Assembly: GCA_035772785.1 (NCBI GenBank) | Contig: JAOCPU010000040.1 | Location: 62,001 to 126,000, forward strand | DNA length: 64,000 nt | Origin: Phlebiopsis flavidoalba | Lineage: Eukaryota; Basidiomycota; Agaricomycetes; Polyporales; Phanerochaetaceae | Direction: 5' to 3' | Shown: in pieces, positions 1 to 64,000 of the stretch | Position numbering within the stretch: position 1 is the stretch's first letter | Layout: each line of letters starts with the position of its first letter | Made by a program: the position numbers and the translations under genes | The notes under the pieces: generated by a model | Databases searched by the model: none | The model's input: the letters and a program-made list of their open reading frames with translations, nothing else | What the model was told of the DNA's origin: nothing

Positions 1-2521
1 GGTCCAGATCTAGGAGGACCGTCTCCTGTGTCAACGTCGGCAGGATAATTTCCGTCTCAATATCTTCAATCCTGATGTCAAGTAGTTTTAGCCAAAGATC
101 GCTCAATGATATCACCAATATACCTATGGCGTATCATCGTACTTTCCATGACTTGTGTCAAGACCTGGACAGCGCCTGGCCTCGGCCCAGCAGTATCCAT
201 TAACGGGGCAATGACAAGGCTACTGAACACCTTTGCCCCTGACGCAAACTGCGGTACCTCGAGAAAACATCGATATCATCGTTCCGAGCTTGTTGAGGTC
301 CTCGCGGTCTTCTTTTGTCACACACGCGTGTACGAGACTGATTGGTATTGTGCATATTCTCAGGCGTGGGAGACTCAAGACGCAGGTCGGGGGCATGCTC
401 TGCTGCGGAAGTGTCAGACATGGCGTCTTCTTCGTCTGCCGCTCCCTCTGGATATTGTTGCTCGCCGACGCCGAACTGCAAGCCCATCAGGTTGGCTAGA
501 GGCTAGTCAATTCGCAGCCTCGTGGTTCCTGTGAGGGCTTACTAGTAGGTGTTCCTGTCACAATCCATTTGCTTTCGACGCTGAGGCTCTTGAGAATGGA
601 GAACAGGGCTGTGCTTGCGTTGCTGAGATTGTTTCCCTCGTCTACGGACCACCCGCTTCCATCGAACTTGCAGCAGCGGTGATACGTCTTTTGGTGGGTC
701 ACAGACACAGCGTGGTACCCGGTCGGGACGTCTTCAAAGACGGCTCACAGCAACATATAGGTGTGCCATGAGTAGAGCGTCTGCTCGTTCTTTGGGTCCA
801 AACGAGTCGCTTCCAGCGAAAGACCTATCCAGTCATCAAATGAGGCGTCGTATCGGAATTCATTATCAGCTACGCACGAGAATGACTCATGAGTACGATC
901 TGTCGGAGTGTGTTGTGAGCACAAAGTACGAAAAAGTGGTGTAGAAAAATAAGTACAGACGTCGTTCAACGCGAGTACTTGGGCCGGAGGAAGTTCCTTC
1001 TCAGTGACAATAAAACGCTGCAGCAACTCATTGCAGTGCTTATTCATCTCACTCGCCCACTGGTTTCATTCAAGTTAGGCGGAACGATGATCAAGTGTCC
1101 CTGCGGACAAGTACATGGTCTTCGGCCCCTTCCCTCCGCGCGCGGTTTCCGGCTCGTCCTGCTGACCCTCCAGAGCCACATCTTCAAAACTGGTGGTAGA
1201 AGGGAGTGTTGCGCTTATACGACGCCCAAAGATGCAACTCCTTGAAAACACTCTTGCCTGCGCGTACGCCTGCTTCGTCGGGATGCCTTCTGCAGAGGTC
1301 GAGACGTGCTCTAACGAGCGAGGGAATCCGATTATTGTTGGCTGCGTCCAACCATTTTTTGTACCGTTTGTCTCGGGAACCTGTTCCGCGGGCCGCCGAC
1401 CGTACGTTGGTGAGGGATCGTGGCGGAACGAGAGTGGCGTGAGTATGGGAGGCGGGTCTAAAATGGACTCCTCTGGGGCTGGTAGCGCGTCCATGGTTGC
1501 CGTCGTTATCAGTGGCAAGTGTCTGAGACCGTTTTCCCCGTACCTAGAACGAGCTGAACATGCGTATGTATGCGCCTTTTTAGCGTAGTATCTTACCCAG
1601 CTCTTCGCATAGAATGCTCCCCGGCTCTGTGTCTGCTGTGGGCGGTCTCGTAGTATCTCCATAGTGGCGGCTGCAAATAGAACACCGTTCCGGCCACTCC
1701 AATTATTGGAACGTATGAAGGGTCTGGGATGAAGCCAGGATTGAGCTCTCGCTGCATCATTGCGCGACACTGTCTCTCGTTTGGTACCCGTAGAGAGCAG
1801 GTTCCAGGCCCGGAATGTTTTCGCCATCTATGACACGCTTATGACAGCGCCGCACAAGTGCAAAGAGCCAGCAGGGCAGATAAACTGGCGATGGTAGCGT
1901 GTTGTATATTTCCGCAAGCGTGCGGCATATCCTATACAAATAAAAAGCCCATAACCGGTTTGACAACCAAGCGGGAGTCATGGCATACCGTACTCATCAG
2001 GCAGCAAAAATGTCGTCAGACAAGTCAGGCCTCCTAGGTTGCCTCTCCACGACCATGCGGACTTGCTACTGCAGAAGTTTTGGGAGGAGTATACGTAGAT
2101 ATTTGCGCGCTGGTGCCAAACCCCGACGGCCTCGTCCCTGCCGCCGAAGGCGTCCATCTACGCTTTGCAAGGTCATAAGGCGATCCCGGGGAGGTACACT
2201 CTGACCAGGAAGATATGTCTGTCGGCCTGGGAGTCTGATTCTCCAGGTTGCTGCGATGAAACGCGTGTCGAATGAGAAAAAATTAAGTAGAGACAAAATT
2301 CCTCATCCTTGGGTCCAATCAGGAGCAGGGCGCTTCGTCGTCATATCTTCGAGGCGATGCCAAGCTCTTCGCACTCGTCATGCACCACATACGAGGCTAA
2401 ATCCTGCGTTGAAGTCCAGACAGAGAAGTCCGGCAGGTAGAAAGTGATGCAGAGCATACGGCCCTGACTCATCTGGCGGGTCTACAGCTTCAAGTCGATA
2501 TGGAGTGTCTATAGACGGCAT
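1..2521 (-). CDS. SNF2-family DNA-dependent ATPase/helicase, 3' end outside window
   Basis: Predicted nuclear SNF2/RAD54-superfamily ATPase; the family uses ATP to translocate on double-stranded DNA in remodelling or repair. On the minus strand the start is taken at 2521 ([17 protein letters not shown]). Motif I reads EELGTGKTV; its codons are joined across a 53-nt intron (GTAAGA to TTCTAG, about 1543-1595). Motif Ia is GTLIIVPP (about 1085), a later helicase-core motif is KWIVTGTPT (about 540-570), and near base 1 come [12 protein letters not shown] and VLLDLD, typical of the stretch after the first RecA lobe. The second RecA lobe must lie before base 1. The frame changes at least five times, and the piece between MIRHR and RIEDIE looks like a short duplication. 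Walker A is GTGKT rather than the usual GLGKT. Family assignment is firm; the exact orthologue (RAD5-, SHPRH- or another type) is not decidable here. Confidence 0.82.
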
Positions 2522-2578
2522 TTTATAGAAAGAGGATATTAGTATTATTAGCACAATTTTTAGAGTAAAAGCTAAGAC
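2522..2578. promoter_or_regulatory. Very short divergent promoter between SNF2 and F-box/WD40 genes
   Basis: Only 57 bases lie between the chosen start codons of two divergent genes. The stretch is AT-rich (AGGATATTAGTATTATTAGC). If the F-box start lies further downstream the gap is larger. No specific factor site is recognised. Confidence 0.35.
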
Positions 2579-4968
2579 ATGGGCGTTGTGGTCAAGAGTC
2601 AGATCCGATGCGTAGAAGACGACGCGGGGATACTTGGTACGCGGACGAAGTCAGAGCCTTGGGCGCTCATTGCGCTTGGGAAACCGAGATCGGGATCGCC
2701 AACATGATGCCATCTAAACAAACAAGCCACGTGGCCATTATACCAAGGCATGGTGAACGGTCTCCCTACCGCCCGACGCCAGACCCGTTGTTCAACATCC
2801 CTTACCCACCAAATATCTCTTGGCGACATGATTATCGACCTCACTCAAGACGTACAAGAGGCTGCTGTGGCGAATCTAAAGTCCTCATATCTTCGCACGT
2901 TGCGGTCTGCGGGGGAGAGGGAAGGTGAGTTGTTGAGGCCGACTTGGCTGCCCAGAAACATCCACACACCGACGCCCGTGCCACACCTCCAGATGAGCGA
3001 TAGTCAGCCTGCTCGCGAGCATGCCGAGATCAAGCATTGCCAACATTCAAGCTCGTCTTGAGCCTCGTTTTTGAGATTCGATGTTGTCGGGGTACGTCTC
3101 TAGTGTGGCCGCTCCCTCGCTGTCGCGTGGGTGGTCAGTTGCTGAGACCTAAACGTATCGCAGCTTCTGCCTCCTGAATCGCGCTGCAAATCTTTCGGTT
3201 GGCTGCCCGTGGGAAGCACTGGTGACGACCTCGCTCGTGAGCCAGCGGTGGCGGGCCCTCGCGGGGGACGCCAGCCTGTGGAAGGCCTTGTGTCCAGCAA
3301 AGGAGGATTGGGAATGGCGAAAGAGCAATGCGCCGCGAGCAGCGCCTACACACTACTCTGCAGTCGCCGACTCGGACGACGAGGGCATGGGCGAAGACGA
3401 AGAGGATTGATGCTGTCGCAACAGATGCTCCTGGACGACTCAGGGTTCGTGTTCGATGCGGCAATGACGCGGGAAGCAACCCAGGCTTCGACTTCGAACT
3501 CGCACATCGGTCATGGTCCAGGCATGGCTTTCGCAAGTCCGGCACTCCACTCGGATACGCCCCCCGATAACCTGCCCGTGTTTAGGCACCCCTACCTTCC
3601 CACCACGTTGAAAGCCGGACTACAAACTCCTCTTTGCCCACCCATATCCGTTTACGCAGGAAGTTTCTGTCAGCATCTTACAGCCTATCAACATTGCAAA
3701 CACGATGGCGCGCCGAATGGACACTCGAACACAATATATTGTTTGCAGCTTTATACATACCCGGACACCGGAATGCAAGTTTTGTTCACCGGCTCGAAAG
3801 ACAAGACTATCCGGGAATGGGACATGGCTACAGGAACCGTCCGGCGGGTTATTCAAGGCGTCCACGAGGGAAGCGTGCTGAGTATATGCGCTTACAATGG
3901 ACTCCTTGCAAGCGGGGGAAGCGACCGCACTGTTGTCGTGTGGGACCTTGCCACCGGTAAACCCGTGCATGTCATCCGAGACCACGATGACAGTGTGCTT
4001 TGTGTACGCTTCAACGACCAGAGACTGGTCTCCTGCTCGAAAGGTACGCCGTGCCACCAAATTATGGGTAAACATAGCTCTGATGATAACTGCAGATCGT
4101 ACGCTCAGGACGTACCTTCCTACCGAGCTTCAAACCCCAATTTCGTCTCGAGGACCACCGCGCCGCCGTCAACGCAATCTCAATGGTCCGATAAACACAT
4201 CGTATCCGGCTCTGGCGACCGTTCAATGAAGATCTGGAACGCCGAGACCGGCGAGCTGATCCAGACGTTCGAGAACACCACGGACGAGGGTATGCACTCC
4301 TGTCCTAACCCAGCCTCCTGAGCAAAACTGACGCCCAAACTCAACCTAGCCTCGCAGCAATCGACTTCCAGGCACCCTATGTCCTCTCCGGGTCCTCTGA
4401 CAAGCATCTCCGCCTTGTCGACATTACCACCGGCCGGGGCTGGTCCACCTCTCCTGAGATGGACGAGACTTCGGTGTCGCGGAGTGCCCCTGGTGCTGTC
4501 TGTCAGACGTGCGGCAGTACGCCACAGACTGGCCGGCTCCAGCAGAGGACGCATGAAAGACCTTGTGCGGAGTGTCGTACTGAATCATGATTTTGTTGTT
4601 AGCGGGAGTTATGACCATACTGTCAAGGTAAATCAGAGCGTGAATCGGGGTTAGTAGGTGTTAATCCTCGTCTTGTAGGTATGGGATCGGAAGACGGGTG
4701 CCCTCGTAGCCGATCTTGCTGGCGGACATACCGGCCGGATATTCTGTGTCGGGTTTGACCACTCGAAGGTGATACTTTTTGCTCTGTCCAAATTTACTTC
4801 ATTTGCTAATGAGCTTCTTTCTTCTTTCAGATTGTTTCCTGTGGGGAAGATCAGGTACGTTCATTGATCTTACTGGACAGGATCGATTCTGATCTTCTTG
4901 TCTTCTAGCGCATCTGCGTGTGGGACTTCTCGCATGGAATCGATATATCTTTCGTGAAGCTGCACTAA
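2579..4968 (+). CDS. F-box/WD40 repeat protein, probable SCF ubiquitin-ligase substrate adaptor
   Basis: F-box proteins of this layout (Cdc4/Met30/Pop1/beta-TrCP type) bind Skp1 through the F-box and present substrates via a WD40 propeller for ubiquitination. The F-box is at about 3180-3330 (WLPVGSTGD, then LVSQRWRALAGDASLWKAL in a shifted frame), followed by an acidic linker (DSDDEGMGEDEED). Seven WD repeats follow: LFTGSKDKTIREWD, LLASGGSDRTVVVWD, RLVSCSK plus DRTLRTY after an intron, IVSGSGDRSMKIWN, VLSGSSDKHLRLVD, FVVSGSYDHTVK plus VWDRKTG after an intron, and CGEDQ plus RICVWDFSHG, making a full seven-blade propeller. The protein ends SFVKLH at 4968. The start at 2579 is the first ATG after the divergent promoter and is uncertain, because the N-terminal 600 bases are frame-broken. 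Adaptor role is inferred from the family. Confidence 0.85.
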
Positions 4969-5420
4969 CATCAACCATGCATACACAACATCGGACTTTT
5001 TTCTTGCCGCTTTCTTGCACGTGTATCTCTGTCGCATGTTTTTTATTTTCACGGAATGTCATACCAGGACTAGCTATGTACAACAATTCATGTACAACAA
5101 CCACTCTCCACTGGAACACCATGCACGTTACACCGTAACGGCGTGCACCAAGCAGCAGGGTCCATACTTAGATAAAAGCCGGAGACTATACTACTTGCCA
5201 GCCGAGGCGCCCAGATGCGCTCTCGGGATATCCTCGACGGAGGTCCAGCATGCGTCGCTCGTGATCATGTCTTGCTCAGTCGTAGGATATGTTAAGTAGA
5301 AGATAAGTTAAAACAACAGACAAGGTGTCCCGAAGATGCTACTCCAACACGGGTAAGTGGGTGGTATGTAAACCGCAAGAGGTGAAACGTACAACAGTGA
5401 TAAGATGATGAATAAATAGG
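4969..5420. other. Convergent 3' intergenic region
   Basis: Lies between the stop codons of the F-box/WD40 gene and the SH3 membrane gene. I see no conserved frame; presumably two 3' UTRs. Confidence 0.5.
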
Positions 5421-6620
5421 TCAAAGGTAATGAGTGGGCGGACATCTACCGGTGGCAGGAAAGCGTCCAAGGTAAAGATTGCGGGTGCGCGGTTCGTCGA
5501 GACGTTCACGCAGTGTGGGGACCGACGGGGGCCGGGCCGTATCATCATCGTAACGTGTTTCGTAAGGGGGAGAGGGATCATTCCACGTCGTCGTCGTCTT
5601 CACAACCATATCGCCTACTGGCGGCCAAGGCCCGAGGCCACCGCGAGCGAGGAACGCTTCGGCGGAGGCGCAGGCTGCGTCTGGGGCACCTCCTGAACAC
5701 AGAAGCGCGGGGACGACGCCGCGTTCGGCGTCCGCCTTGCCCACGCGCTGCACGAGACACCACTCGTCCCTCGTACTCCCTCGAGCATGCGCACCGGCTC
5801 GCCGACGCGGATCGTCAGCTCGTCAGGCAGCGACGGCACGAAACGTGCAGCCGACAACCATGAGCCGCGGGAGCGCCTTTGCTGCGAGGCCCGACACGCG
5901 GTTTGCGCTGAGCTTGGGCGCAGACGCGAGGCTCTTGAAGAGTGGTGAGTCGGGGCCGATGGATGCAGTGCGAATGGGGCTCGGGATGGGTGACGACGGG
6001 TCGATCTTGAGCATCTGGAGCGTCAGGGACGCTGTGGGTGTGGCGCGGCGGCCGTCCTTTTCGTCGGCCACTTGCACAGTGATCAGAGGCGCAGACGGCT
6101 GTGCAGAGTATGCTGGCGGAGGCGACTGCGCGAGGGGGAGAGGGGCGGGCTTTTTCGAGGGCGAGAACGCCTTGAAGAAGCGGCTTGGGCCCTTGGTGAC
6201 CGCCTTGTTCTGCGAGTGGATGGGTGGCGGGAAACGCGACGGGCTTCCACTTGTAGGGCTCGGGCTCGGGCTCAAACGCGGGATGCGACTTTTCGTCGGT
6301 CAGACCGTCATGATTTTCGAGGTCGATGCGGTAGGTAGGTGGTTGGTGCTTTGGGGCACAGTCTCCAAAGTTCTGCGAGGCAGCGCGGATTTTATTCCTA
6401 CGCCACCTGCCGATCTTCCATGCAGCGAGACCTATTCAACATGAGGCTATGTAGCATATGATGACCGAAATCCCCACTCACCGAGAATGATAACACCAAA
6501 GAAGACGATCACGCCTGCAATCGCTTTGACCGACGTCGGCAGGGGCTTGACGACTTCGTGGGACGAGGAATCGTCCTCTCTCCGTTCAAGTACACGGTTG
6601 TACAAATCGATGATAGCCAT
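5421..6620 (-). CDS. Single-pass membrane protein with C-terminal SH3 domain
   Basis: The start MAIIDLYNRVLERREDD at 6620 leads into one hydrophobic helix (VKAIAGVIVFFGVIILG) whose last codon is split by a 50-nt intron (GTGAGT to AATAG), then a basic stop-transfer run (WKIGRWRRNKIR). A Pro/Ser-rich linker follows (PSRFFKAFSPSKKPAPLP and similar). The SH3 domain lies at about 5640-5870: LPDELTIRVGEPVRMLE, then VQRVGKADAERGVVP, the typical ALYDY-less fungal SH3 pattern with the conserved GxxP core. The tail is WNDPSPPYETRYDDDTARPP, ending at 5421. Such proteins are thought to sit in plasma or internal membranes with the SH3 domain in the cytosol binding proline motifs; partners are unknown. Several frameshifts break the linker and SH3. 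Confidence 0.7.
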
Positions 6621-7289
6621 ATCCTAACAAATGGAAACACACGCGTGTTGAGACAAGGAAAGGACCGCAAAAGAAGAGAGCTCGAGCGAGAGAAAAGGAA
6701 GTGAAAAGGCCCAGAAGAGACGGGAAGAGAAGGAGACAAAAGAAAAGCAGGGACCATGATGGGCATGAGAGCGTATATATGATGCCTGTCAGCCTGAAGG
6801 GGTATTGACATCAGCCACTGATGCGTTTCCCAAAGACATGTTTCACACACCAAGTCCATCAGCTCGCTTCAGGACCAGCTACGCCTCTGCGCGCTTGCCT
6901 TCCTTATCCGGCCAAATTTGGCCCCATCAGGAAAGTGTAGAGTTGGTAGCATCGTTGATTGGCTGATGACTCCTTGAGCAAACTCCCCATTGAAGGTCCA
7001 AAAATGCTGTTTAGTAAGGTCGAAATGAGTCTCGTTAGAAGGCCAAGCAAAATGTGACTCTGCAGTCCGAGACCTGGATCAATTCCAGTGCCCGGATCTT
7101 TGTCGCTCAGCAGGGTGTTACCTCGTGCACCGCCTTTGCACGACGCACCCAGCACTATCGACATCAACCGAGCGAGCCTAGTATCTGCTCCGCCAACGTG
7201 GAGCCAAGCTAACGTGAGCAATCGCATAATGATGAGAGCATCAGGGCAATAATCCATATTACAATTATACACTAGCCTAGGTTAATCCA
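6621..7289. other. Intergenic region without a convincing gene
   Basis: Upstream of the SH3 gene and downstream of the AAA+ gene. A minus-strand open frame at 6904-7272 is not recognisable, has no conserved motif and overlaps no intron pattern. A polypurine run at 6655-6750 may belong to the SH3 gene promoter. Confidence 0.5.
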
Positions 7290-10200
7290 TTAGAGCGTGC
7301 CTTCGAGCAAGCAGTTCCGAGTCGAAACGGCGCGGTAGAGCGAGCGGGACACCTCCGCAGGGACATAGTTTTGCAGCGAGTCTTTCACTAGCTTTTCGAC
7401 GGTCGCTGCGGGTATAGTTTCTTGCATCCTCTGCTAGTGCAAACAAGGCCCTCTGAAGCGATCGCCATCCTTTCCTCTGGGGTAAATGGAACGAATGAAG
7501 GTAGCACCGTAGTCACCCGTGAGAGAAGGGACGGCTGAAGAGACGTTAAATGAGTTTAACCTTCCTCCATGAGAACAAAGGCGTACGAACCCCAAGCCGA
7601 TCCGAGACCTTTGGCCGTAGCAGCTTCATAAGGTCGACGTACTCGTCCCGCGACATCTGTCATCATCTGAGCAGGTCCTCGAAGCCTGATGCTCAAACAC
7701 GACATCATGGCCGATATTAGACGTCCCTAGCCAAATCACTTTGGAGCAGTCGACATGCCGCTGACCGGCTTCGAAAGAAACCCGGACTTAGAATCCAGGT
7801 CAGAGGTTGCGATTCGGACGTGATATCAAACAAACGCACCCAATTCCCAGGGCATAAGCAAGGACGATAGGATTGTCTCGTTTTCCGTCTTCTCGATTTC
7901 CTGTCCGAGTCCGGTGGAATCAGCGCGCTGGTATTTCAACGATTCAATGTACCACTCACGTCAAGGACGACGACACATCGCTTGCCCTGGTTTTCCGCGA
8001 GGAAATCTGCCAGCGTCAGGTCTGAAGGCTCCTGCAATCATCGTGGGCGGTTATTCGTACCATAAAACTGGAAATATTTGAAAATCATTACGTACCTCAT
8101 AAGGGCTCATTGAGTAACTCTTCCAAATATCCCGAGTAGAACGAAGTGTGTCGTCATGTTGACTGTATGCGTCGGAACATCAAGCAACGAGCCGACTTCA
8201 GTGATAGTCAGCGCCATCTCTCCAGACAACCACATCGACACTCACATCGTCTTGCCAAAAGACTTTTCCCATGTCCACTGGGACCTATCGGACACATGTC
8301 AACTCTACTAAACCTGCCACAGGTCAAACCCCGCACGCACCACACAACAGCACCACGATAGGCGCCATCGTCGGCATGCTGAGCACGCGGAACAACTGCT
8401 CAAAGCGCACGATCCTGGCCCACGAGATCGTACCGCACTTTCGCAAGCGGGCGGAAGAACGAACGGTGGATCAGCGACGACGCCCGGCGCGTCTGCGGCG
8501 CATCGGCGCGCGCGAGGTAGTACCTGGCGGGATGCCGCAGGGGCGGTTAGCAAAACGCCCAGATGAACGCGTGATGACCGTGCGCACCGTGTCGCGGGGG
8601 TCCATGTCCGTGAGCGCGTCGGGGCCGCGCGGGAGCGGCCCCGGCGGCCTGGACGGAGGACGAGACGGATGAGCTTGCGTTGTGCGCCTGGGGAGGCTTG
8701 ATGGATGACGGGTTGCGCCGTCCGTCGTGCGAGCAGGACTTTGACGATGTCGGTCAATTGTGCTTCAGATTGTTTGCTGTCAGCGCGAATGCGAGCGCCG
8801 ACTGTGGTCCGACGTCGTCGTTTGGACCTGCCTCCCCGCTCTCGAGTACCTTCCGGACCTCGGCGACATTGTCGCTGGCGATTGCGAAGAGCAGTGTGGG
8901 CCTTGGGGTGGCGATAGCATGAACAGGCTCCTGGTAGGAGGCAGAAGAGGATGGTCGACGATACGGCGAGGCAACGGGGCCGCGAACGTCAAATCTGATT
9001 GCTCGACGTCAGCATAGTCCAGTCGTAGTCTTCTCTATTATCTTCAGGAATAGGATCAATGGGCTCAGACAGTCTACTTGAGGGTCGAATGAGATGTGAC
9101 GACATTCTGCGAGATGCGTATGAAGTACTGGGGCTTGATGCACGGGTCCAGACAGCAGAGGGCGAAGAAACAAAAGGCGAAAGCGAATCATTCCGATCAG
9201 GACCATCCAGAGTTAGTGTTGCGTCAGTAGATATAAGATTTGTGGTGGAAGAAGCATTGGGTATGACATGCGATGATGTTGGCGAAAGCTATCTCCTATG
9301 TCAGCACAAGATGCTATACATGTGTATGGACGCGAACCTGAGGCTTATTAGATAATAGGTGATCCGATTGTACAGTTGGAGATGCTGGTGGCAGAGATGT
9401 TGCTAGGGCTCTGTGTGAAGAGAGGTCATCATCGAGGATTGAAAATGTCTCACCAGGAGTTAGTTCAGTGGTTTGCGTGGGGAACATGCCGGATGATAAA
9501 GGAGAAGGAGAGATCATAGAGTTCAAAGAGAGACTTGAGGATGGTGAGTTTAAAAGAACGGACTGGATTAAGTCAGCCGCGGGTCCCTTGCCATAGCATG
9601 CGTGGTACATACCAAGCGGAGGGGCCTCAGTTTACCACCAGAGGTAATAGATTCCGTTGGCGACACCAGATCCAGCCGGTGATCAGTCAAAGAATGACTT
9701 CGGTGAGAACTAATGCCGACCAGCGCCGGAGGCCGGTGGCGAACTAAAGGTGCACTCCCTGGCCGAGAAATCACAGCTGAGTCCCTTTTCCTGGACTACA
9801 ATGCGTGTCAGCCTGAAGCCACAGCGACGACAAGGCAAAGCTTACCCCGATGGAATTTCTGAAACGAAAGGCACACCTTACTTGACCTTCGAGTTGAAAC
9901 AGGCCCGGTCCCCTGAGGCTACTCCAGATGCTGGGCAGGTTCGAGGCTCAAGGTCAAGGGTGATGAAGGAACCGAAGCGGCGTGAACAGGCGAGGAGACA
10001 TCGAAAGGAGAGGCTAGGTCTGAGCTTCCTGGCCAGGTAGCGCTACGAGGGGCTTCGGCCAACGCGTAAAAGTTTGACTGGACGTCTTTGATCTCACGGC
10101 CGCGATGATCTGAGGAGTGGTCGATATCAATGATTCTGGCTCAGGATCAGATGGCAAATGACCGGAGAGTCCCCTCTCGGATGACAGATGCAGAGAGTAT

Positions 10201-12610
10201 CTCGACTTGCTAACTGCACTCCCCGTAGGCGAGGTAATGACTGATGGAAGCACAGTAGGCGTCCTTCGTTGCACTACTTCTGAGGGATGCCGCTCGAGAT
10301 AAGGAGCGAGTCACCTGGGGAGTGGAGTGGGGGGACATGTCGGATACCGGGATCTCTTGGTAGTAGCTGCCATAGAGGGCGCTATCGTCTTCAACGACTG
10401 GCTCTTCATCTTCAGCAGTGCCATTGGCGATAGTAAAGGGGTTGGAGAAGGAGGGACTAGAAAGAGACGACGGGATGTGTTGCGGCGAGGAAACATCGAG
10501 CGGCGCGACGAGTGGTGAGCTGAGACGAGACTGAGTTTCGGGGAAAAGAGCTGTTGGACAGAGAGGAGGCGACTGCGGTACGGAAGACGGGCTGGTACGG
10601 GACTGGGACTCCGGACTCGAAGAAGCTACTAGGGCAGTAGTAGGGTATTGCGCTGCAAGAGGTGGACTGGGATGTGACTGTGAATCAGACCTTGGAAACG
10701 CTGAAAGGGGAATGCCAGATGATTGCTCTATTATATGCAAAATAGGATGAGACTGAGCATCGGCTTCGGCAAAAGTGTGAGGAGACTGCGTTATGGAAAG
10801 CGAACTGGGACGAGACGCAGAATCAGGGCCTGATGACAAGGCAAAAGAAGTGACTGTGACTGTGTTTCGAGATGCGGGTCTGCCACGGGGCCGTGGTCCT
10901 GGGCTGAACGAAGCTAGAACTGTCTCTATGGGTGACTGGGTTGAATAGAGCGAGCTTGAATGTGACTGGATACCAGGACTTGTAGAGGTTATAGAGGGAG
11001 CGACAGGACTAGTCGGGGACGCGATACCAGAATCTAGAGCAGTTGAGAGAGGTATGACAGACGACTGTTCTATGAGGGCTGAACTGGGGACGTGACCGAG
11101 TGTGGGGGCTTGAAGAAGCCGTATATGAAGTAGCAGGTAGCGAGAATACTGGGGAGGGGCGCGTTTGTCTCAGAGGATCGTGAGCTGCTCGAAACAGTGG
11201 GACTACGTGTGTCTCGTGGCTTTTCTGCTGCAACTGGTAGTGAAAATACCGCAGGGATGGACCGAGTGGGTGCAGGGATTGGTTCGGAAATATCTGTGGG
11301 ATCATTCGAGATTGACACTGCCGGCTCCGCGACGTCTACTCCCGAGCGATCTCCGTGAAGGGAGGGTACTACACTCTGCTTGATTGTGGACTCGGGATCC
11401 GGAGACACGTCTGAAACATGGCTCACATCCGAAATAACGCCTCTGTATCGCAGCGTGCTCTGTAGGGCTGTCCAATTCGTCGTCGAGCGAAATCGCAGAT
11501 ACGTCCTGGTCGCCTTCCGAAGACGTCTCATGTGTTGGCCTAGGGAATCGTGGCGAGCCTGGCCAGCCCGACATGCCAGACGGTCCGAATTTAGGTGGAG
11601 ATCGCGCGAGCAGGGGAGCCGAAGGGGGACGAAAGTAGCGAGAGGGTAGAGAACCGCCTGGAAGACTCCCTTCGCGGTGGGGACAGGGCAAACGGAGTAG
11701 GACCAGTCCAAGAATCTGCGTAGCCCGAATCCATAGAGTCATCATGTTGGGACGGCTGCGGAAGCTGTCCAATAGGGTGCCAGAATGGAGGAGCCATAGT
11801 GAGCTCCACGGGAGACATAAGACTGCCCCCGCTGAAGCGTTTCTGAAACTCTGTCCCCGACATTGGTCTGCTATGTCTCCGGACTTCATGGGGTTCTACT
11901 GACGGACTGGATATAGCACTTCCCTGCGAAGCTGATGGGCCCTCAATCACTGCAGATTTCTCCTCGTCGGCCTCTTCAGTGACCTGAACACTCTGCGGTA
12001 CAAATACAGGCCGAGGCGCGTTTGAAGAAGTAGAGACGGAGGTCGGCCGAGTTACCTCGCCAATATCTGCCTCTATTTGCGTGCTTTCTCCATCTGCAGA
12101 TGTCTCCAATGTAGCCTGCTTGCGCTCTCGTATACTGGAATCGCTCCGCCGTCTGGATACGTGACCAAACACTGCATCCGGCGGGACCAAGTCCCCAGGT
12201 CGTGTCGTGTCGTCTTCATCCACACCGTAACAGTCCTCCTCATCTTCATCGCCTTCCTCGGACTCGATAGCATCTCCAAGAGCAAGTAGCAAACTTGAAA
12301 GCCTCGGTGAGCGCGGTGGTGACCTGACGCGCTCATAGATCCTCGGGGATCCGGGACTTGAGCTGAGAGAATTGGTACGAGAGAGCGCAGGGGTCGACTG
12401 GGGAGTAGGACTAGAGATAATGGCAATCTCTGGGTTCTTGACCTTGATTTTGACCTCGTGCAGAAAGTTGCACGAGTCCGAAAAGAGGCACCGTCCTTGG
12501 GAGTAGAATGGACATGGTCGCGCTATGGGAAACCATATGTTACCGCATTATTGCGATCAGATTGCTGTGGTACACACTCTTTTTCTTCACGGGGGATCGG
12601 GAACGGTCAT
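7290..12610 (-). CDS. CCCH zinc finger - Ser-rich - ankyrin - AAA+ (Clp-like) ATPase
   Basis: One long minus-strand gene by my reading. Near 12455-12518 a CCCH finger reads CPFYSQGRCLFSDSCNFLH (C-x7-C-x5-C-x3-H). About 3 kb of Ser/Pro-rich coding follows, with acidic runs (SEEGDEDEED) and several short introns down to about 9000. Ankyrin-like repeats come next (LLFAIASDNVAEVRKVLESG; DIVKVLLARG). The C-terminal AAA+ module starts VRYDLVGQDRALEQLF, with Walker A GPSGHGKS (about 8263-8285), Walker B CVVVLD plus EIEK split by an intron (about 7890-8000), sensor-1-like VIWLGTSNIGHD (about 7710) and a C-terminal YVDLMKLLRPKVSDRLG (about 7640). It ends LLEGTL at 7290. The ankyrin/AAA+ order recalls mitochondrial CLPB (Skd3); the zinc finger suggests an RNA link instead. 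A stop at 8989 lies between the Ser-rich and ankyrin parts, but no ATG precedes the ankyrin frame, so I take it as one of many indels. Two adjacent genes remain possible. Confidence 0.72.
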
Positions 12611-12869
12611 GAAGCAGTCATGAAAGCGTGCCGGCCGCGGGCAAACGTCGTTGGTAGGGACCAAGGCAAGTCGAGCAGCTAGGCGGAGAGGAAGGACCGA
12701 ATTACGCGAGAACAATATTTTCTAATGTCAAGCCCCAATATGGACAGACAACCCCTTGCTTCCCGCCACACTTGGGTCTTCCCGAGCACTTCGCGGACGC
12801 GAAGACCCAACCAAGCTTAGAACGGGTCAAAGTTCGTGTTTGTTCTGTTTCTCTTGTTTCTCTGCGCTC
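12611..12869. promoter_or_regulatory. Divergent promoter between CCCH-AAA+ and glutaredoxin-like genes
   Basis: About 260 bases separate the two proposed start codons, which point away from each other. A pyrimidine-rich run (CTGTTTCTCTTGTTTCTCTG, about 12845) sits just before the glutaredoxin-like ATG, a common feature of fungal start regions. Confidence 0.35.
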
Positions 12870-13283
12870 ATGGCGCGTCTCAAGCTGAATGGCGGGTCGA
12901 CTAGGCCGACTTCCACGCTTAACGCTGTTCTCTGGTCCTCAGTGCTCGCTGTGCGACGTGAGTCGCCAGCAGTCTGGCGTTAGGTTACATTCAGATGCTG
13001 ACCCCTTGCCCCACAGATCGCCAAGGCCGAGCTCGCCAAAGTAAGACAGCATCGCGCATTCGAATTACAGACTATCAACATCCAGGACGAAGGCCAGGAG
13101 AAGTGGAAGCGAAAGTATGTGTATTGGATACCCGCATTGCACATAGACGGCAAAGAGGTCGCGAAAGGTCGCTGGGACGCACAGAACGTAAACAAGGCTC
13201 TCGACGAATGGCAGGCTACCCAGGATACGGATACTACTACCCCGCCGACCTCTTCTGGAGCGATACCCGACCGTTCTCCATAA
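12870..13283 (+). CDS. Glutaredoxin-like (DUF836-type) thioredoxin-fold protein
   Basis: Exon 1 begins MARLKL and, one base out of frame, gives LTLFSGPQCSLCD, containing a CxxC redox motif. A GT-AG intron (GTGAGTCGCC to CCACAG, ending 13016) follows. Exon 2 reads IAKAELAKVRQH, INIQDEGQEKWKRKYV, WIPALHIDGKEVAKGRWDA and KALDEWQ, the conserved pattern of small mitochondrial or cytosolic glutaredoxin-like proteins such as yeast YDR286C. Exon 2 is open without error for 88 codons to 13283; the total of roughly 115 residues fits the family. A thiol-disulfide function is inferred. Its last 75 bases overlap the start of the next frame. Confidence 0.78.
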
Positions 13284-14260
13284 CCGCTGAAGTGCCGTTG
13301 TACGAGAGGGCCCCCTATGACACGCTGGGAGTTGAGGAGCCCGCGAAAGCCCCAGAAAACTCGGACGGCAGCGAGAGGCATTGTTTCAACTGTGGCTCTA
13401 CGGACCACATGGTACCCGATTGTCCAGAGCCCCGAAATCATAGGTTAATCGCACTATCCCGCCAATACTACGAGTTCTTCAGAGGCGGCGGAGGCGGACC
13501 ATATCGTCGGATTTATGAGGCTGTAGAGTGGCAGCAGCAGCGCGTACAGTGGTTGTCAGATTTTTGTGCCGGGTGAGGTCAGAGGCTCTGAACTTAGAGA
13601 CGCTCTTGGTATTTCTGAAGGGGATACTGGACGGTATGTACCCTGGTTGTGTTCCATCGCTGCATACGGATATCCCCCTGGGTGGACGGCGCGCGAAGAT
13701 CCCCGCTTACGCATATGGGAGCGAATCCTCCAAAAGGGTACAGGAGACGAAGAGCCATTCGAGTTTTGTATCTATGGGGAGACGGCCGAAACCGATGAAC
13801 TCCTTTCTTCGCCACAGTTTTTCGTCTAGTCAAACTGAGGACACTACTCACGCTGGTGGTGGCGGTACTGGTGGTTCTGATAATACCGCAAAGCAGTCGT
13901 CGTCGGACCAACTTCCTCTTCGCCGGTGGGCACGATACCCCCGAAGCATATTTCTCAAACGACTTCCTAATAGCGTACCAGCCTCCTCCTCCAATCCCTG
14001 AGGATGATCCCCTCGACTATCTCAGCGAGTTCATGCACCTTCCTTATGCCAATGCCTCCCCCAGACAATGGGCCACCGCCTCCTCCCCCAGACAACACCC
14101 CTCCGCCTCTACCACCCTGCGCCTCTAACCTCCTACCCTTCCTCCGCCCCCTGCGTCTTCGTACGGTACACAAACCCTACACCTACCTGTCAAATCTCTA
14201 CCCACAGAGACAACAGACGATAATTCAGACATGGACTTGTCAAGCTCCGACTCGGACTAG
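13208..14260 (+). CDS. CCHC zinc-knuckle protein with proline-rich, acidic C-terminus
   Basis: The proposed start is MAGYPGYGYYYPADLF at 13208. The zinc knuckle is CFNCGSTDHMVPDC (C-x2-C-x4-H-x4-C, about 13382-13423), which normally binds single-stranded RNA. Conserved sequence continues as LSRQYYEFFRGGGGGPYRRI, VPGEVRGSELRDALGI, GYPPGWTAREDPRLRIWERI and YFSNDFLIAYQPPPP, recalling the PSP-like region next to the knuckle in ZCCHC8-type proteins. The end is proline-rich (PPPDNGPPPPPPDNTPPP), then acidic, MDLSSSDSD, stopping at 14260. One 1-base break lies near 13565 and others after 13830. The first 25 codons overlap the glutaredoxin-like gene in another frame, so the start may be wrong or the two may be one broken gene. 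Nuclear RNA metabolism is an inference. Confidence 0.68.
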
Positions 14261-14555
14261 TCATCCTCACCCCCAGTGCATTTACCCACCAAGCTTCACG
14301 CATCTATCCTATCCTACCAGCCACCCCGGCATTTTTGGCAATTTTCTTTCTTCGATTTGTAATTAGACCACCCAGCGGCGGCTGTACCTAGTCTACAGGA
14401 GTGTACCCAGAGATTACGAATACAACATGTATGTGTGTGTACACTATGGACTCGCAGAGTCTTGGGAGATGCCAGTGTCCGTGTGCAGAGTACAAGAGTA
14501 AAGTGTGTTGTGCAGAGTTCGTCGTGTCATGAGGATGGGTGCGGGTATAGGAAGC
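14261..14555. other. Convergent 3' intergenic region
   Basis: Lies between the stop codons of the CCHC gene and the four-helix membrane gene. Nothing is recognised in it. Confidence 0.45.
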
Positions 14556-15526
14556 CTAGATGGCGTAGTTGCTCGACTTGAAGCGCGGCTCGGGCGTGCC
14601 AGCGCGCGGAGCCTCAGTCGGGCGCGGTGCGGGTGCGTAGCGGGGGAGCGTCTCGAGGGGCTTGGAGATGAGGAAGCCTGCACGGGTGGAGTCAGCTAGG
14701 AACGACGGAAACGGAGACGGAGCTCTGACCTTTGAGGCCTGCCTTCTTCTCACCGGCGTTGCCGAAGCCGTAGCCCGTCTTCTCGTCATCAGCAGCGGGC
14801 GTCGCCCTTGCGGAAGACAGCGGCCATGAACCCGCTCTGGGGGCGCGTGAACGCGGGGCGGAGGTCCTGCGCGGCGGGGGAGCACGCCCTTGGCCTCGGC
14901 GCGCCACGAGAGCACGGAGCGGCGGGCCTTGGCGCGCTCGCGGAAGACGAGGCCGAGCAGCATGTTCACGCACCCGAGCGCGAAGAGGGAAGAACGCGGC
15001 GACGAGCGTGAAGTCGTCGACGTGGTGCGAGAGGATCGTAGCGCCGATCAGGCACTGGAAGATACCCAGGGGCCCGAGGCCGAAGCCGCTACCCAGTACG
15101 GGGAAGAACCGGTCGAAGAACGCGTGTGGCCAGCCCAACTCGGAGAGAATGAGGACGATGATTTGGAAGATGATGAGGAGGCGGTTGACGACTGCCCAGA
15201 AAAAACTCCAGCAGGTTGATTCGGTACTGTGCTGTTTCTACAATAGGGATTCATGTCAGCATCGGATGTATGCATGTAACTACTTAACGTACTCGATGTA
15301 GTCGCAGTCGGCAAGGTCGGCGTCACTCGCGTCCTTCATGAAGCGGTTCACGGCTTCTACGTCGTTAACCAGGACAAATATTGAGCTTGAAAATACGAGC
15401 AGCATAGCAATGATGCTGAGGATGCGGATGCCATTGAGGCCCATGAAGATGTCTGGAGGCCACATTAGCTATAAATATGGAATTTGAGTTTGCGATCGAG
15501 CACTCACATGCGCGTGGGGGAAGCAT
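14556..15526 (-). CDS. Four-helix membrane protein of fungal unknown-function type (DUF7598-like)
   Basis: Exon 1 is MLPPRA, joined by a GT-AG intron (GTGAGTGC to CCTCCAG) to YIFMGLNGIRIL. Four hydrophobic helices follow: ILSIIAMLLVFSSSIFVLV, LLIIFQIIVLILSELG, GIFQCLIGATILSHHVDDF, and LVAAFF with CVNMLLGLVFRERAK after a shift. The soluble tail contains DEKTGYGFGNAGEKKAGLKG and ends FKSSNYAI at 14556. This layout (MGLNGIRI start, four helices, Pro-rich cytosolic tail) is common in Basidiomycota, function unknown. Introns interrupt at about 15200-15300. The tail is shifted in frame two or three times. I cite DUF7598 from memory and hold that name with moderate confidence only. Confidence 0.65.
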
Positions 15527-16209
15527 GGCGATGTTCGTCTCTCAGAAAGGTGGGAAAAATTGTAAGGTTACGCTGCGAATTAGTAGAAAGAGTGTCTCAA
15601 GGTCGTCGTGCGTAGCAAGCGGGAGGTGGCCCAGCACCGGAGAAGAGAAGGAGATCTAGAGAGGTGGAGGAAGGAGTGAAAGCAAGAGTCTCGACGTTAC
15701 CGACGCAGATAAAGCCACGACGTGGCCCAGCCAGCCTTTATATTTTCAGTACAACGCAAAAACGCGCATGGTTCGAGTCCATTGGTTCTCTTACTATTGT
15801 GTCTTGTTGTGCCGAGCATTGTTGTAGACAATAAGGACATTGTCCGGCGTCTTCCGCCATAGCTGCCATAATGGGCAGGGCGGGAACCATCAGTCACGTT
15901 GCCTGTCACAATGCAGCGTGACCCGCCCTCCCTCGCGCCTTCGTGGCGTTACGGTGACAACTGCCGCTTGGCGCTACTAAGGGATGCACAAATACGTACA
16001 TAGGAGGCTGTACTCGGGACAAATTGAAGACACAAAGGCTTCATTCCATAGATTCTCGACACAGAAATACTGTCCGTATCGTACACAAGGATTACCACAA
16101 GCATCGTAAAGTAAACCAAATAACCAACGAAAACACGAGAACGCGTCCCGAGCGAAAGTCTTAGCACTCTGCGAGTATCCCACACAAAGTCCCCATGCAC
16201 CAGCAATTT
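15527..16209. other. Intergenic region, no gene recognised
   Basis: Upstream of the four-helix membrane gene and downstream of the Ser-rich membrane gene. Short minus-strand frames at 15697-15909 and 15949-16206 show no conserved motif. Confidence 0.45.
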
Positions 16210-17630
16210 TTACGCCTCATACGCGGGCGGCGGCTGCTCCTGAGCCTCATGCGCATCCTCACGCGCCTCGGCTGCTTTTCTCCGACGCGGACCCTCCGAC
16301 GCCGGACCGCGACGCCCGCATCCTGATGCACAAACGGCGCACTCGATGAACCCGCCGCCGCCGCCGCCTCTGCCCGCTTCGAGGACGCCCCAGCAGACGC
16401 CGACGCACCTGGCTGGCCTCCAAGGACCTGCACTCCGCCGCTAGGGCCAAGGAAACACTGTACGGTCCTTCACGTCGCCTGCGGGTATGGGACCCGAGGG
16501 CGACGGATTGCGCACTTGCAGCGGTGGGTGCGCGCTGCCGGCTGTGAACCCACCCGAGCTGAGCGCTGTCGCGCTGTATGCGCTGCTTCGGATGTTGGGC
16601 CCCGGTGGCACGGCCCATGCGCGTTGCGCCGTCATTCGAGGATGCGCTGCCCCATGGATTTGGGAAGGTTGTTGAGGGTGAGGGCGGATAGTGGTTGGTC
16701 GAGCCCTGGAGCCATAGCGGAGGAGCCGGCGGCGGGTTCTGTTGCGACTGCACCGTATTGGTACGCGTTGAAGGGCGTGGGAGCGGGAATCGGTTTCGTC
16801 TAGGGGTATGTTGCCCGGACCTGGTTTTTTCGTGGTGAATTGCCATAGGTGGCCATTTGATATCGTCGTCGTCGTCGTTAAATCTACGACGGCGACGACT
16901 GGAGCGCATGTGAGTCAGTGGAAGTAGAATGAAATATGATCTGCGTACACTATGAGCCAGATAAGGAGTAGGACTGCTGCTAGTCCTCCGACTCCACCAA
17001 CTACACCTCCTACAATCGCGCCGACGTTCGTAGAGGACTTGCCGTCATTCGTAACGGGGACCACCACGGTAGGCGTAATTACGCTCGTGGAAGTGCTGGA
17101 CACAGTGATCACAGAGCCTCCCGGAAGCGTCGAAGCGGAGGTTATCACCGAAAGTGATGTCGTCGGTGCGAGAGTAGAAGTGCTGGAGGCCGCGGAGCTA
17201 GACGAACTCGAGGATGATGAAGACGACGAGGAGCTGCTACTTGAGGAGGAAGAGGAGCTGCCTCCGTTGCCATTGTCCGTGCAGGATGTGGTGAACAAAG
17301 TTGCCGTTGGAGAAGAAGTTGTCACCGGAATGGTGAGCACAACTTGCACTCCCGTAGTCACGGCGGTCACTATGACCTTACCACTTCAGCCTCAAAGCCA
17401 AGCCCGAAAGATCGCTACTCACCTGTGCTGATAGTGCTCACAACTTCCACTGTACTACATCCCGCATCGTCCGTGCCCGAGACCGTTGCGCTCGCACATG
17501 CAAGTGACGAGATAGTGGTCGTAAAAACAGTGGGGACCGTAGTGAGACTACTCGAGGTCGAAGTCGAGAGACTGCCGGTCGTGAACGTGCCAAACAGCGT
17601 CGACGTCGGGGACGTCTGACACACGGACAT
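16210..17630 (-). CDS. Ser/Thr-rich single-pass membrane protein, Mid2/Wsc-like layout, PPxY tail
   Basis: It starts MSVCQTSPTSTLFGTFTTG at 17630. The extracellular part is very Ser/Thr-rich, including a run of over 20 serines near 17190-17275, and would be heavily O-mannosylated. Two cysteine pairs sit in it (CASATVSGTDDAGC; TSCTDNGNGG). The membrane helix is VGAIVGGVVGGVGGLAAVL plus LLIWLIV, followed after an intron (GTGTAC to CTCCAG) by a basic stop-transfer run and five aspartates (RRRRRFNDDDDDIKWPP). The cytoplasmic tail is Pro/Gln-rich and ends EDAHEAQEQPPPAYEA at 16210; PPAY matches the PPxY motif bound by WW domains of Rsp5/Nedd4 ubiquitin ligases. The layout resembles cell-wall stress sensors (Mid2/Wsc) without their diagnostic domain, so that role is inferred. 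Confidence 0.68.
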
Positions 17631-18826
17631 GGTGGTAGCAAAGCAAGAATGAATGGGGGATGAAAGAAAGAACGCCGTATGCCCCAGGTCTTGGCGGATA
17701 TAAGACCGGGGATTTGTGGGGCTGGGCAGGGCAAGCCTGGCCGTCCCGCGCGGAAGCAGTGAGCTAAACGCGGACGGTGATCGAACATTGCACTTTGTCC
17801 AGTCACCGCCCTCCGCCCGCCCTGTTCCTGTAAAATGCCAGGATTTTAGACCCGAATGTCATTTTCTCGAGTCGGTCTGGCGAGAGCCTTTGCGACGTCG
17901 CAGGTCGCCAAGTCGGGCTGGGGGCGTCTGGCGGCTGCGCTGGATGGTCGGTGTCACGCGACAAAAGCGAGCCGGATTCTAGAAGCAGACGTGCTCTTGG
18001 AAGATCATGTGCAGCCTGAAAAGTAGTAGTTAGAAAAGTGTATGCGGCGGTTCGTTCTCAAGAACGATGCACCTCCAGACTGAAAGAAAATCGACAGAAA
18101 GATATTGGAAAAACACGCTCGAATAGTCATGATCAAAATGCAGATCCTCACAGATGAGCTCAAAGGAATAGTCTGGAAGCTGGAGGACATCGATGGGGTG
18201 ACTTGATACAAGCATGGGGATGGTGAGTTTTGAGGAGAAGGTTGCAAAGATCAAATAGTGGGCGTAATTGAAGGATTCGAGAAGCGCCGCCTCGAGTCTT
18301 GCGCGTCGGGAATTTCCAAATCAGTCCGCCCGCCGCCCGGCGTCTACATGCGTGCGACTCCGGCTCCCGCCGCTCCGCCTGTTTACTTTCCTTGTGAGGT
18401 TTCCACTACGCCGGTGACAATTCATCCAGCACACCTTGACTGCCTCAAAGATTCTCTATTCTTTTTTCTCATCCGCCCAATCAAACGGCTTGCCTTTAGT
18501 GCAATCTGCTCTCTGCTAACGTGTAAATATTCTTAAATGACCCGGAGGGTCGTAACTCGTGGTACTGTTCCTTTTCTAAGCTTGTGTTCACGCTTGGGCT
18601 TTAGTTGCGACCCGGTGAGTGCCTTATACCGTGTCTTATACTCTTGGCCTGAGCGAACAACTCAACGACAGGGCGCAGGTCTTTTCTACGTTGTCTAGAA
18701 TTCAACCGCCGCTGCCGACGCCCTGAGTGCCCAGAACTCTGGGTCTCTGCATGCGCTCTCGATCCTGCGCAGGGTGTCTCTGCTAAGCATTCATGCTGTC
18801 CTACATGCTGGAGACTACTCGCTTCC
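17631..18826. other. Intergenic region, no gene recognised
   Basis: A minus-strand frame at 18030-18254 reads like a protein but has no homologue I recognise and no supporting introns. A CT-rich stretch lies at 18400-18470. Nothing else is seen. Confidence 0.4.
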
Positions 18827-19315
18827 TTAGAAGCAGTACCCGTCCAGAATTTGTAGGCCTCCGCGTATGGGCACTACGGTCTCGTACGGCTGGATCCTTG
18901 GTACAGTGTGGCGAGGCTCAATCATATTTCTTACCTTACTTCTCCAGTTTTTCATCTCCTTCTGCTTGGTGATGTTGATTATGTAGCTTCGGTATGTGCT
19001 CGCGCCAGGTTCCTGGCAGTAGACTGACTCTGGCGCCACACGACGAAGCATAAACGACACTTTCCGCTTGCTCGATGCTGATATGCTGATTGCTCGTTCG
19101 CTGTAGACTTCTTTACCCATCGCTTTCAACAAAGCGAAGAGGGGTATCAGACATTCACCTCCGGCCCTTTCATCATCCCTCGCAACCGGACAGAGGAGGA
19201 TATATTCACCTTGTCGAACACCCTTGGATTGTAGAGCAAATTGCAGACAAGAAAAGCTTCTTCTTTCTGTCAATCTCGGACAGCACCGTACATCTCCGCC
19301 TTCCAACGATACCAC
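18827..19315 (-). CDS. Unrecognised open frame, 162 codons
   Basis: Uninterrupted from ATG at 19315 to a stop at 18827. I recognise no domain, signal peptide or membrane segment. It is one of the longer unbroken frames in a region where real genes are usually broken by indels. It could be a chance frame; there is no intron support. Confidence 0.2.
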   Translation of the reverse strand: MVSLEGGDVRCCPRLTERRSFSCLQFALQSKGVRQGEYILLCPVARDDERAGGECLIPLFALLKAMGKEVYSERAISISASSKRKVSFMLRRVAPESVYCQEPGASTYRSYIINITKQKEMKNWRSKVRNMIEPRHTVPRIQPYETVVPIRGGLQILDGYCF

Positions 19316-20141
19316 TTCTCGTAGCCGACGACGTAGGTTCGTATTTCCATACCCACTTCCGCGCCTTTCCTGACTGATGTAGAACCCCTAATAGACGACC
19401 GCGGGCACATCCCACTATAACCTATTCATCGCCATATACTCTGGCTCACCGATGACAACACTTTCATCAGCCCCTTTTGTGCAGCTCAGAGTGGTGTTTC
19501 ACGCATCACAGCCAGCCCTGCGCCCGTGGGAGACGAAACTCCCCCGCCAGCGCGCTTTCCTCCGACAAGCTGTCCTTGGCCAACGCTCATGGGCACATCG
19601 CCGTCTTCCCACACTGCCGGAGCTATCCCCGTAGCACTGACCCTACTTTTAATCTAGACTCTTCCGCCGCTCGAACCGAGTTGTATGGGGAACGATCCCT
19701 CTGTGCCCCACGCGCGCGGCGGCTTACCGCATTAGGGGACCTGCGCGCCACAGAGACACTAGCCCCATGGAGGGCGCCAGTGGGCTCGCGCCAGCAGCGA
19801 GCAGTGCACCTTTCTTTGGCCCCCTCCCGCTGATGGGGGCGTGCGGGGACCGGCTCTGCGACGAGGCCCCTAGTGGTCCCGTCGCGCTATGTTTCAGGCG
19901 GCGGTTTTCACGGGTGGCCCTCGATCGCCGCCGGATTGGCTCCGCGGGCACTGGCCGTGACGCCCATGGCCCTCACACACTGGGCCGCGCGAAGGCGACT
20001 AGTTGGGTCATCCCGCGGGCGTTTATAATTCCGGCGGTGTCGCGTAGGCATGGTCCCCTTTTCGCCGCGTGCGGGTGCTTTCCTGGATTTCCTTGCTTTT
20101 CCTTATGCGTTTGCTTCACAGTGAGTGCGACGGCGAGCAAG
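19316..20141. other. Upstream region of DUF6534-like gene
   Basis: Contains GC-rich open frames on both strands (for example 19477-19833) without recognisable motifs. May hold regulatory sequence or unidentified exons. Confidence 0.35.
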
Positions 20142-22120
20142 ATGTCTTACGGAACGACGTACGGGGCCTTTTAGTCTTGTTGGCGGATTATTGCCCTATA
20201 GTGCGTGATTATCCTCTTTGCCACATGTACCAGTCTGACTGACACATACAGTACTCATAGCTTATTTCCGGCATTGTTTCCCGCAGGTGTTTCTGTACCG
20301 CCAAATCGTTCACCTTGCGCGACCGATCACGAATTAGGATTATGCGTATGCGACATCCCCATTACTTAAGCAGTCGATCGATATTTGATTTCTCGATTTT
20401 TGCAGGTGGTAGCCGTATGGTTATTAGACCTCATCTGCACGAATCCATTCCTTCGTCTTGCTCAGTGTTTCACTACCTTGTGGGAGGTTATAGCGACCCA
20501 TCAGTGATAACACCGGGTGCACTGGTAAGTTCATATTCTTCAGACGTGCATCATTAAGCTCATCTTTTCTGTAAAGGCCGGTCAGCGTGGGTCACTTATC
20601 GGACTACTCATCGCAGCCGCCTACAACTGACTTGCGTAGGTCACGATATCGCTATTACGGGCATTACCCACGACATTCCTCATTCACATGTGCGTACTCA
20701 AGTGTTTTCACAGCTGCGAATGCTCTACTCACACTTGGTTGTCGCCCAGGTTTTTTACCTACCGGATCTGGACGCGTAAGCCGTCTCGGCCATCGTATTG
20801 CACATTATACTTAGCATGATACTTTCGCAGTGAGCAAGCGCCATCAACGTTTGGCTTACTAGTATCATTGTGCGTAGCACTTTTTGTGTCGCCTCCAGTC
20901 ACTAAGTCGTGTGGAAACCCAGGGCTGTGCTAGCCACATACGAATGAGTGAGTCCCCCTAATACGCTAAGTGTGTCTTCCCACGCTGACACTTCTCTGTC
21001 CAGTAAGCGTCATTTGGTATTTCGAGCGTTCAAATCGCGTCTCTGAATATGACCTCACACGACTTGGCTCAGGAACCGTCACCCCAACTGCACAGACTCA
21101 AGTTCGTGGACTGCATTCCATGATCATAGCAGCAGTGAGCATCCAGAGCCGCGAAGAGATGCGGAACTAACTTTTTTTCTCGACAGTGGCTATTCACCAC
21201 GGGTCTAGCTATCTCCGCAAGCGTCGATTTCATCACAGCATTCTCTCTCTGCTATTATCTCCAAAAACGACGCACGGTTTCTCTGGGTGAGTGTGATTCG
21301 CTGTCGGGTCGCCTTGGTCCAACCTTCGTGCAGCACCGGATCATGTCATTGACTCGATTATGGTGTACACGTCGGAGACGGGCATGCCATAACGTCTATT
21401 CTGACGGTCACATCCTTCATTTGCGTAAAGTTTGCACTGAGGATGCTACCCCATGGTCTTACTCATAAATCAACAGTGGCTAACAATGCCTCATAACTTC
21501 GTCTTCCTGGCGTTGCATTTCTGCATCATGAAGAGTAAGGCCTTTCGTGTTCCTCCACGATCGTCGGCTGACCGACTTCACAGTGTATGTAAACTCATTC
21601 CTCGCCACGTAAGTACCACTTGTGCCTACCATTTCACGCATATACTCACTCTATACAGCCATTTAATGCAAGGAGACACCTCAAGGAGAAGTCGATCAGC
21701 TCGAAAGATGTACCGCACAACAGCATACGCTTACCGACATTACTCTCTGGGATGGCCGTATCCGGGCCCAGAAAAGCGTGAGTGCTTACACCTCTTCCTG
21801 ATTGTATGCGTCACTAAATGCCATCTTAGGGCGCCATTCGGACTCAAAAACAGTACAAATCCCACCAGCACTGTGTGAGCATCCTTACAGGCATAACTTG
21901 GCGCGAGTCCGTTCTGACATGCTGGTTCCAGCTGCAGATCAATGTGGAGAAGAGCGTGCACTGTGTGACCGACATTCCCGAATCTGAAGAAGAAATCGAG
22001 TCTGTGCGAGCCCAGTATTATATTAAGGCCAAAGCTCTGATCAACCGTTGTGCAAACATATCAAAAGTTTTTAACTCAACGCTTTGCTACTCCCTCCCTA
22101 TTTTATTCCCGCATATTTAA
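20142..22120 (+). CDS. Seven-helix membrane protein of basidiomycete DUF6534 type
   Basis: It starts MSYGTTYGAFL at 20142, the usual short first exon of this family. At least six plus-strand GT-AG introns break it, for example GTAAGTTCATATTC at 20525, GTGAGTCCCC at 20949 to TCCAG at 21002, and GTGAGTGTGA near 21280. Diagnostic segments are FHYLVGGYSDPSVITPGAL, then GLAISASVDFITAFSLCYYL, then DSIMVYTSETG after an intron, matching helices 3, 6 and the DSxxxYT(x)TG segment of DUF6534 proteins. The cytoplasmic tail includes RRHLKEKSISSK and LQINVEKSVHCVTD, then an acidic stretch ESEEEIES. The end at 22120 is the end of the last open frame; the true stop may be earlier. The family is abundant in mushrooms, predicted to lie in membranes, and has no known function. 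Several frameshifts occur within exons. Confidence 0.72.
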
Positions 22121-22361
22121 TCCATGGCTCTCCACTCCTCCTTTTTCGAAGGATCCATCACGACGCTCTCTCTCTCTCATCTCTCTACTATCATACAATC
22201 TCTTATTCTACTCCAGTTAATTATTGCAAATTTTGTATTTTTCTCAGTTTTTGTTTCAATATTCGGGCAAGTTCAAAATATGAAACACATGCTTCCACGC
22301 CACACGCGGTTTTGGGTCGCTGGAGACCAAGTCCAGTACAAACTGAGAGAAGACCCATCAC

Positions 22362-23583
22362 ATGTCCTCCTTCCCTCCACCCATGCCGCGCCCGCCTCTC
22401 CCTCGCGCCCGCCTCTCCCCCATCGCCCTTTCGAAGCAACCGCTAATCCGAACAAAATCGCCTCCCTCTGGTCCAAAACTATGGCGCCATCCACCGCATC
22501 CACCTCACCACCGACCGCCCCCCCACACGGTCATCCTCAAAGCCATCCGCACCACCGCCCACCTCGACGCCCGACGAGTCCCACACCCGCAAACTCCTCT
22601 CCTACGCCGATGCAAGAGCGCAACCTTTTTACAGCACCTCGCCCGCGTCTTCTTCCCGCCCAGCGTGCCGCTTGCGACCGCCTACGCGCTCCCCGGCGCA
22701 GGACGGCGGCACGCTGCTGCTTGAAGACCTCGCTCGCGAGTTCCCATGCCCTGCACGCGCGGGAGTCTCGCGCGTGACGGGAACGCGATGCGTGCTGGCA
22801 TGGCTTGCGCGGGGCTCACGGCGCGTGTTTTTAGCGTGAAATATCGCGGTGAATGTGCGCGAGGAGCTAAGCACGGTGCCGCCGCCGCTGCAATGGCACG
22901 GCGAGGAGGCGCGGGGCGTGTGGGCGCGCGGGACATATTGGTATCTCGACACACGAAGGGAGGAGCTTGGCGGAGATGGATGAGGAGGAGTATGCGTGGC
23001 TGGCGCCGTGGGTTGTAACGGTGCGTGGTTGTGCTCGTTTTGTGCAATGCGACACTGAGTGTGTGTCAGCGTCGGACGGCGCTATTGGGCGCGCGAGATT
23101 GGGAAGTATGGCACGCTCGTGCATGGCGATGGCAAAGGCGCGAATATCGTGTTTGACCGCGATCCCTACCTTCGACGTAACGGGACCGCCTCTGACGCGC
23201 CTCTGCGATGCGCGCTGTACGACTTTCAGTACGTCGGGCTTGGCCTCCCTTGCGCTCGATCTTGTCTACTTCCTCGGTACTTCCGTCGAGGGCTAAACTC
23301 CTCCGGGCACTTGACGACGAGAAGGCACTTCTGCACGTATATCTCGAGGAATTCCAGCGTGCGGCTTCAGCTGCGGGATGTCCTGCGGACGACTACACCG
23401 TTCGAGACATTCTGGATTCACTGGGAGCTTGCGATCGTCCGACTGGTGCCGATTCATGGGCGGGTTGGGGATTCTGGGGGCAATGATAGATGGGTCTTGC
23501 GTCGAGCAAAGGAAATTGTCGAGAGTTGGAAGAACACAACTATCGCCGCATTTGTGAGCGCAGCGCCCTGTTTTGTGTACTGA
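22362..23583 (+). CDS. CHK/APH-type kinase-like protein (protein-kinase-like fold)
   Basis: The catalytic loop reads LVHGDGKGANIVF (about 23113-23152) and the metal-binding segment CALYDFQYVGLG (about 23212-23247), followed by LALDLVYFLGTSVEG. This is the HGD...N and D-F-Q pattern of the ecdysteroid/choline/aminoglycoside phosphotransferase group (CHK-like) rather than a Ser/Thr kinase. The N-lobe carries the VILKAIRTTA strand with the ATP-binding lysine (about 22525) and LLLEDLAREFP. The C-terminal part includes LLHVYLEEFQRAASAAGCP and ends near RAKEIVESW. The substrate is unknown; such proteins phosphorylate small hydroxylated molecules. The start 22362 is the first ATG compatible with the N-lobe. 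The frame changes six or more times, so it may be a pseudogene or simply poorly sequenced. No intron is clear. Confidence 0.68.
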
Positions 23584-23787
23584 AATCCACCTTGTAGACT
23601 ACTTAGAAGCACATCGAATGAATGCGCAATTGTCACACACCGTCGAGTTTTGAAAAGCAAAGATCTGGTGTTAACATTTTGTACAGGTGCAAGTCCGTGT
23701 GATGATTACAGGCGAGGTGGATGTGTGTACGATACGCGAAGTCCATTGCAAGGAAAAGTCCAAGTCCAAATCGTAAGTCATAATCGT

Positions 23788-24433
23788 TCAATCATGCCAG
23801 TTTTGGACTTTCACTTTGTGGACACTCTTCGCGCGCTTAGAAGCCGATGGGGGACCGTTGATAGTGAACTCGGTCAGGGGCGGGGTAACCCCAGTTGCCA
23901 GAGTCGCCGAACACTGCGCAGATCAGGTCAGCCTGGGCCATTTTCTTGTGCGGTAAAGGCGACTACTTACAGACGAGGCTGTAATCGTTGCTGGGTGATG
24001 ACGTCAGGGACGGTCACCTGTGCCTTGCCTTTGAGTCGAGTAGGTGAATGTTCTTTGTGGGCGAGGATAACTGCGATATTCATCAGTCTAAAATGTTCCA
24101 AAATCCAGACCACAAATACATCACGTGGCGTCTCGTATTTGCCCGACCTCAAGAGGATGAAGCCTCCATCGCCGTTCGTGATTTGGGCTGGAGCATCAGA
24201 GGTGTCCCTGTACACTCCTACGTCAGCTCCCTATTTTCTAGGCACAGTATGTTGGCGACGTACCAGGTGACGATGTGGGTCTCATACCGGACTTCCAGAC
24301 AGTCGAACTGTTGTGTATCGGGTACGTCATCTTGGGGTCCCAAACATCCCGAGGCCTGGTTGACCGGGAGAGCGCTAACGAGGTGGGATGCAGCGCCGAG
24401 GGCAAGAGCAGAGAAGAGGGTCGTGAACTTCAT
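23788..24433 (-). CDS. Small secreted protein, candidate effector-like
   Basis: It starts MKFTTLFSALALGAASHLVSA, a clear signal peptide with predicted cleavage after VSA, at 24433. The mature part is LPVNQASGCLGPQDD, then CLEVRYETHIVTW. A plus-sense-looking break near 24240 fits an intron (GTACGTCGCC). Exon 2 contains DTSDAPAQITNGDGGFILL and LKGKAQVTVPDVI. A second intron (GTAAGTAGTC to TGCGCAG, about 23915-23972) leads to TLATGVTPPLTEFTINGPP and a stop at 23788. The size is about 160-180 residues. No domain is recognised. Secretion is well supported; function is unknown. Confidence 0.6.
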
Positions 24434-25983
24434 TTGTGATCGTTTTTGCAAAGAGAAAGCGGGTTTGAAGAAGAACGAAGAATTAGTGTGGTGAGAAGTC
24501 GAAAGTGTTGTGGTTGATGAGATGAGACGAGCTCACTGAGGATTGCCCCCCACCAGCGCAGACAGGCTTATATACACGTGAGCGCGCATCCTGTTCTCAG
24601 GCCGGAGCGGGACGCCGAAGGCACGGTGTGCGACTGTGCCCTTCGGCGGGATCGCCATGGTCCTTCCCGAGTCTACTCCGGTTTCGCCTCTGATGCGGCG
24701 CACACCGGTTCCAGCTAATTCGGGAGAACCACACATAACGGCATCTGCTGACGTGCTCACTGTCTATTGAGATGCTGCTGGTCTGATAAGATAGAGGTCA
24801 CCAGGAACGGGGCGGCTTATGTAATCTGATCCACCGTGCCATTAGCGCCCCGGCCAAAATCTTGAGGTGCTCGCTGTGCCCGCAGAATATTTTAATTGAA
24901 GAAATGACTTCCTGGCTCGCTAACTGAGCTTTAGTAGTACTGTAAAGGGTACTTTGGATGTACTGAGACACTACTGTGACCGTCAGCCACTGCTTCAGAC
25001 AGCATCCACCACTAGACCTGCAGGAGGTCAAGCGCCCCACCTACCATATCAGGAAAGGAGGCGCATCAGGCGCACCCACGTCGGCAAGTCACGCGTGGTG
25101 TAGACGCCCGGCCAAATCCTCTGTCTCGAAAATCCAAAAGTGCTCCAGAGAGGTCAGAAATGCCGAAAAAACACTATTTCTAACATAATATGTTTTTGGC
25201 ATATGACTCGAGCTAGGAGGTTAAATTACAAGATCGGCTCAATAGGAATCCAAGCCAAAGGGTAATACTATCCATGACCTATTGAACAGAATTGCGAAAA
25301 GTGATGTGTGCCCGACGCTATTGTGGATCAACATCTAAGAGAGCGGGCGGCTGCTTACATAAGAGGTCGCCCCGTTCCTGGTGACCTCTATCTTATCGCT
25401 TATGCGATCAAACCAAACGCCACGCCACCGGCCCATGTCGAGGGCCCTTGTTCCAGCGCGTGCATATGTTCGGTCTGGTTGCCGCGCTGCGGGGTACAGC
25501 GAATATAGCCTCGCGAATTCGGGGTATTTTAGGGGCATCGGGGCCCCGAAGGAGAGGAGGCAGGAAGTCTAATATCGGGTTCGTCATTTCCGGGTGTTTG
25601 AAAAAATGCGGGTCCCACGAGGCGGTGTCTCCGAGGCAAGGAAAATCGCGCAAGACAAATATGGCTGCGCCGTCGTGGCGCGGGAACTGCCGGGTGCGCC
25701 GGGGTCGGACGGTGACCCGTCTGAGTCTTGTCGGCCGCCTGTTTCAACTTTCGAGTTACTCCGCGATTACGATCTTTTATGCCTGCCTCACTATAAGGGC
25801 ACGTAGCAAATTTTTATAATCTAAGTGGCGTAGCTTTGTGGGCCAGCGCAGAGCTTCTCGGTGAGTAATACATATTTACAACAAGCGCGCGGCAAGTTGA
25901 ATAACCTCAGTGAGATCCCAGACCTCATTTCAATTCGAGATGTATCAGTCCTAATGTCCTCGTTCGGCACCTGTCTCTGACGT
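24434..25983. other. 1.5-kb region without a recognisable gene
   Basis: Several overlapping open frames at 25308-25820 on both strands are GC-driven and carry no motif. An AT-rich patch lies at 25180-25220. Nothing supports a gene. Confidence 0.4.
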
Positions 25984-27740
25984 TCAAAATCCATCACCCA
26001 TATCCCCCGAGTCTCCGCCGTAGATCTTGTCATGATGCCCCACGTTCGGGCTGGTTTCCTCCGAGTCATTCATCGTCAAAGAGCCCAATATTCTAGCAGC
26101 TCTATCTGGCGCTAATCTCCACAACAGCCGGACTGCTGTAGGACGGTCACGGGGTCTCAGTTGCCAACACTCCCTTCATCATTTCCCATAAGTCGTGGGG
26201 GATTTTGCGCGTCGAGTCAAACCCTCGCAGGGTGCTTTCCCTCGGTGATTGCTTTCCAGACTTGAAAGTCGTTCTTATACGCGTCCAATGGCGGTATTCC
26301 AGTATACACCTTGCGACGCGTGACGAGATCATAAAACTTGACCACTACTCAAGCTGATACACGCACCCTGCCATGCTAACTGTCCAAATGAATACATATC
26401 GCTTTCCTTTGTGTGGCAGAGCATTTCTCTTCCAACTAGCTTAGGTTCCAGGGATTTCAGGTGCCATAAACCGCGTGCACCTCGTTTCTATTTTGCCACC
26501 TGGTTTTTGTCGAAAACGCGGCTCGCTTATCCCGGAAGTATCGTCGCAAAGTTTGCCAATCCGAAGTCAGCAAGGCGGGCGTGGTAGAAGTCATCTATCA
26601 GAACGTTGCCCTGAATTATTTCATAAGAGTAAGGCAAACAGTGAATCTCACAACGAGAATGCCAGTTGGCAGCGACGAACAAGATGCAAATCACCGTGCA
26701 CGTATATTGTTACAGTGTAGGTACGTAAGTCCTTCGAGAACCTCCAAGACCTGCCAGTCAATGCGGTTTAGGCACTTTGATAGATACACATATTATAACC
26801 ACAAGGCTTACATGTTGAGACGCAACATCTGGGTTCCACTTATTTCTTTGAGCGTATTCTCGGATATTCCCGTGCTGATATTACCAACACATGACAAGAC
26901 ATAGACCATCTCTGCTTGGAATGGAAGGTAATACCTGAGCCGACGCCAATGGGACTGCAGATGCGTTGATGGCACAGACTGCGTAACATCATGATCTCAC
27001 GATAAAAGCGCTAACGATTAACGTGATAAGGATGAAGAACGCTATGGAGCGTCATGACTCATGAAGCTCTTTAAAGCGGCATCGTAACCTGTAACTCTCT
27101 ACTTCGCCCACTCGATTGAACGCCACTGCTCGGTGCTAGTAGCATACTGCGATCTTCTGGGTTTCCTATAGCTCTGACGAAACTTTCAACGCGATACGTG
27201 TGCCGGAAGCAACACCCAAAAATACACGTCGCTGAAAGACCCGTGTCTTGAAAAGATCGCAGTTTCGATTCGTGAGGAGGTTATAAAGAGTCTGGAGGGT
27301 GCCTGGCAAGTGTGTTCGGCAAGGCGGACCACAAGTCGACGTAGGGTATCGATGAGTCGACGCCGCATTGTGGGTCGACGAGTAACTCGCCTGACTCCAG
27401 GGCATCTTCAGCCAGTTTCGATCTGGCTCATCAAAGCCTGTGTTGATTCCCGTCACGAGCCTTAGAACAATTTTAGAGGGAATTTGGCAATTAATAGGTA
27501 CTACTCGCCTCATCTAGGAAGTTTAATATTAGGTCTAGTTTATCGTGGGGGCTACTCAACATCGCTGGAGAGCAGGGCTATCCATGGCACGCATGGTATG
27601 CATCAGGTACATACATCTGCTTCGAACGAACAAGAAGATCCTCGTCCTCATATGTCCGGTTCGCTGAAGTGGTCCACATCGAATATTCTTTCGATCAGTG
27701 CATTCGCAGACTTATCAATGAGTAGTGTAAGTCTCTACGC
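25984..27740 (-). CDS. TKL-type protein kinase, probably degenerate
   Basis: Minus-strand fragments follow kinase order. The N-terminal helical region is RRLVVRLAEHTCQAPSRLF (about 27290-27340). The glycine-rich loop and lysine strand are GSFSDVY and GTRIALKVSSEL (about 27170-27240). Hinge and C-lobe follow as IDWQVLEVLEGLTYLHCNN, catalytic loop VHGDLH then NVLIDD after an intron (about 26590-26700), ADFGLANF (about 26545), and C-terminal PHDLWEMMKG plus RDRPTAVRLL (about 26110-26175). The loop is HGDLH, replacing HRD, as in many mushroom TKL-like kinases. It ends MGDGF at 25984. The frame breaks often, including at ATG-poor joints, more than in its paralogue at 37.6-39.5 kb. It is probably a pseudogene or badly sequenced copy. 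The start is uncertain. Confidence 0.6.
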
Positions 27741-30062
27741 GCCGTTTACATTAGCGCATGTCTTGCCTACCTCAAAGAGTCCCAACGAGTGCCAATCATG
27801 TTCCCACAAAAAATGAATCCCTATTTAAACTTGCCGTCAGAGTATGTCTGGATGCGCAGTATACCTGGATTAGTATGCGAATGGCATAAGATATCATTTC
27901 ACGGCGACAAAACCATATCAAAATGCTTACGGAGCATGAAAACGCCTAGTCGATCTGAGGGGTTGTCAGGGTTTTGTTCTGAGCCAGGTGTTCTGTGAGC
28001 TAGGGTAGATTTCTGAGCCAAGCCGAGTGTGTGCAAAGCGTAGATCAGAGAGGAAGAGCCTGTCAGGAGATCGAATTGTGGCAATCAGGAAACGAAGTGA
28101 TTATCGTTGCGGGGACCGTACCGATTTCGCTTGGAGAGGGTGAGATCCGATCTAGTTTGGTTGCTGCGGCTTCTACTAGGGGCGATGAAGTGGTATCGCC
28201 CCTATCCGAGGAGAAACCCAGCAGTAGCTGTAGCCCCATTTCCGAGGCGGTGTCCATGCCGTCCCCAAACGACGACTGGTCCGCAGACTCATACCAGGAC
28301 ATCTCGAAAATGCTGCGTGAAGAAGTACGACAACAATATTCCGATCTAGAACTTGCGAAAGCCTGCGGTCATGGGCAATAGACTCTTGGAGCGATTCTTC
28401 GCGGCGATCCCATGGGCTAGCAGAGAATGTCTGCGGTTACGTGTGTTAGTGATCGGTCGACAAGAAAGAAGGGGGCTAGGGGAAGGGTGGGTGAGCTTGA
28501 GAGTCCTGTGCCATCAACCACCGTCGATTTTAGTGGCGGGTGGCTGAATAGAAACGTCTCGCTTTATTTATATGGCGATGTAGAGGGTGCAGAGGGCTGG
28601 CTTGTGGTTCCGACGCTGTTTGGGTGGGTTTTCCGCAACACGCCCCGAAAACGGCCAACTAGAGAGAAAGACATATGGTATCTTGAATGAGCTTCAAGGG
28701 CGAGAGTTTACTCGTTGGTCCATGGGCTACTGGACCGGCACGCTGCTCAAGTTGAGCCAGGCCAAGAGGATCTGATATCACGACTAATTGTCTTCAATGT
28801 TAGCAGTAGAACATGGCGAGAGAATACGTACAGCTTCAGCTGATATGATAGCGCGTGTGCTTGGTACAAGGAGTTTTTTATCGCGTCGTAGTAGCAGAAG
28901 AAGAGCACTTCGACTCTAGTTCAACTTAAGTTCAACTTTTAACGGCCCTTGCCATTTTGAACTGAGTTGGAGAAGCGGCAAAGAGCCATGAGAAAGCACC
29001 GCGCCAGATTAGGAGAGGTCAGACCTTCCAGCCTGGATCTTGATGGAAGCGAGGCCATCTGCAGATTGTATATGTCCCGGCATGCCGCAACAAGGCCGCA
29101 ATAAACGACCTGGAAAGATGAAAACGATAAAAGATGCGTGATGAGTACGCTGGGCGCGTGTGGTTGGGAGGATTCAACTACTCGGCCGCGTCGAATGGAG
29201 TGAGACGACGGCGTTACCAGCCGAACGTTTAAACATGTACAAATCACACGCTGACTAATCACATGTTCAGCGCCTGTTCAACGCCGCGCAAACAGTCTCG
29301 TGGCGTGCGATCATTAAGTTTAATGTAGGTAATGGAAGGGAGAATATGTACAGCAAAGTCATCTTCGATAAGAGACATTGTATTCGACGTACTTGGAAGG
29401 GCTTGCGGATGCTGGCTTCTGGTTAGTCTCTACTGAAACAATCACGCTGGCTGAGGGGGTCCTTCTCTATTACCCTAATTTCGGGAAGGCCAGCACGTGG
29501 GCATAACGTGGGCATTGGGCTGTCCCTCCCAGACGGCTCCGATCCTCGAGGACGCTATAAAACTGGACAATCGTGAAGCATATGCTCCTATTTATCGTAG
29601 AAAAAATACGCATAGGCAATAATAAACGGATCGATGAGTGTGTTCTTTGCGGGGGGCAAAGGGAGGCAGAGGCCTGCGTGAGCCCCTTGATGGCGTTGCC
29701 TGAAATGGTAATCGGACCCCCCTCCAGCCAACGCGATTTGTTTCAGTGCAGACGTTTATATCATTCAGGCCTATCGACTATCACAGGCCGATTATATAAA
29801 GTCTGCCTAGGGAGACTAGCTTCTGGGTGCCAGAAGTTGAAGCACTGCTGACCACATCATCATTAGATATATTAGCGCCGAATTCTTTTTCTAATCGAAA
29901 AAATGTTTTTGAGATCCCAGTAAAAATACATGTCAGACGAGCTTCAAGTACATAAACTTTATGCAAGTCAGGATGACAATCAATTATCGTCCTACAACCA
30001 GGCCCACGGCCAAGACAGCCCGCAACGACCGCAATCACCATCGACATGACCAAAAAGCCGAG
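27741..30062. other. 2.3-kb region with no confident gene
   Basis: Open frames at 28031-28381 (plus), 28427-28690 (plus) and 28939-29262 (minus) are not recognised. Part of 27.7-28.3 kb may hold frame-broken N-terminal exons of the minus-strand kinase. Confidence 0.35.
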
Positions 30063-31672
30063 CTATTCACAAAATTGTGCCGCCGCACTGTCAAGCACGC
30101 CGCCCTGCTCTCCAAACGTGATGTTCTGCGGAAACAGACGTGTTTACACAGTTCCCATCCACGATGTTCAGATTGAACAAATCTACAATTTCGTAAGCTC
30201 GTGCATCACAATCACGGAAAGGACGGATGACGCACCTTCGGGAACGCGGTAGAAAAAGTAGCTGCCGTTCTTCACGTTTTCTGGAACGCGCTCGTGTCGT
30301 AGGGGAGCTTGTCGTCAGAGTCGGTAGATGAGGTGTTGCGGATGAAGATGCAGGCGATGTTGTTGGGGTATTGTTGGGCTATTTGTGGGTAGGCGGACAG
30401 CAGGGTCGAAGAGGATGTATCGCCGACAAGCACTGGGTACGACCGATTAGTCATCTGGGAATTTTTTACACGAAAAGCAGAGAGAAGTCCCACCGAACTT
30501 GCGACTCACGGGAACGTCTGGAAGAGCTTCAGCAAAAACTGTTCTGTCTCGCGTCCAAGACCTGACTCGGTTCGCTATGTTGATCGGACGCATCTCCAGA
30601 CATTCCAAGGGGGTAGTTGTTGAACAAATATTCGACATACGTCCGCGTGAGCTCGACGGCGTTGTGTCGTGATATTCATAATGGGAACGACGCATTCGGG
30701 AGCGTTTTGAGCCAGTGCTGGAAGAGCTCGGGCACGCCGGGTAAGTTCACGTACGGCTCGACAAATGAGTTCTTTGAGGCCCTCATTCGGCACGTACACC
30801 TTCGTGATAGCGCAGGACATCGTCGATGTCCGACACGACTGAGATGCCTTTGTGACGGCACGAGGATCACAGTGCCATTCCCGGGACCCGTCGCGTTTAG
30901 GATGCCCGTCTCGACTACTTGGACGCTGAGGCCCTCGTCGTGGATCTCGGGCACGACGACGAACTGGTCAAACTCTCCAGCCAAAGGAGCTCGACCAACA
31001 GGTCTGTGGTGTTTGAGCGCGATGGGTGTATTGGTGGCGTTCGTGAGGTTTGCGATGACAATCGCAGACAAGGTTTGCTGACGGGACGGGGATGGATGCG
31101 AGGTCTACTTGCGTGCGGGGTTCTGGAGGAGGGATGTTTCGGTGGAGTTGAGGTTTTTTCGACGTGCTGAGCCCGTCGATGATGGAATCCAAGTCAGAGG
31201 TGTTGACGGAGGGAAGTTTGTAGGCGAGGACCATAGAAGCGGACATTCCATCTGTACGTTCGTGAGTATCTTCAGTTGTATTTCTGCCATTGTCACGCAC
31301 CTTGGTCTGTAAGATTTTGCGTATATGATGGAATCAGCAAAAGCGGAGGTCGAGACGTTTGACAGATCGCTACTGCTGGGGTCGATTCCGAGCTTCTTCT
31401 CGATGCTCGACAGACTTGGCCAATCCCCAAGTATACCTAGAGAAGTCAATTATAAGCATTATATATTATAATTTTTATGTAGATGACTTTGCTTGGCAAA
31501 GCTGAGCTGCTTGCTGCGCCCGTTACGCTGGAGAACAATGACTCTGCGCTGGAAATCGCTTGTGGTGATGGCGCCGGTGCAGGTGCTGGTGCCGGTGTAG
31601 GTGAGGCGATGCATTGGCAACAGCAAGGATCATGCAGACTGCGAATATGCGTGACGTGCTAGACCGTGACAT
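30063..31672 (-). CDS. Secreted App1-like phosphatidate phosphatase (DUF2183/APP1 catalytic domain)
   Basis: It starts MSRSSTSRIFAVCMILAVAN at 31672, a signal peptide, followed by a His-rich stretch (HLHRHQHLHRRHHHKRF). The N-terminal domain has KKLGIDPSSSDLSNVS and ASMVLAYKLPSVNTSDLD. The catalytic core reads VVSDIDDVLR (DxDxV, HAD-type nucleophile motif, about 30805-30840), then after a shift TKVYVPNEGL and NSFVEPYVNLPGVPELFQHW. The second HAD motif region is VLVGDTSSSTLLSAYPQIA (about 30375-30440), then NNIACIFIRNTSS. It ends LDSAAAQFCE at 30063. Yeast App1 dephosphorylates phosphatidate in actin patches; fungal homologues with signal peptides also occur, with unknown substrates. Introns interrupt near 31280 and 30190-30240. 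Frame breaks are frequent. Confidence 0.78.
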
Positions 31673-33327
31673 GTCGAGCCAGAACTAAGCAAGCTAAGCG
31701 AGCCAAGGACCCGTTGGATAAGGAGGTGTGGAGGCGTGGCGAGAAAGTAAGGTACCGCAGGGCTTGGCTGGCTACCTTTATACGTTGCAAACTGAATTTC
31801 CAGGTCAAGGTACATCACAGTGGATACTTTGAGCCACAAATTCGTTGGCCAAGACAATGCGTGGTCGTTAGGTTTGAGTGGGGAGAGGCAGGGAGGAGCG
31901 TCGGTGACGTCAACTTGAGGGCGTCGGCGTGAAGGATGTGACGTCACGCGTCCGCAGTGCGGGCTGCGTGTCACCCGAGTGTCACCAGGTGTCACCACCT
32001 CGACATTCTGGCAAGAGCGCAGGAGAACTTATTTGTTGCATGCGCCGCATGTATATTCACACTTGCGAGGCTGGGATTAATGGACTCATTGCGCCGTTCA
32101 CTCAGTGCCGGCGGATTCTTCATGATGTTGGCCGGAAGACATCTTTAGAGAGTTGAGCGTAATTGACATTTAGCTAGTATGTGGGGTATGGGGAGTGGGG
32201 AAGACAGTCTGGAGATACGCGCCTGCTTCGTTCTAGCCGTGCTAGCCTCTGCATTATATTATATTGAGATGATCCGCTACTGAAGGTGTTTTAACAGCGT
32301 GATTCTAGAGAACATCGCAAGGATAACATTGACTATCGTGACTGTAGCCTAGAAGATATCGAGGAATGTTAACTCATGGCTTGTCTCGCCGAGAAACTGA
32401 GTCACGATCTTACAGCCGTGCTGTCGATAGAAGACACGCTGAAACGTGACAAAATCACATTCAGCAAATACTTGGATGCAAGTCGACCACAAACGGGCTG
32501 TCGTTAGCAAGGTGTCGGGGGGTTAACCGTTTTGACCGGTTACGCGCGAATTTGACGATAACAAGTGGCACACGAAAAAAGAGGCCTCATATTCTACGGG
32601 CCATGGTGCGGCTATAGCATCCATCAGCTCTTCCCGTAGCATAAAGTCCAATGACTGCGTAACCTATTAGAGTCAAATATTATGTCGCGCTATCGTCACA
32701 TTGTGTACTTCTCATTCTCGCCCGCATCTTCAATTCGTTACTCCCCGAGCGTAGCGTTATCGTACCTCCCATAGCCTAATGCCTCGCGCGCAATCCACTA
32801 CTTATGGTCCCACCGAAGCGAAGCGAGGCGCTGCTTGTAAGGTGATCTATGCCGACGCCTTATTCGAAAGCAACGGCTTGAGCTTCGGCCTACAAGGCGA
32901 CATAAAGCGAAGATTTCGGTCAACAAAGAATGGCGAAAGCAGGGGCAGAAGAACAAGAAACCAAAATGAAATGATGGAAAGTGTTTGTTTTCCAGTCCCA
33001 GCTTTTGCCACGTGGGTTCAGAGCAGAGGATTTTGCCGGGCCGTTGTTTGTCTCCTCTTGACTTTCGTTTCCTACTCCTTTGCCCCTGCCCCTGGCTCTT
33101 GCGTCTCTGACCTCGTCTCCTTCGGTGTCCAGGACGACATTACAAAACTTACCTCCTCGATATTTTTTTTTGCTTGAATATCCACTCAATTTGCTCGCAC
33201 TCCTTTTCACCACCAAGCAGAGTTCGCCGCGACAGCAACCCGCTTTCAGTCACACCCTGATCCAATCCATCTCAGCTCCCGTTTTCCCATACTGTGTCCC
33301 CCAACAAGATTGCACCCTCAGGAGACC
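31673..33327. other. 1.65-kb intergenic region
   Basis: Promoter side of both flanking genes. An AT-rich stretch lies at 32160-32480. A short palindrome AACCGTTTTGACCGGTT is at about 32524. No gene is recognised. Confidence 0.4.
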
Positions 33328-34719
33328 ATGGCGAGCCCAGACGACCATAACTCCAACAAAGAGAACGGGGATGGTCTGATTGCGCTGTGTCCGGATCCCG
33401 CAGTTCAATCCTCCGAGCTTAGCACTACCGTCTCCTCAGCCTCGGTCTCAGCCCAGGCCGACGACGCATCTTAATGCGGGGGAGCAACGGGACTCTCCAA
33501 CAACCTACAGGTGAGAGATATAAACTTGAGGAAGTAGAAAACCAAGAGCTGAACAACGAGTATTGTCACTAGCAGACACACCGTCTGCCCGAGCCAGCTC
33601 TCCATCTGCACACCGAGTACATCCCCTCCAGCAGGAAATCAAGAAGTCGATTCCACCTCGAAAGAGAACACCCATCACCCGCCGCTCCTTTACACTCGAG
33701 GTCGAAGAGTCCATATCCTCCCACTCCCGAGTGCTCGGGCCCGACAGCTCGCTCGCCACGAACCCCGACTCGGACTCGGCGATGCCCCCGGCAAGCACCG
33801 CCCCCTCGTCGACCCGCACATCGTCACAGACAGCCTGCATCACCGAAACCTCCACCCTCGATCCTGCGCAGCGCGACGCTACCCCGGAGCGCGAGCCTCA
33901 CCGCCGTGACGTTCGCGCCGCTGCCCCCGCGACGGCGAGCCGCGCCGGCTCTCGCGCGTCGCACATGCAGCTCGGCGTCGCGGCGCGCTCTGCGCATGCT
34001 GCTACGTGCGCGCACCGCATGCGCCTTGTCGACCTCCGACCTCGGGCGAGCCGCTTCCGCTCGATGAGCAGCAGTATGCGGTACGGTATGCGTATCCTGG
34101 CGAGGAGGGCGAGGAGATGTAGTGGTGCACGGGCACCGGCCGCCGAATACGCCGTATGCGGGGGTGTGGCAGGCGGGGTCGGGGAGTGCGGCACCTGATA
34201 GACGGCACGCCCGGGGAGGATGCGCTCCTCGCGCTCGGGAAGATGGTGAAGGGCGGCGCGAAGTCTCTCTGGAGGAAGGTGTCGAAGAGTGGGCCGAGGC
34301 CTCGTGGGAGAAGATGAGGAAGGAGAGAAGAAGCCGCGTTTGTCAGGTCAGGAGAGCGCGAGCGAGCCGGTCGGAAGCGGGAAGCATGACGGGCAGCACG
34401 AGCAGCGACGAGACGAGCACATTGCCCGCCGTCGAATATGTCGAGCCCGCGACATTGCTTCGATGGCTCGGACACGAGCAAACCGCCCCCGCGACCAGCC
34501 TCGACAAAGCGCTACCAGCAACCCCGCCATCACGCCCAAGCAAAGCAAGAGGAAGAAGTAGGCCGGGTCTGGGAGGAAGCCGTCGACGACGATATTCAGA
34601 CGACGGTTTGGCGCGATCATCTCGTGAAAGAGAGAAGGAGGAGGGCAAAAAAAGCAACACTCATCAATCGTATCGCGAGCCTCACCCAGTTCAAAGTTGC
34701 CGCACGTAAAGCCTCATAA
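33328..34719 (+). CDS. Hypothetical Ser/Arg-rich protein, probably nuclear
   Basis: It starts MASPDDHNSNKENGDGLIAL at 33328 after a pyrimidine-rich leader. A stop at 33472 is resolved if one base is lost, giving LMRGSNGTLQQPT before a GT-AG intron (GTGAGAGATA to TCACTAG, ending 33574). The next exon reads ADTPSARASSPSAHRVHP and KKSIPPRKRTPITRRSFTLE. Later parts are GTPGEDALLALGKMVKGGAK, EYVEPATLLRWLGHEQTAP, DKALPATPPSRPSKARGR and a basic end, LARSSREREKEEGKK. There are no catalytic motifs, membrane helices or signal peptide. Low complexity, basic patches and 'DKALPATP' type motifs are typical of unannotated basidiomycete regulatory proteins. The exact end is uncertain because two frames stay open to about 34710-34719. 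Confidence 0.5.
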
Positions 34720-35275
34720 CGCCCGCGTCGCGCAATAAACACCCCGCTATTTATTTCCGTGATTTATCTCACTGCACATGGAAACCTTACCACGTCACAC
34801 CAAACCGACCAAGACAACCCTCGTAGACAACCTATCAAGACGCTACTCTAATATCGCTGCTTAATCGTCACGTCTTCAATCCATTTTCTGGCTCTTTCTC
34901 CACGCATATACACATCTCTACAGCTCTGAAGACGCCGTGCGCCTACTTGTTGCTTGTATATCTTTGCGATGCACGTCACACCTCAGCTGCACTCATTCGT
35001 TCTTTCAACTTGTGTTGTACACAGCTATTTGATTCTTTCGTTGTCTTTGGGATTTCTGTGGTGCTAATAGCATCAAGTAGGAAACGCAATCGATAATGGA
35101 ACCCCTTTCGCGCGAAGAACTGCCGACTTTCCGTGCCGACTGGAAAAGATAATCATTATGCGAAGCTGCAAGTCGTATGTGGCGATGACACGGATGTAGC
35201 ACTTTATGGTCAGAATATATGGAGGAACCGGGTCGCCTTCAACTCAGAGCCCTCTGCCTCGTTTTTGTCTAGGCT
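34720..35275. other. Intergenic region
   Basis: No gene is recognised between the Ser/Arg-rich gene and the tandem duplication. The run at 34730-34930 is CT/CA-rich. Confidence 0.4.
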
Positions 35276-35480
35276 CGTAACCGCCGTTTCCGCTCGTGAG
35301 GCACGTGGTACGCACACCGCGCCTTTTTGTTGGGTTGATAGGTGGCGGCGTCGGAGTGCGAACCGTGTGCCCTACTCCTCGTAACCGCCGTTTCCGCTCG
35401 TGAGGCACGTGGTACGCAACACCGCGCCTTTTTGTTGGGTTGATGTGTGGCGGCGTCGGAGTGCGAACCGTGCCTACTCG
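35276..35480. repeat. Two-copy tandem duplication, unit about 104 bp
   Basis: The segment from CGTAACCGCCGTTTCCGCTC at 35276 recurs at 35380 with few changes; both copies carry CGCGCCTTTTTGTTGGGTTG and GGCGGCGTCGGAGTGCGAAC. The second copy ends just before the hAT-type element's target duplication. Confidence 0.85.
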
Positions 35481-35494
35481 CTCTAACGGCTCAC

Positions 35495-36109
35495 TAGTGT
35501 TGCCGCAAGGTGGAGGTTGAGGTACCTCAAGGTGACGCCACTGCCGTTACCTCGATGACCTTGAGGTGCCACCGAGGGTGACCTCAAGGTATAGCGCCAC
35601 TGACGGCAACTCCCGGCTAGACGTTGGCGCGCGTTGAGATTGGGTGAAGCTGAGCGCTCGCTGCTGAGCAAACGGTGATGATGGCTTTGGCAACGTGGCA
35701 TGATCTCCGTATCCGTTGCCAGACTCGGCCAGAGTTTAACCGGGTCATTGCAGAGACAAGGAGACGTGTCGCATGGCTAGAGTATACCGAATTCTCTGGA
35801 CTAGACATGACAAGTTTAAGAGTGCCGGGATACCGTCGGCATCGCTCACCTACACTTGTAGCCCAATATTGCTAGAAAAACGCAGAAATAAGGGGAGCAT
35901 CTGCATGTTATTTCAAGAGATGGCATGGTGGGAAGCGTCAGACACAGCGGGCGTTGGGGCATGAAGACGGCTGGTGAGAACAAGGTAACCCAAGGTGATT
36001 GAGGTCACCTTGTGGTACCTCAAGGTGCCCATAAGGTGTGAGCGCCCGTCACCTTGATCGTGACAAGGTGAGGTCACCTTCAAGGTACCTCAACCTCGCG
36101 GCAACACTA
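35495..36109. mobile_element. Non-autonomous hAT-type DNA transposon (MITE-like), 615 bp
   Basis: The ends are perfect 12-bp inverted repeats, TAGTGTTGCCGC at 35495 and GCGGCAACACTA ending 36109, extending with gaps into GAGGTTGAGGTACCT on both sides. The element is flanked by identical 8-bp direct repeats CGGCTCAC (35487-35494 and 36110-36117). An 8-bp target duplication and a TAGTG/CACTA end are hallmarks of hAT elements. Sub-terminal short motifs related to CAAGGTGACC/GGTCACCTT recur in both orientations, as expected for transposase-binding sites. No transposase frame is present, so movement would need an autonomous partner elsewhere. Confidence 0.85.
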
Positions 36110-36130
36110 CGGCTCACCACATGCAAGCGC

Positions 36131-36550
36131 CGATATTATTGGGGGAAAAGGGGAAGGGAAGTTTGGGCAAAGTTTTCGGTTTTTGATACAATCTCTTTTC
36201 CCTTTTCGTATCAGTGAAGGGTAGCCTTTTCCATGCCTTTTACCTTCCTTTGACCATGTGGCATAGTCAAACTCATTCGAGGACAAAGGCTGTGAACAAA
36301 GGTAACCTTTAAGTACCTGACCAAGGGGCCCCTACAGCGCGGAGACACGCTGAGACACGTGGAAATGGGTAACCTTTTTCCAAGCCTTTTGCCGTCGACA
36401 AAGGTCTGACTTTCCCCACGTGCTTTATTTGAGTAATATTTGATAGTAAAACGAATCCCATTATAGACAGGAATAGGGGATAAAAATGAGATCAAAACGA
36501 AAAAACCTTACCACAATCTTTTCGCCCTTTTCCGCCCCGCAATATTGACG
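36131..36550. repeat. Possible second inverted-repeat element
   Basis: The left end CGATATTATTGGGGGAAAAG resembles the reverse complement of the right end (CAATATTGCGGGGCGGAAAA), and AAGGTAACCTT-like motifs recur inside. The match is imperfect and no target duplication is clear. Confidence 0.3.
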
Positions 36551-37606
36551 CTTGCATGAAGTGGCTGGTGCCATCGGACGCGGTTTGGTGGACCCCTTGC
36601 AAGGACGTTGTACGACGTCCATTTCGTCTTGCTCAACTCTTAGAGTGATAGTCGCTTAATTCATATGTGCTACGAGCTGACCCCACTAAATTTTTGGAAT
36701 TAAAGCGCACACTGGATGCCCGAATGCGCCCCCCAAAAAGCACTTGGTGAGACTCTTGGATTCTGCCCGCCAGTGGAAAATTGGCGGCCCGAGGGGGGGT
36801 CGACAAAAGTGCGTCCGATTAGCCCAGCCGCTTCTACGAAGCCATCCTCGGCACGGCTGAGTTTGAACGCGGCTGGGTAGTTCCGAGCCTACGTTTTGTC
36901 ATGTGCCATGAGTAATGAATACTATCATGTATGCCGGCCAATCGCGGTACTCCTGGCGGTGTATTCCGACTCAATCTAGGTTCTGCCAGGGCGTGGCCAA
37001 CAGCATTCATACTTCATTCCGACCTCTATGGCATCGGCAGACTTCCTCCCTTCATCTAGCTCGTACGTGCTGTTCATATTCCTACAATATTTGCGAGATC
37101 TTTGCGCTCTAATTGACCTTAGTAGAGGTCATATTCTACTGCAATGGGTAGAGAGTCATCGGTTGGATGTGGGCGCACCCGTCACACCATCACCACACCA
37201 CTCCAAGGACGGGCTGCTTGTCTCTGTTTACCAGGTCCAAACGCGTGTTACTGAGACGTTCGAAGAAATCCACTCCTAAGAGATTCTATCAATCTCTTGT
37301 CAGTCCAGTTCCCGCCAACGATAGTCGCGTTTTGCCAGGCCGAGCCACAGCTGGCGTTACGACGAATTCGGAGGAGAAAGATGTTAGGCCTGGTCCACCA
37401 CCGCCACCACCACCACCTTCTCCTCCTCCCCAGACTCAAACTATCATCGATCCCGTCATCGTTGTCCAGGAGGAGCAACACTCACCGATAGGATCGGGAG
37501 TCCCTGCCAACATTTCCTATACCCGGAATTCCGACTGCGGCGTCATTACAACAGCGGATTAATATATTTTCCGTTAGGTGGTCTGAAGCGTTATTACCGT
37601 CACAGT
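36551..37606. other. Upstream region of plus-strand kinase
   Basis: Contains a plus-strand open frame (37167-37562) with a proline run (RPGPPPPPPPPSPPPQTQ, about 37395-37440) that could be an unidentified upstream exon. Otherwise nothing is recognised. Confidence 0.35.
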
Positions 37607-39482
37607 ATGCAAGCTTCACGCAGTCGGCCACACAATAGTGCTCACGCATCTGCTGATGACCTACTCGCCGACGTTCGTGCTGCAATACGGGACCCGCCAT
37701 TTGAGCGTGTCCTCTCTCAGTCATTCGTGTTCAGCCCCAGTACGTACCTCAAATTTGTTTCCATTGACGCAATTTTTACAACGATACCAGGCTTGAGAAT
37801 TTGCCCCGCTCTACGCCGACTCAATCTCTACTTTCAATTTTTCTTCGGAGGAGCAGGAGCTTATATTGTCCAGCTTATCTGAGGTGCGATTTATTGCTAT
37901 TTCTGCTTAGTGTCATGGTCAGCTGATCCGACAAACTGTTCAGCTTGTAGCAGCGATTGAATCTCTTCACGCACACGCATCAGTGGAAGGCGGAACATTT
38001 AAGCATGACGAACTCCTTGCGAGCTGCACGGATATGCTAAGTCTCATGCATGCAATGCGCGAAGATCCATATTTCATCAAAATCTCGCGAGATAAACTTG
38101 TTACGATCCTGAATTTTCTTGACAAGGTATATATTACAATCCTCTGATCTCGCTATCGCACTAATCAAATCTTAACTCAGGTGCTCATGGAACAGCCATC
38201 ATTAGCTGCAGGGATCTCCGAACACGGCAACAGTCCTCTTGGATTGATGCAGGTGCAGCTCATCCACCCCCTACGTCGTCTTGTGGTCCGTATAGCCGAA
38301 CATATCTGTCAAGTACCCGACACGTTGTTTCTGAAGAATCTACAAGTTGAAACGTCAAATTACGCCAATGGCGGAGCGTACGGCGACATATATACGGGTA
38401 TAGGTCACGATGGCGCGCGAGTAGCACTCAAAGCCCTTCGCAACACGGGACCTATCAATTATTCCCCTGAGCACAGAGAAGACAGTCAAGTGCGTACCTT
38501 ATGTGACTCTCAATTCATCGCACGTTTCCAATCTTTTGCATGCCACCTTTAAAGCGCTTCTATCGTGAAATCATGATTCTACGGGGGCTTACGGCATGAA
38601 CACATTTGCTCGCCGCTAGGCGTCGGGCTGAATGTACCCTATATTCCCAGCCCCAACGGCTTGTGTCTTGTTTTACCCTACTATCGTCATGACAATGTAC
38701 GCCGATATATCCAGGACAATGGCTGGGATCGAGACACAGCTGTGCGACATGTATGTGACATTATAGACTCTGGCTATGGGTGATCTGATGACATGGTAGA
38801 TTTTGGAGGACGCTTGATGGACTGGCATACCTTCACGCCAACAACGTTGTACACGGTGACTTACATATTGTACGCAGTCATCATCGCCTTTACCCCAGTT
38901 TGTATTTTACTTATCGAGGGGTCGACAGGGCAATGTCCTTATCGACGACTCTCTTTGTGTGCGCCTTGCAGACTTTGGGCTTGCCAATTTTGCCGATACC
39001 TCAGGGACCAGTGCTGCATTTGCGACGAGAGCGGGAGCAATCCGCTTCATGGCCCCCCGAAATTCTAGAGCCGGGACTAATAGGAAACGAGCTGCCTAAC
39101 CACACTAAACAGAGTGACATGTACTCTTTTGGTCAGCTATCGTGGCAAGTACGTGTCCAGTCAATAGACACACAGCCTGCGTGGATTTCCTCAACAGAGA
39201 CTACAGATATATACGGAAACCGCACCATTGCACACCTGTAAAAATGAATATCAAGCATGGAAAGCCATAACCGAAGGCAAGCATCCACTGCGGTCTCAAT
39301 CCCGTCGCCCTATTCCAGATAATCTGTGGAAGGCTTTAGAGGATTGCTGGCGGTTCAAGCCCGGCGACCGCCCTATATCTGCGGATCTTCTGTTGAAGCT
39401 ACGGTCCAAGACGACTACTGGAGTGCTCATGACTCGAAGCATTAGTCACAGGAGGAGTCCGGTTGCTTCATCTTCTTCATGA
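37607..39482 (+). CDS. TKL-type protein kinase
   Basis: The chosen start is MQASRSRPHNSAHASADD. An N-terminal helical region follows (LVAAIESLHAHASVEGG, LLASCTDMLSLMHAMREDP, LVTILNFLDK), interrupted by short GT-AG introns. The kinase domain begins after PLRRLVVRIAEHICQVPDTL. The glycine loop is GGAYGDIYTG and the lysine strand GARVALKALR (about 38380-38440). Then come NGLCLVLPYYRHDNVRRYIQ, VVHGDL- before an intron, NVLIDDSL, LADFGLANFADTSGT, FMAPEILEPGL (APE motif) and MYSFGQLSWQ. It ends IPDNLWKALEDCWRFKPGDR, PISADLLLKL and a Ser-rich tail at 39482. The catalytic loop is HGDLH instead of HRDLK. It is better preserved than the paralogue at 26-27.7 kb. The soluble cytoplasmic location and any pathway are unknown. 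Confidence 0.78.
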
Positions 39483-39865
39483 CGCGACGCTGAACAGAAC
39501 AGCCTTTTCACGGTCGATTTGTCACAGGGTCCACATATTCCTTCTGCTACGGACGTGCCAGCCATCGAGCAATTGACTGTATTCATCATACTTGGAGGGC
39601 ACTACTACATATTTCTCCCACAACTTCCGTGCGCCGTTGTGTTTTTGTTGGATTTAATATGGCTAGAATTCGGGACGATTTCATAGTGATACTTCATAGA
39701 TGCCTGCTACTTATCTGTGCGACGGTTAAAGGTGTGATTGGGACTATTCACTGTTTTTCCGGACGGATAGCTTCTTGTCTTGGCCATTTATCAAAATGCC
39801 CGCAGACTTATGCAAGTGATTATAGTCGGTCCCGTCACCCTATAATCAAAGCATCAGAGTGTTAT
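39483..39865. other. Convergent intergenic region
   Basis: Between the kinase and aldo-keto reductase stop codons. An open frame at 39629-39880 is not recognised. Confidence 0.4.
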
Positions 39866-41163
39866 TCAACGTGTATTTAACGCGAAACTTACGAAGTTGC
39901 TGTAAGGGAAGCCCTTGTTGAAAGGCACGCATGCTGTCGAGAGTTTGAATCTGTTTCAGCACTGAGAGAAATGTCCAACGCCTCGAGATTTTGATGCAGT
40001 TGCTCGACCTTCCGGCCCCCGACAATGGGGAAAACGTACGGGGCCTTTTGCATCAACCAGGCGATCGCAACTGTACACAGAAGTGAGCCACGTATTGAAA
40101 AAAAGATCCCACCAGTACGAACCAGATGTAATACTCCTTGCGCCAATATCCTGGGCGACCTTTTCTAGAGCGAGACAGACCTTGCGTTCGTTTTCGGTGC
40201 GTCTCCAATCTGCCCACATTGTACGCCCGCCCTCGCCGGACTGTTCGCGCCGCTCCTCTTCAGCGTGTCGGTTCGGATTTTGCTCCCGCAAGGACACTCC
40301 AGGGTGCGAGAGCCATACCTGTGCATCAAGAATCTTGAGATCTCGTCAAGGTTGCAACACCGAAATGATCCACGAACCCTCCGCAAAGAGCCATAGGTAG
40401 AACATCGCGCTCAAAGTCGCGCGACATAATATTCCATGCACCTTGATAGATGACAAACGGGGTCTTGCCAGTGAGAGCCGTGCGTACGTGTTCGCTTTCG
40501 AGACAATCCATGCAGGTGTGTCGGGAGATGCCGAGATAGAGGACCTTGCCTTGCGTGACGAGATTATGCAGGCCGTTCATGACTTCTTCTACACCGCACG
40601 TATAGTCCCACCAGTGGACGTATAGTATGTCGATGTAGTCCGGTGCGCAACTTCTTGAGTGACGACGTGATAGTGTTTTGCAAAGATTTGAGACTGTTCC
40701 CGGTATAGTGCGTTTTTTGGGGAATATCTGCGCCTCTTTTGTAGTTCGTCGTGTACTGACGCACATTGTAAGTTATGGCTACGAGCTATACGTGAGCCTT
40801 TCTCTTACCTTGGTAGCAACCACTATTTGCTCTCGGTTCCCACGCTTATCCATCCATTCACCGATAAATTCCTCGGACGTCTCGTCCTGACTGAGTGTGG
40901 CTTAGGCAATAGGATACGACATGGGCGGGGATAGTATCTTACTAGTTGTTCGCGGTATCGATGAAGTTTCCGCCAGCCTCGTAGTAAGCGTCGAGAAGTT
41001 TGAAGCTACTTTCCTTGTCCATGGCGCCCATCCGTACCCACTTGTCCCCGATGCTCATCGCACCAAGCTGTAGAGGAGAAACGTGAACACCAGCCAGAGG
41101 AGCAAGTGGCCTATGGCGACCAAGCTTGGTAGCAGGCTTGGGAGGTGGGGTCCATATGCTCAT
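39866..41163 (-). CDS. Aldo-keto reductase, aryl-alcohol dehydrogenase type
   Basis: NAD(P)H-dependent reductase of the AKR9/Aad group, which interconverts aromatic aldehydes and alcohols in white-rot and plant-associated fungi. It starts [20 protein letters not shown] at 41163, followed by [37 protein letters not shown] (catalytic Asp region) and, after an intron, [20 protein letters not shown]. The HWWD segment reads [13 protein letters not shown]. Then come [40 protein letters not shown], the cofactor-loop region [20 protein letters not shown], and [20 protein letters not shown]. It ends near [13 protein letters not shown] at 39866; a GTAAGT there could be a donor to a further exon. Several 1-base breaks occur. 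About 350-370 residues, as usual for Aad proteins. Confidence 0.85.
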
Positions 41164-42291
41164 TTTTGCTCTGAGTTGGTGTGTGCCTTGAGTGAAACGG
41201 AGTGAACGAGGACGATAAGTCCCTATGAGTTGTAGAGCGGCCTTTATACTTCGAGCCACGGCCCATTAGATGAAAGCGCATGATGTCGAGGGATCATGCT
41301 TCGTCTACAAATATTTGACAGGTTCTCCGTCCATGACCGCGCCAGAGGCTTGTTTGTCACCGATCACCAAGAACCACAGCGGTGGGAAAGGTCGTTTCAC
41401 AGATGCAACGGTGCCGAACAGTATCCACATCGGTATTGTATCTTGACCCTCTGCAAGTAAACGACCTGATTCTATCGTAAAGCGTTGATTTCTCGGGGGT
41501 TCGTTGAGATCACTGAGACCTCACCGCCAGTGGTAAAGTGTGGTCATGAACAAGCACGATTGGCTGCGATGATACCCCACTTGGGCTGAACGGCCAATGT
41601 TAACGTGTGGTAATCCGCATGGGTGCCAAGCTAGGACTTACACGGGGCACGTTACGGCTTCTACTTTGCAAAATCGCAGTTTCGCTCATACCGGAGAAGT
41701 TCAACTTGACGCGTGCTGGTCGGAGACGCGGTGCGCCAGCCTCTAGCGATTGAGACATTGCACCAATTTGAGTCATTCACGTCTAGTGATATTGTAATCC
41801 ACGCCAGCAAGCGCACTGGGAGGGCACGTACTATGCCTCTGGCTCGACTGGATAATAATGTGTCGTATCTCGAGACAAAGCCAAAGTCCTCTCGTACCTA
41901 CGTGAAAGTTTCAATATTGATGTGAACTTAAGCGTTCTGCTTGAGCTCAAAACAAGAGTGTAAGTGAAGGTGTTACAACCAACTGTCGCTAAAGCTCTTA
42001 CAGTCGCGCCAATTTGACTACCATTCCCTTTACGTCAGCAGAGGTAACAGAAGTGACATCTGAAAAGTCAACAAGTGCGACTGACAAAGTAAGTAGGTAC
42101 TGAACGGTATTTCAATCTCCGATGGGCACACCTGAAGCCTCAATATGACTGGCCTGACTGGTCACTACGCGGTTGGTTGACGCCAGCAGGTGTATCAGAA
42201 TCACCTCCCCAGTGCTGCATTTTCGGTTGCACCCTCCCACTCACTCCCTTCTCCTTCGTCCCCATTCCTGCTTCTCTTCTGCTAATAAGCC
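41164..42291. other. 1.1-kb region, possible unidentified exons
   Basis: Holds GT-AG intron-like pieces on the plus strand (GTAAGTGAAGG to TCTTACAG, about 41958-42002; GTAAGTAGG at 42089) next to an open frame with YLRESFNIDV and LSVLLELKTR. I do not recognise the protein. Confidence 0.3.
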
Positions 42292-43620
42292 ATGTCTTCG
42301 ACCCCCACAGAGGAGATTCGCGCGTCGTCGTATGTCGGTTTTCGACAGTATCACCGCGCAGATTGAGCACAAGCTCTTGAAGCGTGGCTTCCAGTTTCAA
42401 CGTGATCGCCGTCGGTATGTGGTGTCTGTTCGCCTGTTGCACCTCAACGCGAGCGTATGTGGCGCTGAACGCTGATCTTTCGCATAGGCCAGACGGGTTT
42501 GGGAAAGTCGACGCTCATTAACACTATCTTCGCGTCGCACTTGGTTGACTCCAAGGGACGCTTTGGTTCTGACGAGCCGTGAGGCAGACAACGGAGATCC
42601 ACCCAGTTTCACATGGTGCGTCTTCTACTATACCTAAGCAAATACCCCTCAGCTCATAACACTCCAAATCTTAGTTATTGTCGAGAACGGTGTCCCGTCT
42701 CCGCCCTCAACATTGTTGACACGCCTGGCTATGGCGACCAAATCAACAACGAGGGTTGGTGCGGTCCGCTAGATTCATTTTGGTCCCCTCTGCAACGTAC
42801 TAAATCTTCCTAATTCTATTTCGCTATTGAAGTTGGGACCCCATCATCAAGTACATCAAGGACCAACACAGTGCCTACCTCCGCAAGGAACTCACCGCGA
42901 TGCGCGTGAGGACTGCGCGACCCACCCGCCATATCCAGGACACCCGCATTCACTGTGCCCTGTACTTCATCAACCCTAGCGGTCACTCGCTCCGCCCCAT
43001 TGATATCATTGTTGATGAAGAAGCTTAGTGAGGTTGTGAATGTCGTGCCCGTTATTGCCAAGGCGGACAGCTTGACCCTTGAGGAGCGGGAGTCGTTCAA
43101 GCAGAAGGTGAGTAATGAGTTGAAGGGAGAAGAGCGTATTCAAAAGGGACTTTATGACATAGATCCGGGCCGAGATGAACCTACCACAACATCCGCCTGT
43201 ACCCCTTCGATACCGAGGAGAATGACGAGGAAGAAGTCCAACTCAACGAGAGCATCATCAGGGTATGTCACACGCACATTGCTATCGATGAATACCGTTA
43301 ACTATTTGCGTCTAGAACATGATTCCGTTTGCTGTCGTTTGGCTCGGAGCGTAGTGTGATTATCGACGGCAAAGACCGTCCGTGGACGCAAGACCGCTGG
43401 GGCGTCATCAACGTTGAAGACGAGAAGCACTGCGAATTCGTGTACCTCCGCAACTTCCTCACCAGGACACACTTGCAAGACCTCATCGAGACAACTGCTC
43501 AGATCCATTATGAGGCGTTCCGTTCCAAAACAGCTGCTCGCGCTCAAGGAGCAGACTAACCGCCCGCCGCGTAAAGTTTCGGTCCCGCCTCACTTTTTTG
43601 TTCTTGGTGATCGCGTTTAG
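42292..43620 (+). CDS. CDC10: Septin, Cdc10-like
   Basis: Septins are GTPases that assemble into filaments at septa and bud or branch sites. It starts MSSTPTEEIRASSYVGF at 42292, then QIEHKLLKRGFQF. After an intron the P-loop is GQTGLGKSTLINTIFASHLV; G3 is IVDTPGYGDQINNE; the trans region includes KYIKDQHSAYLRKEL, ALYFINPSGHSLRPIDI and G4 VIAKADSLTLEERESFKQK. The septin unique element follows (RPWTQDRWGVINVEDEKHCE, FVYLRNFLTRTHLQDLIETT). The C-terminus is short, LLALKEQTNRPPRKVSV, with no coiled coil, which favours the Cdc10 class over Cdc3/11/12. Six exons or so, with introns of about 50 nt. Extra single T bases in TT/TTT runs break the frame twice near 42340-42400, clear examples of homopolymer-type error. 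Confidence 0.9.
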
Positions 43621-44065
43621 CCGTTCAAAACTTCGATACCCCTTGATGCACTCGTCCATACCGTTCCTTTTACTGGATATTACTGGCTTTCGAAAGGACT
43701 ACATGTGTTGTCTACCCTTCCACCCCGTTGTTATTAACTGTCTACGCTTGCCGCTACACTCGTTCCTTCCTAATGCCACGTGTTCTAAATTCTACTCGAC
43801 GTGTATGCTGCCGCTCTGAGTATGACCGAAGTGCCTTCAGCGTGAAGAAAGCGGCGAGAAAGCCATGGAATGTTCGAGAGCGTAGACGATGCGCGCGAGC
43901 GACGGCGCTGTGATTAAAACGCGTCCGCTTCCTGGTCTACCCCATCTCCATCTCTTGACTTTCGCTCTTACTCCATTCCCTCATCTCTCTCTCTCATCCT
44001 TCATCGTATCCCCTTGGCCTCCCCTAGGCTTCCTACTAATTTTCTGTGTGAGATCTTTGTGCGAG
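43621..44065. promoter_or_regulatory. Septin 3' / Aha1 promoter region
   Basis: Includes a strongly pyrimidine-rich block at 43930-44010 (CCCCATCTCCATCTCTTGAC and neighbours) just before the Aha1 start, typical of fungal core promoters of well-expressed genes. Confidence 0.4.
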
Positions 44066-45514
44066 ATGGCTGCAGTTCCACCACCCATGGCTTCCACCAC
44101 CGCCAACTGGCACTGGAAGAACAAGAATGTGACACCCTGGGCGAAGACATGGGTTCGAACGCGAGCTTTGTGACTGTCTCCGTGAAAGGCGACGGCGAAG
44201 AGGAGGTATCCGTTACCGAAGTGACTGAGGTGGACGGTGACGTCGAGCTTGGCCAGCGCAAGTCCAAGTACGTGTTACGTCCTGAGACTCGGGTTCACGA
44301 TCTCGGTAACATCCTGGAACGCTTGACAGGCTTATTACAATCTACGATTGCAAGGTCGAGCTCAAATGGTCTGGAAAGGCGGCCGATGGCACTGAGGTTT
44401 GCTGGCCGACTGTCCATCCCAGAGGTTTCGCATGAGATCACGCTTGACGGTCTCTCGGAATATGTGGTATGTTCTCGTCCATTGTCAGGCTTTTTGCATA
44501 CCTCACGTAATTTGTCCTTCAGTGGAACTTCAGCCTCACCACCGAACGTAGCCCAGCGGTCGACGCGGTTTTCCAGCTCGCCAAGTCCCGCCTCCCAGTC
44601 GCTCTTGAGGCAAAGCTCTCCGAGTTCCCTTCCGCGATCATCAACCACCACGGAAAGGATCTCACTGTCAGCGCGGACCCAAGTCGTGCAGGTACCCCTG
44701 CGCCCGCTGCTGGCAGCGGTACGTCTTCGACGCCCTCTGCCGCCGCTCCTGCGGCGAAACCTGTTGTGAAGAAGCCCGAGGCGAAGGCCGTCAACACCAC
44801 AACTGTGAATGTAGACTCGGCGTTCCAGGCCTCTGCTGATGACCTATTCTCTCTGTTCACCGACGAGAAGAGGATACCGATGTGGACACGCGCTCCAGCT
44901 CAGGTGCGCTTGGCCGTGACATTCAAAACCAGCGGTCACAGACTCACTACGTTCACCAGTCTTCCGCAAAACCTGATACCGATTACTCGCTCTTTGGTGG
45001 CGGAGTCAAGGGCAAGTACGTCTCGCTGAGCCCATCGAAGGAGATCGTGCAGACATGGGCTCTCTCGAGCCCAAGCTGGCCCTCGGGTATGCGGCGAATC
45101 CTTCTCAAAGTTGTCGAGTGACCTGTACTGATGCTGACGTAGGTCACTTCGCCACATTGACCACGACACTCGACCAGTCGACAGATCACACTAAGGTAAC
45201 ATGGTCCCTCTCCGGCGTTCCCTCGGCATGGAAGACGAGATCACCCGCAACATTCAAGGATACTAGTAAGTCATGTTTTGCCTACCTACTTGACATGCGT
45301 TCGCTCATGTATCTAACCTCTTCGCAGCGTCCACGGTCTCAAATCCATCGGGTACGTACAACTTTCTCTATACACTCCGCCTCCACCTCCCGCACAAAAG
45401 AGCAATGTCGCCGGCCAAAGCCCCGTTGTCGCTTCTCCCCGGCCATACTTAGCCATCGGTCTGGCCGTTCTTGCGCTCGCCGCAGCTTTCTCGATACCCT
45501 ATGTCTACAAGTAA
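44066..45514 (+). CDS. AHA1: Hsp90 co-chaperone Aha1 with predicted C-terminal membrane anchor
   Basis: Aha1 binds the middle domain of Hsp90 and stimulates its ATPase. It starts MAAVPPPMASTTANWHWKNK at 44066, with the conserved NWHWKNKNVTPWAK motif. The N-terminal domain continues TVSVKGDGEEEVSVTEVTEV and KLITIYDCKVELKW (shifted frame), with RLSIPEVSHEITLDGLSEYV. An Ala/Pro linker (AGTPAPAAGSGTSSTPSAAA) leads to the AHSA1/START-like domain: VNVDSAFQASADDLFSLFTD, KGKYVSLSPSKEIVQTWALS and STDHTKVTWSLSGVP. After the usual family end (GLKSIG) an open frame continues with TPPPPPAQKSN and one hydrophobic helix, YLAIGLAVLALAAAFSIPYV, ending YK at 45514. The tail contains GTACGT...CTTAG (45352-45452), which could be spliced out to give a soluble form. 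Indels occur in the N-domain. Confidence 0.88.
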
Positions 45515-46002
45515 TGTCATGTATACCCGGACCCGGTAATTGACTCTGTTTTCTTCGGCACAGGTTTGGGAACGGAGCTTTAGCCGCGGCACGGCACACA
45601 CGACAAGCCCCCGTCCAAGTACCTTCGACGCAAGCTGCAGTTGCTTCAGCTTTCGACCACGCGCGGGAAACGGCATAGGGGCGAGCGAGCTCATAGAAAC
45701 AAAGTTAAATAGGATTCAGGCAGTGCGCGCTGGATATTGTACACAAATGTATATGCAACGAAGAGATGTCTGCACCTAGAAGCACAAAGGTATTAATGCG
45801 TGACTGTCATTATCGTAAAATTGGCCACCGGATCGCGGTAACATCCAACGGATACAAGGAGGGAAGATCGGGGTAGGTGGATAGATGAGCAATACAAAGA
45901 CATTGGTAGAGATGACATGGGATATGGGGGTAATAGGGTGCGGTGGGAGGTGGTGGAACAACAGGGGACGTATAGGAGCATCTAATGGGGCAGTCGTGAT
46001 CA
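45515..46002. other. Convergent 3' intergenic region
   Basis: Between Aha1 and P4-ATPase stop codons. Probable 3' UTRs; nothing else is seen. Confidence 0.4.
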
Positions 46003-49000
46003 TCATTGTGTGTAGTTCGGCAAGCCGTTTTTCGACTCCTCAGCTTCCTCGTGCACCGTCGAAGGCACCTTCTTCCGCCGTATTGTCCGGACTGATCGAG
46101 TGCAGGATGGATTTTCGACGATTGGGCTGCGACGTCCCAGAGAGGTTGCAGAGAGGTTCTGCAGTCGCCGCAGCGCGACACCGGGCTCCTCCATCGAGAA
46201 GTCGAAGCCCGTGCCGCGTGAACGCACGCCCGTCGCGAGGTCTATCCGGCTGCCTTGTGGTGGCCACGGTGGATGATGGACTTGCGCTTCACGCCGCGGC
46301 TGGTGCTGACGGCGCGCTTGATGTACGCAACACCTCCCGCTTCGCGATCCCTGCGGAAGTCGTGGTCGGGCTGGATCTTGTGCAGATAGCGCACACGGTC
46401 GATGTCGGATGGATGGAAAATGAACTTGTACGCCTTGCAGAGGAGCCTTGGAAGGAGCGCCAGGGGGACCATGAAGAAAACGCCGAACCAGAAGTATGCC
46501 GAGTGGAATAAATATTGGTTGTTTCCATAGATGGGTGTGGGGAACCAGCTCGGTCTGATTGCGGAGTAGAACGGCCTGAAAGTAGAACGTTAGTATACAT
46601 CTACCCATCCGAGCAGTACATCACGGTACAGTGTATAACCCAGATGAGAACAATCTCAATTCCCACAGACCCACCAGAACCCAGCTTGTCCAGGTAAGTG
46701 ATGTTTCATTCCGACAAAGACAGTGACAATCATGACGGCACCAATAGCCATAACCTGGACGATTATCATAAAGGGGTTCCTACGCAACGAAACACCGTTG
46801 GAGCGTACCGTAGACAGCTCGTACAGATATACGTCGTATCCGTTCCGTACGGTGAGAGGTTGGGCGTGATGTAGGCGTACAAGATGAAGAAGAATATGAT
46901 GACCGACTGGAATGTTGTGTCAATAAATGCCGCAAAAGCACAACAAAGAGATTGCTCAGGATCTGGTAAGCACCGTCTATGATGTAGATCAAGAACAGCT
47001 TGAGGTTGAAGTACGCTCCATTGCGCGAGTGCTTGTACAACTCAGGGGCAAGTCCATGAGGACGTGATCGTCGGCAATACGGTCGAAAGAGGGACCCATG
47101 GCGATGACAGGAAGGATAGTCCAGAAGGAGTTCCAGAACAGGACGGGGGTAGGTGTACTCGAAAACGCTTTGGGGACTGTCAGCTTCGTGTAAGGATAGA
47201 AAGCCTGTACCAGTATCAACGTGAGGAGGTTCTATTGACTGCGAGCTCCAATGTTTTTGGAACACAGTAGATCTGGTACCACCATAGTACACGATACACA
47301 CAATGTTCTTGTAGAAGAAGTTGACGATCATGTTACCGTTGCGGGAGTATGACCAGTGGCCGTGGACGAGCAATAACCGCTTCAAGGAACCGGAACTGGA
47401 ACCAAAGGTCAAACTCGGCATGTCTTGAGATGAAAGGAGGTAAACGCACCTGTGCGATTGCGTAGTCCGACGAGTTGACAGCCTGCAGACCCTCCTCACC
47501 AGAGATACCGACACCAACGTCCGCAGCCTGAATCATGCTGACATCGTTGGCACCGTCAACGATAGCGAGCGTCATTGACATCGAGCCCTTCCTTGACGAG
47601 TTTGACGATGAGGGCCTTCTGGAGCGGCGAGACACGACAACAGATGACACCCTCGCACTGCATAGCCAAGCGCAGGAGAAGCTGCTTGTGGCTCTCATCT
47701 GCAAGGGCCTCGAGGAGCGCAGCACCGTCGATGACGAGAACGTATCCGCCCGGCCGACTGCCGTTGTTCTGTCCGACAATGTCCGTGATCTGCCAGTGTT
47801 GACGCGCTGCAGGGGCGTACGCGCCGTTCGGGTGTTTGCCGTCCGTCTTGAAGCTGGTTCGCGATGCCGTCTTCCTGGAGGATGCCGCTCGCAGGGAAGA
47901 ACTCGTCGACGGCACCCGCCATCTGCGCGTAGACGGGGCGGCCAGAGTCGGCGAGGCGCCGCGGATGATGATGATGTTGTCGTTGCGTCCGATGAGGTTC
48001 GTGCTGTGACCGATGGCTACAAAACATGTGAGCAACGCGTCTGCAAAGTCTGCGGAGAGACATACCGATGGCGGTTTCGAGCTTGTCGCCGGTGGCGACC
48101 CAGATCTTGATCCCGGCCTCCTTGAGATTCAGCGATGGTTTCTGGTACGCACCGTCCTGGAGTCTGTCCTCAATGGCAGTCGCACCGAGGAGTCGAAGGT
48201 CCTTCTCGATGAGCTCGTACGCCGCGTCGATCTTGTCCTCCACGGTCCTCGAGGGATACGCTGGCTTCGTGCATGATCTCATTCCATTCCTCGTATTCCT
48301 GGTCTATATAAATTGTTAGCATGGAGTAAAGAATGAGCGGCAGCTCCACTTACCAGAGACACGCCTCCAAGCTAATGTCAACGTCCGCAACCCTTCGCTC
48401 GCAAAGTCAGCCAAATGATCTTCGGTAACATCCTTGAGGTCATCATTCCCCTCCTTCAACCTCTCGAAGATGACATTATCCGCGCCCGTTGGTAAGGAGC
48501 ATCAAGCCCTTGTCCTCGTCGTCCACCTTGCGCACAATGACACTCATCCGCTTGCGCGCCGAGTTAAACTCGAGCACATTCAAGAGCTCGTAGCGCTCCA
48601 TGCCCTCCGCAAACGGCTGTGCTCACATAGATGACGTCCTTGTCGCGGCCGCGGAACGTGAAGCCGACGTCCGCCGCGGCCTGCACGAGCGCCGCCTCGT
48701 CGGGGCTCTGCGCCTTGTACTCGAGCGCGCCCGTCGCGGGGTCGACCGACGCCAGGACGGTGTGGCAGAGCGCAAGCGTGAGCCGAGAAGCCGTGCAGCG
48801 CGCGCGCTTGCTGGTAGTCCCGCGCGTTCGTGTCCGCGTTCACCGCGGTCGCCTTTCGCGATGTCGCCCGAGAGCACCGAGTCCCTGAACCGCCGGAGCA
48901 CGCCGTTCGCGAGCTTCACTTCCGCGGTGGCGCGTGGGTCGAGCGTTGCGAATTGGTCGACGGACGACGGGTCCGAGCCGGGGACTTTGCGAGGCGAAGC

Positions 49001-51056
49001 GGTTGCCCAGTGGCAGCCGACGCTGAGTTCGCGCCGGACGGTGTGCATGAGTCGCCGACAGCCGCTTCGTGAGGCAAAACGGATCCTCTTTGACAAGTTC
49101 AGCGTCTCTCTGGAGTTTCCGGGTCGCCCCTGTACTCCGTGCCTCCATCGAGCATTTGGCGGAACACCATCGCGTCTGTAGTGAGTTTTTTTCGCCAGTT
49201 GTGGCCGATGAAAATGCTACTGGATCCTGGCCAAGGTCGTCCGAGAGATTCCAGCTGCGAGCGAGCGGTCGTAGTGTCGGTCTTGCGTAGTACATCTCGT
49301 AGTCGAGCTAGAGATCCATAGAGCTTGGCATCGTGTTTGCGTCCTACGAACTCGATGGGCGATGTAAAGGAGATGGGGACGATGTTCTGGAATGTAATCA
49401 AGGCGAAGGGCCATGTTACGAGACCGTTGATTGGTGCGGGTTATCGTCGTTTGCGTGGTCACCGCTATAGCCATGGCGCATACAAGAGGGAAATACCCCG
49501 CTGCTCCCAGAACAGCATACTGCGATACCGAGGGCTACACGACATTGCATGCCAGGGAATACCCAAGTTGATGAAACTGCACAATATCCGAGCACATACG
49601 CCAGTGTTGATGAGCTAAAAACTTACACTATGGGGGTTCATATTGCCTCTCGACCTTGCTCCGCTTACTCGGCGTATCACCAGAGTTGAGAACAATCTTG
49701 GGTGTCTTGACCTGTGCTAGAGAAACGAGGACCGATCGTCCACTGTGTATTCCTCAGAATCGGTTCCACGAGAGAAGCATCATGTTGATGTCGATTGGCG
49801 ACTTCTGGTTATCCGAGTCGACAACTGGCGGCGTTCAGGACGATACAAGTTGGTCTATGGGCGATCACAGTCGATTCGGAACGTAAGTTATTCCTTGCTA
49901 CCGCACAGGCTTGGGCGCTGCGGAGGTACGTGAGCTTCGAAGACTAGCAGCGGTTGCGACTCTTCAACGTGTCTCGCCGATCGAGGGTTCTTCGTCCACT
50001 TCAATGAACGCGGACGCTTCTACCCATCAGACGCTCGCGCAGAATGAGGACATCCGCCGGAATTGATTCGTTGTCCATGATCTTGACAAAGTCGTCCGAC
50101 CCCTTGACATCTTCCCACGTGGTCATACTTCCAGTTGCGGGCGCGTGCTGCGCCGTGTAGTGGTGGAAGAGACCGCCGCGCCGGATTCGACTGGCTCGTC
50201 GTCGTCGTATTCAATTGCCGTCCCACGACTCGCCGTGCTGACCTGTGCGCTCGGCCTGTGCACGGGCACACCCTCAGGAGGCGCTGCATGATCGCGGGAG
50301 AGGGGAGCTTTCCATGTCCGTACCATCCTGCTGCTTGGTACTCTCTGCTCTCTGCGTCCTTCTTCTTTGGCCGCCGCTTGAACGAAGGGACGAAACCGCG
50401 AACAAAGGTCTTGCTTTTGGCTTCCATCGCATTCGGATTTACGAAGTCGCCTCCGGTTAGGACCCGCACCTGCGAATATCGTTGACCGCGCGATCAGACT
50501 GGTGCCGTTTGATGTCCTCGTAACCATCTTTGAGAGAGCGGTAATTGCGAGAACGATGAGAAGTGCGTGGAGGATGACAAGTCCCGGGGAGACGGTAGAA
50601 AACAGGGAAAAGAACTGCAGTAATAGCAATCGGCAAGAAGAAAACTGTGGAAAGTCAATCAGCAATTGTGTCAGCGCACGAATGAAGGCGCGCGGACTCG
50701 ACGTCGTCATTTCCTTCCCCGACGCGCGCGAAGCTGCCCGCCACGGAAATGAAAGAAATGAAAGAGGGAGTGATGCTCACACAGTTTGCTACCCTCCTGA
50801 ACTGCTCGAGGAGATTGCGGGGGATGAAGGTGATGACAGTGTACTTTGAGGTGATGACTGGTTTCTGGCATAGACATGGTCCTTTGTGACGCGCTGTTTC
50901 TTGTCATAGTTAGTCCGCGGGGAGCTCTTGGTGGACGAAGACTGAGCGTGGGGGACCGGGCTCGCGTTTTACGCGAGAAGAGGGGACTATCCGACGTTGA
51001 AGGCGGCGAGGGTGTCGTACCAGACGCGATGCGGTTTGAGTGCGCTTCGACGCCAT
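46003..51056 (-). CDS. P4-type ATPase, phospholipid flippase (Dnf1/Dnf2-like)
   Basis: P4-ATPases move phospholipids from the outer to the inner leaflet of plasma, Golgi and endosomal membranes. Minus-strand order: N-terminus [18 protein letters not shown] (start 51056), [37 protein letters not shown] and [20 protein letters not shown]. Next are [17 protein letters not shown], the actuator DGET-like site in a broken frame (about 49975-49990), [15 protein letters not shown] sequence before the catalytic site (about 49190-49260), and [14 protein letters not shown]. The N-domain is [20 protein letters not shown] (about 48650-48720). P-domain motifs are [16 protein letters not shown] (about 48070) and [20 protein letters not shown] (about 47510-47570). 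C-terminal helices include [20 protein letters not shown] and YIIDGAYQS. It ends NGLPNYTQ at 46003. Length and order fit Dnf-type proteins. More than a dozen frame breaks occur; the DKTGT site is not intact as sequenced. Confidence 0.85.
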
Positions 51057-51930
51057 GGTCGACGTCGAGGGGCGTCGGGCGGGGGGGAGGGAGCACAGGA
51101 TGCGGCGGGAAGAGCGAGAGGTTGTGTTCGAGTGTGCGAATCCGGTGGTCAGCATCAGAGTGGATGTATTCGGACTCGGAGGCAGCGGTAAGCAAAGCAC
51201 AGGCGGCACCCATGTCATCATGCCCTAGTAGTCACCGTCAATCCGCCGTTTGGGTCGGGATCACTGCCCGTTTCGCTGCCGGCTCGTTTGCGGCCGCTGA
51301 CACACGCCGGCACTCGTTCTCCCTAGACCGCAGTGACCGAGGGGTCTAACGGAACGGCGCCTGACGGGGTGCGACCACTGGGACCGTCAAATCGTGCGCG
51401 AGAGAAAACGAACTTAGGGAATGGCGGGGGCACTAATGGCAACTAGCGGGGCGCATCTGGTCACTAGTCACTATGGCATACTATGGGCAGGGATCTCGCA
51501 CGCCGTTCCGTCCGTGTCCGTCAATGCGCCGCATCCAGTTTTCGGCTGTCTGTCTATCTAGTGTCTACACACTCCCCACTCCGTCCGTCCATCTCCGTCT
51601 GCTCTGAGTCCTCCCAAGTCCCCGTCTCGCCCGCTCGCCATCGCTGACGCCATTCACACAACTCTACTATACCCGCCACGTTGACAGAACTCGATCAATG
51701 CGGCGTTGACAAACCCAGATTCCGCCACGTTGTTCCGCCAGGACAGTCCATTAAGTCTCCATTGTCATACGTTGTTTAGCTGTGCGCTCCGCTGACTTCT
51801 ATTAGTCTCGTTGATACGCTTTTTGAAACGAATCCGATGCCTGGCACCGTTCTCGCCGCCGCTGCAACGCCCATTCGAGTGGAGAGTCGTCGAGGTCATG
51901 GACGTCGGGACGGCGAGTGGCATTTCGGAG
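51057..51930. other. Upstream region of P4-ATPase, start of intron-dense tract
   Basis: GC-rich. Contains a CCGTCC/CTCC-rich stretch at 51580-51640 that could serve as a promoter in either direction. Open frames here are shadows of the P4-ATPase N-terminal region or are unrecognised. Confidence 0.35.
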
Positions 51931-53600
51931 ATGACCAGGTAAGCACCACTTGTCATTTCCTTGCGAATAGCGGTTAATGCTTACCATGGCTATGTCTCTT
52001 CTAGTCCTCGGAACTACAGTGTGAGGCACGGGCCGTGACGTACGCGAGATAGGCGGGGGGGGGGATGAAAACAAGTGTAACACCGAGACTTGACATGCAA
52101 GGTTTAATGCAACCGTCGTTGTTCTCTGGTATTAGAGAGAAGACTGACCATCGTTACCGAGGGCTGATATACGAGCGCGGCGCACGCACCGTTCGAATCG
52201 GCATTAGGACCGCGGGGCATGGTTCCCGAGTAAGACCTAGAGAAATGACTGGTAAGCACACCACTTAATCTTCGAACGAGACTAAAGCTGAACCTCGAGT
52301 CTTACCTTGTCAGTCCTTGATGAAGGCTCGGTCGCGCTTTCGCCCGCGGGTCGTGGGCGCGAGAATCGATATCTTAAGACCGCGCGCGGGACAGCTACTA
52401 AGACCCGAGAATGACCAAGTAAGCACCAATACAACTCATCCAAAGAATGCAATACTTACCTCTCGTCCGTCTCTGTTAGTTTGGTCCCTCCCGCGCATTT
52501 TGCGCCCGTGAGCACTCGAACACCGCCACCTTTGATGTCTCGACCGCGCCGCTCCACATTTCCCCCTCGCCCGCCGGTCGTTTCACTGGCCCCAGCAGCA
52601 CCCATCCCGCCGCAAAGACGTCTCAGTGGCTCCGCGTCGGCCCCAGGAAAGCCTCGCTCGCGGGAACGCGATCCTGTAGGTGTCTCATCAAGATCAAATA
52701 GACGTCCCCGCCCCACGGTGAGGGCACTCATGTCTTTCGTCAACGACCGAAGCCTCTCGCTTTTCAAGGAACGTCGTTTGGATAGGGAATTGGGAGCTGG
52801 ATTGAAGAGATGTGAAGAAGGGGGAAACAGGGGTGAGTCCTCTGTTTGTCGGTTTCTTTTGCTGGTTCACTAAAGGACAATTGCAGCAGGGCCCCGCGGG
52901 ACACGATGTCGAGCGGCGAAGACATGCTACAAGAGCGTATTCGAGGCCATAGACCACGTCAGAACGACTGAGCGCGGTGACTTGCGCGTCGAGGCCCCGC
53001 TCGCCGGGACGGCGATACAGGCATGGTCTCAGGGTCCAAAATCCCCTCCGCCGACCCGCCGTTCTTCAATCCCCCGGCCCACAAACCTCCCTCTTTCCAC
53101 CACACGACCCAGAAGGAGAAGAAAAGAAACGCCAGCACATGCGTCCCACCGTGTCTTCCACAAACACACGCCGCGACCCCCACCCACAAGAGCCCCAGGC
53201 CGACACGCACACACACACCCCTCAACCCCGCCCCCCACCCCGCCGTCCCACGCCCCACCACTTCAGGAGGCACCTCAAAACACCTCCCCCACACGCCCCA
53301 TCCACGTCCCGCCCCAGCGCGTGCGTCCGCTGCCGCGGGACCGCGATCCGTCGTCTCCCAGCCAAATAGACGCCCACCCTTCGACCGCGGCCGGCGGGCG
53401 CATACACACCCGGGGATGTTGCTCGATGCGACGGGCTGCTTGGAAAATAGCTGTAAGAGATTTGTGGGGCGTGTGCGGACGGGGGAACGGCGTGCGCGAC
53501 GTGTGGTGCCGCATCTCTTGCGCGGGGAGGGGAAGTCCGGCCTTGGATCGCGTCTGGAGGTGCGTTTGTGTGTTCGTTTGGTGCGGCTGTTGCTGACGTA
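51931..53600 (+). other. Intron-like units with similar donor ends; C-rich tract
   Basis: Three plus-strand GT-AG units have near-identical exon ends and donors: GAGATGACCAG|GTAAGCACC (about 51940), GAAATGACTG|GTAAGCACA (about 52252) and GAATGACCAA|GTAAGCACC (about 52420), each ending CTTACC...TAG/CAG 55-65 nt later. This suggests duplicated exon-intron modules. A further unit runs 52835-52888. Exons are open only in pieces (for example RRSTFPPRPPVVSLAPAAPI; LMSFVNDRSLSLFKERRL). From 53060 to 53340 the plus strand is strongly C-rich, making long but compositional open frames. No known protein is recognised. Confidence 0.45.
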
Positions 53601-53867
53601 GCCCCATATAGGTCCTATGCAACGTCTGAGAACACCCGCGAGGCCATCGGACGAGATCGACTTTTAATTTAATTCATGGGGCGGATTTTCGGACGGGCGG
53701 CCGCAGCATATCGGAGGCCTGGGAAATGTGGGGATACGATGGGCGATGCAGGATGTGAAAGTACGAGAAGGCGCGTGCAAATCTCCGGTACCTGGAGCCG
53801 TTTTGGTTAGCGGGGTGGGTCTACGCGCGGGAGGGTCATAACCATAGCTAGGAGCTTGCACGAGGTG

Positions 53868-56130
53868 AGTAACGTGTATGGTGGCTTGTATACACCGCAC
53901 TTACATGCTCATAGAGCTCGTACTAATGCGCCGCGAATGACGGCCGTGCGAGACGCGAGACACGCGCAGCACAGGCACGGCGCCGTGCATCCCGAGTCGA
54001 CCGCTGCAGTAAATCCAAGCCACATCAACACAAAGTACATATACACAATCAGGAACAGCCACCTGTGCTCCTAGAGCAGCGCCAGACGATGCGCGTCGAT
54101 GCACGTGGCCGCGCGCTCCTTCCCCACGGCGCGACGAACACGACTTCAAACGTCTGTCCCACGGTCTGCGCACGAGAAACACGTAAATAAACGACGGAAA
54201 ACGGACGTATACGGTATATGCTCACCATTGATCAGCGGCGCGACGACCCCTGCGACCCGCGCAAAAGGCGGACCCCTGAGGACGCGCGCCGCGTCTCAGC
54301 AGCGCAGGGCGACGAAGGGCGCTGAAAGCGACACGTCAGAACACGAGCACCGGGACGGGAGAAGACGAGAGACGGACTGTGAGGTCGAAGGCGAGGTTGT
54401 GGGCCAGCGGGCGAGAGCGCGGCCGGGGTGGAGACGCGGCGAAGGCGGGTCTCTGTGCGCAAAGGTGAGTCGGATTTCTACGATCTCGGAGTGGTCTTTA
54501 CTCACCTGTTTTCGTAGTGAGTACGGCACGTCGCATGGCGCGAGTCTTCCGCGACGGCGCGGAGGTCGCGCGCAAGACCTTCGACTTCAAGGTCTCTCGG
54601 CATACCGCGACAAAAAGCGGCCAGAAGTCTAGGAACATGCAGTATGTGAGTAAATATTTGCGGATTGAACATGTGTGATGGATGCTTACCCCTTTATTAC
54701 AGCACGACGAACTTACGACCAGCAGGAACCCAGTCGAATGTCGAGGGTGCGCGCCGCGTCCCAACAACGCAGGGCGACGAAGAGCGCTGAAAGTGGCACG
54801 TCAGATCACGAGCATAGAAGCAGGATGGGTGGAGAGACAAACCGTAAAGTCGACGAGCGCGGCTATAGGTCAACGGGCGAGAGCGCGATCTGTGCGCGGC
54901 CGGGTGGAGACGCGACGAAGGCGGTTCTCTGTGCGCAAAGGTGAGTAGGATTTCTATGATCTCAGAGCGGTCTTTACTCACCTGTCTTTGTAGTGAATAC
55001 GGCACGCCGAATACGGCACGTCGCATGGCGCGAGTCTTCCTCGACGGCGCGGGCAAGACCCTCGACTTCAAGGTCTCTCGGCTCACAGCGTCGAAAGCGG
55101 CTATGAACGTTCTAGGAACGTGCAGTATGTTAGTAAATATTTGCGATTGAACATGTGTGATGGATGCTTACCTCTTTATTACAGCACCATGAACTTGTGC
55201 CCAGCGCGAACGCGGTCGAACGGCGAAGACGAGCGCTGCGTCCTGGTAACGCGGCGTCATGCAAGAGCCTGCGAATAACGCGTCGGAACACAGAAAGCGA
55301 GTGGAAATAGAACGTGCACGCACCGTAGTTTATGGGACAGCAAGATGTGGGCAGCGACGCGCGCGCGAGAACGAGACGCTTTCGGCGAGGCCGAATGAGT
55401 GCACCACGGCGCCGTCTTTCTATGGGCATAGGGGGTCAGTGGTGCTTAGCGATACAAAGACTGTGTTTACTTACCTGGTCGCGTAGAGATTGGGTCTCGC
55501 CGCCGTGTACAGCGGCTTTTCCATGGTCGCGTGGAGGACCGCCCACGGCATTCTCGAGACTGTGCCGGGGCGCATGCGAGGGAACGTCTGCGCAGCGCGG
55601 ACAGGAAAATCCACTGCACACACCGAACGTCTGCTACTGTGCGCTACAGTGGCTTGTCGTCGCGACTCGCGACGTGCTACATTCGAGCGGTCCACTCGAC
55701 GCGTCGCATGCGCGAAGGACCTTTGAGTCGTGTCAGCTCGCCTCGTTCTCGAGTCGTCGAGCGCGGCAGGCCGCACGCACCTGGTCTCGTAAGAACGGCG
55801 CGTTCAAACGGCCGTTGTCGAATTGCGTGCGCGCGTCCCAGTGGTGAGTCCCTCACGTCGCTCGCACGATTGACGGACTGCTGATCTGTTTTCTTGCAGG
55901 TGTCGCGTGCTGGGTTTTCGACGCGTTGTTCTGTGTCGATTGGGTGCCATTGGTTTATTCTTGCGACGGCGGGTGTTGCGAGAGTGGCGGCATCGTAGTT
56001 CACGGTGTGGTTGTGGTTTCGACGTGTCGAGTGCGATGTGTGGTCAACGCAACGAGAAATGAGCTGTGTGGTGGCATGTGAGTAAATTCCTTCTCTTGTT
56101 ACCACGGCATGAGCTGACATACCTTAGCGA
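53868..56130 (+). other. Intron-dense, tandemly duplicated locus of unknown function
   Basis: At least seven plus-strand intron-like units occur, for example GTGAGTAACG to GCTCATAG (53868-53913), GTGAGTCGGATT to TTTTCGTAG (54465-54517), GTGAGTAAAT to TTATTACAG (54646-54702), GTGAGTAGGATT to TTTGTAG (54942-54994) and GTGAGTCCCT to TTGCAG (55845-55900). Exons between them are duplicated (see the repeat entry). Translated exon pieces conserved between copies are RAASQQRRATK and TARRMARVF.DGA, hinting at some coding, but no frame runs through. I do not recognise a family. Confidence 0.45.
54278..55196 (+). repeat. Tandem duplication of an exon-intron-exon-intron module, about 450 bp per copy
   Basis: Copy A (54278-54716) and copy B (54745-55196) share GCAGGGCGACGAAG, the intron GATTTCTACGATCTC / GATTTCTATGATCTC, the exon AAGGTCTCTCGG and the intron GATGGATGCTTACC...TTTATTACAG. 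Introns and exons are about equally conserved, so the duplication is recent or under structural constraint. A weaker third start follows at about 55205. Confidence 0.75.
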
Positions 56131-56519
56131 GCGAGTGTGAGCGGACAGACGTGACAATGGGACGGGGAGGAAGACGAGAGCGGGCACGGCGGATACTACA
56201 GTAGAGTACAGGACAAGTGTGTAGGAGTAAGGGTAGTACACAGAGGGCGAGAGGTTGTCTGTGTCCCTCGGGCTCTGCCCGCGGCACAGTTGAGCTAGGC
56301 AACGGCTACCTACGACCGGCTGCACAGTGCGCCGTACCCGCAGCCCTGAGTGCGAGCCCATCGGGCTTGCTGCCACGTCCGCGCGGCAACGTCCCTCTGA
56401 GTCCTCGCCGTCGCGTGAAATATTCTGAGCGTGACCGCCGCTGTTTCATCTCGTAAGAATTTGATGTTAGTGTCAGATTTCCGGTACTATCCTCTCGCTC
56501 TGCATTCTCTGGTGCCTTG

Positions 56520-56990
56520 GAGACTCTTTCATGTTTAATCAGTGTTTAATCTGAGTTTCTATGATCTGAGTGTGCAATTTCTTAAGTCTCATGTCTGAAT
56601 AAATTTCATGGCAATCTGTTGAATGTAGATCTGAATGTGCTCTTAATAAAATAAATTTCATGCATATAAAATCTGACTGAACTGATTTCTCATGCTGAAT
56701 TTCTTGTGACATGTCACATGAAGCTTTGTGATAATTCACACATAACATGAACTTACTTATGTCACTGTTGTCAAGGGTTGCACTTGAAACAGTGTCAGTC
56801 TGAAATCCGGCTTCTTAACAATGAGCACCCTGAATGGTGCCAGAAAACGGCTGGTACCAAGGAATATATACAGGAAAAGGATTTGGTCCTATTCCTGTGT
56901 ATATTCCTCAATACCAGGACTCTTTCAGAAATATCATTAAGCCATCATCTACATCTAGGGATACATTGATACTGAGCTACACTTTACTAT
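56520..56990. repeat. AT-rich insert with long foldback, possible transposon relic
   Basis: Composition drops sharply from the GC-rich surroundings. Inside, arms 56841-56881 and 56887-56928 are inverted copies (GGAATATATACAGGAAAAGG against reverse complement GGAATATACACAGGAATAGG) with a 5-nt loop; weaker pairing extends outwards to about 56805 and 56950. Upstream (56540-56760) is rich in TCTGA/TTTCATG-type short repeats. No transposase or reverse transcriptase frame is seen. It may be a MITE-like foldback or a small-RNA precursor. Confidence 0.5.
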
Positions 56991-57799
56991 GGAACAGAAA
57001 ATGCAGGTAGGCACAGATGCGCAGAAGATGGGAATCAGGGTGCAAAATGCGAGCCGGGTGATGGAGATTGATGGGATGTTGCGCCGAAGCAAGCGGGACC
57101 ATGAGAAAATGGACACGGCGTCTCGCGTCCTCGCGCTGGCGGTTGGCTCCGGTGACAACTTACGAGAACGCGAGGCGGAAATGAATGTTACGTGCTGGCA
57201 GGGGTACCATCGGGTGCATGTGTCAGCATCGGACACTCCACGAGAATGAGACAAGGTGTCCGAGTCAGAGAGAGGACACTAACCCCTGGTCTCATTCTGA
57301 CTGTGAGGAGCATTATTAGCTCACAGAGATCTCGAGCGAGTATGCAAAACTATCAGAACTGAGATGACCTGCGATGCGCCGGACTAAGTAGTCTATCACA
57401 AGTTCATCCCGCTGTGCACGAGAGATGTAGACGAAAGGATGCACGGGGGCCCATTAATGATATATTTGACAGCACGTAATATTAAGCAATAATGTATATC
57501 ACACCGACAGTACGTCGCGAAAGAGACGCGGGGGTCAACAATGACCGTCGACCGGTGCGGCTTGGGTATCGCTCGAAACTGGACGACCCAAGACTGAGTC
57601 CGCGAGAACGTACCCGAGATCTTCGATTTACTCGAAAAGGTAGCTTTCTTGATTATCTTGCTTTGATGGCGCCAGATTGCGCCACAAAGGCCAACTTGAC
57701 AGACGCCCTCGCCGCGACTTTGATCTCTCTGCCTCCATCCGCACATGTCAAGGACCTCGACGGCATCACTCAAGCACCTCAGGCGCGTACACAGACTAT

Positions 57800-58032
57800 G
57801 TAAGTGCTGCTGTTATAGTCAAGAAACAACTAACTTTTAATCATGTAGAAATGGGTCCGAGCGCATCGACGGAGTTAACTCGAGACTCGCAGTCTCTTGT
57901 GTGCGAGACACACCCCGCCACTTCCCGCCCACAAGGTGCGAGCCGACGGAGACGCGTCATAAGCGAGGTGAGCGTGTGTAACCTATGACAACCCCAACGG
58001 AACACTTACGAGAGCGACGTGTTCGGCTGCAG
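57800..58032 (+). other. Two further intron-like units upstream of the hairpin array
   Basis: GTAAGTGCTGCTG to AATCATGTAG (57800-57849, with ACTAAC branch-like site) and GTGAGCGTGTG to CGGCTGCAG (about 57966-58032). The intervening exon carries ARTQTM-like and SASTELTRDSQSL-like pieces but no recognised protein. Confidence 0.4.
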
Positions 58033-58368
58033 ACGCGGAACTCGCGCTTTTGGCCCTAGCCACCATTCGACGCGAATGCCCTTCGCGTAAAAGGATACTT
58101 CGGTTGGGCGGTGGCTGGTGCCCGCTCAGACGCTCACCCACGGGTGCCTCAAGAAGATGGGATCAAAAAACACCCCATTTCGTCGTATTCACGGAATCGC
58201 GCGAACTGAGACCGAGTACACACCTCGGCCTCAGGCCTCGGTTCCGTTCCTCACGACGGACGGCGATGCAATGGCCCGGACGGCGTGTGACGTGGCAGCG
58301 CAAACGAAAACGATGGTGGTGAGAAATCCGAGAGTACGGCACACCGCGCGAAACGCGAGCCGGTGGGG

Positions 58369-58444
58369 TATAAAGGAGGAGGAGAGGATGGCTCAACACC
58401 ACATCCCTCCTCCTCCTCCTCCCTCCTCCTCTTCTCCCTCTTCC
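58369..58444 (+). promoter_or_regulatory. TATA box and pyrimidine-rich start region
   Basis: TATAAA at 58369-58374 in the context GGGGTATAAAGG is followed after about 30 bases by an almost pure C/T tract (58405-58444). TATA plus CT-block is the classic layout of strong filamentous-fungal promoters. The first intron donor of the hairpin array lies 140 bases further on, so this would drive that locus. Confidence 0.6.
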
Positions 58445-61400
58445 ACACACTCGAACCACTCCCCTGCGCCCCTTCATTTCACTCCCACCAATGGCGCGCT
58501 CTAATCCGCGTTCGCCCCAAAACCGCCATCTGCCGCATTCACCGCTTTCGACGCAGCTCGCCGTCTAGTACGCAGCACCACGGTAAGCAAATCAACCCCT
58601 CTCGGTTCATTCCATTACTTACTATTGTTTACTTTCAGGTAATGTCTAGCACAATCCGTTCAGCTATCCCGTAGCTGGACTTCGACGTGCTCCATGCACC
58701 CCTTCAACTCAAGCGAACGGGGTCTCTCAAATCTTCAGTAAGTTTTACAACGGTACCGGTTCAAACATTTACTTACTCGTAATGACCCTGTCAGAGAATC
58801 CGTTCAACGCGTTACTTACGCGTCGTTCATTCTGATGAACGGCTGCGAGGTGCCCCGTTCAATCACCGAGAAGACTGATTATGGTGATGGAAACAATAAG
58901 TATATCCCCTTCGTCTGATCGTAGTCACGACACGTATTGATTAATTGTATAGTTCGCCTTTCCGATGCGTTGAAGCGCATTGTAGGGTTGCCGGCGAAAA
59001 CGGCTGGCCTTTGGCCCTACGGGTCCTTTGTCTCACACGGCGACCGAGCCGTTTCGCCGTGACACATACGGACACGCGCAGAACTGCCCGCGCAGTCAAG
59101 TAACGCCGCCAAGAAATGTCTGGCACTAACTGTAAGTGTTTCAATGCTGTTTCGTCACAAAGCTAATGTCTGTGCTATTCTTCTACAGGTTGGTTACACC
59201 TCATTACAATGCGCTGAAGCGCATTGTAGGGTTGCCGGCAAGACAACCGGCCAGTCAGTTACACACACAGACGTCGCTCTGTGCATTCGGTAAGTCAGCT
59301 GTACATTGTCGTTACCAGGCCATACTAATCTACGTGGCAGGTCTATGCACGCAGCGGTGTGTGCCCCTTCGCTGGCCTTGCTACCACAAGTAAACCTGCA
59401 TCGAACGTAAGTGTTTCAATGTCCGTTCATTGCAATGACGTGCTAACGTGCGAAAATACCTTATAGATTATTGACAAACTGTTACAATGCTTTGAAGCGC
59501 ATTGTAGGGTTGCCGGCGAGAACAGATAGCCGCGTCTCGTGAACGAGACGGCTGGCCTGATGTCATAAGACGGCTGACGGGTTAGTTACACGCACAGACG
59601 TCGTTCTGTGCATTCGGTAAGTCAACGGTACATTTTCGTTACTAGGCTATACTAATCTCCATGGCAAGTCTACGCACGCAGCGCACGCCCCTTCGCTGGC
59701 CCGCACCACAAGCGAACCTGCATCGAACGTAAGTGTTTCGATTTACGTTTATTGCAATGACGTGCTAACGCGTGGAACGTACTTTTATAGATCATTTACG
59801 AGCCGTTACAATGCTTCGAAGCGCATTGTAGGGTTGCCCGGCGAGAAAGGATAGCCGTGTCTCGTGAACGGGACGGCTGGCCCGACCCCATAAGTACCGC
59901 GACACCAACGAACGTACGCGGGACCATAAGCTCACCCCTGGCAGAGTGTCCCACACTACATGTAAGTACAGGAACATTAAATTCGCGTCAGTGCGACGAA
60001 TATAACCTGTGTCTATAGATTCATTAATCGTCGATGTGATCTCCCGAAGCGCATTGTAGGGTTGCCGGTAAGACGGCTAACCCTTCGGGCTCAAAAAGGG
60101 AGACACACGCTGAGCCGTGTGCCCACACCATCAAACCTTGAGCTGACCGTGTGCAAGTAAAAAGCGGAGCTGCGTCACCAGTAAGTATGAGTGCTACCCA
60201 TTCATTGCGATAACATGCTCATGTCTTGAATAAGTCCATTGACTCACCATTATAATGCGTCGAAGCGCATTGTAGGGTTGCCGGCATAAGCAGCCGGTAA
60301 CGGGCTCGACGATTTCATCTTACGCGACGGCCGGATGGTTACACTGCGACGCTAGTACCTGTACTCGCTTTTGACCCCAGAGCCGTAGAGTCGTTCTCTA
60401 CAGAGTCTTCTATGCCACGCGTAAGTGCAACACCCATTATCACCTCATTTCGACGGACTAAACCCATGTTGTGTTTGTACAGATTTGTTTAATTGTCGGT
60501 GGGGGTGGGGGACGTCTCGAAGCGCATTGTAGGGTTGCCGGCATGACGGCTGACCCGCGTGATCAGTAAGTCATTAGCGCGTTCTCATTACTGCGTCATA
60601 CTAATTTACATTGTAAGTGAATCAACACAGCGGCCCGCCCGCTTCGTTGGCTTGCATCACCACGACTAAGCCTATATCAAAGGTAAGTGCTCTTGAAATG
60701 CTCGCGTCGCAGTCCGCCGTGATAACGTGCTGACACCCCGTTTGTGTAGGTTGTGGCCGAGCCTTCACAGTGCCTGGAAGCGCATTGTAGGGTTGCCGGC
60801 AAGAACGGCCGGCTATATCCCTCAAATGCAATACCTAGGCCCTTCTCTCGGCGTGGCGGCCGCGGTAACGCTAACGAGGGTGCGCGGAGCCTATGCTCTC
60901 CCCCAGACGAGATAGTCTACACCATGCGTAAGTGCTTCGATCTTATCTCTACATGAGTCTCATCATACTGACCTGTTTTTACAGATTCCTTGTTCGCATT
61001 TTTGTATCTTGAAGCGCATTGTAGGGTTGCCGGTGAAGACGGCGAACCCTTCATTGTGTAGGTCCACGCCGTCAGGCCTTGAGCCAACCATTGACGCGTG
61101 GAGCTGAAACAACGGTATGTATTTAACATATCCGTTTACTATTGTGATGATGTGCTCACAGTTCGCTCAGTCCATTGGCTTGCCGTCACAGTGCGTCGAC
61201 GCGCATTTGTAGGGTTGCCGGAGAGACGGCAAACCTTTCCTTCAAGAATGTAATTGCACTAGGTAAGCCTAATCATTGGAACCATAAGATGTAATCACTC
61301 AGCACTGACCTTGGTTTGCTCTAGATTTCGCTTTTGCGTGTGCGCTGCGCCCGTTCATGACGGGTGTTGTTATTCCTGCATGTCCAGTAAGTCCATCGCG

Positions 61401-61730
61401 AGACATTGGTCTTGGAAATGCTAACCTGGTCTTCATTACATTAGATCGCAGTCGTCTCGGAACGCGACATGCCCATTGGCGTCGGTACACGTCGTTCGAC
61501 GTGAGACGAGCCCGTTCGGTGAGTCCGCAATTGCACTCATTGTTTGCGCGCGGGGTCTAACCAATTTCACTCCCAGTCATTACTCCATGGCCGCCGTCTG
61601 TCGTTGCGCGTGTCGCCACTCGTAAGCCGTGTATGAGCCAAAGCGACATGTCGATTGACAGGTGAGTCGGCATTGTATTAATGCGATCGCTTCGGTATGT
61701 ATTAACCCCTGCGCGGTCGTCCAGCTCCTC
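58445..61730 (+). ncRNA. Candidate multi-intron structured RNA locus with ten hairpin exons
   Basis: About 19 plus-strand introns of 51-67 nt lie in 3.2 kb: 58583-58638, 58738-58794, one ending 58952 with a damaged donor, 59132-59188, 59290-59340, 59407-59466, 59617-59668, 59729-59790, 59962-60018, 60181-60234, 60421-60482, 60566-60617, 60683-60749, 60928-60984, 61115-61170, 61263-61324, 61387-61444, 61519-61576, 61662-61724. Most have CTAAC, CTAAT or CTGAC near the 3' end. Exons are about 60-190 nt. The first ATG in good context (CACCAATGGCG, 58491) opens only 25 codons (MARSNPRSPQNRHLP...) and stops before the first intron; exons 2 and 3 have stops in all frames. The conserved exon core (see repeat entry) is preserved at the nucleotide level while the frame around it is not. 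Non-coding nature is an inference; a rapidly evolving coding gene hidden by indels is the alternative. Confidence 0.55.
58952..61245 (+). repeat. Array of ten 20-nt cores GCGCATTGTAGGGTTGCCGG with hairpin flanks
   Basis: Cores start at 58975, 59219, 59497, 59821 (one extra C), 60049, 60265, 60522, 60780, 61014 and 61201 (one extra T). Spacing is 187-324 bases. Outside the core, sequence diverges except for short flanks. Upstream, arms such as TACAATGCGC (59206) pair with GCGCATTGTA in the core around a TGAA loop. Downstream, GGGTTGCCG pairs with CGGC-N-AACCC or CGGC-N-GGCCT in different copies. The spacing is irregular and the copies sit in exons, so this is not a satellite and not a CRISPR array. 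Confidence 0.9.
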
Positions 61731-63450
61731 GCCCGTCCAATGAGTGGTCGCCGTCGCCGCGCACTCATGGAGCCCGTCAGTGCCATGCGACGTTCCGTGT
61801 GACGGGGCGCCGTCTCCTCATCTCGCCGTCTCGCTCAATGAGCACGCCCGCCCCTCGCCCCGAATCTCGATCGACGACGACGACGAAACGAGACGTGACT
61901 TTAAATGCACCTCTCGCGCTTTATATAAAATCTATTTATTATGTCGCGCAGGTATATGTACAGGTTTCAATTTGTAGTAATAGCTTTGTACTACATCATA
62001 AGGCATTCGAGGGAGGCGGCATCGACTAACCAAATGAATATATCAGACACTTACCAATGCCCCAGTGAGGGCCGGGTTGAACAAGCATCCCCGCCGGCTC
62101 ACAGTGTCAGCCGTGGCGCTACACGCCCCGCCGTGCGCCCGTGTCTATTTGCTGCGGGTGGTTACGTTCGAGTGCGTTGACCTCACGGCTGGTGTGTGCC
62201 GCTCGTGACGCCGTCGCCGTCTCGCAGCCTGTCGATGAGTACGTTGAACTGTTGACGCACGACGAGTAACTAGATAAATAATAAAGTAAGCAGAAACCAA
62301 CCCTAGTAGATGTTGATGATGTACTTATCTGGATTAACAGGCCTCGTTGCGCACTCATGCGCCGTGTCTTTGGTGCGACGTGACGTGACCCTGTAGCCTG
62401 CGTTGACTTCGCGTGAGTAACTGTTGCCTTCTGTTATTGTTGCGTTGGGATGACGTATCGCACACAGCGCAGCACCACGGCGACTCGTCCCTCGTAGGTC
62501 GGCCGCATGTGCACCTTATCTATCCGTCAGCGTCGGCTGGTTGTCGCGTCGTCGATGGGGCTCACCTCCATGGTCATGCCGTTGTAGGTCTCTCTCTGTG
62601 CCTATGTTCTTAGTCTGCTAATGTGCCGTGTAGTGCCCGACGTAAGCGGCGCACGGCTGTGGTCGGCGACGTCCGTGCCGCGGTACACCCCATGTACTCG
62701 TTCGCTGTCCTGGTCCTATGGTGCGTTTTGCCTGTTCTCTTGGTTCAGCGTTCGCTGACGTCCGCACTGGTGTGCTGGCGGTGCCCCTTGATAGATACAG
62801 GGCGACCTGCCCCTCAAGCGAGCCGTGCGGCGTGCAGTCCGAACCATGGACGCTCTCGCCCCACGTCGCAGCGCGTCGATGCAGCGCGTCGATGCGCCGC
62901 GTCTCGTCAATGTACGGTGAGTCGCGTCCGTGACGACGCAAGCCTCACTGACGCGTCCCCCCGTCGTCGTTGATGTTCCCGGGGCATGCGCACGACGCAG
63001 CCCGCCGCCGGGTACGTCTGCGTCTGCTTTCGTTTCGTCTCGTTACTGACTGGACACACAAGGGGGGACGGTGTACGATCCGCCTGTGCTCGTGCTCACC
63101 CACACCGTGGGAGACGCTGCACGACGCCGACCGTCGCATTCTCGGTGAGTTGCCTTGGTCCCTGCTGCTCGTATTCGGCTCGCCTCGCTAAACGGGCATC
63201 GACAGGGCCGTGCGCGACAATGGCTCTTCGTGCCTGCCCGCACCATCCAAGACAAGCGCGACGCCGGCCGTTGCGCTTGCACGGTGAGTTCGTGGGTCTT
63301 GTTCTTCCTCTTAATCAATGTCACAGGGCTTCCGCGCACGACGTTTGTGCGAGACCGTCGCCTCCTTGCGGTGGTCGACGCCTTGATGTAGTCGCGCCGC
63401 CCGTCTTCTTCGACCCCGTCGGTGCGTGCTCGTGTCCCATTCGCCGCGAC
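61731..63450 (+). other. Continuation of intron-like tract, GC-rich, no known protein
   Basis: Further GT-AG units occur (about 63145-63206 and 63281-63327). A TTTATATAAAATC box at 61920 could be a promoter or an AT-rich 3' end signal. An AT-rich patch (61905-62060) separates it from the array. Long open frames (for example 62986-63864) are compositional. Nothing is recognised. Confidence 0.35.
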
Positions 63451-63707
63451 CCGCGTGAACGACCGTCTCGTCTACAACTTGCCACCGCGGCCTTGGGTAG
63501 CAAACCGACGCCGCGAGATCTACACAGTCGTCAGTTCAAAGTCCTGTCGTTAATAGTAAAAGACTTGCGCACCATTGAATACCCCCAACCCAAAGCGCCG
63601 CCGTGGTATGAACACGCGCGACGGCGGGAGCGTCCGACGTTTGAGCTCTTCAGCGTGACTCTCGATCTCGCCCGCCAAGCTCCGCCACGCACGCGACACT
63701 CTCGTCC

Positions 63708-64000
63708 GTCGCGGCCGCGGAACGTGAAGCCGACGTCCGCCGCGGCCTGCACGAGCGCCGCCTCGTCGGGGCTCTGCGCCTTGTACTCGAGCGCGCCCGT
63801 CGCAGGGGTCGCGTCGACACGACGCCAGGACTTGGACACCACTTGTGGCAGAGCGCAAGCGTGAGCCAGAAGCCGTTGCAGCGCGCGCGCCTGCCCGTAG
63901 TCGCGCGCGTTCGTGTCCGCGTTCACCGCGGTCGCCTTCGCGATGTCGCCCGAGAGCACCGAGTCCCTGAAACCGCCGGAGCACAGCCGTTCGCGAGCTT
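63708..64000 (-). pseudogene. Partial second copy of the P4-ATPase nucleotide-binding region
   Basis: From 63708 to the window end the sequence repeats 48642-48918 of the P4-ATPase gene in the same orientation, differing by scattered indels and a few substitutions. The minus-strand translation contains [20 protein letters not shown] and VGFTFRGRD, the P4 N-domain motif, and upstream MLSGDIAKA. Homology stops abruptly at GTCGCGGCCGCGG (63708); beyond it the frame runs into unrelated sequence (GRECRVRGGAWR), where the main copy continues into KDVIYV. So the 3' part of the gene is missing here and the 5' part would lie past base 64000. It may be a truncated segmental duplicate, or a haplotype or assembly join. 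Confidence 0.8.

Follow-up and report, generated by a model that had tools for sequence, protein, structure and literature searches.

A candidate intron-dense RNA gene with repeated exonic sites antisense to a fungal cyclin gene

Several long non-coding RNAs (lncRNAs) carry short functional motifs in repeat, among them NORAD, whose repeats bind Pumilio protein, and TINCR, whose box pairs with many mRNAs. The HBII-52/SNORD115 RNAs are box C/D snoRNAs of intronic origin. In the excerpt of the source considered here, these mammalian snoRNAs exist in many copies and have a conserved antisense element, which in primates and rodents pairs with a single receptor transcript over ~18 nt (PMC4063771). 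For fungi, excerpted sources describe the non-coding RNAs ncrna1 and as-um02151 of Ustilago maydis, which are complementary to mRNA (PMC8113380), and lncRNA catalogues of C. puteana and S. lacrymans, in which 60-65% of the entries have a single exon and 20-25% have two exons (PMC6525899).

Here we report a locus (C40) in a window of 64,000 nucleotides (the whole stretch of DNA analysed) that resembles each of these systems in part. With HBII-52/SNORD115, as excerpted, it shares a multi-copy conserved antisense element against one transcript, but the element is exonic, 20 nt long and accompanied by no box C/D that was found. Repeated short motifs in an lncRNA recall NORAD and TINCR, with the difference that the motif (the core) is antisense to one cyclin. 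Complementarity to mRNA is common to C40 and the fungal antisense and trans-acting lncRNAs; unlike the U. maydis RNAs, for which the excerpt describes no repeated short sites, C40 places nine exact sites in nine different predicted exons, and its putative target is encoded on a different contig. As in the basidiomycete catalogues, the RNA would be long and lack a coding frame, whereas the number of predicted exons (about 20) sets it apart from the entries in the excerpt. The core is near the guide length of fungal microRNA-like RNAs, and Piwi and RdRP domains are present in the genome, yet C40 has no single hairpin that holds the core in one arm.

Promoter region and predicted introns

The features of the locus are listed in Table 1. 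The original prediction of a promoter signature was confirmed by a TATA box ahead of a CT-rich stretch. Positions 57614-58431 are 71% identical over 844 bp to another locus of the same family (C72a), and the sequence GGGGTATAAAGGAGGAGGAG of the TATA box region is identical there. Alignment places GTGACGTGGCAGC in the upstream region and a TATGTAC block in the last exon/3' end region in common with C72a and a further locus (C9). A ACGGAATCGCGAACTGAG-type block upstream, which is also found at other family loci, has a 2-base insertion in C40.

Introns were predicted by a simple donor/branch/acceptor scoring of positions 58381-61760. At a score of at least 13, the scan recovered 16 introns on the forward and 4 on the reverse strand, against a mean of 1.1 and a maximum of 3 in 60 dinucleotide Markov resamplings; at a laxer score of 11, there were 17 forward and 8 reverse introns (resampling mean 5.5). 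The final list of 19, the number originally estimated, consists of the 16 high-scoring introns, the one at 61662 (from the scan, near its edge), and those at 58900 and 60421, which were recognized by eye; the acceptor was shifted by eye for 59617 and for 60566, and the weak candidate 60117-60164 was left out. All 19 predicted introns are GT-AG and 51-67 nt long. Intron-like sites continue past the modelled 3' end, to about 63.2 kb. The CCGTTCAA motif occurs at higher density in L010 than in the exons 2-3 region of C40.

Table 1. Coordinates of the locus and its features within the window.
Feature	Position	Strand	Basis or remark
Candidate RNA gene locus C40	58365-61960	+	TATA box; ~19 short introns predicted; lacks a long reading frame
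Conserved upstream (regulatory) region of RNA gene	57614-58368	+	similarity to other family loci
TATA box GTATAAA	58368-58374	+	sequence; TATAAA at 58369-58374, CT-rich stretch downstream
Exon 1, CT-rich leader	58395-58582	+	start placed by TATA spacing
Exons 2-3 region	58639-58899	+	two CCGTTCAA copies at 58800, 58855
Region of 19 predicted introns	58583-61724	+	scan and eye; some boundaries visible in C72a alignment
Predicted introns 1-5	58583-58638, 58738-58794, 58900-58952, 59132-59188, 59290-59340	+	
Predicted introns 6-10	59407-59466, 59617-59668, 59729-59790, 59962-60018, 60181-60234	+	
Predicted introns 11-15	60421-60482, 60566-60617, 60683-60749, 60928-60984, 61115-61170	+	
Predicted introns 16-19	61263-61324, 61387-61444, 61519-61576, 61662-61724	+	
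Last exon of model and probable 3' end region	61725-61960	+	
Antisense core 1	58973-58992	+	exact AAGCGCATTGTAGGGTTGCC
Antisense core 2	59217-59236	+	exact AAGCGCATTGTAGGGTTGCC
Antisense core 3	59495-59514	+	exact AAGCGCATTGTAGGGTTGCC
Antisense core 4	59819-59838	+	exact AAGCGCATTGTAGGGTTGCC
Antisense core 5	60047-60066	+	exact AAGCGCATTGTAGGGTTGCC
Antisense core 6	60263-60282	+	exact AAGCGCATTGTAGGGTTGCC
Antisense core 7	60520-60539	+	exact AAGCGCATTGTAGGGTTGCC
Antisense core 8	60778-60797	+	exact AAGCGCATTGTAGGGTTGCC
Antisense core 9	61012-61031	+	exact AAGCGCATTGTAGGGTTGCC
Antisense core 10, damaged	61199-61219	+	an inserted T and a substitution; exact complementarity to cyclin remains over 13 nt

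The repeated core and its complement in a cyclin gene

Ten copies of a 20-nt core had been proposed; nine are exact, one per predicted exon and each in a different exon, and the tenth is damaged. The core is also found at seven more loci of the same 36.3-Mb genome, whose nearest named proteins include Phanerochaete relatives, and thus marks a dispersed family. The 20-mer GCGCATTGTAGGGTTGCCGG has 30 matches genome-wide at up to 3 mismatches; its reversed control has none. Matches with 2-3 mismatches outside the family lie in C44, C64, C7, C11, C24, C58 and C81. The core had no match in viral contigs and one exact match in prokaryote genomes (a bacterial MAG), which is about the chance number by arithmetic.

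A different contig carries a pas1/Pcl5-like cyclin gene whose codons 22-28 (WQPYNAL) have AAGCGCATTGTAGGGTTGCC as their exact antisense; the match lies at C2:1501049, reverse strand, within the cyclin coding region. One cyclin locus of this type was found. An assignment of the site to the start-codon region proved wrong, as homologues put the start at L014:2988; readings of the core as a telomere-like TAGGGTT, Pumilio or hnRNP motif were dropped once the cyclin match appeared. The spliced C40 RNA has nine 20-nt runs complementary to the cyclin region, all at one site, while the longest such run in 300 control segments of the window is 15 nt. At other loci of the family, the antisense match extends to 25 nt (C2a, C72b_3) or 24 nt (C72b_1); in the relatives C1 and C123, which lack the core, it reaches 12 nt. 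The complementarity to the mRNA of a separate gene is thus long and exact (20-25 nt), as is characteristic of trans-acting antisense RNAs.

In 18 units of four loci (C40, C72a, C72b, C2a), which were picked because they resemble the core (the genome scan gives the figure free of this bias), positions 0-18 are identical to the cyclin antisense in 18/18 and position 19 in 16/18; position 20 matches in 0/18, so that the cyclin match ends abruptly. When the C40/C72a group is compared with C72b or C2a, identity amounts to 0.97-1.00 in the core and 0.17-0.32 in the flanks (56 unit pairs). Within this one genome, the complementarity to the cyclin appears to be kept by selection.

Of the 120 cyclin homologues listed, 68 have RWQPY among their first 60 residues, as do 65 of the 67 to which a simple motif assigns this N-terminus. 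The sequence common to core and cyclin thus belongs to the cyclin. The full RWQPYNAL occurs in 3 of the 120 listed homologues (P0009, P0118, P0125), so the whole core is expected in close relatives only, or must change together with the cyclin; P. sordida, for instance, has RWQPYTALN in place of the RWQPYNALN of this fungus. An NCBIfam search of two cyclin homologues and a PDB sequence search of one returned no match. The gene has several frame changes relative to a homologue, and its copy in the assembly could be damaged.

Predicted duplexes of the nine exact cores with the cyclin have energies of -47 to -53 kcal/mol, and at each of the nine units the cofold gain exceeds that of all 30 core-shuffles. 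When 121 nt of the cyclin RNA are folded, the site directly follows an 11-bp hairpin, and 12 of its 20 bases are unpaired in the minimum-energy fold. There is about an even chance that C40 specifies a spliced non-coding trans-acting RNA with repeated exonic antisense sites for one cyclin mRNA.

Folding, coding potential and alternative readings

The exons had been taken for hairpins of a structured RNA, which holds in part. Three of the ten folded units have z below -2 and one has z above 0. In 14 units from C40 and C72a, the potential for arms to pair with each core half is greater than in shuffles. A two-stem structure was set by the analyst and then fitted to 21 chosen units, and the pair counts lean toward it for that reason: 85.1% of the cells are paired, against 85.4% in shuffles and 27-40% in slid structures. 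Compensatory change is at the shuffled level (1 pair with a double change vs 1.2), and C72b_3 and C2a fold differently from C40/C72a; C72b_1 has a first stem similar to theirs. A consensus fold of the full alignment, 28 units plus the cyclin site (29 rows), is weak (-1.46 kcal/mol). Hairpins are a property of many C40/C72a units and are not kept family-wide, while what is conserved of the core is its exact linear sequence, and the antisense match to the cyclin explains this nucleotide-level conservation better than a structured RNA does.

The block common to loci with unrelated flanks is of guide size (19-20 nt) and has sharp ends, and with Piwi and RdRP domains in the genome the exonic units might be precursors of a 19-21-nt core guide, or the transcripts might feed RdRP and Dicer, so that Argonaute targets the cyclin mRNA. 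We consider this unlikely: where stems form, the core spans two adjacent hairpins and its halves pair with opposite flanks, whereas a microRNA-like guide lies in one hairpin arm, and the folds of C72b_3 and C2a differ. Decidedly unlikely is a structured lncRNA in which the core serves to bind protein or RNA and the cyclin match is a relic of the core's origin without regulatory meaning. The stem potential to either side of the core in the 14 units, together with conservation limited to linear sequence as for a binding site, would agree with this; against it, the match lies in a conserved coding segment of the cyclin, and the number of exact non-family matches expected by chance is ~7e-5 (20 nt) or ~6e-8 (25 nt), by our own arithmetic for a 36.3-Mb genome and two strands.

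A DNA-level or selfish element might also be considered: the family would be a segment that is mobile or has been duplicated, and the 20 bp its recognition site. The copies are dispersed, C9 and C96 hold damaged copies, and downstream segments are shared with C14 and C2:512 kb. Such an origin is nonetheless very improbable, since C40 and C72a are just about 70% alike, ten short ORFs of the locus (part of its ORFs) had no Pfam match, and in C40, C72a, C72b and C2a the core lies on the strand of the predicted introns, 20-37 nt downstream of the predicted 3' splice site in 18/18 units.

As originally predicted, the locus has no continuous reading frame. The spliced model (2472 nt) has 23 stops in one frame, 26 in another and 33 in the third, with a longest open run of 116 codons, and 6 of its 20 exons have stops in all three frames. 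In a weak, indirect test for a protein product spanning several exons, 12 candidates were searched and gave 0 matches at E<=10. A protein-coding gene with repeated exons was rejected on the stops in every frame and the Pfam result. A single frame test is weak alone because the assembly may carry indels, as the frame changes in the cyclin gene suggest, but the notion of a decayed or mis-assembled coding gene is hardly credible: the core is read in different frames, one with TAG, and is identical even at would-be synonymous sites. The locus lacks a long or conserved reading frame, as is typical of lncRNAs, although assembly indels are possible. There is good support for the prediction that the locus is a new gene, intron-dense and of non-coding appearance; it is one of a multi-locus family.

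A snoRNA host gene, intron-rich non-coding examples of which are known from Neurospora, has a next to negligible probability, as the introns of 51-67 nt are shorter than the Neurospora snoRNAs in the excerpted source (73 nt and up; PMC2780460), Rfam gave 0 matches at gathering score (7 sources, H/ACA and box C/D families included), and around the core box C was exact in 0/18 units and within one mismatch in 1/18, with CTGA downstream in 1/18. At E<=1, known RNA families gave 9 matches, all below gathering score and 8 of them at the CT/GA tract; ARAGORN (bacterial code) found no tRNA genes.

Proposed mechanism and significance

C40 would belong to a family of non-coding RNA genes that are dispersed in the genome, driven by a TATA box and dense in introns. 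The gene would be transcribed and spliced, and the mature RNA would pair with the cyclin mRNA in trans at a site ~60 nt past the start codon; tandem core sites may raise avidity or dose. Since the core is antisense to the cyclin, the family RNAs may control it by base pairing, and pairing would probably lower cyclin output by translation block, decay or RNAi entry. The core is partly occupied by internal hairpins in many units, which argues against pairing; the half-core hairpins of C40/C72a units may gate the antisense sites.

In a broader and tentative interpretation, to which we give somewhat less than even confidence, these loci may represent a novel class of regulatory RNA in eukaryotes: a gene family that shares a promoter and whose spliced lncRNA exons form an exact antisense array against one G1 cyclin, with RNA dosage tuning the entry of the fungus into the cell cycle or, should the cyclin really be Pcl5-like, Gcn4-type control. 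If true, this would be an exonic antisense array in a spliced lncRNA directed at a cell-cycle regulator, which to our knowledge is known from no fungus. With target and pairing rule named, the function of the lncRNA family would be directly testable, and a sequence signature, antisense to the conserved codons for RWQPY in pas1-like cyclins, would be available by which counterparts can be sought in other mushrooms.

Intron-dense locus and its relatives

The genome assembly comprises 36.28 Mb in 129 contigs, and the window corresponds to C40:62001-126000. The intron-dense locus with a promoter and without a long reading frame that was originally predicted here is real, as judged by an intron scan with resamplings and by the stop counts of the spliced model. 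At a score of 13, the scan predicted 16 introns on the forward strand and 4 on the reverse, and 60 resamplings gave 1.1 on average; the list of 19 predicted introns (51-67 nt) consists of these 16, one from the edge of the scan and two placed by eye. The spliced model (2472 nt) contains 23-33 stops per frame and open runs of at most 116 codons, and all three frames are stopped in 6 of its 20 exons. Intron-like sites found by the scan continue past the modelled end to about 63.2 kb. A single, indirect search for a product of the locus found nothing; the 8 protein matches of the tested window piece include Cytidiella melzeri (68%, covering 27% of the query) and Phanerochaete sordida (53%, covering 43%). 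Protein relatives of this kind mark the source as a mushroom-forming fungus. Inside several 5' introns of the family, the motif ACTTAC, complement of the donor GTAAGT, was seen by eye (e.g. window 58583-58638 and L068:3900-4340).

The 20-nt core of the exons, GCGCATTGTAGGGTTGCCGG, had 30 matches in the whole genome with up to 3 mismatches, and the reversed pattern had none.

Loci and sites carrying the core, and the promoter and introns of the window locus
Feature	Position	Strand	Content or evidence
C40 (window locus)			nine exact cores and a damaged tenth
C40 TATA box, then CT-rich leader, then 19 predicted introns	from 58368	+	sequence, intron scan
C72a			five cores
C72b			three cores
C9			four cores, damaged
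C96			three cores, AT-rich, decayed
C2a			single copy
C29			single copy
C39			single copy
Additional GCGCATTGTAGGGTTGCCGG match	C2:1501049	reverse	inside cyclin gene

The region upstream of the window locus (57614-58431) has 71% identity with C72a over 844 bp. A further sequence, TTACGGAATCGCGAACTGAG, had 7 matches in the genome with up to 3 mismatches (2 for the reversed control); the three exact ones lie at C72a and in front of intron-rich loci on C1 and C123, and it occurs with 2 mismatches at C72b and with 3 at C2a. No core was seen in the 10 kb fetched of each of these intron-rich loci (L068, C1:3107500-3117400; L069, C123:1-10000). Downstream, window 61741-63537 has 68-80% identity with C14 and C2:512 kb, and a search of 9.9 kb from each of the two, allowing up to 6 mismatches, found no core. 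Since the upstream region is kept with some loci and the downstream region is common to others, the loci are, by their sequence, modular relatives, some of them decayed. Window 53327-53773 is 69-87% similar to a segment lying upstream of C72a (C72:16.1-17.1 kb), so that the duplicated neighbourhood may extend further.

The loci L068 and L069 are 79% identical over 903 bp around the promoter and first exons and carry the promoter motif of the family, and their intron-like signals are nearly equal in number on the other strand (22 and 18 in L068, 24 and 19 in L069). Another repeated sequence, CCGTTCAA, is found in the 5' part of loci of the family, with seven copies within 150 nt at L010:3262-3411, three in L009 (2419-2517) and two in the window locus (58800, 58855), and none in L013 or L016; by reading, it is also present in L068 and L069, which carry TTGAACGG in their introns. 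The C14 segment (L070) contains a degenerate TTTAGGG-like repeat stretch (minus strand, about 6290-6040). The window end (63703-64000) has 90% identity over 302 nt with 48635-48916, and by its motifs this piece looks like part of a second P4-type ATPase gene.

Core and cyclin gene

The core match on C2 lies inside a protein-coding gene of the other strand. Its closest homologue is P0009, a protein of 639 aa (source label lgn), which as a tblastn query placed the start codon at L014:2988 (MHAISHSLAHRGPGASRARSRWQPYNALNQ) of the fetched segment. The sense sequence GGCAACCCTACAATGCGCTT occupies L014:3052-3071 (codons 22-28), and the RNA core is antisense to it without a mismatch. The best named matches include proteins of Phanerochaete, Hermanssonia and Irpex, and source names of relatives include 'G1/S-specific cyclin pas1' and 'PHO85 cyclin-5'. 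Because the Pfam Cyclin match (PF08613) was weak (P0009 just under and the homologue P0012 at the cut-off) and NCBIfam and PDB sequence searches with the homologues gave no match, the cyclin name rests mainly on the annotation of relatives. Yeast Pcl5 acts on Gcn4, so that a bZIP-like TGACGTGG in the promoter is suggestive if the cyclin is Pcl5-like; it lies in an 18-nt block (window 58282-58299, GGCGTGTGACGTGGCAGC) that is exactly the same in C40 and C9.

The cyclin query had three matches in the genome, all at one locus. Several frame changes of the cyclin gene relative to P0009, and a long G run inside a C9 core unit, point to an indel-prone assembly or to decay; we take the frame changes as assembly indels, but the cyclin copy could be damaged. 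RWQPY occurs within the first 60 residues in 68 of the 120 homologues listed; the N-terminus is absent from many of the others, and RWQPY is present in 65 of the 67 that have it by a simple motif. The full RWQPYNAL was found in 3 of the 120. As RWQPY is common among the homologues, the older owner of the sequence is, on this comparison, the cyclin and not the RNA. A perfect 11-bp hairpin in the coding region (L014:3021-3047) is followed, after four bases, by the antisense site; the minimum-energy fold of a 121-nt piece of the cyclin RNA (z of -3.6) leaves 12 of the 20 site bases unpaired.

The predicted spliced C40 RNA has nine 20-nt complementary runs and one of 13 nt at the site, and at most 12 nt elsewhere in the cyclin region; the longest run in 300 control segments of the window was 15 nt, and the core-less C1 and C123 loci reached up to 12 nt. 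The match extends over 25 nt in C2a and C72b_3, 24 nt in C72b_1 and 19 nt in C72b_2. By our own arithmetic, the chance expectation in the genome is ~7e-5 for an exact 20-nt and ~6e-8 for a 25-nt match. The units (a core and its flanks) were selected for their similarity to the core, so the figure free of that bias is the genome-wide scan, in which the control had no matches.

The comparison, within one genome, included 25 units, of which seven, from C9, C29, C96 and C39, were excluded from the profile because they are decayed or fragmentary; C40_10 and two C9 units with indels exceeded the 4-mismatch limit. Among the 18 units compared without gaps (C40 nine, C72a five, C72b three, C2a one), positions 0-18 are cyclin antisense in 18/18 and position 19 in 16/18; position 20 matches in 0/18 and is mostly G, which could still form a G-U pair. 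Across positions -30 to -6 (25 nt), identity to the cyclin antisense is 0.24. C40 and C72a are relatives with flanks that are still similar (BLAST aligns some units at 80-86% over 50-86 nt; ungapped identity is 0.33-0.62). Between C72b or C2a and the C40/C72a group (56 unit pairs), identity is 0.97-1.00 in the core and 0.17-0.32 in the flanks, which by sequence are unrelated. Directly 5' of the core, C72b and C2a share TGATT, which also matches the cyclin. The core starts 20, 28, 28, 28, 28, 28, 37, 28 and 27 nt into the exon in C40, 28, 32, 28, 34 and 30 in C72a, 21, 23 and 21 in C72b and 27 in C2a; for the loci other than C40, acceptors were assigned by eye. The spacing may reflect common descent or a rule.

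Structure around the core

The structured hairpin RNA of the original prediction was borne out only in part. In many units of C40 and C72a, the first half of the core can pair into a 5' stem and the second half into a 3' stem, and pairing potential in 14 units exceeded shuffles on both sides (stem 1 duplex mean -10.4, shuffled -5.4 with a minimum of -6.7; stem 2 mean -10.6, shuffled -8.4 with a minimum of -9.9), but percentage paired and double changes were at shuffle level in 21 fitted units. Only 3 of 10 folded C40 units had z < -2. By eye, the first stem is absent from C40_5, 7 and 9; C72b_1 keeps a similar stem, and C72b_3 and C2a fold otherwise. Given these few low-z units, the shuffle-level pairing and the differing folds, structure is, in these models, secondary to linear sequence. 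In ACAATGCG, the arm of stem 1, the sense sequence of the cyclin itself recurs, as would be expected of a competitor.

Known systems and proposed mode of action

No such family was described in the titles and abstracts consulted. The nearest in mode is mammalian HBII-52, with many copies carrying an antisense element of about 18 nt to one receptor transcript (PMC4063771). Membership of the HBII-52 type was rejected (exact box C in 0/18 units, CTGA in 1/18, no Rfam match). Neurospora snoRNA host genes share the non-coding, intron-rich plan, but their snoRNAs are mostly intronic, which does not fit C40 because its introns are too short (PMC2780460). Basidiomycete lncRNAs were mostly single-exon in one study (PMC6525899), and a review of fungal lncRNAs presents trans-acting and mRNA-complementary cases, with no arrays mentioned in the excerpt (PMC8113380).

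Predicted duplexes with the cyclin have -47 to -53 kcal/mol for the nine exact cores and -42.5 for the damaged tenth, and for every one of nine units, none of the 30 core-shuffles reached the cofolding gain. Piwi and RdRP domains are present in the genome, and the sharp core length of 19-20 nt would suit a guide. Most likely, the spliced RNA would act in trans and pair with the cyclin mRNA some 60 nt past the start codon, the repeated exonic sites would make pairing more likely or increase its dose, and cyclin output would be lowered by blocked translation, decay or RNAi.
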